A stretch of DNA of 38,660 nt from a virus. A program made the translations under genes and the position numbers. The notes beneath the pieces were generated by a model. That model ran no database searches, was not told where the DNA came from, and was given only the letters and a program-made list of their open reading frames with translations. Location: IMG/VR virus record IMGVR_UViG_3300035698_003817, positions 1-38,660 of that record; one strand, 5' to 3'. Shown here piece by piece: positions 1-38,660 of the stretch (position 1 is the first letter of the stretch; each line of letters begins with the position of its first letter).

Positions 1-125
1 AAGAGAAGAAACTGGAACTAAGAGATTGGCTACCAGACTTTAAGAAGTTCTTTATTCTGCTATTTGGGGTAATGCTCCCTTGGATTTTACTACTTTCATT
101 ATTAACCAATGGATTGTGTGACTGA
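1..125 (+). CDS. Duplicate 3' end of the 38380-38658 gene (circular overlap)
   Basis: This partial reading frame encodes the C-terminal 41 residues of the zinc-ribbon/transmembrane protein at 38380-38658, with the same stop (TGA at 123-125). It is a second view of one gene caused by the circular overlap and should be counted once. It contains the predicted membrane helix (FFILLFGVMLPWILLLSLL). Confidence 0.9.
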   Translation, partial: EKKLELRDWLPDFKKFFILLFGVMLPWILLLSLLTNGLCD

Positions 126-127
126 TA
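1..127. repeat. Terminal direct repeat, left copy
   Basis: These 127 bases are identical to 38534-38660 at the other end. The overlap shows that the molecule closes into a circle of 38,533 bp. The length equals a k-mer size commonly used by de Bruijn assemblers, so this is probably an assembly overlap and not a packaged terminal repeat. The repeat holds the 3' end of the membrane/zinc-ribbon gene that is complete at 38380-38658. Confidence 0.95.
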
Positions 128-276
128 TGAAAAACCAAGACAAAGGATATCCGCATAAGGGAAAAAGAACTAAAATGGAAGTTGCAAATGATATAGCGAT
201 ACCACTAGTCGTGGTAGCTGTCCTTGCATTAGCCCTTTATGGTGCTGTATCGTTATTTAATAACATAACCCTATGA
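127..276 (+). CDS. Small single-pass membrane protein (49 aa)
   Basis: The 49-residue protein begins MKNQDKGYPHKGKRTK and has one predicted membrane helix at about residues 23-45 (IAIPLVVVAVLALALYGAVSLF). The basic N-terminus suggests an N-in orientation. The start lies 2 nt past the stop of the preceding gene (123-125 here, 38656-38658 on the circle), and the end overlaps the next gene by 4 nt (ATGA), so it is part of a translationally coupled run. No family is recognised. Small helices of this kind in phages can be lysis or superinfection-exclusion proteins, but nothing here decides that. Confidence 0.7.
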   Translation: MKNQDKGYPHKGKRTKMEVANDIAIPLVVVAVLALALYGAVSLFNNITL

Positions 277-395
277 CCAACCAAGATAAAGAGGAAATAG
301 AATATTGCAAACTACATTCTTTCGCTGGAACAGAGCAAGAGGCTAGAGATTGTGATGATTGTAAACCCACCCCCGGAGGATATGCAAGAGTTTGA
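273..395 (+). CDS. Tiny Cys/His-rich protein (40 aa)
   Basis: The 40-residue frame starts at the ATGA overlap with the upstream gene. It contains C12, H15, C27 and C30 in a C-x2-H...C-x2-C arrangement, which looks like a minimal zinc-binding knuckle. The C-terminus overlaps the next gene, whose SD sequence lies inside this frame. It is one of at least eight small zinc-ribbon-like proteins in the genome. Function unknown. Confidence 0.6.
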   Translation: MTNQDKEEIEYCKLHSFAGTEQEARDCDDCKPTPGGYARV

Positions 396-663
396 AAGAG
401 GATTTACAGATGGCGCTCATTTAACTGGGTCTATGGCTGAGGAAGTATTGGCGGAGGTAAAAAACGAGCTAAAGGGATACGAAGATATTCTCTCTAAGTT
501 AGAGGAAATAAATGATGTGTCAATGACGAACTTTAACAAATCCTTAGAGGAGACTGATTTCAAAGACGAAAACACATTTAAGGAGGGAATTATAACTGGT
601 TGGAATATGTGCGTGGCGAGAATAAAAAATGATATTAAAGAAATAAACGAAACTCAGCCCTAG
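382..663 (+). CDS. Hypothetical acidic helical protein (93 aa)
   Basis: The start at 382 is chosen because GGAGGA lies 5 nt upstream, one of the few clear Shine-Dalgarno sequences here; a longer in-frame start at 352 lacks one. The protein begins MQEFERGFTDGAHLTGSMAEEVL and is largely charged and probably alpha-helical, with no membrane segment. A C-terminal stretch GIITGWNMCVARIKNDI is its least charged part. It overlaps the preceding zinc-knuckle frame by 14 nt. No family is recognised. Confidence 0.75.
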   Translation: MQEFERGFTDGAHLTGSMAEEVLAEVKNELKGYEDILSKLEEINDVSMTNFNKSLEETDFKDENTFKEGIITGWNMCVARIKNDIKEINETQP

Positions 664-690
664 ACCAATTCATTAAGAAGATAAACCAAG

Positions 691-915
691 ATGAGTAAAT
701 GCGGAGACAACATAAACTCAGTACACGAAATGAAAGATATCGGAGAAGACAAGAGAATCCTTGTCGCTTATTGTGTTAAGTGTAAGTTCAGGACATATAT
801 CAGAAAGTACGAGGGTAGAACAGACCCAAAGTATAGTGCTATCTTCGCAAGAGACACGCTACAACCCAACAGGAATTTGTATTACAAGGAGTTTGGTAAA
901 ATGAATATTGCTTAG
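691..915 (+). CDS. Small zinc-ribbon protein (74 aa)
   Basis: This 74-residue protein has a single C28-x2-C31 pair (YCVKCKFRTYIRKYEGR) plus C4, followed by a conserved-looking tail (RDTLQPNRNLYYKEFGKM). The architecture is that of small phage proteins of unknown role with a half zinc ribbon. It is the last gene before a promoter (908-936) that overlaps its 3' end, so it probably closes the transcription unit that comes across the circular junction. Confidence 0.7.
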   Translation: MSKCGDNINSVHEMKDIGEDKRILVAYCVKCKFRTYIRKYEGRTDPKYSAIFARDTLQPNRNLYYKEFGKMNIA

Positions 916-936
916 TTTTTTTAATGGGTATATAAT
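908..936 (+). promoter_or_regulatory. Sigma70-type promoter upstream of the candidate sRNA/terminase region
   Basis: TTGCTT (908-913), a 17-nt spacer and a perfect TATAAT (931-936). The predicted start is near 943. The -35 box overlaps the stop codon of the preceding gene. Confidence 0.7.
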
Positions 937-975
937 AAAGATGACGAAAGGCCATTATTATTAATTTCTAAAATT

Positions 976-1020
976 ATGGCTAAGAAAAAAGGCAACGCAG
1001 GGAAGAAAAGCACAACCTAG
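976..1020 (+). CDS. Possible 14-codon basic peptide within the small RNA
   Basis: The frame reads MAKKKGNAGKKSTT. The ATG follows A/T-rich sequence (CTAAAATTATG), like most starts in this genome, and lies in the right arm of a predicted hairpin. The lysine-rich composition resembles the small basic proteins encoded nearby (1829-2120, 5636-6632). It could be a real micropeptide or a chance frame in an A-rich RNA; the evidence is start context only. Confidence 0.3.
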   Translation: MAKKKGNAGKKSTT

Positions 1021-1031
1021 TTGTGTCAAAG

Positions 1032-1063
1032 GACTACTGGCTAACGCTGGTAGTCTTTTTTTT
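1032..1063 (+). terminator. Rho-independent terminator
   Basis: A 10-bp stem (GACTACTGGC with GCTGGTAGTC, two G-U pairs) has a TAAC loop (1042-1045) and is followed by eight T residues (1056-1063). It ends the short transcript from 908-936. The terminase operon downstream must use read-through or another promoter. Confidence 0.85.
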
Positions 1064-1085
1064 GTTTGTGGGGTATTATAACAAT

Positions 1086-1505
1086 ATGACTAAAAAAGTA
1101 TTGAAAGAGCCAACAAATAATGGAGATAAGACGGAAAAAGAGATTAAACGAGACGACAAGGGTAGAATCGTAGAGGGTTCTGCTCCATTGAATCCTGCAG
1201 GTAAGCCTGTTGGTTCTAAGCACTTATCAACGCTCTTGTGGGAAGCGTTAAAGAATAAAGCTAAAAATGAAGACGGTACTGAGTCAGACAAAACCCTCGC
1301 TGACTTAGTGGTACAGCGTTTAATAAAAGACAACATAAAGTATGGAAAAAGAACTGAACTGATTTTTGATAGAATAGACGGACAAGCGAAACAAGAAGTT
1401 GACCTTACAAGTGGTGGAGAGACTATTCAAAGAAGTAGTGAAATTGATGTAGCCAAGATTGCTGAAAAGGTTTCTGCAGAGTTGAAAGCCCAGAAGACAA
1501 AATAG
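1086..1505 (+). CDS. Putative terminase small subunit (139 aa)
   Basis: The start at 1086 (AACAATATG) is preferred; an in-frame extension to 1023 would run through the terminator hairpin and translate its T-tract. The protein carries the NPAGKPVGSKHLS motif (about residues 36-48), which resembles the NPxGRPKGSK signature of DUF5681-type phage proteins commonly encoded beside terminases. A helical region follows (LADLVVQRLIKDNIKYGKRTELIFDRIDGQ) and the C-terminus is charged. The small subunit recognises phage DNA and presents it to the large subunit during packaging. The assignment rests on the motif, size and position upstream of TerL. A different DNA-binding role is possible. Confidence 0.6.
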   Translation: MTKKVLKEPTNNGDKTEKEIKRDDKGRIVEGSAPLNPAGKPVGSKHLSTLLWEALKNKAKNEDGTESDKTLADLVVQRLIKDNIKYGKRTELIFDRIDGQAKQEVDLTSGGETIQRSSEIDVAKIAEKVSAELKAQKTK

Positions 1506-1559
1506 TGGTATTATTTAGTTAGGTCTTTCCACGAGGAGAGTGAATGAGGAGATAGACCT

Positions 1560-1721
1560 ATGGAAAGCAACTACTGTGTTAGGTGCAAGAAGACTAAGAA
1601 GTTCCTTTCACTAGGCGAGCTCCAGAAGATATATGGGGTTCTGTACGAGCAACATATTTGCGAGACTTGTACCCATACGATTTGGGTGAAGAAACGAGGT
1701 GGTCTATCTACAGAGGACTAA
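1560..1721 (+). CDS. Small zinc-ribbon protein (53 aa)
   Basis: This 53-residue protein has C6-x2-C9 and C34-x2-C37 (YCVRCKKTKKF and ICETCTHTIW), a complete four-cysteine zinc ribbon. GAGGAG lies 8-13 nt upstream of the ATG. The ribosome-binding region lies between TAGGTCT (1520-1526) and AGACCTA (1554-1560), which can pair over 7 bp and would place the SD in a loop and the start at the stem base, a plausible translational switch. It sits between the TerS and TerL genes; role unknown. Confidence 0.7.
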   Translation: MESNYCVRCKKTKKFLSLGELQKIYGVLYEQHICETCTHTIWVKKRGGLSTED

Positions 1722-1778
1722 CACTCCTCTACGTCAGGCGCTTCGCTACCGCTTGACCCTCATAGCATTGGGGGAGTG
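1722..1778 (+). promoter_or_regulatory. Nested hairpin element upstream of TerL
   Basis: CACTCC (1722-1727) pairs with GGAGTG (1773-1778). Inside it, GTCAGGCG (1733-1740) pairs with CGCTTGAC (1750-1757) around a 9-nt loop. A near-direct repeat CCCTCATAGYATT follows (about 1757 and 1802). There is no T-tract, so this is probably an RNA processing or translation-control structure, not a terminator. Confidence 0.45.
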
Positions 1779-1828
1779 GCGCGATTATCTCAAACTGCTC
1801 CCTCATAGTATTATTAATAAATAAAAAT

Positions 1829-1960
1829 ATGCCGTTGAAATTCATAAACCCGAAGAAGAATATGAAGCAACCAAGCTCAAAGGTCACAAAGAAAGAACAA
1901 CCTAAAAAACAAAAAGATGAGAAAGAAAAAACAGTACATACTAGCGAATCACTATCCTAG
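1829..1960 (+). CDS. Small basic protein (43 aa)
   Basis: The frame starts with the genome's typical AAAAATATG context and encodes a lysine/glutamine-rich, probably disordered peptide (MPLKFINPKKNMKQ...). It overlaps the following basic frame (1917-2120) by 44 nt in a different frame, so one of the two could be a by-product. It resembles the other short basic proteins that surround the packaging and portal genes. Confidence 0.5.
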   Translation: MPLKFINPKKNMKQPSSKVTKKEQPKKQKDEKEKTVHTSESLS

Positions 1961-2120
1961 CAGAACCCCTGAGCGCATAGGGAAGAAGAAAAGCGCTAAA
2001 ACCATAGTCGTTTCTAAAATGGCTATGCTCAAAGAACACAAGAAGTTGATTCCTATGCTGAACAAAGTGAACAAGAAAGAAGCAAAGGAGCAGAAGCGGG
2101 AAATGAAGAAGTATAAATAA
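1917..2120 (+). CDS. Small basic protein upstream of TerL (67 aa)
   Basis: The 67-residue protein is about one-third Lys/Arg (RKKKQYILANHYPSR at the N-terminus, KKEAKEQKREMKKYK at the C-terminus), and its stop abuts the TerL ATG (TAA-ATG at 2118-2123). This suggests coupled translation with TerL. A nucleic-acid-binding role is likely from charge alone. No family is recognised. Confidence 0.55.
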   Translation: MRKKKQYILANHYPSRTPERIGKKKSAKTIVVSKMAMLKEHKKLIPMLNKVNKKEAKEQKREMKKYK

Positions 2121-3722
2121 ATGGAAGAGGTAACCAAAGAAGAACTAGCTAATTTGGATATCCATATCTTCAACGAAGTGTATGAGATTAAAAATGAGCA
2201 GGGTAAGAAGCTAGATTTTCATAATCACGCGTTCCTATGGGATATCTATTCTGATTTTTCACCTTTTCAAGCTGTACGGAAAGCCGCGCAAATTGGTTTT
2301 ACTACTACAGCTATAATCAAGAGCTTGTGGTTAGCGCACAATAAGAAAATGGATATGATTTACACTATGCCTACGTATAGTGACGTGAACACGCTAGTTA
2401 CTTCTAAGGTGAATCGAATCATTGAGCAGAATCCTATTTTAGCTGAATGGGTTAGTAGAAAAGATACTATTGAGCAGAAAAGAGTTGGCAACTCAGTCAT
2501 CTATTACAGGGGTACTTGGTCTGAGCGTGAAGCGCTATCCACTTCTTCAGACTTGAACATTCACGACGAAGTAGACCGTTCCAACTTAAAGGTTGTTGAC
2601 CAGTACTACTCAAGACTCCAACACTCTGACTATCGTTGGCAGTGGTTATTCTCGAATCCTAGTGTTCCTGAGATTGGTGTTGATAAGCTTTGGAACAGGT
2701 CAGACCAAAAGCATTGGTTTGTCGCTTGTTCCAACTGCAACAAAAAGCAGTATATGATAATGGATAACATCTTGAAAAATAAGAAAGGTGAATTTTATTA
2801 TGGGTGTACGAAATGTCAGACTGAGCTAGACCGTACTCAAGGTGAGTGGGTCGCAAGGTGGCGCGACAAAACATATCACGAGACGAAGAACCCAAATGGT
2901 GTAAATGGTTATTGGATAAGTCTACTAATGGCTCCGTGGGTGTCTGCAGATACAGTAAAGAATCTTGAAGCTACAAAGCCAGCAGACTTTTTTGCGAACT
3001 TCGTATTGGGAATACCATATACTGGAGCAGGTAACATTGTGACTAAAGATGTTATCGTCAGGAATCTTACTGACTTAACGAATGACCAGTCTGGAAGAAT
3101 CGTAATTGGTGTAGACCCCGGAATTGATATCAGATACGTCATAGGAAACGAAAAAGGTTTGTTCTATTACGGAGAGTGTAAAGATTATAAAGAGTTAGAA
3201 GACCTAATGAAACGTTGGAAGACTGCGATTATGGTCATTGACTCAGGCGGTGACTTAATCGCGTCTAGAGAATTGCGAGAAAAGTATAAAAACAGAATCT
3301 TCCTAGCGTATTACAGACAAGACCGAAAGAGCGAAGAGCTTTTCTCGTGGAATGACGACGAGGGAAGTGTTACTATAGATAGGAATAGAACTATCCAGCT
3401 TGTTATTGATGAGTTGACTGATAGACGAATCCCTATCTACGGAAACGAGACTGACTGGTACAACTACTATTTGCATTGGTCTCATATCTACAGAGTCTCT
3501 GAAGAAGACAATTTAGGACAGATGAGAACGAAGTGGCAGAGGTCTGATAGAGACGATTGGGTACACTCTACTGTTTATTGGAGAGCCGGTATGGATAGAT
3601 TTATGTCAGGAGCAGGTGAGATTATAAACATACAAGATTCGATAGGAGAGGTTGGTTACACTACAGACCCAACAGGTAAAAAATTAGATATTAATTTGTT
3701 TCAACCGAAAAGGAAATACTAG
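2121..3722 (+). CDS. terL: Terminase large subunit, GpA-like (533 aa)
   Basis: This is the ATP-driven DNA packaging motor and nuclease. The ATPase has a degenerate Walker A, KAAQIGFTTT (residues 54-63), and a Walker B-like LNIHDEVD (145-152). A zinc ribbon is inserted between the two halves (C203-x2-C206 and C229-x2-C232), which is characteristic of the lambda GpA family. The C-terminal RNase H-like nuclease shows IVIGVDPG with D332 and MVIDSGGD with D374, plus a C-terminal acidic patch (SDRDDWVHSTVYW). The length (533 aa) is somewhat shorter than lambda gpA (641). It follows the putative small subunit and precedes the portal gene, the usual order. Confidence 0.92.
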   Translation: MEEVTKEELANLDIHIFNEVYEIKNEQGKKLDFHNHAFLWDIYSDFSPFQAVRKAAQIGFTTTAIIKSLWLAHNKKMDMIYTMPTYSDVNTLVTSKVNRIIEQNPILAEWVSRKDTIEQKRVGNSVIYYRGTWSEREALSTSSDLNIHDEVDRSNLKVVDQYYSRLQHSDYRWQWLFSNPSVPEIGVDKLWNRSDQKHWFVACSNCNKKQYMIMDNILKNKKGEFYYGCTKCQTELDRTQGEWVARWRDKTYHETKNPNGVNGYWISLLMAPWVSADTVKNLEATKPADFFANFVLGIPYTGAGNIVTKDVIVRNLTDLTNDQSGRIVIGVDPGIDIRYVIGNEKGLFYYGECKDYKELEDLMKRWKTAIMVIDSGGDLIASRELREKYKNRIFLAYYRQDRKSEELFSWNDDEGSVTIDRNRTIQLVIDELTDRRIPIYGNETDWYNYYLHWSHIYRVSEEDNLGQMRTKWQRSDRDDWVHSTVYWRAGMDRFMSGAGEIINIQDSIGEVGYTTDPTGKKLDINLFQPKRKY

Positions 3723-3725
3723 AAC

Positions 3726-3754
3726 TTGTCAATAGACAATAACGGATATATAAT
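3726..3754 (+). promoter_or_regulatory. Sigma70-type promoter for the portal operon
   Basis: TTGTCA (3726-3731), a 17-nt spacer and TATAAT (3749-3754). Predicted start near 3761, only about 14 nt before the portal ATG. The -35 lies in a small hairpin TTGTC-AATA-GACAA (3726-3739), a possible operator. Confidence 0.7.
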
Positions 3755-3774
3755 TAAGAAAAATATATAGCTAT

Positions 3775-5631
3775 ATGGCAGTAATCAATAATAGGAGCGC
3801 GTTTAACTCACTTAGAGGAGTACTCGGTTTATTCTCTCCTTTGAATAAAGCTTTGAAAAAGCCTGACGAGGGAGATACAGAGCAACCTCTGTTACCAGAG
3901 TTTGAATCGTCAATGAGTGATGAGGAGATAATCAAGCTAGCTTCGAAGTGGACTACTGAGTACGATACTTACGCGAAAACTATAAAGACACAGCAGAAAG
4001 ATAACGTCAACTATTGGATAGGAAAACATTATAACGACTTGCAGACAGCAGGTACGAAGAGACCTCTGACTGATAACTTAATCTTTGAAGCAGTTGAAAC
4101 ATTTTTACCGATAGCAACTAGAGCGACACCAGAAGCTAACGTCGCTACAAGCTCAGGACAGCAAGACAATATAACTAAAGCGCTACAACCTATACTCAAC
4201 TATCAGGGTGACCGTACTATGTTGAGAATGAAGTTGAAGAGTATCACCCGTGACTGGGTGCTTAATTTTATTGGTTGCTTGAATGTAGTTTGGGATTCGT
4301 CAATCAATGATTTTAATATTAGAAGAGTACAACCAACGCGATTGATTCTAGACCCTAACGCAGAGATTGACGTTGACGGTACGTATCTAGGTGAATACTT
4401 AGGCGAGAAGAAACGGTGTACCGCTACTAAGCTATCTCGAATGTTCCCTAAGTCTAAGAAAGCAATTTCTGCAGTAGTGCAAGGTAATTGGGGTACTAAG
4501 ATTACTTACGTGATGTGGAGTACTCCGACAGATGTATTCTTCACGCTAGGTAGTAATGTTATGGGTAAGTTCAAAAACCCTCATTGGAACTATGACGGTG
4601 AAGTTAAGAGAAAGAACGCTGAAACTGGAGCTGTAGCGACTGAGTTTGTTAAGGGAATGAATCACTTTAATCACCCAATGATACCTTACGTGTTTTTGTC
4701 TATCTTCAATCTAGGTAGGAAACCTCACGACGAGACCTCACTTGTTTTTCAGAATATTCCTTTACAGGACACTATCAACGCAAGGTATCAGCAGATTAAT
4801 AGAAATGTTGAATCGCAGAATAATGGAATCGTGTTGTCTGGTAAGTACTTTACGAAAGAACAAGCCGCTGAAGCCGCGACTCAACTCTCAAGAGGTAATC
4901 CTCTTTGGGTTCCTGAGGGAGATATCAGAGCTTCTTATGCAAGAGATACCGCGCCTACGCTATCTTCAGACGTTTTCAATCATCTAAGAGACGCTAGGGA
5001 AGAGTTGCGAAACATCTTTGGAACGTCAGGTAGTACACCTCAGGGAGTAGAAGACCAAAAGTCAGTACGAGGTAAAATCCTAATTAATCAGCTTGACAGT
5101 TCTAGAATAGGTGGTGGAGTTACAGAATACATAGAACTCCTATCAGCTAACGTTTACAACTGGTTCGTTCAGATGATGTACGTTTATTACACAGACCAAA
5201 AAGAGTTTCCAATGCAGTTAGACAGGAACGAAGATGAGCTAATGAAGATTGTTAATACAGACTTCGAGAATCCAGTATTTGTGAAAGTTAAAAGTGGTTC
5301 GCTAGTACCTAAAGACCCTCTAACTCAGAGAAACGAAGCAATGGACTTATGGAGTGCGCAAGGTATTGACCCTATTAGCTTCTTTGAGAAGTTAGATTTT
5401 CCTAACCCAGTTGAATCAGCTAAAGATTTGCTTACTTGGCAGATGATTCAGCAAGGAGCGTTACCACCTACAGTTATGTTCCCAGACTTTGAAATGCCTG
5501 AGCAACCTGAACAGACAGGAGACGGTTCAGAGTTAGTGAGCGCAGAGGAATCAAACGACGCAAGAGACAATACACCAGTTGAAGCAGTCGGAGCTTCAAG
5601 TAAATCATTAATACAACAAGTACCATTATAA
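3775..5631 (+). CDS. Portal protein (618 aa)
   Basis: The portal forms the dodecameric channel at the capsid vertex that docks the terminase and later the tail. Features typical of portals are present: an N-terminal helical region, the segment LILDPNAEIDVDGTYLGEYLGEKKR (about residues 190-214), a mostly beta wing, and a long helical stem/crown (IPLQDTINARYQQINRNVESQNNGIVLSGKYFTKEQAAEA, about 327-366). The C-terminus is acidic and probably disordered (PEQPEQTGDGSELVSAEESNDARD). Length and placement directly after TerL fit podovirus portals. The start follows GCTATATGGCA with no SD. Confidence 0.88.
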   Translation: MAVINNRSAFNSLRGVLGLFSPLNKALKKPDEGDTEQPLLPEFESSMSDEEIIKLASKWTTEYDTYAKTIKTQQKDNVNYWIGKHYNDLQTAGTKRPLTDNLIFEAVETFLPIATRATPEANVATSSGQQDNITKALQPILNYQGDRTMLRMKLKSITRDWVLNFIGCLNVVWDSSINDFNIRRVQPTRLILDPNAEIDVDGTYLGEYLGEKKRCTATKLSRMFPKSKKAISAVVQGNWGTKITYVMWSTPTDVFFTLGSNVMGKFKNPHWNYDGEVKRKNAETGAVATEFVKGMNHFNHPMIPYVFLSIFNLGRKPHDETSLVFQNIPLQDTINARYQQINRNVESQNNGIVLSGKYFTKEQAAEAATQLSRGNPLWVPEGDIRASYARDTAPTLSSDVFNHLRDAREELRNIFGTSGSTPQGVEDQKSVRGKILINQLDSSRIGGGVTEYIELLSANVYNWFVQMMYVYYTDQKEFPMQLDRNEDELMKIVNTDFENPVFVKVKSGSLVPKDPLTQRNEAMDLWSAQGIDPISFFEKLDFPNPVESAKDLLTWQMIQQGALPPTVMFPDFEMPEQPEQTGDGSELVSAEESNDARDNTPVEAVGASSKSLIQQVPL

Positions 5632-5635
5632 TAAT

Positions 5636-5947
5636 ATGAAAAAGCAAATCATTAAAAAGATAGCTTCAAAAATGGCTACCTCTAAGGGAGCGTTAGCTAA
5701 AGCTGAAAAGGGCGAAAAGCAACATACAGGGAAGAAGAAAAAACCTAGACTCACAGGGAGTTTGAGTTTAGTAGGTCGTGGTAGAGGTGGTACTGCTATG
5801 CACACCGTAGCTGTTAAACGTGGGGTGACAGAGGTTTCTAAACACTCAAAGATAATGGAGAAAGAGGGCTTAACCCCGAAGCTAGAAAGATTCAGAAATA
5901 CAAAATATACTGCTAACTACTATCGGCTTAATCCTAAGAGTGAATAG
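5636..5947 (+). CDS. Basic protein with KM-x-S repeat motif (103 aa)
   Basis: The very basic protein begins MKKQIIKKIASKMATSKGALAKAEKGEKQHTGKKKK. The segment KMATSKGALAKAEKGEK matches two repeats in the protein at 6216-6632, so the two genes are paralogous in part. The rest is Gly/Arg-rich (GSLSLVGRGRGG) followed by a tail with aromatic residues. It lies 4 nt after the portal stop. It may bind DNA or the inner capsid surface; this is an inference from charge and position. Confidence 0.65.
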   Translation: MKKQIIKKIASKMATSKGALAKAEKGEKQHTGKKKKPRLTGSLSLVGRGRGGTAMHTVAVKRGVTEVSKHSKIMEKEGLTPKLERFRNTKYTANYYRLNPKSE

Positions 5948-5948
5948 C

Positions 5949-6050
5949 GTGCCAAGGAAGAAGTCCGCAGGAAAGTTAGTCGCCAAGAAACACCCTACCA
6001 CTCAGATGAGAGACAGCAGAACAGGTAAAATGGTAACTATCATTAAGTAA
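5949..6050 (+). CDS. Small basic protein, GTG start (33 aa)
   Basis: A GTG start 1 nt after the preceding stop opens a 33-codon frame, (M)PRKKSAGKLVAKKHPTTQMRD..., ending with TAA at 6048-6050. It is Lys/Arg-rich like its neighbours and fills the space between them exactly, which supports a real gene. No ATG alternative gives a comparable product. Function unknown. Confidence 0.5.
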   Translation: MPRKKSAGKLVAKKHPTTQMRDSRTGKMVTIIK

Positions 6051-6055
6051 CAGAT

Positions 6056-6214
6056 ATGAACAAATCTTCAAAACTATATTCAAGTGACCTAACCGAAGAA
6101 TCAAAACAAGCTTCTGACTCAGGAGACGTTGAAGTTTTAGTAGCCGGTGAAAAAGAAAAAGTTGAAAACTACGAAAAGGCAGGTAATCAATCTAAAGAAT
6201 ATTATAAAAAATAA
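6056..6214 (+). CDS. Small charged protein (52 aa)
   Basis: A 52-residue hydrophilic protein (MNKSSKLYSSDLTEESKQASDSG...) rich in Lys, Glu and Ser, without Cys or membrane segments. It is 5 nt after the preceding stop and 1 nt before the next ATG, in a tight series of short genes between portal and scaffold. No family is recognised. Confidence 0.6.
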   Translation: MNKSSKLYSSDLTEESKQASDSGDVEVLVAGEKEKVENYEKAGNQSKEYYKK

Positions 6215-6215
6215 T

Positions 6216-6632
6216 ATGAATCCAATAATCAAAGTAGTAGCAGGTAAGATAGCTAAGAATGTAGCCAAGAAAGCAGTTACCAAAATGTCTTCACGTAACG
6301 AGCTGAAAAGAGCAGAGAAAGGCGAGAAGCCCAACACTGGTAAAGCGAAGCAAAGAATCCAGAAAGTTCAGAAATTGAGTAAGACGGTGGGTGACTGGGG
6401 TAGACGCTTAGAAGCTATGCAGAATGAGCCTGCTTCTAAAGAATGGTTTGAGAAGTATGGTGCGCCTAAGATGAAGAAGAAAGTGGTGAGTAAGATGTCT
6501 TCACACGGTGAGCTAAAGAAAGCAGAAAGAGGAGAGAAAGCCATACTGAATAAGATTTACCCAAAGATTTACAACAAGAAAAACGTTAGAAGAGACGGTA
6601 AGAAGCCACCACTCCAAAAATATCTTGACTAG
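6216..6632 (+). CDS. Basic protein with two KMSS-ELK-AE-GEK repeats (138 aa)
   Basis: The start at 6216 (AATAATATG, MNPIIKVVAGKIAKNVAKKAVTKM) is chosen because the ORF's earlier in-frame start (6147) lies inside the upstream gene. Two copies of a repeat occur: KMSSRNELKRAEKGEK (about residues 24-39) and KMSSHGELKKAERGEK (about 93-108). A third copy is in the 5636-5947 gene. The N-terminus is amphipathic. The repeated basic helix could bind nucleic acid or a capsid partner. The spacing to the scaffold gene and the charge suggest a head-associated role, but this is unproven. Confidence 0.65.
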   Translation: MNPIIKVVAGKIAKNVAKKAVTKMSSRNELKRAEKGEKPNTGKAKQRIQKVQKLSKTVGDWGRRLEAMQNEPASKEWFEKYGAPKMKKKVVSKMSSHGELKKAERGEKAILNKIYPKIYNKKNVRRDGKKPPLQKYLD

Positions 6633-6716
6633 CTGTCCTATCCGTAACTCTAAATTGCTAGTATACTGAAATTGAAGAACTGTAAATAGGTCGTAATCAT
6701 TAAAAACACCACAACT

Positions 6717-6893
6717 ATGACTGAAGAAATTAAAACTGACGCTCCTGTAGAGGAGACACCAGTAGTTGAGACTCCAGCAGAGGAGACACCAGAGACACCT
6801 GTAGAAGAGACACCAGAGACACCTGCAGAAGAAACACCTGCTGAAGCTCCTGCAGTAGAAGAGAAGAAAGAAGACGAGGGAATCGAAGCATAA
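6717..6893 (+). CDS. Acidic Pro/Glu/Thr repeat protein (58 aa)
   Basis: The 58-residue protein is built from ETP units (VEETPVVETPAEETPETP...), ending VEEKKEDEGIEA. It has almost no hydrophobic residues and should be fully disordered and strongly acidic. It sits between very basic proteins and the acidic scaffold gene. Such a polypeptide could act as a DNA mimic, a counter-ion to the basic neighbours or a scaffold helper. No function can be assigned from sequence. Confidence 0.65.
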   Translation: MTEEIKTDAPVEETPVVETPAEETPETPVEETPETPAEETPAEAPAVEEKKEDEGIEA

Positions 6894-6959
6894 TAAACTT
6901 AAGTGGGTTTGCTCGGACACTCGCCCTGCGTAAAGCTAAAAAGTTCCCGTATTAAAAAT

Positions 6960-7859
6960 ATGTTAGATGATAACAATTTAGGCATAGATGAAACTATGTC
7001 AGATGAAATGGCTTTTGCACCTGAGAACAACGAAGAGGACAAGGACAAGTTCAAGTTTGATGATGTAAAAGACGAATCGGCAACTGACTTGAAAGCTGGT
7101 TTAGACGAAGAGTTGGCAAACGATTCAAGCGATACTGACTCCGCTTCAGAGGAGAATAAAGAACCTGTCGTATCTGATTCTGATAAAGCTTCCGAAGATG
7201 ACTCTGCAGATGATTCCGAAGAAGAAGAAGAGGAAGAAGAACAAAGAGTACCGTATTCTCGATTCAAGACGGTGAAGAGCGATTTAGATACAGCTAACTC
7301 CAACATAGCAATTATGGAAGAGCGCTTGTCTGAACTCGAAACTTCGCGTGTTGAATCAAAACCCTTAGAAGATATTGAAGTACCCCCAGAATGGGTTGAG
7401 TTGTATGGTGATACAGATGTCTCAAAACGAGCATATAAAATACAACTACAGAGGGAAGACGCTATTCAAGCCAATGCTGTTAAGGAAACTCTCAAGCAAC
7501 TAAAAACTCAAGCTAAAGAAGCAGAAGAACAGGAGCAAGTAAACGAGACTGTCGTGGAAGACAATTTTTCGTCGCTGAATGAGTCAGTCGGTAAGAAACT
7601 TACTACCAAGACTCAGGAAGCTGTCCTACAGATAGTTGACGAATTTTCTCCCGTAGATGATGACGGTAAGTACGTCTCATTGTTTCCATTCGATAAAGCT
7701 TACGAGATTTTACAACTGCGAGAATCAAAATCTAAAAACAAAACAACTAAGGCTCGACAAAAGGTAGCTGACCTCACAAGCGACACTTCAGAGGGTGAAG
7801 TTGATTCGTCAGAAGCTCCATTCAAAAGAGGGTGGGATAACTGGCGAGACGAATTATAA
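6960..7859 (+). CDS. Putative capsid scaffolding protein (299 aa)
   Basis: The start at 6960 (TTAAAAATATG) matches the local start context; the upstream GTG at 6903 would add an atypical Cys-containing leader. The first 100 residues are highly acidic and Ser/Asp/Glu-rich, with an EEEEEEEE stretch. A coiled-coil region follows (about residues 103-125, and 160-190: KRAYKIQLQREDAIQANAVKETLKQLKTQAKEAEEQEQ), and the C-terminus is basic/aromatic (KSKNKTTKARQK...APFKRGWDNWRDEL). Acidic coiled-coil proteins directly upstream of the major capsid gene are typically scaffolds that guide procapsid assembly through a basic C-terminal capsid-binding end. The assignment rests on composition and position. 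Confidence 0.75.
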   Translation: MLDDNNLGIDETMSDEMAFAPENNEEDKDKFKFDDVKDESATDLKAGLDEELANDSSDTDSASEENKEPVVSDSDKASEDDSADDSEEEEEEEEQRVPYSRFKTVKSDLDTANSNIAIMEERLSELETSRVESKPLEDIEVPPEWVELYGDTDVSKRAYKIQLQREDAIQANAVKETLKQLKTQAKEAEEQEQVNETVVEDNFSSLNESVGKKLTTKTQEAVLQIVDEFSPVDDDGKYVSLFPFDKAYEILQLRESKSKNKTTKARQKVADLTSDTSEGEVDSSEAPFKRGWDNWRDEL

Positions 7860-7880
7860 CCTTAATTAATAACCCTTAAT

Positions 7881-8909
7881 ATGGCTTTTACTAACAGAGT
7901 TGATACGCTTACCCTCGACTATCTTGTTCCACAAGTAGTTGATACAGTATTGCGTAGTAACGTTTTTGCTACAGCAATGCTAGCAAAGACTAAGAAATTC
8001 CGTAGTTCTACTATGGACTTTCCTATCAAGTATCAGAAAGGAGTTGCAGGTCAGTCCTTTGCAGGATTCGACGTACTGCCAACTTCAGCTTCAGATACTA
8101 GAGTATTGATGGTATATATACCACGATTCTACGCAATCAACGTTGCTCTTCCCGGCACAGAAATAGCGGCTAACAACACTATCCAAAAGGTAATGGACTT
8201 AGCTACTGTTGAGATGAGGGGTCGCGCACAAGATATGGCCGATGATATTGGTACTTTGTTCTACGCAGACGGTACTGGTAACTCAAGTAAGGACTTCTTA
8301 GGTCTTACTGCGATAGTAGATGACGCTACAGACGTGGCAACTATCGGTGGTCTAGCTCGTGCAACATACGCAACATTGAACTCAACTGTTACCGCTTCAG
8401 GTGGTACAGTTTCGCTAGCTAAGATGAGGACTTTGTATAACGCTATTGCTGACGCAACAGTCGTTCCTACAACTTCCTATACAACGTACACAATTTGGCA
8501 ACTTTATGAGTCACTCTTGCAACCACAGGAGCGAATTATGAAAGAGGTCAAGCTCGCTGAGAACTTTAAGGGCTACACAGGATTCAAGACAATGCAATTC
8601 GCAGGTCTCCCTGTAATAGCTGACAGGAAGTGTACTTCCGGAGTTTTATTCTTCTTGAATGAAGAGTACTTAGACTTTTACGCCCTGCCTACAGCTATTC
8701 CACAGTTTGGTGGAGAATCTGTACCAGTAGCAAGTAAGTTGTTCGTCGGTAACTCTTACAATGAAGTTGGTTCACTCGGTTTCTCTTGGACTGGTTGGAT
8801 TAAATCTACTAACCAATTCGCTTTCAACAGTTTCATTACTCTTGGTGGTGAGTTGATTACTGATAACCCACGTCGACACGGTAAGTTGACTGGAATTACA
8901 GGAGTCTAA
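7881..8909 (+). CDS. Major capsid protein (342 aa)
   Basis: The protein begins MAFTNRVDTLTLDYLVPQVVDTVLRSNVFATAMLAKTKKF, the N-terminal pattern of a large group of HK97-fold phage capsid proteins in which a conserved helix precedes the E-loop/P-domain. The spine-helix region (EMRGRAQDMADDIGTLFYADGTGN, about residues 112-135) and C-terminal A-domain beta region (FSWTGWIKSTNQFAFNSFITLGGELITDNPRRHGKLTGI) are recognisable. No prohead protease or N-terminal delta domain is visible; a separate scaffold is encoded just upstream. The length is typical of podovirus capsids. Confidence 0.85.
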   Translation: MAFTNRVDTLTLDYLVPQVVDTVLRSNVFATAMLAKTKKFRSSTMDFPIKYQKGVAGQSFAGFDVLPTSASDTRVLMVYIPRFYAINVALPGTEIAANNTIQKVMDLATVEMRGRAQDMADDIGTLFYADGTGNSSKDFLGLTAIVDDATDVATIGGLARATYATLNSTVTASGGTVSLAKMRTLYNAIADATVVPTTSYTTYTIWQLYESLLQPQERIMKEVKLAENFKGYTGFKTMQFAGLPVIADRKCTSGVLFFLNEEYLDFYALPTAIPQFGGESVPVASKLFVGNSYNEVGSLGFSWTGWIKSTNQFAFNSFITLGGELITDNPRRHGKLTGITGV

Positions 8910-8975
8910 TTATTAACTAATCGTTTTGCCCTTTACTTGATTAAGTTCAAAGAGGGAGAACTAAAAGAAAACATT

Positions 8976-9935
8976 ATGTTAGCACGAGATTATTTCCCAC
9001 CTGTCAAATATGGCGCAAAGTGGTTATCCTCAGATTCTCTATCTGGGTTTGATGACTTTGCAACAGTTAGATACGTGGACGGTGACAATGGTAGCGATAG
9101 CGAGAATGGACTTACTACAAGTTCAGCATTTGCTACTATTCAAGGAGCGATTGACGCTTCTAGTGCAAGGGATATCATCTACATCAGAGCAATGGCTCCT
9201 GAGTCAGACGCTTCAGAGCCGGGTACTTATGTAGAAGACTTAACTATTCCTTACGCAAAGAACGGACTAAAATTGATTGGTATGAGTGGAACAGGTTCAC
9301 TACAGCCATTCTCAGGACCAAAGATTAAGAACGCAACGGCTACAGCTCTTCTTACAGTTAACGCTCCTTATGTTCAAATAAGTGGATTGCAGTTCAACTG
9401 TACGAGAAACAGTGGTACTTACGGAATCTATCTTACTGGAAATACTGGTTATACTACCGCAGGAGGTAGTGTTGGTTTCCTGATTGACAACTGTTACATC
9501 AAAAACGCTTCCGCTACTTATGGTGGTATTAGTGTCTATGGTGGATACTCAGGCTTAATCAGTCGTTGTACCTTTGCTTTAGGTACTGACTGCCTAGCTA
9601 TCAATCTTGATTGCAATACATTACCAAACAACGGTCACACGATTGAGTATTGTAACTTCAAGTCAAACAATGGTGCTTCCGTAGCACTTCACGTGTCATT
9701 AGAAAATTCAAAAGATGTTAACGTTAATGGTTGCAACTTTGACCAAGCCACTAAGTTTATTACGGTAGTGGACGGTTGTACCGGTGTTATCTCTAATTGT
9801 TGCTTCAATGATGGTTCTAGTACAACTACAGCAAAGTCAACTGGAAAGATTGAGATTCCAGCGGCTAACGACGAGGTCGGTGTTGTTGGTTGTTATGGAG
9901 GTGGTAATGCGCTTATCGCGCAAGACGGAGCTTAG
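8976..9935 (+). CDS. Right-handed beta-helix virion protein (319 aa)
   Basis: The start at 8976 (AACATTATG) is preferred to TTG at 8937. Residues about 30-75 show the start of a pectate-lyase-like fold (YVDGDNGSDSENGLTTSSAFATIQGAIDASSARDIIYI), followed by short beta repeats rich in N, G, T and C (GLQFNCTRNSGTYGIYLTG, FLIDNCYIKNASATYGGISVYGG, HTIEYCNFKSNNGASVAL, VNGCNFDQ, ISNCCFND). The regularly spaced Cys and Asn residues suggest stacked rungs. The protein may be a head fibre/decoration or a tailspike with glycan-binding or depolymerase activity. Its place between the capsid gene and another head-type gene favours the head surface. No catalytic residues can be assigned. Confidence 0.65.
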   Translation: MLARDYFPPVKYGAKWLSSDSLSGFDDFATVRYVDGDNGSDSENGLTTSSAFATIQGAIDASSARDIIYIRAMAPESDASEPGTYVEDLTIPYAKNGLKLIGMSGTGSLQPFSGPKIKNATATALLTVNAPYVQISGLQFNCTRNSGTYGIYLTGNTGYTTAGGSVGFLIDNCYIKNASATYGGISVYGGYSGLISRCTFALGTDCLAINLDCNTLPNNGHTIEYCNFKSNNGASVALHVSLENSKDVNVNGCNFDQATKFITVVDGCTGVISNCCFNDGSSTTTAKSTGKIEIPAANDEVGVVGCYGGGNALIAQDGA

Positions 9936-9964
9936 AACATTACTAACTTAATTACTAATTAATT

Positions 9965-10690
9965 ATGTCTACTAAATTAACGCAAACACCTAACCTTGCT
10001 GGTCAGGATTTGCTAACAAACTCTTCAACCCAGACTATGCCTTTGGGTGGATATATGGAGACAGCAGACGGTAGAGGTTACCGTTACGCTAAGATTGGTG
10101 CAACAGCTACTGTCGCTGGTAAGATTTACCAAGCTCCTGCAACTGACGCTACCAACTTTGCTCCATCAGGTGGACTGACTCCTGACGCTTCAGCTATTAA
10201 CGATAAGACTATTGTTATCGCTGATTCACTTACCGTTTCAGCAGACGCTCTAGCAGGTGGGTTTATGTCAGTAGCAGTAACCCCCGGAGCTGGTTACACT
10301 TACAAGATTGCAGGTAACACAGCAGTCTCAGGTGCAACTGGTATGGTTGTTACTCTTGAAGACGGTATCCAAGTGGCGCTAACTACGACTTCACGTCTAG
10401 TTATGTGCGAAGACCCATATAGTGGGTTAATCGTTATGCCAACAACTATAACTGCGGCTCCCGCAGGTGTAGCTAACAGCATAATCACAGCGGAGTACTA
10501 TGGTTGGGTTCAGACTCACGGTGCTTGCGCGCTGTTGAACTCAAGTAATACAGCTATCGGTCTTGGAATTACCCCCGGAGGTGCTGAGGGTGCTTACAAG
10601 AGTGGTGCTACTACTCTTGGCGACATTGGTTACCAGCTTACAACTGGAATCGATGCAGAATACGACCTCGTATTCTTAACCATAGATTAG
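9965..10690 (+). CDS. Probable head decoration/structural protein (241 aa)
   Basis: This Ala/Thr/Gly-rich, predicted all-beta protein starts MSTKLTQTPNLAGQDLLTNSSTQTMPLGGYMETADGRGYRYAKIG and carries a long middle segment (VAVTPGAGYTYKIAGNTAVSGATGMVVTLEDGIQVAL) and a conserved-looking Y-GWVQTHG motif (about residues 179-186). The Y-GWVQTHG segment and composition resemble phage decoration or minor capsid proteins encoded near the capsid gene. It is followed by two strong hairpins, so it closes the head operon. The exact role is unproven. Confidence 0.55.
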   Translation: MSTKLTQTPNLAGQDLLTNSSTQTMPLGGYMETADGRGYRYAKIGATATVAGKIYQAPATDATNFAPSGGLTPDASAINDKTIVIADSLTVSADALAGGFMSVAVTPGAGYTYKIAGNTAVSGATGMVVTLEDGIQVALTTTSRLVMCEDPYSGLIVMPTTITAAPAGVANSIITAEYYGWVQTHGACALLNSSNTAIGLGITPGGAEGAYKSGATTLGDIGYQLTTGIDAEYDLVFLTID

Positions 10691-10702
10691 TTCTCTGGTC
10701 TG

Positions 10703-10767
10703 GTGTCTCTCTGGTAAGGCAGGGAGACACTAACTAGGGAGTTAGCAGTCACTAACACCTAGCTTTT
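10703..10767 (+). terminator. Double-hairpin terminator after the head genes
   Basis: First hairpin: GTGTCTCTC (10703-10711) with GGGAGACAC (10722-10730), 9 bp including one G-U. Second hairpin: CTAGG (10734-10738) with CCTAG (10758-10762), enclosing GTTAG (10741-10745) with CTAAC (10752-10756), followed by CTTTT. The second looks like an intrinsic terminator. The first may stabilise the 3' end of abundant capsid mRNA. Confidence 0.75.
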
Positions 10768-10788
10768 ATAAATTAAGTAATTAAAAAT

Positions 10789-11268
10789 ATGAGTGACCCA
10801 ATAATTTATGACAATGAGAAGCGCTACATCTTTTCAAATTGGACTGATGAAGACTTCACAGGAGTCTGGGCTAAAGCTCCTACACTTATTAAGAAAGGAG
10901 AGACTATCGAGTTGTTAGAGCATAAAGCTGTACAATTCTGTAGACACTTAGTCAATAGGGAAATGATGAAAGCTAATATCGTTGCTATGGACTCAGCAGA
11001 GTTAAGGCAACCCTATATCAATAAGACCATTACAGAGATTACTGCAGGAGTAGATTCCCCTGCTCTAGCGAGTCTGAAAGAAGATATCGCTAAAGAGATT
11101 CAAGGAGAGACTCCAAAAGAGGAAAGTGGAGATATGAAGAGTGCAAGCGTTACCGGAACAGGTGAGTTCGAAGATATCGACGAGCCGAAAGAAGAAGTCG
11201 TTAAAGAAGAGAAGCCAGAACCAAAAGTAGAAGAGAAGCCAAAAGCAAAAGCTAAGAAAAAGAAATAA
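10789..11268 (+). CDS. Phage structural-region hypothetical with charged tail (159 aa)
   Basis: The N-terminal two-thirds is a compact domain (IYDNEKRYIFSNWTDEDFTGVWAKAPTLIKKGETIELLEHKAVQFCRHLVNREM) of a kind often seen near phage head/tail genes. The remainder is a low-complexity Lys/Glu tail (EEKPEPKVEEKPKAKAKKKK). The stop overlaps the next start as TAATG, implying translational coupling with the coiled-coil protein that follows. I cannot name a family with certainty. Confidence 0.6.
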   Translation: MSDPIIYDNEKRYIFSNWTDEDFTGVWAKAPTLIKKGETIELLEHKAVQFCRHLVNREMMKANIVAMDSAELRQPYINKTITEITAGVDSPALASLKEDIAKEIQGETPKEESGDMKSASVTGTGEFEDIDEPKEEVVKEEKPEPKVEEKPKAKAKKKK

Positions 11269-11978
11269 TGAAACTCTTTTCTCCAAAAGAAGCAAAAGTT
11301 GAAAGTCAGAGTGAGCGACAAGGGCAAGTGTCTCAAGTTGCTTATCTGACCGTCACGCTTAAAAAGCTTCAAGACTCCATTAACAAGGAGAATGATAACT
11401 TTGATAAGCGAATGGCAGAGCAACGCGCTATCTATGGAGAAGAGAAAGGTAGATTACAGACAGATGTCCGTACTCTAGATGAAAAAATCAAGACTAGGGA
11501 AACGCGCTTAGTAGAATTGCTGATTCCTATAGACGGAATGAAAGAGCGCGCAGAGAAAGTACTAAGCAAAGCTCAGGAGACCGCGAAGTCTCTAGTCGAA
11601 AGGGAAGAAGAGGTAGAGGAATTGAAAGAAGCCCTTACTGAGAAGATTGATGACTTGACAGAGCGAGAGCTAAGTGTTGGAGAGAAAGAGATTAATATTG
11701 TGTCTCGCGCTAAGGGTATTTCAGAAGAAGCCGATATGGTCAGTAAGAGTCACGCCAAATTGAATATAGCCCTATCAGAGTTCGCTAAGAGGAAACAGTC
11801 CACAGAGTCTAAATTAGCTCGTGGAGAGAGTTCTCTAGCTATACGTGATAAGAAGTCAAAAGAGTACTTAGAAGAGCGTACAAAAGCACTGGACGAGCAA
11901 GAAAGAGGTCTCAGAGACAGGAGACAGGCTCTAGAACGTGCTTTTGAACAAGTCGAAAAATTAAAAAGAAAAAAATAG
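11268..11978 (+). CDS. Long coiled-coil protein (236 aa)
   Basis: Almost the whole protein, from about residue 20 to the end, is heptad-rich charged helix (QERGLRDRRQALERAFEQVEKLKRKK at the C-terminus) with no Cys or membrane helix. A rod-like oligomer is expected. It is coupled to the upstream gene by a TAATG overlap and followed 3 nt later by another virion-type gene. It could be a tail/neck rod or an internal virion component; no family is recognised. Confidence 0.6.
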   Translation: MKLFSPKEAKVESQSERQGQVSQVAYLTVTLKKLQDSINKENDNFDKRMAEQRAIYGEEKGRLQTDVRTLDEKIKTRETRLVELLIPIDGMKERAEKVLSKAQETAKSLVEREEEVEELKEALTEKIDDLTERELSVGEKEINIVSRAKGISEEADMVSKSHAKLNIALSEFAKRKQSTESKLARGESSLAIRDKKSKEYLEERTKALDEQERGLRDRRQALERAFEQVEKLKRKK

Positions 11979-11981
11979 AAT

Positions 11982-12521
11982 ATGCAAATTGCAAGTTCAG
12001 CATTTAGTAGAGACGCTAATAGGATAGCTATTACGGAGAATGGTCTATTAGTGCAAAAAGCAGTTACCTTTACTGGTAGTGGTGCAACAGTTGCAACGCC
12101 TATCTTTAAGGTTACTGGTAGCGTTCACGTGTTAGCTTTATATGGTATTTGTACTACAGTATTTGGAGCAACTCACACTGACGCGCATTGGAGAATAAAT
12201 GACCAAACAGCTACCGACGTAGTATTGTCAAAAACTACTACCTTAGATATTAGTGGTATCTCTGTAGGAGCTATGATAGTTAAAGATGTTTTAGCGGCAA
12301 CAAAAGCAACTTATAAAAGTTCAGACGTAGGTTCAGTCTTAGAGCCAGCAGTTGTTCAGACACAAGTGTTCAGTCCTTTCTTAGTCGTTCAGAAAACAGG
12401 AGGTATTGAAACAGATATTGAATATGTTTACACGACAGCAGATACTCCAACATCAGGAGCTATGACTTTTTACTGTGGCTTCGTACCTTTATCAGCAAAT
12501 GGAACTATAACTTCATTATAA
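11982..12521 (+). CDS. Predicted beta-rich virion protein (179 aa)
   Basis: The protein is Thr/Val/Ala-rich with alternating hydrophobic residues (VTFTGSGATVATPIFKVTGSVHVLALYGICTTVF) and a C-terminal TSGAMTFYCGFVPLSANGTITSL. It looks all-beta and trimeric or decoration-like. It sits between the coiled-coil protein and the XhlA-like gene. Function unknown; a structural role is inferred from composition and neighbours. Confidence 0.55.
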   Translation: MQIASSAFSRDANRIAITENGLLVQKAVTFTGSGATVATPIFKVTGSVHVLALYGICTTVFGATHTDAHWRINDQTATDVVLSKTTTLDISGISVGAMIVKDVLAATKATYKSSDVGSVLEPAVVQTQVFSPFLVVQKTGGIETDIEYVYTTADTPTSGAMTFYCGFVPLSANGTITSL

Positions 12522-12525
12522 ACTT

Positions 12526-12744
12526 ATGCCTGATACACCATATACAAAAAGAGAATTAGATGTTCACTTTGACGAAGTGAAAGAGACCCTGAAAAGAATT
12601 GAAAAACAGACTACTACCACTAATGGGCGAGTTAGCAAATTAGAATCGTGGAAAAGCAAAGTTACTGGTGGTATAGCGATTATCGTTATGCTAGTTATCC
12701 CTCTAGTTGTGTATGCGTTTGCATTGGCGCTAGATAGCCATTAA
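12526..12744 (+). CDS. XhlA-like holin-associated membrane protein (72 aa)
   Basis: An N-terminal amphipathic coiled coil (about residues 7-44, DVHFDEVKETLKRIEKQTTTTNGRVSKLESWKSK) is followed by one C-terminal membrane helix (about 48-69, GGIAIIVMLVIPLVVYAFALAL). This is the architecture of XhlA/haemolysin-type lysis accessory proteins that work with a holin. The gene precedes a cysteine peptidase and a second small membrane protein, which together look like a lysis cassette. Confidence 0.65.
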   Translation: MPDTPYTKRELDVHFDEVKETLKRIEKQTTTTNGRVSKLESWKSKVTGGIAIIVMLVIPLVVYAFALALDSH

Positions 12745-12746
12745 GT

Positions 12747-13628
12747 ATGAGTATGAAAATTATAAATACAGGCGCTCTTCATAGGAAAGATATTCGTAAT
12801 TTCAAAATAGAAGAAGTTGAAGAACATTTGCCTTGCGCTTCAGTTTATCCTGCAAAATATCTTCCCGACGTAAGTCACGTTGATATTCGTATGCAGTCGA
12901 AACAACCCGCTTGCGTAGGTTTTGCTGGTGCTTGGCTCAAGACCTACTTAGATTGGTTAGATACAGGAGAGGTTCGTCTATACTCTCCTAGGTTTCTTTA
13001 CGCGCTAAGCAAAAGCAGAGACGGTATTAAGAATGTAGATGGAACTTATCCTAATGTAATGTTGTCTATATTGAAAGATACTGGAATATGCGACGAAGCT
13101 CTTTACCCTAATGAAACAGAGCTAGAAAGAAACGAGTATATAGACACCACAAGGATATGTAACGAAGCTTATGATAACGCGCAACCTAGAATCATAAAGT
13201 CTTATGTTTCAATAACCGATAAGTCTTTTGTAAATTTGAAGCGCGAGATATACAGAAATAAAGGAGTACTGCTATTACTCAATGTGGGTAAAGAGTTTTG
13301 GACTGACGCTGACGGTAATACCAGTTGGGATAGCAAAGACTTGTTCCCTCTAAGAACTTGTGAAGATGTAGAGTCAGGACACGAAGTTGTAGCTTGGGGA
13401 TATACAGAAGATAGAATCTATATCGCTAACTCATTCTCAGAAGATTGGGGTGACGGTGGTATGGGATATTTTGACGTGAACTATATTAAGCGAGTAAGGG
13501 AAGCTCAAGTAATGGTGGACTTACCCGATAATGTAGTAGTAGAACTTCAGGAAAAACGAGATAGATTGATGATACAAGTTATAGCCCAAGCTCAGAAATT
13601 AATTGCTAGGTTAAAGGTCGCCCTTTAG
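12747..13628 (+). CDS. Papain-like (C1A-type) cysteine peptidase (293 aa)
   Basis: The three papain catalytic motifs occur in the right order: QPACVGFA (Q53, C56; compare papain Q-x-C-GSCWA), SGHEVVAWGY (H212) and ANSFSEDWGDGGMGYF (N228; compare NSWG-x-WG-x-xGYF). The length from Cys to Asn (about 170 residues) matches a minimal mature peptidase with no propeptide or signal peptide. It lies between an XhlA-like gene and a probable holin, so a lysis or host-envelope role is possible. Virion maturation or cleavage of host proteins are alternatives. No conventional endolysin is seen in this cassette. Confidence 0.85.
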   Translation: MSMKIINTGALHRKDIRNFKIEEVEEHLPCASVYPAKYLPDVSHVDIRMQSKQPACVGFAGAWLKTYLDWLDTGEVRLYSPRFLYALSKSRDGIKNVDGTYPNVMLSILKDTGICDEALYPNETELERNEYIDTTRICNEAYDNAQPRIIKSYVSITDKSFVNLKREIYRNKGVLLLLNVGKEFWTDADGNTSWDSKDLFPLRTCEDVESGHEVVAWGYTEDRIYIANSFSEDWGDGGMGYFDVNYIKRVREAQVMVDLPDNVVVELQEKRDRLMIQVIAQAQKLIARLKVAL

Positions 13629-13699
13629 TAATCAAGCAAAGCCGAGCGAGTAGTGGTACAATGGAATTATAAACACAAATAATCATTAAAAAATAAATT

Positions 13700-13927
13700 A
13701 TGGAACTTCTAATTATAGGTATCGTAGTCAGTTTAATCGTACAGGTAATCAAGAAATACTTAGGAACTAATACAATCGGAACTCTAGCTAGCGTTTTAAT
13801 CCTATCTGTTCTAGGAGCAATAGGTTATAGCTTTTTACAGAAAGCAGGTCTATGGGGGAGTGTCTTGCCTATCTTAACAATGGCAGGTGCTTTCTATACG
13901 TTTATTATCGCTAGATTCGAAGAATAA
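13700..13927 (+). CDS. Probable holin, 2-3 membrane helices (75 aa)
   Basis: Hydrophobic segments at about residues 2-18, 26-45 and 52-71 with short loops and a charged C-terminus (ARFEE) are typical of small holins, which permeabilise the inner membrane at the end of infection. It follows the cysteine peptidase after a 71-bp gap. The size and neighbours support the call; topology alone cannot separate a holin from another small membrane protein. Confidence 0.65.
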   Translation: MELLIIGIVVSLIVQVIKKYLGTNTIGTLASVLILSVLGAIGYSFLQKAGLWGSVLPILTMAGAFYTFIIARFEE

Positions 13928-13934
13928 AAATACA

Positions 13935-14207
13935 ATGACAAAAATTGACCAAAACAGAATACCAGTAATACTAGGTGTAGACAGCGCTGACGGTAAAACG
14001 ATAGTGCCTATTCAGGCAGACGCGACTACTCATTCTATGGTAGCTGAAGACAACACTGGTGGTACTGATAGAGGTCAAGGTGACAACGACAAAAGAGACG
14101 ATAACCGAAAGGTTGCTTTTATGGCAGTCTCAGAAGTAGACGGAGTTACCCCTGTTGCTGTTTATGCAGATTCAGCAACAGGAGCATTACTAATTAACAG
14201 TTCTTAA
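13935..14207 (+). CDS. Short fibre-module protein with two NR-LGV-DG-PV repeats (90 aa)
   Basis: The start at 13935 (AAAAATACAATG) avoids an in-frame extension that overlaps the holin gene. Two related modules are visible: QNRIPVILGVDSADGKTIVPIQADATTHSMV (about residues 5-35) and DNRKVAFMAVSEVDGVTPVAVYADSATGALLINSS (about 56-90). The same module forms the N-terminus of the next gene (DNNRIPTLLGVSSADGVTPVTLYADPTTHRLYV). This is probably a small fibre attachment or docking protein that shares an oligomerisation module with the large fibre. Confidence 0.6.
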   Translation: MTKIDQNRIPVILGVDSADGKTIVPIQADATTHSMVAEDNTGGTDRGQGDNDKRDDNRKVAFMAVSEVDGVTPVAVYADSATGALLINSS

Positions 14208-14215
14208 CAAAAAAT

Positions 14216-16717
14216 ATGGCAGAAGCAAAAAGAGATAACAACAGAATCCCAACATTGCTTGGAGTGTCTAGCGCAGACGGAGTGACACCTGTTACTCTTT
14301 ATGCTGACCCAACGACTCACCGACTATATGTAGACTTACCTGTTGGAACAGGTGACGTAGTCGGCCCTGCAGTAGCAGTAGATGAAAATATTACAGTTTT
14401 TGATGCTACTACAGGTAAATTAATCAAAGACAGTGGAATAGCTTCCTCTAATGTAGTTTTACTTGGAGGTAGAACAGGTGGTCAGATTATCAAAGGTGGT
14501 ATCGCGAATGGTGAAGACTTGTCTTTCTGGACTAACGCGACAGGTGTTATCGGAGATTACTATTTCGTTGACCTAACTACAAATGGATTCTTAAAAACAA
14601 ATGATGCTACTGGAAAATTATCAGTAGACACAGATACGTATGTGGTAACTGGCTCAGCTTTACTCTTAGACCAGACTACTGCGCAAACTATTACAAACGA
14701 TAGTCCAATCTTCAATACTCTAACCGCGTCAGAGTTGGTGGCTACAGACGGTAGCAAGAAATTACAATCTTTAGCAGTAGCAACCTATCCGTCTCTTACG
14801 GAGCTTGCTTATGTGAAAGGTGTTACTTCTGCTATTCAAGACCAGATAGACGCAGTATCAGGGAACGAAGAGAATACCTATACGGTTTCTCCTACAGGTG
14901 GAGACTACGAAACAATCCAAGAGGCTCTAGATGATAATGTCACAGTAGGTACTTTATTCTTGGTTTACCCTGGAACATACACAAATGACACTATCAACTT
15001 CAAAGCTAATAACCAATGTGTGAAAGGAGTCGCTTGTTCGCCAAAAAATGTTCTTGTAACGAAAGCCACAACAATATCAGATTATGGTGCTTTCACTGGC
15101 TGTGTTGTAGATAACATCAAAATGGTTATGACCTTAGCCGCTAATGCTGTAGGAACAACTGTCACTGGTACAGGAAGTTGTAACTACAAATTCTGTCACG
15201 TTGAATGTATTGCTAGTGGAACTAATGCAGATGTTAATGGTGGTGCTACTTGTTATCGTGGAACAGGTACTGTCAAAATAGTTGAAGGAAGTATCATATA
15301 TGCCAATACAGCGAACAGGGGAGCGAGAGGAAAGAAAGCTGTACTTGTAGAAGATGGTAGTGCTTGGACTATTGATGATGTGCAATTTACAGTCACAGGA
15401 AGTGGTACGAGTATAATAAATGGAGCAATAAGAAATAACTCAGAGGGGGAGCTGATAGTAGATGAGTGTACTATTGATGTAACTGATAATGCTACTGGTA
15501 AGGCATACGGTATTTATGTAGATGCTGGTAAAGCAGACCAAGAAGCTTTTAACAACATAGTTCACGTAAATAACTCAGGAGGAAATGCGACAGCAGTTTT
15601 AGTAGGTGCTGAAGCTGGGGAGACTCTTTCAGTACGAAGTATGTATAACCACTTGCACGCAGTAGCAAGTGGAACAGCTAATGCTTTTGAGATTACTAAT
15701 TCTGACACCACACTGATAAGCCAGTATGATGACCTTCTTGGTGCAGTAGCCAACAGTGGAGGTAGGTATACCTATGTAAATTCTTCAGCAGACGGAGTCC
15801 TAGATGTCTCAGTTGGAATTACAGGAGATTACTTAACAGCTTCGGAGCTATTGATAACAGACGCTTCAAAAGGGATTATATCAGCGCCAGTAGCAACTTA
15901 TCCCTCACTGACTGAGCTAAGTTATGTCAAGGGGGTGACGAGTGCGCTTCAAACTCAAATTAACGATAAGTCTCCAGCAGATTCTCCAACGTTTACGACT
16001 AAGGTCACAGGTAGCTACTTGACAGCTTCAGAATTATTGGTCACAAATGCTTCAAAGGAAGTCGTATCAGCTCCTGTAGCTACTTATCCCTCACTAACAG
16101 AATTGAGCTATGTAAAGGGATTAACTTCCGCAGTTCAAACTCAATTAAATGGACTAGCAACAGAAGCATTGGATAACTTGTCTGGTGTAGCGATTAACAC
16201 TTCATTGATATCAGATACTACCGCTACAGACGACTTGGGTTCAACTACGAAGCTATGGAATCACACCTATACAACAGATATAGAACTAGGACACGCTACA
16301 GATACTACGATTACAAGAACTGGTGCAGGTGCTATCGCAGTAGAGGGTGTAGCTGTGCCAACGATAAGCTCAACGAACACGCTAACTAATAAACGAATTA
16401 CAGCAAGGGTAGACACATATACTACAGATGCTACACCTGATGTAGATACAGATGACTTTGATGCAGTAACGATAACAGCTCAAGAGGTTGCGATTACTGA
16501 TATGAACTTCACTGGAACTCCTACGAACTTCCAAAAGATTATAGTAAGGATTAAAGATGACGGAACAGCAAGAGCAATTACTTGGGGAAGTGATTTTGAA
16601 GCTAAAGGAGTCGCCTTACCAACAACTACTGTAATTTCTAAGGTCTTAACAGTCGGCTTTATATACGACACCGTTACAAGTAAATGGGGTTGTGTAGCCT
16701 CAGCACAGGAAGCATAA
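14216..16717 (+). CDS. Large tail fibre/spike with beta-helix domain (833 aa)
   Basis: Residues 1-42 carry the NR-LGV-DG-PV module shared with the upstream gene, probably the virion attachment part. A fibre segment (about 60-130, GKLIKDSGIASSNVVLLGG) follows. From about 225 a pectate-lyase-like right-handed beta-helix begins (SPTGGDYETIQEALDDNVTVGTLFLVYPGTY) and runs to about 530. Three copies of a 41-residue repeat (SELL-TDASK...APVATYPSLTELSYVKG-TSA-QTQ) occur at about 171-212, 541-583 and 603-645. The C-terminus (WGSDFEAKGVALPTTTVISKVLTVGFIYDTVTSKWGCVA) matches the common phage tail tip module. It is the likely receptor-binding protein. Confidence 0.8.
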   Translation: MAEAKRDNNRIPTLLGVSSADGVTPVTLYADPTTHRLYVDLPVGTGDVVGPAVAVDENITVFDATTGKLIKDSGIASSNVVLLGGRTGGQIIKGGIANGEDLSFWTNATGVIGDYYFVDLTTNGFLKTNDATGKLSVDTDTYVVTGSALLLDQTTAQTITNDSPIFNTLTASELVATDGSKKLQSLAVATYPSLTELAYVKGVTSAIQDQIDAVSGNEENTYTVSPTGGDYETIQEALDDNVTVGTLFLVYPGTYTNDTINFKANNQCVKGVACSPKNVLVTKATTISDYGAFTGCVVDNIKMVMTLAANAVGTTVTGTGSCNYKFCHVECIASGTNADVNGGATCYRGTGTVKIVEGSIIYANTANRGARGKKAVLVEDGSAWTIDDVQFTVTGSGTSIINGAIRNNSEGELIVDECTIDVTDNATGKAYGIYVDAGKADQEAFNNIVHVNNSGGNATAVLVGAEAGETLSVRSMYNHLHAVASGTANAFEITNSDTTLISQYDDLLGAVANSGGRYTYVNSSADGVLDVSVGITGDYLTASELLITDASKGIISAPVATYPSLTELSYVKGVTSALQTQINDKSPADSPTFTTKVTGSYLTASELLVTNASKEVVSAPVATYPSLTELSYVKGLTSAVQTQLNGLATEALDNLSGVAINTSLISDTTATDDLGSTTKLWNHTYTTDIELGHATDTTITRTGAGAIAVEGVAVPTISSTNTLTNKRITARVDTYTTDATPDVDTDDFDAVTITAQEVAITDMNFTGTPTNFQKIIVRIKDDGTARAITWGSDFEAKGVALPTTTVISKVLTVGFIYDTVTSKWGCVASAQEA
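14725..16145 (+). repeat. Three dispersed coding repeats in the fibre gene
   Basis: Copies at about 14725-14850, 15838-15965 and 16022-16145 encode the SELL...YPSLTELSYVKG unit. The last two are adjacent and closest to each other; the first lies before the beta-helix domain. The beta-helix is thus flanked by related segments, consistent with insertion of a receptor-binding domain into a repeated fibre backbone, or with repeat-mediated exchange. Confidence 0.75.
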
Positions 16718-16721
16718 TAAT

Positions 16722-17420
16722 ATGGCATTACTAACTGACATACGAGCTTACTACAAGCTAGATGAGTCTTCAGGTAATCCAGTAGATGCTACTGGAAACG
16801 GTTATACCCTAACGAACAACAATACAGTTGGTTTTGCCTCTGGGAAGATAAACAATGCAGCCGACTTCGGGGCTTCTAATACAGATAAAACTTTGTCTGT
16901 TGCTAGCGCATTGGGTATCGCAGACGATGCCGCTATGAGTATCGCTTACTGGTTCAAAACGCCAGCTACTCTGGCTAACTTCCCAGGAGTTCTTAACTAC
17001 ACACAGAACGGAGGGATATCGTTGATGATATTACTTGACCACACTAACGATAGAATAGTTGGAATAAGTGTTGGCCCTGGTATGAATGATAACACTAACT
17101 TAGGAACTTTCACTCCAGCAGTATCTACTTGGTATCACTTCGCTGTTACTTTTGACGGGACTGATGCACAAGTTTATAAGGACGGTTCAACATTCGGTAG
17201 TACCTACGCAGTAGATGTTGACGCTGGAGCTTCAGATAACTTTATGATTGGTAGAAATGTTGACGACTTCTGGTTTGCTGATGGATTGATAGACGAAGTA
17301 GGGGTATGGAACAGAGAACTAACAAGTGCTGAAATCACTTCTCTTTACAACTCAGGAAATGGATTGCAATATCCATTCGGAGAAACAGCAGATACATCAA
17401 AAATGTTCTTAATGTTTTAA
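16722..17420 (+). CDS. LamG/concanavalin-like lectin-domain protein (232 aa)
   Basis: Nearly the whole protein is one laminin G-like (LamG/Laminin_G_3) jelly roll. The opening RAYYKLDESSGNPVDATGNGYTLTNNN, the core MSIAYWFKTP, WYHFAVTFDGTDAQVYKDG and the C-terminal GLIDEVGVWNRELTSAEITSLYNSGNG are hallmark segments. Such domains bind carbohydrate, so this is likely an accessory host-recognition or fibre-tip protein. It starts 4 nt after the fibre stop and ends 4 nt before the next gene. Confidence 0.85.
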   Translation: MALLTDIRAYYKLDESSGNPVDATGNGYTLTNNNTVGFASGKINNAADFGASNTDKTLSVASALGIADDAAMSIAYWFKTPATLANFPGVLNYTQNGGISLMILLDHTNDRIVGISVGPGMNDNTNLGTFTPAVSTWYHFAVTFDGTDAQVYKDGSTFGSTYAVDVDAGASDNFMIGRNVDDFWFADGLIDEVGVWNRELTSAEITSLYNSGNGLQYPFGETADTSKMFLMF

Positions 17421-17424
17421 TAAT

Positions 17425-19470
17425 ATGTACGAAATAGAAAATAAAGACATAGTCATAAAAGGTTGGGAGAATGGTATCGCTGATAACCCTTACGAGGGTC
17501 TTTACGATATGCGCAACATTGATATTGGTTCAGTCACAGGTGAAGCAGGAGTCAATATGAAGACAGAAGTTACGCAAAGTCAAGGTGCTATTTCAGCAGT
17601 CACTTTTACAGCGACTAACGCGACTAATCTTTTCACTTATGACGGTGTCGTTCCTTTAGAGGTGAATACTTGTATAACAGTTGTAAACGCAGGGGGAGCG
17701 CTCCCAAGCGGTATGGCGGTTAACACAGCTTATTATGTTAAGACGATTCCAAGTGGAACTACCTTTACTCTTTCAAGCGCTAGCGCAGGTGGAGCAGAGT
17801 TAGCTATCGCAGATGACGGTACGGGAACTCAAAGTTTCTCTACTATAGATATCGGTAAGCCAATCACTTTTGAGAAAGCGACGACTGACCCCTTTGCTAG
17901 CTCCGACAAGACTATGTACTTTATGCTTGATAACAATGGCAGGTGTTGGGTGCACGATTCTATTACCTTTGGCAGTACGAATAAGTGGATATATATGCGA
18001 AGTAGGTCTACAGAAGACTTGAGTTCTACTCTCCAACAGGGTAGAGGTCTTATCTATTATAAAAATTACCTATTCGTGTTTACTAAGACCACGATTAGCG
18101 TTATGTGGCTAGATAACATTACGGTTGGGTCTATCTCGCTAGCTCTGATAACTACTCTCGCTAATTGGACTAGGTCTTGGCAAACTATTACTAGCACAGA
18201 CACCCACGAAGCTATCGTCTCGAAAGGTGACCTAGTTTATTTCTGTAACCACCATTATCTAGGTTCTATAGATGAACCAGAAGATTATGTATTTAGTCTT
18301 GCAGAGTTAGCTACCGTCGCTGACGGGGTAACTACAAGCGGAGACGGAACGATTACAACTGTTACTGCTTTCTTTGTTGATAATATGCTTGGTGCTGAGA
18401 TTGTTGGTGTCGGTATTCCGTCAGGAGCTAGAATCGGGTCAATCACAAATAGCAAAGAAGCAGAATTAGCAGTTGGCGACGAAGCTACGATTAACGATAC
18501 GGGTGTCACGTTTACAGTACCAGCAGGTTACGCGTTCACAGCTTCAGCTCTCTTCTTACCGAATGATATCGCGACGTGTATAGCAGAGCTGAATGGGTAC
18601 GTATTGACAGGTGGTGTAGAAAATGTTATTTATCCTTGGGATAGATTATCTACGACTTATGACTACCCGATACGTTTATCAGAAAACTATATTTCTAAAC
18701 TGGTCACAGTTAATACGACTACTTATATATTCGCAGGGAGAAGAGGAAACATCTATCAGACTAACGGTGGTAACGTCTCATATTTTAAGACTATACCTAT
18801 CTTTTTAAGCGAGACTTACAATCCTATAATCAGATTTCAAGACGCTATTTTTAACAGGAATCACTTGTACTTCAGTTTTACTGCTCAAGAGAATGACGGA
18901 ACTGATATAGATGAATACGGGGGAATTTGGGCGATTGATTTGAAGTCAGGTGGAATGTATCTCGCAAATCAGCTCTCTTATGCTACTTACGCAGGTTACG
19001 CCAGCGCGCTCTTTCCTTTTAATGGAGACGTGAGTAGCGCTTCGGCTACAAGTGTCTATAACGAGTTTGGTACTAATCAAGGAACAGGTTTGTTCGCAGG
19101 GTGGTACGACGGTACGAGTTATAACATTGATATATCAGATGAAGACCCATACTCAAGTGGTGAGTCATATGTGGTCTCAGATATGATTCCTACAGGTCAG
19201 ATTTGGACTAAAAGAACTTTCGAGAATATTGAATACAAGCTTGCTACTCCTTTAGTGACAGGAGAAAGTGTCGCGCTCTACTACCGTCAGAATATAACTG
19301 AAGCGTTTACTCAAATACCGATAACTCAAGGTGGTGCAGTTGGTGACCTATCAGGAATAGCAGGTGTCACTAACTTTGAGAATGTACAATGGATTCAGAT
19401 TAAGGCGGTGCTGACTAGCACGAATACAACTCCAAGCTTCGTAAGATTAAGAGAAATAAGAATCAGATAA
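17425..19470 (+). CDS. Large tail protein, beta-propeller-like (681 aa)
   Basis: The protein begins MYEIENKDIVIKGWENGIADNPYEGLYDMRNIDI. An inserted small beta domain follows at about residues 55-140 (FTYDGVVPLEVNTCITVVNAGGALPSGMAVNTAYYVKTIPSGTTFTLSSA), a motif seen repeatedly in phage tail proteins. The remainder has blades with Y-x-Y/W motifs (GLIYYKNYLFVFTKTTISVMW, YIFAGRRGNIYQTNGG, HLYFSFTAQENDGTDIDEYGGIWAIDLKSGGMYL), suggesting a beta-propeller tail hub or stabilisation protein like P22 gp10. The last codon overlaps the next ATG (TAATG). The specific role is inferred. Confidence 0.6.
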   Translation: MYEIENKDIVIKGWENGIADNPYEGLYDMRNIDIGSVTGEAGVNMKTEVTQSQGAISAVTFTATNATNLFTYDGVVPLEVNTCITVVNAGGALPSGMAVNTAYYVKTIPSGTTFTLSSASAGGAELAIADDGTGTQSFSTIDIGKPITFEKATTDPFASSDKTMYFMLDNNGRCWVHDSITFGSTNKWIYMRSRSTEDLSSTLQQGRGLIYYKNYLFVFTKTTISVMWLDNITVGSISLALITTLANWTRSWQTITSTDTHEAIVSKGDLVYFCNHHYLGSIDEPEDYVFSLAELATVADGVTTSGDGTITTVTAFFVDNMLGAEIVGVGIPSGARIGSITNSKEAELAVGDEATINDTGVTFTVPAGYAFTASALFLPNDIATCIAELNGYVLTGGVENVIYPWDRLSTTYDYPIRLSENYISKLVTVNTTTYIFAGRRGNIYQTNGGNVSYFKTIPIFLSETYNPIIRFQDAIFNRNHLYFSFTAQENDGTDIDEYGGIWAIDLKSGGMYLANQLSYATYAGYASALFPFNGDVSSASATSVYNEFGTNQGTGLFAGWYDGTSYNIDISDEDPYSSGESYVVSDMIPTGQIWTKRTFENIEYKLATPLVTGESVALYYRQNITEAFTQIPITQGGAVGDLSGIAGVTNFENVQWIQIKAVLTSTNTTPSFVRLREIRIR

Positions 19471-20093
19471 TGAACTTCAAAGACAAAAAAGAAATGGAGC
19501 AGATGATAGACTCCCGTATCGGTAGTTTTATGAACGCGAAGCAGTACTCACTATCTAAGATTCAGAGTCACAAGCACGACGGAGCAGACGCTCCAAGAGT
19601 CAGGTCAAAAGATTTGATTTATTCGACGAATAGGCAGTCTATGGTACACGCCTACGCTGACGTTAAGACTGAGGAAGAGACAGGCACTTCATATATTGAA
19701 TTTGCTTACCCAAAGAGAATAGACTTCAACGGGTTTATAGCTAATGGTGCAGAGGGTGGCGCTACGCCTAGCCCGTCAACTGAAAAAGCGACGACAAGTG
19801 GTCTCGCTGTCTTTGGAACTGCAGAGAATATCTCGGCTTTCTACCCAAACACACCAACGACTGAACCAGACGCCGACAGTATTGTTCACGGAAGCAATTA
19901 TATGTTTATAGATGAGACTGATTTGACGAATACGTGGGTGGGCGCAGGTAACCCCTATCTTGCTTTCGCGACTGACGACGGGAGCAATGTAATCGGTTAT
20001 CTTTCAATTACATCTTATTCTTCAGAGGGAATAACTATTGAATACTACGTTGATATTGGATTTTACATAATAGGAAGTATTATCATTACTTAA
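19470..20093 (+). CDS. Tail-region structural protein with SHKHDG motif (207 aa)
   Basis: The first 35 residues form a helix (MNFKDKKEMEQMIDSRIGSFMNAKQYSLSKI), then comes QSHKHDGADAPRV (about 32-44), a motif common in phage tail fibre/baseplate proteins. The rest is beta-rich and ends in hydrophobic strands (EYYVDIGFYIIGSIIIT). It is translationally coupled to the upstream tail gene by TAATG. It is probably an adaptor or fibre attachment protein. Confidence 0.6.
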   Translation: MNFKDKKEMEQMIDSRIGSFMNAKQYSLSKIQSHKHDGADAPRVRSKDLIYSTNRQSMVHAYADVKTEEETGTSYIEFAYPKRIDFNGFIANGAEGGATPSPSTEKATTSGLAVFGTAENISAFYPNTPTTEPDADSIVHGSNYMFIDETDLTNTWVGAGNPYLAFATDDGSNVIGYLSITSYSSEGITIEYYVDIGFYIIGSIIIT

Positions 20094-20118
20094 CATAATT
20101 AACAACTAGGACTATAAT
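20090..20118 (+). promoter_or_regulatory. Sigma70-type promoter giving a near-leaderless adaptor mRNA
   Basis: TTAACA (20090-20095; overlaps the previous stop), a 17-nt spacer and TATAAT (20113-20118). The predicted start falls at about 20125, the first base of the next ATG, so the message would be leaderless. Confidence 0.6.
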
Positions 20119-20124
20119 AAAAAT

Positions 20125-21012
20125 ATGAAGTCTTACACCACACTACGAAACCAATTTGGTACTCTTTCCGCCAATACGTCAAGTACTAACTTAACATTGG
20201 CAGATGAGCTGATTAACGATTCGCTTCGGTACTTAACTACTAAGTACTTCTTCAATGAGAAAAGCGTTGTAGTTCCGGGGGGAACTATAGCGTCACAGCA
20301 AAGTTATAATCTTCCATACAATATTAAGACGTTGATAAGCGTTTATATATCCGTTGGGAATATTCGCTACACGCTGACTGAATCACCTAACAGAACTTTC
20401 TGGGATTCTATCAACTTCGTACCTTACACTTCAGATATCCCGCAGTTCTACTACATCTTCAACAAGAAAATGTATGTATTCCCTACACCAGCAGGAAGCG
20501 GTAACGCGATTACTTACAACTATAAGCGCAGAATCAAAGACCTCTCCGAAGCTGATTATGACGCAGGAACAGCGCTAGCTACTACAGCAGACGCTACTGT
20601 TACTGGAACTGCTACTACTTGGACTAAAGATATGGCAGGTCGCTGGATTAGATTTACTTCAGACTTAGGAGACGAAGAATGGTACGAGATTGCTAGCGTA
20701 ACCGATACAACTCATCTAGAGCTTGTGAATCAATACGCAGGAGCAACAATGACTGGTACTGGTGATTATGTTATCGGAGAAATGCCTTTACTCGCTGAAG
20801 ACTATCACGATTTGCCTGTTTATCGCGCTCTATCGATTTACTTCACGACGCGTGTACCAGACCCTACTAGGGCAGAGCTTTTTGATAAGCTATACAAAGA
20901 GGGAAGAGAAGAATTAGACGCAGAGTTTGGCTCTAAGTCGTGGTCTGTAGCGATTACTCCTGCTGACCAAGAAGTCAATAACCCGAACCTTTTTACTCGC
21001 AGTTTAAGTTAA
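20125..21012 (+). CDS. Head-tail adaptor / tail accessory protein (295 aa)
   Basis: The pattern TLADELINDSLRYLTTKYFFNEKSVVVPGGTIASQQSYNLPYNIKTLISVYISVGNIRYTLTESPNRTFW, then DIPQFYYIFNKKMYVFPTPAGSGNAITYNYKRRIKDLSEADY, is typical of podovirus adaptor proteins (P22 gp4/T7 gp11-like) that bind the portal and nucleate the short tail. An inserted beta segment (TATTWTKDMAGRWIRFTSDLGDEEWYEIASVTDTTHLEL) precedes the helical C-terminal part (LPVYRALSIYFTTRVPDPTRAELFDKLYKEGREELDAEF). It supports a podovirus assignment. Confidence 0.7.
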   Translation: MKSYTTLRNQFGTLSANTSSTNLTLADELINDSLRYLTTKYFFNEKSVVVPGGTIASQQSYNLPYNIKTLISVYISVGNIRYTLTESPNRTFWDSINFVPYTSDIPQFYYIFNKKMYVFPTPAGSGNAITYNYKRRIKDLSEADYDAGTALATTADATVTGTATTWTKDMAGRWIRFTSDLGDEEWYEIASVTDTTHLELVNQYAGATMTGTGDYVIGEMPLLAEDYHDLPVYRALSIYFTTRVPDPTRAELFDKLYKEGREELDAEFGSKSWSVAITPADQEVNNPNLFTRSLS

Positions 21013-21512
21013 ATTATATGCTTCCAATTTCTTCTACTAACAACATCATAAACCGCACCACTAGAAATGTTGAAAACCTTTGCTATTTCTGTTCCCTTAA
21101 CTCCCTCTTTGGCAAGTTGTCTAATTTTTCTAACTTTGTCTGGGTTAAGTTTAGAAAGATAATGGCTTTCTCCTATGTTCTTGTCGTAAAGACCAAGCTT
21201 CCAAGCGTGGGAATGATTGTCTTTAGTAGATACCCATTCAAGGTTGTTAACTCGATTATCAAGTCGTTTCCCGTTGATATGATTGACCTCTCTAAGTTTC
21301 TTAGGATTGGTAATATAGTTAAAAGCTACAAGTCTATGAACAAGAAACTTCTTGCTACTCTTGTTTTTGTAAAGCATAACCATTTGGTAACCATTCCCTA
21401 TAAGCCAAGCTTTAAGAAATTTACCTTTCTTATGTCGGTTATTAGGGAAAGACCATATTCTCCCGCTTTCTGTAACCGCATAAAGATTTTTGTAACCTTT
21501 GATATCTTTCAT
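21009..21512 (-). CDS. NUMOD4/HNH homing endonuclease (167 aa)
   Basis: Residues about 1-50 form a NUMOD4 DNA-binding motif (YKNLYAVTESGRIWSFPNN). Residues 55-104 are an HNH_3 core (VHRLVAFNYITNPKKLREVNHINGKRLDNRVNNLEWVSTKDN) with H59, N77-H78, N90 and H100. The C-terminus (SKLNPDKVRKIRQLAKEGVKGTEIAKVFNISSGAVYDVVSRRNW) is a helix-turn-helix of the NUMOD1/recombinase type. It is a free-standing selfish endonuclease, antisense to all surrounding late genes and overlapping the adaptor stop by 4 nt. Such genes spread by cutting cognate sites in phages lacking them. Confidence 0.9.
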   Translation of the reverse strand: MKDIKGYKNLYAVTESGRIWSFPNNRHKKGKFLKAWLIGNGYQMVMLYKNKSSKKFLVHRLVAFNYITNPKKLREVNHINGKRLDNRVNNLEWVSTKDNHSHAWKLGLYDKNIGESHYLSKLNPDKVRKIRQLAKEGVKGTEIAKVFNISSGAVYDVVSRRNWKHII

Positions 21513-21518
21513 AGTAAT

Positions 21519-21549
21519 TATCGTATGAATAGTAATACTATTAACGATA
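21519..21549. repeat. Compound inverted repeat beside the HNH gene
   Basis: TATCGT (21519-21524) pairs with ACGATA (21544-21549), and inside it AATAGT (21528-21533) pairs with ACTATT (21537-21542). It lies 7 nt upstream of the HNH start on the minus strand. It may be a regulator binding site, an RNA hairpin that limits HNH translation or part of the mobile element boundary. Confidence 0.6.
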
Positions 21550-21601
21550 TCAAGCTATTTCAGTCTAGTCAACTTAATCTATTAACAACTTAAATAAAAA
21601 T

Positions 21602-23116
21602 ATGGCATATAAGAATACAAATCCAAAGTTGAAAGGTCTAGGCAGTACTGGTTTGCTTGCTAAGTTGGGAAATGCTTTTGGTCTTAACGCTAAGACCCCT
21701 GAGTCTCCCGTGAAGAGCAACACGATACCTGAAACTGACGCTAAACCAAATGTGGGAACAGTTCAGGGAAGCGCTGTACCTATGGACTGGCAATACAACG
21801 CAGAAAAAGATAAGTGGAAGCAGATACCTAAGACTACTCAACCTCAGAACGCGCCTAGCTCTAACGGTCTATCGAGCAGTCAGAACGCAGAGTTGAACAC
21901 AATCAAGACTCAGCAGAGCGCTCCTCTAGTTGACTCAGCGACTAGCACGAATAACCAGAGAATGAGTGATGACGCGTACAAAGCCCAACAGGAGAGAGAA
22001 CGGGAAGCTAAGTACTCAGCAGGAAGACAGAGACTCAATACTGGTGGGAATGAACCTCAAGACACCTCGAGGAGTGGTCTTCTTCAGACTGCAACAACTA
22101 TGGGAACTCAGAGTCCTGAAATGATAACCAAGATTAATACTCAGCTATCTACAAAGAAAGAGGAGATACGAAAGCTCGAAGACGAAATGGCTAGAAAGAT
22201 TAGTGCTACGCAGGGTGGTGGCGGTGACTTGTCATTCGTTACTGGTAAGGTTGCTCGACTACAGGATTACTACAACGCGAAAATTCAGAATAGAACAAAC
22301 GAAATGCAGAGCCTTGCAACTCAGCTATCTTCCGCAAACCAGACTTTCGGAACTCAAAGCGGTTTGATACAGAACGCTCTAGGTGAACAAGGCTACCAAA
22401 ACATATCTTACGATACAAGATTCGGTACAGGTGAAGACCTTGCTTCTGGAACAGATACGACAGGTGGTGGTAACGCTATGAATCCTATGCAAGCTATACC
22501 TGATTTAGCACAAAGGATAAACAACGGTACTCTTTCTCCAAGTCAAGCAGAGTCAATGCTTGGCGGGAATCCTGCTTTGAGTAGATTGTTAGACCAAGAA
22601 ATGACAAGACTTAACCCTAACTATGACAAAGCTGTAGCAGAAGCGCAGTCGGGAATCAGAGCGAATACCCCACAGATGAGAGCGATTCAAGAAGCGGCAC
22701 TGAAAACAATTCCAATGGTAAATCAAGCATACGAAGCTATGCCTGATATGGCTAAGACTGATTGGGCGCTAGTGAATAAAATTACTCAAGGTCAGTTATC
22801 TAAATGGTTTCCTGACAAATTCGGTAGAGACAAGATTGTTCTGTATCAAAAATTAGTTGATAACTCAAGAGGTGAAATCGCTACCCTTATCGGGAGCGCT
22901 CTTGGTATGACTCCTACGGGAGCAGAGAGTTTAGCAAATGGGTGGATAGGAGACGGAGCTACACCACAAGAAATTGAACAAGCTTATGCAAACGCTCAGA
23001 AAATGGTGGAAGACAGAATCACAGCGCAAGAAACTTCAGGACAACCGAGTGGAAACCAATCGAACACCAACACGAACACAGATAACGGTGGGTGGTCTTG
23101 GAATGGTATACAGTAA
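21602..23116 (+). CDS. Putative internal virion/ejection protein (504 aa)
   Basis: The first 170 residues are low-complexity, Gln/Ser/Thr/Pro-rich and probably disordered. Residues about 175-250 are coiled coil (KINTQLSTKKEEIRKLEDEMARKISATQ). The C-terminal half is helical (AVAEAQSGIRANTPQMRAIQEAALKTIPMVNQAYEAM...GNPALSRLLDQEM) and ends in a Gln/Asn/Ser-rich tail. It precedes a lysozyme-domain protein of the ejection type. In short-tailed phages this position is taken by pilot/ejection proteins, so that is the most likely role. Confidence 0.55.
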   Translation: MAYKNTNPKLKGLGSTGLLAKLGNAFGLNAKTPESPVKSNTIPETDAKPNVGTVQGSAVPMDWQYNAEKDKWKQIPKTTQPQNAPSSNGLSSSQNAELNTIKTQQSAPLVDSATSTNNQRMSDDAYKAQQEREREAKYSAGRQRLNTGGNEPQDTSRSGLLQTATTMGTQSPEMITKINTQLSTKKEEIRKLEDEMARKISATQGGGGDLSFVTGKVARLQDYYNAKIQNRTNEMQSLATQLSSANQTFGTQSGLIQNALGEQGYQNISYDTRFGTGEDLASGTDTTGGGNAMNPMQAIPDLAQRINNGTLSPSQAESMLGGNPALSRLLDQEMTRLNPNYDKAVAEAQSGIRANTPQMRAIQEAALKTIPMVNQAYEAMPDMAKTDWALVNKITQGQLSKWFPDKFGRDKIVLYQKLVDNSRGEIATLIGSALGMTPTGAESLANGWIGDGATPQEIEQAYANAQKMVEDRITAQETSGQPSGNQSNTNTNTDNGGWSWNGIQ

Positions 23117-23135
23117 TAATTAACCATAAAATAAC

Positions 23136-24500
23136 GTGACAGATTACGACGCTTTAAGAATGTCTCGTTCCATAGGCTTAACTGAGAGTGGAACGAATGG
23201 CAAGCCGAATTATAGAGCAGTTGGAGACAATGGTACTTCAAAGGGTGCTTATCAATGGCAAAAAGCTAGTTGGGAGAATCACGCGCAACAAGTCTTAGGT
23301 GATAAGAACGCGCAAATGACTCCAACGAATCAAGACAAAGTCGCTTATGGAATGGTCAAGAAATGGAAAGACGCTGGTAAGCAACCTTTTGAGATTGCTT
23401 CTATGTGGAACGCAGGAGAGGGAAGACCTGACGCGTGGAAGAATCATAAGGGAACTACTGTTATAAATGGTAAGACTATAAGCTACGATACGCCCGCATA
23501 CGCTAAAAAGGTTAGGAAGAACTACGAAGATATGGGCGCGATTCAACCGTCTCAACAGACCGAACAACCTGCAGAGAAGAAAGACGACAGAAATATCGCG
23601 CAGAAAGTAGCAGGGTTCTTTATAGACCCTCTAGCTAGAGTCTCACACCAAGCAGGTCAGAGGATAGCTACATCTGTCGCTAGTGAACTCGACTTCGTTA
23701 CTGGCGGTGCGATAGGCAGAAAGACTAAAGAGGGCAACTTGAAAGACGCGCTAGAACGAGTCAGAAGCACAGAGACGACAATGCCCGTGACTGGTACTAA
23801 GATTGGAGCTTCTAAAGACTACACAGCAGGAAAGGCGGTGGGTGATATCGCTCAGAGTGCTTTAATGCTTGCTCCTGCTACTGGCGCAGTCAATCTAGCT
23901 TCTAAAGCTGGGAAGTTGGCTAACCTCGCGAAGACTACAGCTTATGGTGCTTCGTTTGGTACTGCAGGAGCTTTATCAGCAGGTAAGACTAAGCCGGTAG
24001 ATGTAGCGACTAGCGCTATCTTCGGTGGTGTCTTAGGTCTCGCAACAGGTGGAGCAGGTCTCGCTATCAATAAGCTAGCTTCGTCTCTACCACAGAGAAT
24101 CGTCACAAAGTATCTAAAGGTCAGCCCGAAAGTAGCTCAGTCAATGGTGAATAAAGGCTTGGGTACTCCCAGACAGATGTTAAGGGAGAGCAATCAAGCA
24201 ATCAGTAGAATGACGAAAGGAACTCCTGCGTATAAACAGGAGCGTGTAATTCAGAAAGCGATTGAAGCTCTCATAAAAGCCAAAGGACACAATTTCAGAA
24301 TAGGTTGGCAAGACTTTATGATGTATCTCATTGGTGGTCTCCCTGCAGGTGTCACTTCAGCTCTGACTAAGGGCGCTGTTAAAGACCCACGCATAGCTCT
24401 TCCCCTTACTGGTACTCTTTCTAAATTGGCAAACACAAAAGCACAGAACGTAATTAGTCCTGTGCTTCAAAAAAGTACTTCCGATATATTGAATCGCTAG
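23136..24500 (+). CDS. Ejection protein with N-terminal lysozyme/transglycosylase domain (454 aa)
   Basis: A GTG start gives (M)TDYDALRMSRSIGLTESGTNGKPNYRAVGDNGTSKGAYQWQ. E17 in GLTESG and the GAYQW motif (37-41) match goose-type lysozyme/SLT/Rpf-like folds that cleave peptidoglycan glycan strands. The domain ends near residue 130. A middle helical region with weakly hydrophobic Ala/Gly-rich segments (about 235-320, SALMLAPATGAVNLASKAG...GGVLGLATGGAGLAINKL) could insert in the host membrane during DNA delivery. The stop overlaps the stop of the convergent minus-strand gene. Confidence 0.75.
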   Translation: MTDYDALRMSRSIGLTESGTNGKPNYRAVGDNGTSKGAYQWQKASWENHAQQVLGDKNAQMTPTNQDKVAYGMVKKWKDAGKQPFEIASMWNAGEGRPDAWKNHKGTTVINGKTISYDTPAYAKKVRKNYEDMGAIQPSQQTEQPAEKKDDRNIAQKVAGFFIDPLARVSHQAGQRIATSVASELDFVTGGAIGRKTKEGNLKDALERVRSTETTMPVTGTKIGASKDYTAGKAVGDIAQSALMLAPATGAVNLASKAGKLANLAKTTAYGASFGTAGALSAGKTKPVDVATSAIFGGVLGLATGGAGLAINKLASSLPQRIVTKYLKVSPKVAQSMVNKGLGTPRQMLRESNQAISRMTKGTPAYKQERVIQKAIEALIKAKGHNFRIGWQDFMMYLIGGLPAGVTSALTKGAVKDPRIALPLTGTLSKLANTKAQNVISPVLQKSTSDILNR

Positions 24501-24631
24501 TCTAGGAACGCGTCGAAGATAGTCGCCAAAATACCGTCAGGGTGTTTTTGTCTGTGATTCCAAAAAAACATATATTTGATTATGAGCAGTATCAATAGAA
24601 ACCCCAATACCAGTCCTATAGTATGAAACAT
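24497..24631 (-). CDS. Small single-pass membrane protein (44 aa)
   Basis: The 44-residue protein MFHTIGLVLGFLLILLIIKYMFFWNHRQ... has one N-terminal membrane helix (about 4-24) and a short polar tail. Its ATG is 1 nt from the stop of the upstream gene (24633), so it is the last cistron of the minus-strand block. Its stop overlaps the stop of the plus-strand ejection gene. No family is recognised. Confidence 0.6.
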   Translation of the reverse strand: MFHTIGLVLGFLLILLIIKYMFFWNHRQKHPDGILATIFDAFLD

Positions 24632-24632
24632 A

Positions 24633-24869
24633 TTATTTCTTGCCTTTTATTAGGTCGTCGATAGCCTTAGCAGTATTCTCCATCATTTTTTTCATACCGA
24701 CTGACTTACCTTCGACGTACCCGAAGACGAATAGCTCTTCACCTGCTCCGCCCTCTTTAAGAGTGTTGTACATATCTTTCTCTGACTTGCTGAAGTCCTT
24801 TTGAGCTTCTTTCAATAACTCTTTCTGCAGTCTCGCTCCTAGGCTCTTCTCTTTTTTGAATATACTCAT
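24633..24869 (-). CDS. Hypothetical helical protein (78 aa)
   Basis: A Lys/Glu-rich, mostly helical protein (FKKEKSLGARLQKELLKEAQKDFSKSEKDMYNTLKEGG) with a short hydrophobic middle (GEELFVFGYVEGKSVGM) and a second helix. No cysteines or membrane segment. It sits 4 nt after the upstream gene of the same strand. No function can be assigned. Confidence 0.6.
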   Translation of the reverse strand: MSIFKKEKSLGARLQKELLKEAQKDFSKSEKDMYNTLKEGGAGEELFVFGYVEGKSVGMKKMMENTAKAIDDLIKGKK

Positions 24870-24873
24870 ATAT

Positions 24874-25116
24874 TTATTTAACTAATCTCATTATCTTTTC
24901 GTTTTTAAGTACTTTCTTGATTGCTGGTAGTATTTCTTCTTCGTTGTGGAAATGCACCCCTGACTTTTCTCCACTACCCCCGTCTTCTTTGTTCATATAT
25001 GCAATTCCAGTTTCCCAACAAGGTCTAACTTTTCCCAAGCTTACCTCTTTAGGCAGTTCAGAGGTGTAGAAGTACACCGACACCCTGAATCCTTTGATTT
25101 CTTTTTGTTTACTCAT
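24874..25116 (-). CDS. Hypothetical protein (80 aa)
   Basis: The protein starts MSKQKEIKGFRVSVYFYTSELPKEVSLGKVRPCWETGIAYMNKEDGG and contains FHNEEEILPAIKKVLKNEKIMRLVK. The alternating pattern VSVYFYTS, then a charged loop, then a C-terminal helix suggests a small alpha/beta domain. It is in the middle of the terminal part of the minus-strand operon. No recognised family. Confidence 0.6.
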   Translation of the reverse strand: MSKQKEIKGFRVSVYFYTSELPKEVSLGKVRPCWETGIAYMNKEDGGSGEKSGVHFHNEEEILPAIKKVLKNEKIMRLVK

Positions 25117-25145
25117 AACTTTATTTATTTTCCTCTTCTTTAATT

Positions 25146-25352
25146 TTAACAGTCAATCGTTAGTTCTCCCTCAGGGCTAACTTCTTCTGTTTTCCTGATT
25201 GCACTCTTTTCAATTTTCTTCTTACCCCAACGTTTTAGAGCGCCTTTTTTACCCAAATCAGAATAGTATTGCGTTCCTCTTTCCGCAGTCTTCTTTCCGC
25301 CCTTTTTTCCGATTTTTGAGTAGTGTTCTCTTATTGCTTTGCTTACGTCCAT
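25146..25352 (-). CDS. KGG-repeat basic protein (68 aa)
   Basis: The start at 25352 (CAAAAATATG) gives MDVSKAIREHYSKIGKKGGKKTAERGTQYYSDLGKKGALKRWGKKK. The two GKKGG/GKKGA-type units resemble the KGG motif of small stress and con-10-like proteins, here probably a short DNA- or RNA-binding peptide. The N-terminal part overlaps the 3' end of the upstream gene by 95 nt in another frame. Function unknown. Confidence 0.6.
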   Translation of the reverse strand: MDVSKAIREHYSKIGKKGGKKTAERGTQYYSDLGKKGALKRWGKKKIEKSAIRKTEEVSPEGELTIDC

Positions 25353-25641
25353 ATTTTTGATTATTTTCTTTATACAGTTTCCAGAAGAGAGCAGGGGGAT
25401 TAACAAAGTCCGTACATATCTTCAAGGTGTCTCGAATCTCGTTCTTAGTCCAACCTCTTGTTAATCCATAGACCTGTCCGATAGGTACTTTTAACATTTT
25501 CGCAGTCTCAGACCGTAAAAGTGTTATTTCATTTAACCCCCCTCGCTTCTTCTTGGAACTGACTTTAGAAAATCTTGCGCTTACGTCACCCAAAGGTTTC
25601 AGCTCGCGCTTTGTATCGACGTCTAAATAGTCAGAGTCCAT
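25258..25641 (-). CDS. Hypothetical DNA-binding-like protein (127 aa)
   Basis: The N-terminal 90 residues (LNEITLLRSETAKMLKVPIGQVYGLTRGWTKNEIRDTLKICTDFVNPPALFWKLYKENN) contain a possible helix-turn-helix (AKMLKVPIGQVYGLTRGW). The last 30 residues are extremely basic and overlap the KGG gene, so the C-terminus may be dispensable or constrained by the overlap. It starts 3 nt after the ssDNA-binding protein stop. A regulatory or replication-accessory role is possible. Confidence 0.55.
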   Translation of the reverse strand: MDSDYLDVDTKRELKPLGDVSARFSKVSSKKKRGGLNEITLLRSETAKMLKVPIGQVYGLTRGWTKNEIRDTLKICTDFVNPPALFWKLYKENNQKYGRKQSNKRTLLKNRKKGRKEDCGKRNAILF

Positions 25642-25644
25642 AGT

Positions 25645-26166
25645 CTAAGCTTTAGTCTCGAAAGGATTATCTCCTGTGTATAAAGCTTCTAGATTAATTT
25701 TCTTGCTGTCGTATGCTTCCGCTATCTCAGAGTCAAGCTCCCTAGCAGGTTTAGGACTGACTGCGTATACAGTATCGAATCCCTCTCCTGTACGACTGAT
25801 TTTTAAGTCGTAGCCCTTAGGTGACCCCCAATCTTCGTCGTTTACGAGATTGTTGATAGCTCCTTGTATCGTAGCTTGTGTTATATGAAGTATCTCCACA
25901 TTTTTAGTTGCATAGTTCCACACTACACAAGACCAAAAGTGTTTTATCTTCGTAGGCTTACCGTCTTTGTCGAGTTTAATGTTTGCAGGTTGCTCAGTAA
26001 ACTCTTCTCTACTTCGTACCGGCTTAGTATCGATATTCCAATACTCATAACCGATAATTGCGCTAGACAATATCCTTAGAATGTTGTCTCCGTCTTTTAA
26101 CTTCATATACCCACCGCCACTTGCAGGTACTTCGTATCCCTCAGGTAGAAAATTTGTTGTATCCAT
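25645..26166 (-). CDS. Probable single-stranded DNA-binding protein (173 aa)
   Basis: The protein has a beta-rich OB-fold-like core: GGGYMKLKDGDNILRILSSAIIGYEYWNI, KHFWSCVVWNYATKNVEILHITQATIQGAINNLVNDEDWGSPKGYDLKISRTGEG, YAVSPKP. These segments match a widespread family of phage ssDNA-binding/helix-destabilising proteins. The C-terminus is acidic with a GDNPF motif close to the end, reminiscent of the acidic tail of SSB and gp2.5-type proteins that recruits replication partners. It would coat single strands in replication and recombination alongside the phage exonuclease. It is the first gene after the tandem minus-strand promoters, with a roughly 310-nt leader. Confidence 0.7.
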   Translation of the reverse strand: MDTTNFLPEGYEVPASGGGYMKLKDGDNILRILSSAIIGYEYWNIDTKPVRSREEFTEQPANIKLDKDGKPTKIKHFWSCVVWNYATKNVEILHITQATIQGAINNLVNDEDWGSPKGYDLKISRTGEGFDTVYAVSPKPARELDSEIAEAYDSKKINLEALYTGDNPFETKA

Positions 26167-26486
26167 ATTTTTTTGTTTTGCGTTTCCGCTTTTTTTTGTT
26201 TAGTGAATAATTAATTTGTCCTTACGAGTACCTATCGACCAAAAGTACTGATTGTAGAACTCTGAGATATGTATTAGTAGCCTTACCCTCTCCACGAGAA
26301 TAAGAGACCCTGTTTCCGTTGTTTTTTCGTCTTTGATAGAAGACTACTACGGGAATTAATCCCTTTTCAACTTAGTGTCAGTATATAGACTTGAATTTCT
26401 ATGCCAGTCTCATTTGTATAGCTATCAACTCACAAACGAATACAATCACTAATACATATTTCAAAGTTCTACTATTGTCTGATTAC

Positions 26487-26514
26487 ATTATAGCAGACTG
26501 GTTGTCAGAGTCAA
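26487..26514 (-). promoter_or_regulatory. Minus-strand promoter, extended -10
   Basis: On the minus strand: TTGACT (26514-26509), a 16-nt spacer and TGC-TATAAT (-10 at 26492-26487) with the TGn extension. It drives the SSB operon. Confidence 0.7.
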
Positions 26515-26567
26515 GCTCCAATGCGCTAAAACGCTGTTTTTCGTCTGATTCTGCTATTTACGTGTAA

Positions 26568-26596
26568 ATTATAGCGCGCAGAATCGTCTCCAACGC
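26568..26596 (-). promoter_or_regulatory. Second, weaker minus-strand promoter
   Basis: On the minus strand a perfect TATAAT lies at 26573-26568. The -35 is poor: GCGTTG at a 17-nt spacing or TTGGAG at 14 nt. The surrounding bases resemble the first promoter (TTGGAG upstream, AATCAGAC downstream), suggesting a tandem duplication. Confidence 0.45.
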
Positions 26597-26745
26597 GTTT
26601 TTACTCAATAGTTGACTGATTATGCGTCTTTTTTACTGCTTGCGCCCAAGCTCTATTTTAACGCTTCCACTCACTCCCTATTTTCTGCAGATACGTGAGC
26701 TAGTCAAAACGTACCCACAGAGAGTAGGGAGCGAAACGCTATCCA

Positions 26746-26886
26746 CTATTTATCTTTTCGAGGAACCCATTTCTTCTTCACTTTATCTTTCTTCCCCGAT
26801 TTTTTCTTTCTAGCAGAGATACAGCGCCAACACCGACAAGGTTCGCCAGCTACGCCCTCGTGCTTTTGATTGAAAGAATTAGCCAT
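26746..26886 (-). CDS. Small basic Cys-cluster protein (46 aa)
   Basis: The 46-residue protein reads MANSFNQKHEGVAGEPCRCWRC... and contains a C17-x-C19-x2-C22 cluster followed by a highly basic tail (KKKSGKKDKVKKKW). The cluster and tail suggest a metal- and nucleic-acid-binding micro-protein. It overlaps the 3' end of the upstream zinc-ribbon gene by 8 nt, which supports it as a real, coupled cistron, and it is the last gene before the non-coding region. Confidence 0.6.
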   Translation of the reverse strand: MANSFNQKHEGVAGEPCRCWRCISARKKKSGKKDKVKKKWVPRKDK

Positions 26887-27076
26887 TGTTCAATTCTGCG
26901 ATACAACCTGCGCAGGGTTCTGTGTCTATTTCTTTTGTAGGTCTAACTGTTCCAGCTTTGACCTCTTCTCTGTATTGTTTCGCCCTCTTTTTAACACAGA
27001 CCATACAGACTGCTCCTTTGTGATTGTAAAAAGCGTTTACGTTTTTATTTTTTTTACACCCGTTGCAGATTCTCAT
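26879..27076 (-). CDS. Small zinc-ribbon protein (65 aa)
   Basis: C4-x2-C7 and C24-x2-C27 (RICNGCKKNKNVNAFYNHKGAVCMVCVKKR) form a classic four-cysteine ribbon of a type common in phage recombination-endonuclease-like proteins. A second pair, C55-x2-C58, lies at the C-terminus. It lacks the HNH catalytic His-Asn-His. Probably nucleic-acid-binding; function unknown. Confidence 0.7.
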   Translation of the reverse strand: MRICNGCKKNKNVNAFYNHKGAVCMVCVKKRAKQYREEVKAGTVRPTKEIDTEPCAGCIAELNNG

Positions 27077-27080
27077 AAGC

Positions 27081-27275
27081 TTATTTTTTAGATTTCTCTT
27101 TTAGTATTACCCCAAAGTTAAAGCTTCCTTTTTCCCACGAGAAACCAATTATGTCATTCTCCTCGATACACTTCTCAAAGAACTCCTTAACCTCTTTAGG
27201 TAAACGATAGTACGCTGTTCCACTCGACTGTACCTCGTTCATTTCTATATCTATGGCTACAAGTTTATCTTTCAT
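27081..27275 (-). CDS. Hypothetical protein (64 aa)
   Basis: A small alpha/beta protein (KDKLVAIDIEMNEVQSSGTAYYRLPKEVKEFFEKCIEENDIIGFSWEKGSFNFGVILKEK) without recognisable motif. It is directly downstream of the exonuclease gene (1-nt gap) and 4 nt from the next gene, so it is cotranscribed. Function unknown. Confidence 0.6.
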   Translation of the reverse strand: MKDKLVAIDIEMNEVQSSGTAYYRLPKEVKEFFEKCIEENDIIGFSWEKGSFNFGVILKEKSKK

Positions 27276-27276
27276 A

Positions 27277-28011
27277 TTAGTAGTAAACGTTCCACTTCAT
27301 TGTTTTTAATGTCTTGTACAGCTCAAGAGCGTGTAGGAACGCGTCTCTGAACTTCTTGGTATGTACGAAGCTTTTTGTCCTTATCTTTCCGTCTTTAGTT
27401 AGATTCACAATGATATAACCGTCTGCCTTAGGGTCTCCCATTTCTTCTAAGCAGATATCATACGCTCCCATTTGTAAAAAGTGTTCGGGATAGATACCGT
27501 TGCTTGTCTTGATGTCTCCGACAAATCGCTTTCCATTGATAATACAAACGAAGTCGACGATTCCACCGTACCAATGCTCTTCGCTCCATACGTTTTTCTC
27601 AGCTATCAAGAACTCAACCTTATTGTCCTTAGCCCATTTCACAAAGAGCTTGAACATACCGGCTACTTGTTCGTCTTTGCCCGAGTACATCTTGCCTTTC
27701 TTTATCCACTTCTCAATCGCTTCGTGAACATTCGTACCCACGTTACCACCTGCTACTTTGATAAAATGGTGCGCTCCTTTAGCGTCGAGCAGTACCTCTT
27801 CGCGTTCGTCCTTAGTGTAAGGTCTATTGAGCTTCCAATTACTTCGTACTGACTTGATAGCCATATTGCTAGCCCAACCTATAAGAGCAGGTTTAGCTAT
27901 CACGTTCAGCACCGTCGTTACTCCAAAGAGAGGTTTATCGTCTAGCGAGTGGTAGTGCTTTATCTTGTTGAACTTATACTTTGGCTTCTTCTTTTTTAAG
28001 TTCTTTGTCAT
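27277..28011 (-). CDS. PD-(D/E)XK exonuclease (Cas4/RecB-like, 244 aa)
   Basis: Motifs occur in the expected order: GTNVHEAIEKW (H96, E97), GGIVDFVCIING (D153), VGDIKTS (D166-x-K168), and HFLQMGAYDICLEE (Q180, Y184). This is the signature of phage PD-(D/E)XK 5'-3' exonucleases related to RecB/Cas4 nucleases that process double-strand ends for recombination or degrade host DNA. No Cas4-type iron-sulphur cysteines are visible. With the SSB it would form a minimal recombination pair; no annealing protein is obvious. The start overlaps the upstream gene by 38 nt. Confidence 0.85.
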   Translation of the reverse strand: MTKNLKKKKPKYKFNKIKHYHSLDDKPLFGVTTVLNVIAKPALIGWASNMAIKSVRSNWKLNRPYTKDEREEVLLDAKGAHHFIKVAGGNVGTNVHEAIEKWIKKGKMYSGKDEQVAGMFKLFVKWAKDNKVEFLIAEKNVWSEEHWYGGIVDFVCIINGKRFVGDIKTSNGIYPEHFLQMGAYDICLEEMGDPKADGYIIVNLTKDGKIRTKSFVHTKKFRDAFLHALELYKTLKTMKWNVYY

Positions 28012-28267
28012 ATTCTTCTACTAGCTCCTTGAGCTTATTAATTTTCTTTCTCCAAGAGGGCATTATCCATAGAATCGTCGTTAGCAATGAAGCCGTAGTG
28101 AATCCAAACGCTACGTACCATAGTTCAGATTTGAATAAACCTAGAAACACAGCACCGCACCCTACGAAACTGAACATAACTCCCATATCTGCTCTCTTTC
28201 TCCACTTCGTACATTCGTCGTGTACCTCTTCGAACTTGTCCATTCGTTCTTCCCAAATTTTATTCAT
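27974..28267 (-). CDS. Two-helix membrane protein with charged ends (97 aa)
   Basis: A charged N-terminal helix (NKIWEERMDKFEEVHDECTKWRKRAD) is followed by two membrane helices at about residues 28-45 and 51-69 (MGVMFSFVGCGAVFLGLF and WYVAFGFTTASLLTTILWI) and a C-terminal coiled coil (KKINKLKELVEEYDKELKKEE). Both termini probably face the cytoplasm. It may anchor a phage complex or act on the host membrane early in infection. No family is recognised. Confidence 0.65.
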   Translation of the reverse strand: MNKIWEERMDKFEEVHDECTKWRKRADMGVMFSFVGCGAVFLGLFKSELWYVAFGFTTASLLTTILWIMPSWRKKINKLKELVEEYDKELKKEEAKV

Positions 28268-28271
28268 ATTT

Positions 28272-28583
28272 TTAGATTAGTTTTTCTTGATGACCGCCCA
28301 TCATTTCTCCTCTAACTTTCGCTTCCTCGACCTTTCTAGCTTTCTGAACTACAGGAATTGCTTTATAGATTCCCTTAGTATTCTGCATATCAGCTCGTAC
28401 TCTTCTAATACTTTCCATAGAGGGAGCGTTTCTGAATTTCAACTGCTGTAAATGACTCAGTTCCATTTTGCAGTACTTTTGCAGGAAATGAATCTGTAGC
28501 TCCTTGTCTGAGTCTCTTGTTTTAGGGATATCTCGTAAGAGTTGTTCCACCTTTCCTTTTACGTCTTTTATGTCTTCTAGCAT
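28272..28583 (-). CDS. Conserved early phage protein with DNA-binding look (103 aa)
   Basis: The pattern LRDIPKTRDSDKELQIHFLQKY...SMESIRRVRADMQNTKG is characteristic of a group of small phage proteins (typically PETRDSD...L...YW...ES-R-R-IQ) with an HTH-like helical fold. The exact function is not established. A good minus-strand promoter lies immediately upstream, so this gene can be expressed independently of the rest of the operon. The C-terminal 30 residues are charged (KARKVEEAKVRGEMMGGHQEKLI). Confidence 0.65.
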   Translation of the reverse strand: MLEDIKDVKGKVEQLLRDIPKTRDSDKELQIHFLQKYCKMELSHLQQLKFRNAPSMESIRRVRADMQNTKGIYKAIPVVQKARKVEEAKVRGEMMGGHQEKLI

Positions 28584-28610
28584 AACTTTATATTGATTAA
28601 TTGTACTCTA

Positions 28611-28639
28611 ATTATAACAGACAGTCCGCTACTTAACAA
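28611..28639 (-). promoter_or_regulatory. Internal minus-strand promoter
   Basis: On the minus strand: TTGTTA (28639-28634), a 17-nt spacer and TATAAT (28616-28611). The -35 overlaps the 3' end of the 28629-29369 gene. Predicted leader to the ATG at 28583: about 20 nt. Confidence 0.65.
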
Positions 28640-29369
28640 CTGCGATTCCTGCTTCTGCTGTAGCTATCAGCATATTGCCGAATGTTCTACTGTACTTCCA
28701 ATACGGGGGGAGTAACCCTCGTCTACAGTCAGACCAACTCCCTGCTCGACCATTGTTTTTGTAGAACAACTTTAGATAGTCGAGTAAGTCCTCTCTAGAG
28801 TATCTATTTCGAGCTTTTTTACGCACAGGTACAGACCCAGATAGCTCAACCGCCTTAGTCCAACTACCAAACGTCTTATATATGATAGTGTGACCACCAT
28901 ATTTTTTGTCATAATCAGTTATCGTAGGAGTCTGTCCTATCTCTATCTTCAGCTTCTTGATTCTATCCAACAACTGGTCAGGACACGTACCTCTTTTGTT
29001 GCGCTCCTCTAGGGATATTTGTTTGTATCTATTTTGTTGCGCGATAGCTAAACCTTTGAGACCATAAGCGCGTCGTTGCTCTGTAGTCAGACTATTCTTT
29101 TTCCGAGCTACCAAAGCTGTTCTAGTACCCTCGCTGATTAGCGCAGTCTTACTAGATAGCCCGACGAGCTTCTTATACTTCTTTGCTGTTAACCCGTGAG
29201 TCTTCAGGTGACAACCACTTAAAGAGATAAAGAACTCACCGCAGATATGACATTGAATTTTGTCCGTGTCTCTGCTTTGAGCTACAACCCCCCGATAACC
29301 ATAGCCACCCTCGAACTTGCTAAAGGGTTCTTTATAGCCATAGAAATATATGTTTTTAGCGTCTTCCAT
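28629..29369 (-). CDS. Zinc-finger DNA-binding protein with homing-endonuclease-associated repeats (246 aa)
   Basis: Residues 38-68 resemble a MucR/Ros-type zinc finger (IQCHICGEFFISLSGCHLKTHGLTAKKYKKLVG; C40, C43, H54, H58). Two repeats follow that look like the homing-endonuclease-associated DNA-binding repeat: about 131-178 (TPTITDYDKKYGGHTIIYKTFGSWTKAVELSG) and 190-242 (SREDLLDYLKLFYKNNGRAGSWSDCRR...YSRTFGNMLIATAEAG). No HNH or GIY-YIG catalytic core is present, so this is probably a sequence-specific DNA-binding regulator or a nuclease-derived remnant. It is the only sizeable candidate transcription regulator in the genome. Confidence 0.7.
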   Translation of the reverse strand: MEDAKNIYFYGYKEPFSKFEGGYGYRGVVAQSRDTDKIQCHICGEFFISLSGCHLKTHGLTAKKYKKLVGLSSKTALISEGTRTALVARKKNSLTTEQRRAYGLKGLAIAQQNRYKQISLEERNKRGTCPDQLLDRIKKLKIEIGQTPTITDYDKKYGGHTIIYKTFGSWTKAVELSGSVPVRKKARNRYSREDLLDYLKLFYKNNGRAGSWSDCRRGLLPPYWKYSRTFGNMLIATAEAGIAVVK

Positions 29370-29562
29370 TTTTCCTTATGAAGTACTTATCGACTATCTT
29401 CTCCGCTTCCTCTTCAGTCGCTTCGAACTGCATTATTAAGTCCTCTATGTATTCCTGTCTAGCGTAGTGGGAGTGACTATCGTGTTGAATTTCAATTAGC
29501 TCCTGCGGTGTCACTTTCATTTTACCGTTCCATTCTTTAAGTAATTTAACTTTATCCAACAT
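29356..29562 (-). CDS. Small helical protein (68 aa)
   Basis: An acidic helical protein (VTPQELIEIQHDSHSHYARQEYIEDLIMQFEATEEEAEKIVDKYFIRKNG) overlapping the start of the zinc-finger gene by 14 nt. It lacks motifs I can name. The overlap and tight spacing to the next gene (1 nt) indicate operon membership. Confidence 0.6.
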   Translation of the reverse strand: MLDKVKLLKEWNGKMKVTPQELIEIQHDSHSHYARQEYIEDLIMQFEATEEEAEKIVDKYFIRKNGRR

Positions 29563-29563
29563 A

Positions 29564-29782
29564 TTACTTCTCCTCTCTTAATTTCATTTCGTCGACCATT
29601 TCGTTTATCTCCTGACACTTGCAGGGTTTCCTCTTACAAGAGCCACACCTTGAGTACCTATCGTCGAGTTCCATAATATCTATACGCAGACCCTCTATCT
29701 GCTCCTCTACGCTTAGAGCTAGATTATGTACCTTGACCGCTATTTCCTGAACAGACTCTTCCACAGTTTTTTCTTTATCCAT
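29564..29782 (-). CDS. Small coiled-coil zinc-knuckle protein (72 aa)
   Basis: A helical N-terminal half (VEESVQEIAVKVHNLALSVEEQIEGLRIDIMELDDRYS) is followed by C46-x2-C49-x4-C54-x-C56 (CGSCKRKPCKC), a compact metal site, and a short helix. This resembles rubredoxin-knuckle or DksA-like mini-proteins only superficially. Function unknown. Confidence 0.65.
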   Translation of the reverse strand: MDKEKTVEESVQEIAVKVHNLALSVEEQIEGLRIDIMELDDRYSRCGSCKRKPCKCQEINEMVDEMKLREEK

Positions 29783-29784
29783 AT

Positions 29785-29892
29785 CTATATAGTAATTAAG
29801 ATTAATCCCAGACCTAACCCAAGAGCGAAGAAGACTGTACAGACCGCTACTTCTTTCAAGAACGCCCTAATTCGTTTACCTCTTCTCCACAT
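29785..29892 (-). CDS. Small membrane protein; possible N-terminal zinc extension (35 aa or more)
   Basis: From the ATG at 29892 the product is MWRRGKRIRAFLKEVAVCTVFFALGLGLGLILITI, a basic head plus one membrane helix. The same frame is open upstream to about 29967 and encodes KCHIHDVVSNTGYCYACARED, a C-H...C-x2-C zinc pattern like that in other mini-proteins here, but no ATG, GTG or TTG start lies in that extension. Either an unusual start is used or the extension is a remnant. Confidence 0.5.
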   Translation of the reverse strand: MWRRGKRIRAFLKEVAVCTVFFALGLGLGLILITI

Positions 29893-29980
29893 TTTGTCTT
29901 CCCTCGCACACGCGTAGCAGTAACCCGTGTTACTGACTACGTCGTGTATATGACACTTTTGAAATTCATCTAGGTTTATA

Positions 29981-30172
29981 TTATTGAGTTGCCCTATAAT
30001 TAATTGCGTCTTGTCGAGCTTGTTCCGCCATTTCCCCGTCGAACTTGTCTCTGATTATCCCGTGAGTATCGTTGCTTCTTTTGAGTCCACATATACCGCA
30101 CTCGTCAAACCAAAGCGCTACACTATCGGGATATTTCACGTTACAGGTTTTACACTCATTGAAATTAGCCAT
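29981..30172 (-). CDS. Small zinc-ribbon protein (63 aa)
   Basis: The start at 30172 (MANFNECKTCNVKYP) is used because the longer frame to 30262 overlaps the upstream gene extensively. C7-x2-C10 and C25-x2-C28 (ECKTCNVKYPDSVALWFDECGICGLKR) form a complete zinc ribbon. The C-terminal helix is acidic. It lies 1 nt after the preceding gene. Function unknown. Confidence 0.7.
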   Translation of the reverse strand: MANFNECKTCNVKYPDSVALWFDECGICGLKRSNDTHGIIRDKFDGEMAEQARQDAINYRATQ

Positions 30173-30173
30173 A

Positions 30174-30401
30174 TTACTTAATCCTAATTGCATTATCCTT
30201 AATTTCTGACACGTACACGTCACCCATTTCACCATTCGGTACGTAAGGTGTAACCACGTCACAGAACCAGCGAGCTAGAGGTTTGTCATCATCTGCTTGC
30301 CACTTCTTTAGTACGTACCAAGTCCACGATTTATCTGCTGTTTGCCATACTTCGTATGCGTTTTCCCTTGTTACGGTTTTACCGCAAAGATTCTTAGCCA
30401 T
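30174..30401 (-). CDS. Small conserved-type phage protein with W-rich core (75 aa)
   Basis: The segment NAYEVWQTADKSWTWYVLKKWQADDDKPLARWFCDVVTPYVPNGEMGDVYVSEI is Trp-rich and matches the look of a common short phage protein (N-YEVWKTPDGSW-W-VLKKWQ) of unknown function. No catalytic residues are apparent. It is tightly packed between neighbours on the same strand (1-nt gaps). Confidence 0.65.
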   Translation of the reverse strand: MAKNLCGKTVTRENAYEVWQTADKSWTWYVLKKWQADDDKPLARWFCDVVTPYVPNGEMGDVYVSEIKDNAIRIK

Positions 30402-30402
30402 A

Positions 30403-30732
30403 TTACTGAAAGCTTAATGCCATTTTCTCGAAGCCGTCTTCGTTCTCCTTGTACTCATCTTCTACCAACTTAACGACCCTGCGTAAGTAAGTTGCGATTC
30501 CCTGATTGCCAATTTGTCTTTGAGCTTCTAAGTCAAATATTTCAGCTTTCAGAGCAGGTAGCTCCGTAAAGATTTCCCCGAATGTAACTATGTCTCCGTC
30601 GTTACCCTCGATATGAGTTGTTAGCGCTTTCCAAACCTTGCTACTTGCCTTTAAGTCTGCGAAGAATCCAACGTTTGTGTCTAACCCTGCAGGTACACCC
30701 CACGTGTCTACTTTTCTAATTGCGAATCCCAT
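30403..30732 (-). CDS. Hypothetical protein (109 aa)
   Basis: The protein begins MGFAIRKVDTWGVPAGLDTNVGFFADLKASSKVWKALTTHIEGNDGDIVTFGEI and ends with a helix (YLRRVVKLVEDEYKENEDGFEKMALSF). It looks like a small soluble alpha/beta protein. No motif was recognised. Its position early in the minus-strand operon suggests early expression. Confidence 0.6.
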   Translation of the reverse strand: MGFAIRKVDTWGVPAGLDTNVGFFADLKASSKVWKALTTHIEGNDGDIVTFGEIFTELPALKAEIFDLEAQRQIGNQGIATYLRRVVKLVEDEYKENEDGFEKMALSFQ

Positions 30733-30757
30733 AAATTTATTTATTAGTGATTAATTT

Positions 30758-30913
30758 TTATCCCTTAAAACTATTCATCCACTCTGACAAAATAGTTCTT
30801 GCTTCGTTTTTCTCTAGCCCAAACTCTTGTTGCAGATATTGACCTGCGCCGTACATATTGGTCTTTCCGCTTTCTCTTAATTTGTCTAAGTACTCCTTAT
30901 GTTCTTTTTCCAT
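30758..30913 (-). CDS. Small helical phage protein (51 aa)
   Basis: The start at 30913 gives MEKEHKEYLDKLRESGKTNMYGAGQYLQQEFGLEKNEARTILSEWMNSFKG. The pattern YLD-LRESG-TNMYGA--YL---FGL---EAR-IL-EWM is typical of a widespread 50-80 aa phage protein family with a predicted helix-turn-helix; its role is unknown. The start is 4 nt after the upstream stop. Confidence 0.65.
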   Translation of the reverse strand: MEKEHKEYLDKLRESGKTNMYGAGQYLQQEFGLEKNEARTILSEWMNSFKG

Positions 30914-30917
30914 AAGT

Positions 30918-31214
30918 TTATTTACACGCTTTACATTGATAATCGTCCTCGAACTCAACCTCTGTTCTAAACCCCTCTTCTCCGCATACTGAACAGTTAA
31001 GCCAGTTTTCTAGCTTACCCTCGTTCAACATTGCGACTCTGTAGTCTTCATCTACTAAGAAGACGTTACCGGAGTTCATATTGAACTCGACCTTGACTCC
31101 CTCACCTAAATCACTACCCTGTTCAAAGTTTCGTTCCGATAGTGCTGTTAGAAGCTGTCCTGCTTCTCCCAACTCTCTAGACCCGAACTTCGATAAATCT
31201 TGTGTGTTATCCAT
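30918..31214 (-). CDS. First minus-strand gene: protein with C-terminal zinc ribbon (98 aa)
   Basis: The N-terminal half (FGSRELGEAGQLLTALSERNFEQGSDLGEGVKVEFNMNSGNVFLVDEDYRVAMLNEGKLENW) is followed by C75-x2-C78 and C94-x2-C97 (NCSVCGEEGF...YQCKACK), a zinc ribbon. It is the promoter-proximal gene of the minus-strand block and therefore probably the first expressed. Function unknown. Confidence 0.7.
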   Translation of the reverse strand: MDNTQDLSKFGSRELGEAGQLLTALSERNFEQGSDLGEGVKVEFNMNSGNVFLVDEDYRVAMLNEGKLENWLNCSVCGEEGFRTEVEFEDDYQCKACK

Positions 31215-31274
31215 AACTTTACTAATGAATTGATTTATAATGTAGTTAGAGTGACTAGCTCTTAACTTGTCTAT

Positions 31275-31303
31275 ATACTAGCATACTGCTTGCTATAACG
31301 CAA
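31275..31303 (-). promoter_or_regulatory. Minus-strand promoter for the early operon
   Basis: On the minus strand: TTGCGT (31303-31298), a 17-nt spacer and TAGTAT (31280-31275). Predicted leader to the ATG at 31214 is about 55 nt. It diverges from the plus-strand promoter at 31357-31384. Confidence 0.5.
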
Positions 31304-31356
31304 TAGGCTACAAGCGAACTGTTAATAAACTGTGTATAACTCGTATCAGGAGCGTT

Positions 31357-31384
31357 TTGACAAAAAGAATGGGTCTTATATAAT
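31357..31384 (+). promoter_or_regulatory. Consensus sigma70 promoter for the large candidate RNA
   Basis: Perfect TTGACA (31357-31362), a 16-nt spacer and perfect TATAAT (31379-31384). It is the closest match to consensus in the genome. Predicted start about 31391, immediately before the 5' arm of a long closing stem. Confidence 0.85.
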
Positions 31385-31390
31385 AGTAGT

Positions 31391-31868
31391 AATAAGTTGC
31401 ATAAAACGAAGAAGGAGGTTTGCGTCTCTATGCAACTTGTAGGCTTTTTTTAGCTGACTCGTTGGAAGATAAGCAAATGCTTGCGAGGATAAAGTACGAT
31501 ATAGCTTGACGACTTCCCTATATCGTCGGTCTGGTTGGAGAGGTGATAATCAGGTTTCAAGTTGTATTTCTCGCACATTCTTGGCGTCCTGCTATAAACG
31601 GTCAGAGAGAATGGAGCGAACTTCTCACTTAGCTTTTTACAGCTAGGGGGGAAGTCGCTTTTCTACAAGAGAGAATGAGATATAGATAAGAGATAAGAAA
31701 TAGATAGAGATAAAGAGTAGATATGAAAATGCTGTCTAGAGATTCAAATTGTACGTTATTTACTTGCCATAAACTTAGAATACCTGTACTATCTAGTTGA
31801 GACCCCCCAGTCTTCGTTTTATGCACAAACTTGAAAAAGGACAGCAACCTGCTTGTTCCTTTTTCTTT
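31391..31868 (+). ncRNA. Candidate large structured non-coding RNA, about 480 nt
   Basis: No plausible protein gene covers this interval. The ends are complementary: 31398-31412 pairs perfectly with 31811-31825 (15 bp, TGCATAAAACGAAGA), extended by AAGT/ACTT (31394-31397 with 31829-31832) after a 3-nt bulge. Internal helices include ACGATATAG/CTATATCGT (31496-31504 with 31518-31526), whose loop base CGACTTCCC (31510-31518) is complementary over 9 bp to GGGAAGTCG (31649-31657), a pseudoknot candidate. There are also CTTAGCT/AGCTAGG around 31628-31647 and GAGAA/TTCTC at about 31607-31626. A consensus promoter precedes it and an A-tract/T-tract terminator hairpin ends it. The size and ornate folding recall large phage-associated RNAs such as GOLLD and ROOL, but I did not recognise either. 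Confidence 0.65.
31833..31868 (+). terminator. Terminator of the large RNA, overlapping the next promoter
   Basis: GAAAAAGG (31833-31840) pairs with CCTTTTTC (31858-31865) with further pairs inside, giving about 12 bp with one bulge. The A-tract/T-tract form could work in both directions. The right arm contains the -35 of the downstream promoter. Confidence 0.65.
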
Positions 31869-31881
31869 ATGGGGTTATAAT
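31841..31881 (+). promoter_or_regulatory. Promoter with 16-bp operator-like motif, ParB/PAPS-reductase operon
   Basis: TTGTTC (31853-31858), a 17-nt spacer and TATAAT (31876-31881). The motif ACAGCAACCTGCTTGT (31841-31856) covers the -35; a 15/16 match lies in the same register at 35097-35112. The transcript would start about 1-2 nt before the ATG at 31890, so it is nearly leaderless. Confidence 0.7.
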
Positions 31882-31889
31882 TTAGTTAT

Positions 31890-32477
31890 ATGAATGAAAA
31901 ACTAATTTGGACTGCGAATGTTCGCAAAGTCTCTGAACTCAAGGAGCTAGAGCGAAACCCTAGAAGTATTACAGAAGAGGGCTTCAATCGTTTAGTTAAA
32001 AGGATAGAAGATAGAGGTTTCCACGACGTTATAAAATTAGACTCAGACGACAACATTTTGTCTGGTAACCAAAGGAGTAAAGCTTTAGTTAAAGCCGGTA
32101 TCGAAGAGGTGAACACTTTGTCTCCGAATCGCGCTCTTACTGAAGCAGAAAAGAAAGCGATAATCATTGAGAGCAACCGTACTGACGGAGCATTTGATTT
32201 TGATATGCTTGCTTCGGACTACACTCAAGCCGAGTTAGCTGACTTAGGATTCTCTCCTAGGGAGCTAGATATGGTTGATTTCCCTGAGCTAGAAGACTTT
32301 TCCCTAGACGCTAGAAACGAGGAACACGAGAATAAAAAATACGAGCTTCTTTTCGCAACCAACGAGGACTACAAAGACTTTCTCTCCTTTATGAAAGCGT
32401 TGAAAGAGGGATATCCTGAAAAAACGATATCTGATTCACTCTTAGCTTTTTTACGGGATAATGTTGAAGCAACATAA
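31890..32477 (+). CDS. ParB-like (ParB/Srx-fold) protein (195 aa)
   Basis: Residues 16-72 form a ParB N-terminal-like domain (LKELERNPRSITEEGFNRLVKRIEDRGFHDVIKLDSDDNILSGNQRSKALVKAG) with GNQR (59-62) in place of the G-x-HR phosphate-binding box. The segment NRTDGAFDFDMLASDYTQAELADLGFS (96-122) is typical of phage ParB-like proteins next to DNA modification enzymes. The C-terminus (KKYELLFATNEDYKDFLSFMKALKEG) adds a small alpha/beta unit. It overlaps the next gene by 17 nt. It is probably a DNA- or nucleotide-binding partner of the PAPS-reductase-like enzyme, not a chromosome segregation protein. Confidence 0.8.
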   Translation: MNEKLIWTANVRKVSELKELERNPRSITEEGFNRLVKRIEDRGFHDVIKLDSDDNILSGNQRSKALVKAGIEEVNTLSPNRALTEAEKKAIIIESNRTDGAFDFDMLASDYTQAELADLGFSPRELDMVDFPELEDFSLDARNEEHENKKYELLFATNEDYKDFLSFMKALKEGYPEKTISDSLLAFLRDNVEAT

Positions 32478-33642
32478 CGGAACAGAAAAAGTCCATACAG
32501 ACCTGAGCGTCTATGAAGCTTCTAAGGCGCGTATTCATTTTTGCTATGACAATTACGACGAAGTCCTAGTTAACTGTTCTGGTGGTAAAGATTCACAACT
32601 CCTAGTCTTACTGACCAAAGAGGTTGTTGAAGAGCGAGGGCTAGATGAAAAAGTGAAAGTCGTATTTTATGACCAAGAGTTTATATATCCTGAGACTGAG
32701 AAATTTATAGCTAACTTATTCAAGCAAGAGTGGGTCACTGGCTACAGATTATGTCTTGATATGGGTATGGAAATCGCGAATCCTGATGGCTCTTTCATTT
32801 CAGTCACCTTTTGGGATAAAGAGCGTAAGTTTTTCAGACCAAAGCCCGAAGACGGTATTTTCTCTGACAATGAGTACTTCGATATAGTCCGAGGAGAGCG
32901 AGCTGTACGAGACTTAATCTTCCCTGACGGTGGAAGTAAGAAGATTTGTCAGCTTATTGGAACTAGAGCGCAAGAATCAATCACGCGATTGTCTACGATT
33001 CTAGCTAGCTATAGAAAAGGCGCTCAATGCTTCCTACGTCACTCTTTAACAGCGCGTGGTACTGATATTGGTACACCTATATATGATTGGCTTGAGCCTG
33101 ACGTTTGGTTTTACCTTAAAGGCAACGATATCTTAGAGCTGAATGAAATGTATTACCTAGAAATGATAAACAACAGACCTCTTCGCGTGGGCGTACCTAT
33201 TAATAACAGCACGATTAAGAATATCGCTGATATCAAGAAAAAGAATCCCAAGTACTATGAAATGTTGACGAGTATGTTCCCAGAGATTGATACAGCAGGG
33301 CGATATGCGTCTTCACTAGCTCAGTTCAACGACTACGATAAAATGGTGGAGAAGTACGGTATGAGTATTCGGGGTATCAAGAATCTGCTGAAAGATATCA
33401 TACCTGATGACGAAATGAGACTGTTCGCGTTATATAAGTTCCGTAAGTTTGTTAGAGATTATATTGAATTTGACAGATATACGAAATATGGTCATACCCG
33501 AGAGTCAGCGCTTAGGGTGGCGTTTATCTCATTCTGTAAAAACAACTATTCTAAAAATATTATGCTTAGGAATAAGGTCGAGACCAAAAAAGAGCGCGTC
33601 GCAAGAGAATTAAAAGAACAAGAAAATGAGAATAGCCTTTGA
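32461..33642 (+). CDS. PAPS reductase/ATP-pyrophosphatase family protein, IbrA-like (393 aa)
   Basis: The PP-loop SGGKDS lies at residues 40-45, GTRAQESITR at 167-176 and PIYDWLEPDVWFYL at 206-219. These are the adenylation and substrate motifs of the PAPS reductase/adenine nucleotide alpha hydrolase superfamily. The ~390-aa length and helical C-terminal half match IbrA-type proteins, which pair with ParB-like IbrB. Related enzymes (DndC/SspD) activate sites for sulphur insertion in DNA phosphorothioation, but no cysteine desulfurase or other Dnd gene is present. The substrate is unknown: DNA, a nucleotide or RNA. It overlaps both neighbours (17 nt each), indicating a tight operon. Confidence 0.85.
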   Translation: MLKQHNGTEKVHTDLSVYEASKARIHFCYDNYDEVLVNCSGGKDSQLLVLLTKEVVEERGLDEKVKVVFYDQEFIYPETEKFIANLFKQEWVTGYRLCLDMGMEIANPDGSFISVTFWDKERKFFRPKPEDGIFSDNEYFDIVRGERAVRDLIFPDGGSKKICQLIGTRAQESITRLSTILASYRKGAQCFLRHSLTARGTDIGTPIYDWLEPDVWFYLKGNDILELNEMYYLEMINNRPLRVGVPINNSTIKNIADIKKKNPKYYEMLTSMFPEIDTAGRYASSLAQFNDYDKMVEKYGMSIRGIKNLLKDIIPDDEMRLFALYKFRKFVRDYIEFDRYTKYGHTRESALRVAFISFCKNNYSKNIMLRNKVETKKERVARELKEQENENSL

Positions 33643-33967
33643 TATAGACGATACATTAATAATCCCTGCAGTTGCTACGAGTTCCCCTGCAGATACCCCA
33701 AACTATAATCTAATAAATGTTTATAGGTGGTTTCAGGCGCAAGGTCACGAAATGATTTTATGGAGTGGTGGTGGTATGGACTACGCCAAGACGTGGGGTG
33801 AGAAATTAGGACTTGAGCCATTTCAGGTTTTGATAAAGGAAAAGGGTCAGCTTGTTGATATCGCTTTTGATGACTGCGCGGTTGATTTAGCTACGACCAA
33901 TATAAAGGTGAACAGATATAATAATTCAGTTAGTCGCAAGGAATGGAATAAACACAAAAAAATATGA
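33626..33967 (+). CDS. HAD-superfamily phosphatase (113 aa)
   Basis: Motif I is FDIDDT (D6, D8), motif II is LWSGGG (S47), K71 is the likely motif III lysine and IAFDD (D82, D83) is motif IV. The small size without a cap suggests activity on large substrates such as proteins or nucleic acid ends, or on a nucleotide released in the operon's reaction. It is coupled to the PAPS-reductase-like gene (17-nt overlap) and to the IbrB-like gene (4-nt overlap), implying a joint function. Confidence 0.8.
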   Translation: MRIAFDIDDTLIIPAVATSSPADTPNYNLINVYRWFQAQGHEMILWSGGGMDYAKTWGEKLGLEPFQVLIKEKGQLVDIAFDDCAVDLATTNIKVNRYNNSVSRKEWNKHKKI

Positions 33968-34485
33968 AAAAATTAGATAGTCCAATAGAAACTATAGAAT
34001 GGATAGACCCAAAGGAGCTAAAGGCGAATGACTACAACCCAAATGTAGTTTTTACTAAGGAAATGAGACTGCTCGAGTTCTCAATGAAGCGTCAAGGTTG
34101 GATTCAACCGATTCTAGTGGCTAAGTCTATGATTATAATTGACGGTTTCCATAGATATATGATATCTAAGAAGAACGATTGGCTTATCCCTTGCTGTGTC
34201 TTAGATATAGACGAAACTGAGCGCAAGCTCCTGACTATCAGAATCAACAGAGCCAAGGGTAGTCACGTAGCAGTCAAAATGTCTGATATCATTAAGAGCT
34301 TAATCGCTGATGGAGTTAGCGTTGAGCATATCGCAGAGGGTATAGGCGGTGACAAAGCTGAAGTTGAGCTATTATCAAGGGAGAGCGTCTTTGAGAAGTT
34401 CAATCTAGACGGTCACGAGTATTCTAGAAGCTGGGTTCCGAGAAATGTAAAGAAAAAGAAAAATGAAACTAAAAAATCCCTTTAG
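33964..34485 (+). CDS. IbrB-type ParB-like protein (173 aa)
   Basis: The protein shows DPKELKANDYNPNVVFTKEMRLLEFSMKRQGWIQPILVAKSMIIIDGFHRYMISKK with the box DGFHR (60-64), then RINRAKGSHVAVKMSDIIKSLIADGVSVEHIAEGIGG and EYSRSWVPR (152-160). This arrangement is that of IbrB-like ParB/Srx proteins encoded with IbrA in phages and islands; here two ParB-like genes flank the IbrA-like gene. The DGFHR box suggests nucleotide binding, as in ParB CTPases. A role as the substrate-recognition subunit of a modification enzyme is possible. Confidence 0.8.
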   Translation: MKKLDSPIETIEWIDPKELKANDYNPNVVFTKEMRLLEFSMKRQGWIQPILVAKSMIIIDGFHRYMISKKNDWLIPCCVLDIDETERKLLTIRINRAKGSHVAVKMSDIIKSLIADGVSVEHIAEGIGGDKAEVELLSRESVFEKFNLDGHEYSRSWVPRNVKKKKNETKKSL

Positions 34486-34792
34486 TGTTGAGACGAGGTC
34501 TCTTTATGCGTTTAGATATAACTGTGATAAATGCGGTTCGAATCACGCGCTAGCTCTTCACCATATAGTAGGGAGAAAGTCGAGCAGTCCTTTGAACGCG
34601 TCTCTTGTATGCCACGCTTGTCACGCAGGATTCAACCATACTCGAGAAGAAGAGCAGTACCTCTTTAATAAAAATGTTATATTCCTAAAGAACACGGGCT
34701 ATCAACCAACAGAGAAAGATTTTGACTTTCTAAGGGCGCACAGTTGGTTAATTAAAAGTAATATTGATTTTGAAAAATGGCTAAACTCTTAG
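34463..34792 (+). CDS. HNH endonuclease with zinc ribbon (109 aa)
   Basis: C21-x2-C24 and C50-x2-C53 (YNCDKCGSNHALALHHIVGRKSSSPLNASLVCHACHAGF) enclose the HNH core: H33-H34, N45, H54 and H59. The motif HHIVGRKSSSPLN resembles HNH proteins of the phage recombination/restriction type. It overlaps the previous gene by 23 nt and the VRR-NUC gene by 16 nt. Likely DNA nicking or cleavage; its link with the modification-like genes may be functional or just positional. Confidence 0.8.
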   Translation: MKLKNPFSVETRSLYAFRYNCDKCGSNHALALHHIVGRKSSSPLNASLVCHACHAGFNHTREEEQYLFNKNVIFLKNTGYQPTEKDFDFLRAHSWLIKSNIDFEKWLNS

Positions 34793-35091
34793 AGAAAGAT
34801 ATTCAACTGGCGATATGCGATTACCTAGAACTTAAAAAGTATTTCTTTTGGAGACAGAACAACATTCCTGTATTCGATAAGGGAAGATATCGACCTATGC
34901 CAAAGTACTCAATTAACGGTGTACCCGATATTATACTGCTTCATAAAGGTACTTTTTGGGGGTTAGAAGTGAAAAGACCAAAGGGCAAGCAGAGCGATAG
35001 TCAGAAGCATTTTCAGCAACGTACCGAGTTAAACGGTTGCCATTACGCGCTAGTTACCTCTATTGATGACGTAATCGCGCTAGGTCTATGA
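34777..35091 (+). CDS. VRR-NUC nuclease (104 aa)
   Basis: The pattern EKDIQLAICDYLELKKYFFWRQNN, YSINGVPDIILLHKGTFWGLEVKRPKGKQSDSQKHFQQRTELNGCHYALVTSIDDVI is a complete VRR-NUC domain with catalytic E6, D51, E64-x-K66 and Q76. VRR-NUC proteins are PD-(D/E)XK nucleases that resolve Holliday junctions or cut flaps. In a phage without other resolvases it probably debranches replicated DNA before packaging. It is the last gene of this operon. Confidence 0.85.
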   Translation: MAKLLEKDIQLAICDYLELKKYFFWRQNNIPVFDKGRYRPMPKYSINGVPDIILLHKGTFWGLEVKRPKGKQSDSQKHFQQRTELNGCHYALVTSIDDVIALGL

Positions 35092-35096
35092 TATTA

Positions 35097-35137
35097 ACAG
35101 TAACCTGCTTGTAATACGCAGGGAGCTATATTATAAT
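35097..35137 (+). promoter_or_regulatory. Promoter with 16-bp operator-like motif, chaperonin operon
   Basis: TTGTAA (35109-35114), a 17-nt spacer and TATAAT (35132-35137). ACAGTAACCTGCTTGT (35097-35112) matches 15/16 of the motif at 31841-31856, again with its TTGT in the -35. CCTGC/GCAGG (35104-35108, 35118-35122) forms a further dyad. Confidence 0.75.
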
Positions 35138-35158
35138 TAAGACAGAGCTTTAATTCGT

Positions 35159-35229
35159 TGACAGGGGAATTCCACCCCATAACTTTATAGGGGTTGCTCG
35201 TTCTACGGAGAATACGAGCTTCCCTGTCA
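35159..35229 (+). promoter_or_regulatory. Three-way-junction leader RNA before the chaperonin operon
   Basis: TGACAGGG (35159-35166) pairs with CCCTGTCA (35222-35229), and AA/TT may extend it past a bulged G. Within it, ACCCC (35174-35178) pairs with GGGGT (35190-35194), and GCTCGT (35196-35201) pairs with ACGAGC (35214-35219), with inner TCT/AGA pairs. This compact junction sits in the 120-nt 5' leader between promoter and first gene. It resembles a riboswitch or protein-binding leader in form, but no known class is recognised. Confidence 0.6.
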
Positions 35230-35262
35230 GCGCATTATAAAATTAATTAATTAATAAAAATT

Positions 35263-35511
35263 ATGTCAGACAAAAAAACAGAGCCAAAGAAAGTAGAGGT
35301 CAAGACAGAAGAGCCAAAGGTAGCGACTGGATTATCATTAGAAGATAGAGGTAAAAAGTGTAGTGAAGAAATTGCTGTAGTACTCAAAAAGTACGATATG
35401 GCTCTAGCGGTAAATATCGAGGGAGCGCAAGAGTTTATTAATACATTGAAACCAACCCTGATTGAGACGATTAAGGAAGTAGCGCCAATAGAGTCAAAAG
35501 AAAATGAGTAA
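35263..35511 (+). CDS. Hypothetical acidic/basic protein, first gene of chaperonin operon (82 aa)
   Basis: An N-terminal disordered Lys/Glu stretch (MSDKKTEPKKVEVKTEEPKVATG) precedes a helical domain (LEDRGKKCSEEIAVVLKKYDMALAVNIEGAQEFINTLKPTLIETIKEV). It starts after an A/T-rich leader and overlaps the next gene by 8 nt. Function unknown; it could be a substrate or partner of the chaperonin because of cotranscription only. Confidence 0.65.
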   Translation: MSDKKTEPKKVEVKTEEPKVATGLSLEDRGKKCSEEIAVVLKKYDMALAVNIEGAQEFINTLKPTLIETIKEVAPIESKENE

Positions 35512-35767
35512 TATTGTCCTAGCTTTTATTCTAGGAGTTATTGTTAGTGGTCTAGTTTGGTTTTTTCTTATTAGAAAGTTCCTAGCTAGACTGCAAACAA
35601 AGTTGCCCGAGACTGATGTTAGGAGAGAGACCGTTAGCGCGCTGATTAATGGTGAAGAGCCTAAGGGAGAATTTATAAAAGTTAACAAAGTCGAAGAGTA
35701 TATCAATAATACCGAGGGCGAGATAAAGCTCGGAGACGTACTCGAAGACGAGGATAGAGACTTATGA
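35504..35767 (+). CDS. Membrane-anchored small protein (87 aa)
   Basis: One N-terminal membrane helix (about residues 4-24, IVLAFILGVIVSGLVWFFLIRKF) is followed by a soluble acidic segment ending KLGDVLEDEDRDL. The topology is like YneF-type small proteins. It overlaps both neighbours by 8 and 4 nt, consistent with strict translational coupling in the chaperonin operon. No family is recognised. Confidence 0.65.
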   Translation: MSNIVLAFILGVIVSGLVWFFLIRKFLARLQTKLPETDVRRETVSALINGEEPKGEFIKVNKVEEYINNTEGEIKLGDVLEDEDRDL

Positions 35768-35979
35768 GTAAAGGAAAATTAGAAAGAGATTCAGCTTGGC
35801 ATAAAGAACACGGTAAAAAGCTGAAGCGTAGGAAGAAAATAGCAAAAGCTCACTTACTGGCTTTGAAAAGACCAGTAGCTAAGAAGAAAAAGGTAGTAGC
35901 GCCTAAAGCAAATCCTATTCTTGCAAAGGTATCTTGGTGGAAGAAGATTATTCATAGAATTAAACAGATTTTAAAATGA
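35764..35979 (+). CDS. Small highly basic protein (71 aa)
   Basis: The protein (SKGKLERDSAWHKEHGKKLKRRKKIAKAHLLALKRPVAKKKKVVAPKANPILAKVSWWKKIIHRIKQILK) is over one-third Lys/Arg. The C-terminal amphipathic WWKKIIHRIKQIL looks membrane-active or nucleic-acid-binding. It starts at an ATGA overlap and ends at a 4-nt overlap with the chaperonin gene. Function unknown. Confidence 0.6.
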   Translation: MSKGKLERDSAWHKEHGKKLKRRKKIAKAHLLALKRPVAKKKKVVAPKANPILAKVSWWKKIIHRIKQILK

Positions 35980-37508
35980 GCAAACAAGTAAAATTCAGAG
36001 AAGAAGAGAGGGATAAAGTTAAGGCAGGTTTAGATATCGCGACGAAGTTAGTTCGAACTACATTGGGTCCGAAAGGGCAAAACGCGTTTATTGATGATAA
36101 GCTACAGCCGAAGATAACGAATGACGGTAAGATGATTCTGAACTCAATCACTTTAAAAGATAAGTTTGAGAATATGGGATTGTGGCTAGCTAAAAACGCG
36201 AGCAGTCAAACTGATGATGACGCAGGAGACGGTACGTCGACTACGACTGTCCTACTCGAAGCTATAGTCGCTGAAGCGCAGAAGAGACCTGAAAGTGTTA
36301 TGGATATTAAGCGTTCTTTACTCGAGACAGGCGCTAGAGTCGTTGAGTATATCAAAGAAGCGTCTACTTCTATAAAAAAAGAACAAATTGCGTCAGTCGC
36401 GAGCATATCCTCAGAGAGCGAGACTATAGGAGAGCTTATCGCTGAAGTAGTCGAAGAAGTGGGCGAGAAAGTGCCGGTGAAAGTTGAAGATAACGCTATG
36501 CCTAGAATCGAGTATGAGATATCGCAAGGATTAGAGACTCCTGTTGGGTATGCTGACCCTGCGTTTATCAATGATATTCGCAACGGAACTTGTGAATTGG
36601 AAAACGTCGCTGTATTCGCAACAGACCATAAGATATCTAGCTTACCTGACTTGACTGTATTCTTAGAAATGTTGAAAACGAATCAACTCAGTAATATCGT
36701 TATGTTGGTGGCTGATATCGACGCTTCAGTTCAAGGAATCTTCGTGAACTCAAAGCATATGGGTACAATGAATCCTTTAATCATTCACGCTAGAAATGCA
36801 GACCTAGACGATATGGTGGCTATGTCGGGAGCGACTCTGATATCTGAAAAAACGGGATTAAAATTGTCTGACGTAAAGCTCGAACACTTAGGAACGGTTA
36901 AGAAAATTGTAGTAGGCAGTAGAAAAACCGTAATTGTGAATGACTCTCCACTAGCTAAAGAGCAAGCTGAGAAGCTTAGGGCTATGGCAGAAGAGACCAA
37001 GAATATGTACGAAAAGCAGTTTATTTCTGATAGAGCCGATAGGTTAACTGGTGGAATCGCTGTTATCAAGGTTGGAGCTAATGTAGATATTGAAAGAGAA
37101 TACCAAAAGTACAAAATTGAAGACGCTATAAACGCGACTAAATCAGCGCTAGATGAGGGTATCGTTGAGGGTGGTGGTATGTGTCTCTACAGAATATCAA
37201 ACAAGTTCAAAGGGAACTCGATTGGTGAAGCGATACTAAGAAACGCGCTAAAAGCTCCGCTTAAAGCTATCATTGAAAATTGCGATGAAGACTACACCGC
37301 AGTTATCAAGAAAATGACTAGGAACAAAGGCTACGACGCTAAAGAGAACAAAATGGTCGATATGATAGAGTCGGGAATCATAGACCCAGCTAAGGTGACG
37401 CGTTGCGCCTTTGAAAACGCGCTAGAAACCGCCAGTAATTATATAACTATGTCCGTCTGTATAGCTGATGACGAAGAGGAAGAAGAAAAACAAATACCTA
37501 GACAATAA
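35976..37508 (+). CDS. groEL: GroEL-type group I chaperonin (510 aa)
   Basis: This is a complete Hsp60/GroEL homologue with ATPase motifs TLGPKG (29-34), NDGK (D50, equivalent to E. coli D52), GDGTSTTTVL (D85, equivalent to D87) and IEDAINATKSALDEGIVEGGG (D383, equivalent to D398). The C-terminal equatorial domain (GYDAKENKMVDMIESGIIDPAKVTRCAFENA) aligns well. Differences: 510 versus 548 residues; the apical domain lacks the KAPGFGDRRKAML-like stretch; Y203 of E. coli is Ala (GYADPAFIN, A196); and the Gly-Met tail is replaced by an acidic tail (DDEEEEE). It would fold a phage protein, perhaps the capsid, in the host cytoplasm. It is followed by a GroES-like gene, the reverse of the bacterial order. 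Confidence 0.93.
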   Translation: MSKQVKFREEERDKVKAGLDIATKLVRTTLGPKGQNAFIDDKLQPKITNDGKMILNSITLKDKFENMGLWLAKNASSQTDDDAGDGTSTTTVLLEAIVAEAQKRPESVMDIKRSLLETGARVVEYIKEASTSIKKEQIASVASISSESETIGELIAEVVEEVGEKVPVKVEDNAMPRIEYEISQGLETPVGYADPAFINDIRNGTCELENVAVFATDHKISSLPDLTVFLEMLKTNQLSNIVMLVADIDASVQGIFVNSKHMGTMNPLIIHARNADLDDMVAMSGATLISEKTGLKLSDVKLEHLGTVKKIVVGSRKTVIVNDSPLAKEQAEKLRAMAEETKNMYEKQFISDRADRLTGGIAVIKVGANVDIEREYQKYKIEDAINATKSALDEGIVEGGGMCLYRISNKFKGNSIGEAILRNALKAPLKAIIENCDEDYTAVIKKMTRNKGYDAKENKMVDMIESGIIDPAKVTRCAFENALETASNYITMSVCIADDEEEEEKQIPRQ

Positions 37509-37509
37509 T

Positions 37510-37752
37510 ATGACACCATTAAACAAGAAAATTCAATTAGAGATTAAGGAAGTAGAGGTTGGAATGATTCAGAGCGAAGCTATCGAAGAACACGGAACTA
37601 TTCTAGCTATAGGTAGTGAAGTAGACGCTAAGAAATTCCCGATTGGAAAAGAATTGTACTTCAAAGCGTGGGCAGTTGATGTAATCACAGAGAGCCAAGA
37701 GAAATTATACTTTATAAGTTCGGACTCCGACGCTATCTGTGCAATAGAATAA
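37510..37752 (+). CDS. groES: GroES-like co-chaperonin with shortened mobile loop (80 aa)
   Basis: The start at 37510 (AATAATATG) gives MTPLNKKIQLEIKEVE, matching the GroES opening IRPLHDRVIVKRKEVE. GTILAIGSEVDAKKFPIGKELYFKAW corresponds to the core GEVLAVG...VGDIVIFN, and EKLYFISSDSDAICAIE to EVLIMSESDILAIVE. The mobile loop that in E. coli runs from KSAGGIVLTG to KSTRG is reduced to VGMIQSEAIEEH, without an IVL-like tripeptide. It is 2 nt after the chaperonin stop. It should cap the phage chaperonin, but the contact must differ from GroEL-GroES. The fold assignment rests on the pattern of the two ends. Confidence 0.75.
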   Translation: MTPLNKKIQLEIKEVEVGMIQSEAIEEHGTILAIGSEVDAKKFPIGKELYFKAWAVDVITESQEKLYFISSDSDAICAIE

Positions 37753-37753
37753 T

Positions 37754-37927
37754 ATGAAGATATTTTATGTAATCTTTCATTTGTCCTTAACAGCAATGCC
37801 TATGATTTCTTGGAGTATCGTTGGGGTCAACCCAGACGTGAATCAGATTGTGATTGGTTCGCTGGTATCAGCTAACGGGTTCTTTCAAGGTCTAGTCTGT
37901 ATGTACCAAATAAAACGGGAAAGATAA
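37754..37927 (+). CDS. Small two-helix membrane protein (57 aa)
   Basis: The protein MKIFYVIFHLSLTAMPMISWSIVGVNPDVNQIVIGSLVSANGFFQGLVCMYQIKRER has hydrophobic segments at about residues 3-24 and 31-51 with a basic C-terminus, a holin-like hairpin topology. It starts 1 nt after the co-chaperonin stop and overlaps the next ATG by 1 nt (TAATG). It could be an additional holin or antiholin; no family is recognised. Confidence 0.6.
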   Translation: MKIFYVIFHLSLTAMPMISWSIVGVNPDVNQIVIGSLVSANGFFQGLVCMYQIKRER

Positions 37928-38109
37928 TGAAACTCTACTGTAACCAATGCGATTGGGAGAGCGAGTCAATCAGTTGTCCTTATCATTTGGCTAGAGAAGA
38001 TAAAGTAGAGGTAGAAAAAACGCGTGACTCTCTTAAACGAGACACCACGCGCAATTCTTGTCAGGGCTATCCTGACTGCACCACTTATAACGACACAAGT
38101 TCTAATTAA
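37927..38109 (+). CDS. Small Cys/His-rich protein (60 aa)
   Basis: C5, C8, C18, H21 (YCNQCDWESESISCPYHL) form a likely zinc knuckle, with two further Cys in SCQGYPDCTT. It is coupled to the upstream membrane protein gene by TAATG. It belongs to the group of mini zinc proteins at both ends of the window, which are contiguous on the circle. Function unknown. Confidence 0.65.
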   Translation: MKLYCNQCDWESESISCPYHLAREDKVEVEKTRDSLKRDTTRNSCQGYPDCTTYNDTSSN

Positions 38110-38120
38110 TTACAAGTATT

Positions 38121-38387
38121 ATGAAAAATGATATGCAGAAACATATAGAGATAAAGAGCTACACAGTTAAGGGAATACGAGTTGCGGTTGAGATAGATTA
38201 CGACGGAGACCAAGTAGCCTTAGTTGACCTAGACAAAGGAAGCCACGGGGGCAACGCAAAGCATTGGGTCTTCGCAGGTAGAAGTTGTGAGTACGAGCAA
38301 GGTTGGTACGATATATTAAATGCTATGAAAGTCGCAATGGGTGAAGCCTTTGCTGATTTAGCAGAGCATAACAAGAAGAATGGGTAA
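38121..38387 (+). CDS. Hypothetical protein (88 aa)
   Basis: A small alpha/beta protein: IEIKSYTVKGIRVAVEIDYDGDQVALVDLDKGSHGGNAKHWVFAGRSCEYEQGWYDILNAMKVAMGEAFADLAEHN. The N-terminal beta-hairpins and C-terminal helix form a compact domain without a known signature. A second in-frame ATG four codons in is an alternative start. It overlaps the next gene by 8 nt. Confidence 0.65.
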   Translation: MKNDMQKHIEIKSYTVKGIRVAVEIDYDGDQVALVDLDKGSHGGNAKHWVFAGRSCEYEQGWYDILNAMKVAMGEAFADLAEHNKKNG

Positions 38388-38658
38388 CCCTATGAACCAA
38401 CCAGATAAAGAGTGCCAGACTTGTGATTATAAAAATGCAGTAAGACACGGCAGAGCTGATTGGAGGTGTCGTGATTGTGGTAGACAGCTAATGCTTGAAT
38501 TAGTTTTGATGCACGAGGCTGAAAACCAAGATAAAGAGAAGAAACTGGAACTAAGAGATTGGCTACCAGACTTTAAGAAGTTCTTTATTCTGCTATTTGG
38601 GGTAATGCTCCCTTGGATTTTACTACTTTCATTATTAACCAATGGATTGTGTGACTGA
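38380..38658 (+). CDS. Zinc-ribbon membrane protein spanning the circular junction (92 aa)
   Basis: C13-x2-C16 and C31-x2-C34 (ECQTCDYKNAVRHGRADWRCRDCGRQL) form a zinc ribbon, followed by a helix and one C-terminal membrane segment (about 68-87, FFILLFGVMLPWILLLSLL). An alternative start (MNQPDKECQ) lies four codons downstream. The 3' 125 bases are repeated at the window start because of circular closure. The protein may tether a nucleic-acid-binding head to the membrane; this is inferred. Confidence 0.7.
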   Translation: MGNPMNQPDKECQTCDYKNAVRHGRADWRCRDCGRQLMLELVLMHEAENQDKEKKLELRDWLPDFKKFFILLFGVMLPWILLLSLLTNGLCD

Positions 38659-38660
38659 TA
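38534..38660. repeat. Terminal direct repeat, right copy
   Basis: Identical to 1-127; see the left copy. It marks circular closure of a 38,533-bp genome. Confidence 0.95.

Follow-up and report, generated by a model that had tools for sequence, protein, structure and literature searches.

The region at positions 31357–31890 of IMG/VR record IMGVR_UViG_3300035698_003817 may be the replication-origin region of a phage, with a non-coding transcript, RNA1, as its origin transcript. We put this forward tentatively, from a comparison of layouts: the region appears to be closer to a known phage origin started by a transcript than to the giant RNAs that form cages. The reading starts from features observed in the sequence, namely a promoter, a stem (P1) that pairs the two ends of RNA1, the absence of genes, the position between gene blocks, runs of G or C, and repeats. 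In the window (the whole stretch of 38,660 nt that was analysed), the relevant features are the following:

30918–31214, minus strand: first gene of the leftward block, with no known function (ORF list, PHROG scan).
31357–31384, plus strand: sigma70-type promoter of RNA1, TTGACA-16-TATAAT (12/12 consensus).
31391–31872, plus strand: predicted non-coding transcript RNA1 (no credible ORF; MFE z-score −2.76).
31392–31451, plus strand: alternative 5' hairpin (31392–31403/31429–31440) followed by a U tract, terminator-like (−15 kcal/mol).
31393–31427, plus strand: 5' strand of P1, with 5 pairs, a bulge, the 15-bp core 31398–31412 and inner pairs including GUCUC (inverted-repeat scan, duplex energy).
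31496–31526, plus strand: 9-bp hairpin ACGATATAG/CTATATCGT, the loop of which contains one arm (31510–31518) of a proposed pseudoknot (repeat scan, folding).
31616–31664, plus strand: strongest local hairpin of RNA1, with a short U tail, terminator-like (−22.6 kcal/mol, z-score −7.0).
31646–31651, plus strand: G6 run, complementary to the C6 run (run count).
31667–31723, plus strand: purine-rich, AT-rich, iteron-like imperfect tandem repeats of 17–18 nt (repeat scans).
31797–31834, plus strand: 3' strand of P1, with GAGAC, CCCCCC, the 15-nt core 31811–31825 and ACTTG (inverted-repeat scan, duplex energy).
31803–31808, plus strand: C6 run (run count).
31833–31865, plus strand: terminator-like hairpin at the end of RNA1, 9 bp, with a weak U tail (−12 to −13 kcal/mol; absent from the consensus scan).
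31841–31881, plus strand: second promoter, TTGTTC-17-TATAAT (31853–31881), with the motif ACAGCAACCTGCTTGT in common with 35097 (motif comparison).
31890–32477, plus strand: first gene of the rightward block, ParB-like (PHROG matches).

The window carries a terminal direct repeat of about 127 nt (1–127/38534–38660); its map is therefore circular and complete, at about 38.5 kb. Circularity is supported by contig L004, which spans the circular join and is 100% identical to the window across TerL, GroEL, PAPS reductase and most of the ParB proteins; it is the sole near-identical contig and begins just downstream of RNA1. The phage belongs to a GroEL-carrying family, and its host is probably a patescibacterium because its TerL has relatives in 7 of the 380 Patescibacteria genomes searched (Patescibacteria being the only phylum covered) as well as on contigs binned as Parcubacteria or Nealsonbacteria. 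The GroEL-like protein is encoded at 35976–37508; in related phages (24–68% identity) the gene mostly lies near that of the terminase. The genes form a leftward block (exonuclease, gp32-like SSB, HNH) and a rightward block (ParB-like, PAPS reductase, ParB, nucleases, GroEL, terminase, capsid, tail), which diverge at 31214/31890. GC skew tracks gene direction and singles out no origin. Genes with family matches include those for the exonuclease, the gp32-like SSB and the nucleases, and among the scanned genes with such matches none was recognised as coding for a polymerase, helicase, primase or initiator; use of the host machinery is therefore plausible. Since no function is known for many small genes, a phage initiator may exist, which argues against an origin of this kind.

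A first-pass annotation of this DNA had described a perfect TTGACA-N16-TATAAT promoter followed by about 480 nt without a credible gene, and both observations hold. Indeed, the promoter lies where it had been placed and exceeds chance, and the open reading frames of the 31391–31872 interval are small (42–72 aa), the longest open frame on the plus strand having 57 codons; no PHROG relatives were found for the three longest ORFs of the interval. A short frame inside P1 preceded by a Shine-Dalgarno sequence (ATG 31430, 7 codons) was rejected, since few genes of this phage have such a sequence. RNA1 is predicted to start about 7 nt past the −10 element, and its 3' end is uncertain. The sequence supports the annotated structured non-coding transcript with its own promoter in the divergent control region.

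At spacings of 20–600 nt, P1 is longer than every other inverted repeat of the genome (none of 20 shuffles contained one longer than 13 bp). The mismatch-free end pairing that had been reported is exactly 15 bp long (31398–31412/31811–31825) and exceeds chance; the extra pairs past a 3-nt bulge are present too and number about 5 instead of 4, and GUCUC/GAGAC provides inner pairs. The end-to-end duplex has an energy of −32.6 kcal/mol, versus −13.6 ± 3.3 kcal/mol in shuffles, 0 of 2000 of which reach −32.6. Its two arms are the sole copies of the motif in the window, except for one chance-level site with 3 mismatches. The alternative 5' hairpin excludes the outer part of P1 and is thus a local competitor of the P1 5' arm.

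The z-score of the whole RNA1 is owed mainly to P1: 160-nt windows in the junction have z-scores of about −2.2 to +2.2, for a genome-wide standard deviation of 1.25, so that the internal local stability is ordinary. The hairpin at 31616–31658 is the top terminator-like site of the genome, and its 3' arm contains the other arm (31649–31657) of the proposed 9-bp pseudoknot. The pseudoknot pairing is present in the sequence, but it does not rise above chance, and its 3' arm is engaged in the far stronger hairpin. The 675-nt junction contains four perfect 9-nt inverted repeats, and simple arithmetic gives an expectation of about 0.4–0.6 in 480 nt. The 9-bp pairing could be one state of a switch. 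The terminator annotated near 31868 does exist as a 9-bp hairpin, but its function as a terminator is doubtful: its U tail is weak, the consensus scan does not list it, and it overlaps the conserved motif of the second promoter. This motif, ACAG[CT]AACCTGCTTGT-N20-TATAAT, recurs at 35097, and the ParB gene (31890) is nearly leaderless behind it. The 31357–31384 and 31853–31881 promoters, both consensus matches alone, have the same direction and flank the non-coding stretch.

Two of the six runs of 6 G or C in the genome are in RNA1. Runs of at least 5 occur at 2.0 per kb in 15 family junctions versus 0.61 in non-coding DNA elsewhere and 0.40 in coding sequence, in a comparison for which the junctions were picked by gene layout and the test was chosen after the fact. 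No such run is present at the junction of G025 (TerL 78%, GroEL 68%), the only relative syntenic at the RNA1 locus, which counts against an origin. Repeats exceed those of shuffles in 9 of the 13 family junctions tested, several being iteron-like; the window is included, with P1 contributing there. The purine richness of 31661–31732, considered as a hint of an R-loop, was dropped because its level is ordinary for the genome.

In the record of Lactococcus phage c2, a 611-bp intergenic stretch between early and late genes is the putative origin and holds the early promoters EP1 and EP2. The c2 PE1 promoter gives rise to a non-coding transcript that is perhaps crucial for initiation, and the Ceduovirus phages have three origin types without mutual similarity, cloned fragments of which replicate as plasmids without phage proteins (PMC7150918). 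We found that the 5' part of the c2 transcript folds into a closing stem and that it has C5 and G7 runs. The window shares with c2 the divergent blocks, several hundred non-coding nucleotides between two promoters of the same direction, a structured transcript, G/C runs and the lack of recognised replicase genes; moreover, the dissimilarity of origin types among related phages fits the lack of resemblance between G025 and the window at this locus. A c2-type origin should be free of ORFs of 100 bp or more between its promoters; in the window this interval does contain small ORFs of 42–72 aa, for which no relatives were found. By contrast, PE1 runs into the early block whereas RNA1 points to the ParB/GroEL/terminase (late) block, the c2 and window sequences are not similar, and the hosts differ. 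Because the likeness is one of layout alone and the direction of the transcript differs, we do not file the RNA1 region as a c2-type origin. No repeat excess over shuffles was found in c2 itself; repeats are therefore no shared defining trait.

The second system to be compared is ColE1, in which a promoter 550 bp upstream of the origin yields a transcript that primes replication without an initiator (PMC5043065). RNA II is marked by a lasting RNA–DNA hybrid and a primer generated by RNase H. As for ColE1 RNA II, the RNA1 promoter precedes the proposed priming region by about 500 nt, the RNA is structured and non-coding, and an initiator protein is not known. RNA1 differs from RNA II in that no opposing promoter for an antisense RNA I was found (the consensus scan gave no minus-strand promoter-like site in 30500–32500), in that it has no Rfam match, and in that the R-loop is here a predicted one.

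We therefore propose the following sequence of events for an origin at 31357–31890, each step being conditional on the reading itself. Host RNA polymerase would start at the consensus promoter between the diverging gene blocks, and RNA1 would fold with its 5' end tied into P1. Remaining untranslated, RNA1 would open the DNA, possibly through a lasting hybrid with the template strand around the G/C runs and the AT-rich purine repeats; it would then be cut and prime DNA synthesis by host enzymes, as does ColE1 RNA II and as proposed for the c2 PE1 transcript. Transcription, R-loop, priming and the very identity of the region as an origin are what we infer from the observed features. Counted against the proposal are the direction of RNA1 relative to PE1, the lack of repeat excess in c2, the uninformative GC skew, the after-the-fact choice of junctions and runs, and the lack of an RNA I-like antisense promoter. 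Patescibacteria phages are almost wholly uncultured; transcript-primed origins, if real, would explain how genomes of about 39 kb are copied without a recognised replicase, would extend the c2/ColE1 principle to a distant bacterial branch, and would make short junction fragments testable plasmid origins.

The origin transcript is one of four readings, along with a leader, a trans-acting RNA and a DNA element, and the four are not all mutually exclusive. It is possible, though in our judgement doubtful, that RNA1 is the 5' leader, long and attenuated, of the rightward operon (ParB, PAPS reductase, nucleases, GroEL, terminase and virion genes): P1 would clamp the 5' end, hairpins near 31445, 31658 and 31865 would restrain transcription, and read-through would feed the operon. 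Between the promoter and ParB, three hairpins that resemble terminators do lie at these places, their U tails being weak to moderate, and the fact that P1 and weak terminators suit a leader equally well is counted against the origin. In addition, two other promoters of the window lead into a P1-closed structure and then a gene. The SSB leader (26254–26514, minus strand) has the promoter TTGACT-16-TATAAT (26514–26487), is non-coding and lies upstream of the gp32-like SSB gene; its P1 (26472–26447/26279–26254) has 25 bp with one mismatch, and its fold a z-score of −3.86. At 35097–35260 (plus strand), the promoter motif ACAGTAACCTGCTTGT-N20-TATAAT, also found at 31841, is followed by a three-way-junction-like leader and a gene at 35263. 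The SSB leader and the 35109–35237 leader share the same plan: promoter, about 14–23 nt past the −10 element, long closing stem, gene. In the SSB leader of G025 (19766–19861, minus strand), the same place after the promoter is likewise taken by a two-part closing stem with a different sequence.

The SSB leader and RNA1 have the two best 5'-end closures among 244 intergenic family promoters, and a −10 element followed by a long stem with a score of at least 16 was found in 11 cases in 495 gaps versus 0.5 in shuffles, although DNA repeats account for part of this count. The succession of a promoter and a terminator-like hairpin is also seen at the G025 and G002 junctions and, less clearly, at that of L279. 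However, with a score of at least 14, P1 after a promoter occurs at a similar rate in six control phages (2 in 19 kb versus 13 in 134 kb). P1-closed leaders were therefore dropped as a family-specific mark: a P1-closed structure after a promoter is a feature that phage leaders share generally, not a hallmark of the family. Further points against a leader are that ParB has its own promoter, with the shared motif and a near-leaderless start, which makes read-through unneeded, that the other leaders are far shorter than RNA1, and that P1 of RNA1 runs at once into a hairpin. The late leader of phage lambda is an attenuated phage operon leader with antitermination. RNA1 has in common with it a constitutive-type promoter and terminator-like hairpins ahead of an operon, but the first gene here has its own promoter and no Q-like antiterminator was recognised among the genes scanned, many of which have no known function. 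A very stable hairpin region (26560–26800, minus strand; z-score of about −7 in a 160-nt window) occupies the gap upstream of the SSB promoters.

The first-pass annotation had taken RNA1 for a stand-alone structured RNA, perhaps of an unreported class. That it acts in trans as such an RNA, possibly of an undescribed class, is unlikely, even though it has a perfect promoter, a gene-free interval and an end-to-end P1 that leads straight into a U-tailed hairpin. RNA1 resembles GOLLD and ROOL, which are often encoded near tRNA islands, in being phage-encoded, several hundred nucleotides long and extensively paired by prediction (PMC12286853). It differs from them in that it has no covariance-model match and is shorter than GOLLD, and in that no tRNA (or tmRNA) was found in the window. 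Indeed, no Rfam family was detected in the window at the gathering score, and two chance matches alone were obtained in 31340–31890 at E up to 10, so that membership of GOLLD, ROOL or any other Rfam family is excluded.

Relatives were collected through viral searches with the ParB-like protein, PAPS reductase and GroEL as queries and through alignments of TerL (two), GroEL, exonuclease and ParB, which gave some 300 loci. By blastn, no homologue of RNA1 was found in 50,697 phage records (INPHARED), in the fetched relatives or, two short chance-level matches aside, in the 380 Patescibacteria genomes; the two short matches, in L397 and L398, showed no extension and were rejected. The syntenic gap of G025 is 560 nt long, gene-free and followed by a ParB homologue; its promoter is weak, its terminator-like hairpin strong, and it has no useful sequence similarity to the window. 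It contains neither an end-to-end stem (−6.1 kcal/mol) nor the pseudoknot. Two likenesses between the window and G025, TCTTGGCG and a hairpin loop starting with TTGRCG, were dropped because their structural place is not the same. In other relatives the divergent junctions are gene-free and their sequences unrelated. With no alignable homologue, no P1 or pseudoknot in G025, a chance-level pseudoknot, ordinary internal stability and an end hairpin that overlaps a promoter, "stand-alone" and "unreported class" are left unsupported, all the more so as the two other P1-closed structures after promoters in the same genome are 5' leaders of genes. A role as origin or leader explains the position of RNA1 at least as well.

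Quite improbable, too, is that the inverted repeat, without any functional RNA, acts as DNA alone and serves the divergent promoters as an operator or forms an origin dyad there. Long inverted repeats do occur at the divergent junctions of G044, G051, G039, L277, L286 and G002; several of these derive from direct repeats, whereas the P1 arms of the window do not, are the only copies of their motif apart from the chance-level site, and sit at the expected start and end of the transcript. Least probable of all is a new Patescibacteria-phage class of large structured RNA, free in trans, with a fast sequence turnover and architecture alone kept, a claim without positive comparative support.

Among the relatives, long perfect inverted repeats (23, 18 and 15 bp), partly made of short direct repeats, lie at or near the divergent junctions of L286 (8183–8400) and G044 (18010–18561), two of them being nested in G044. 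Positions 1370–1490 of L154 (G005), also a relative, may hold another small RNA: they comprise a site that looks like a promoter, structured sequence of about 110 nt and an end that resembles a terminator.
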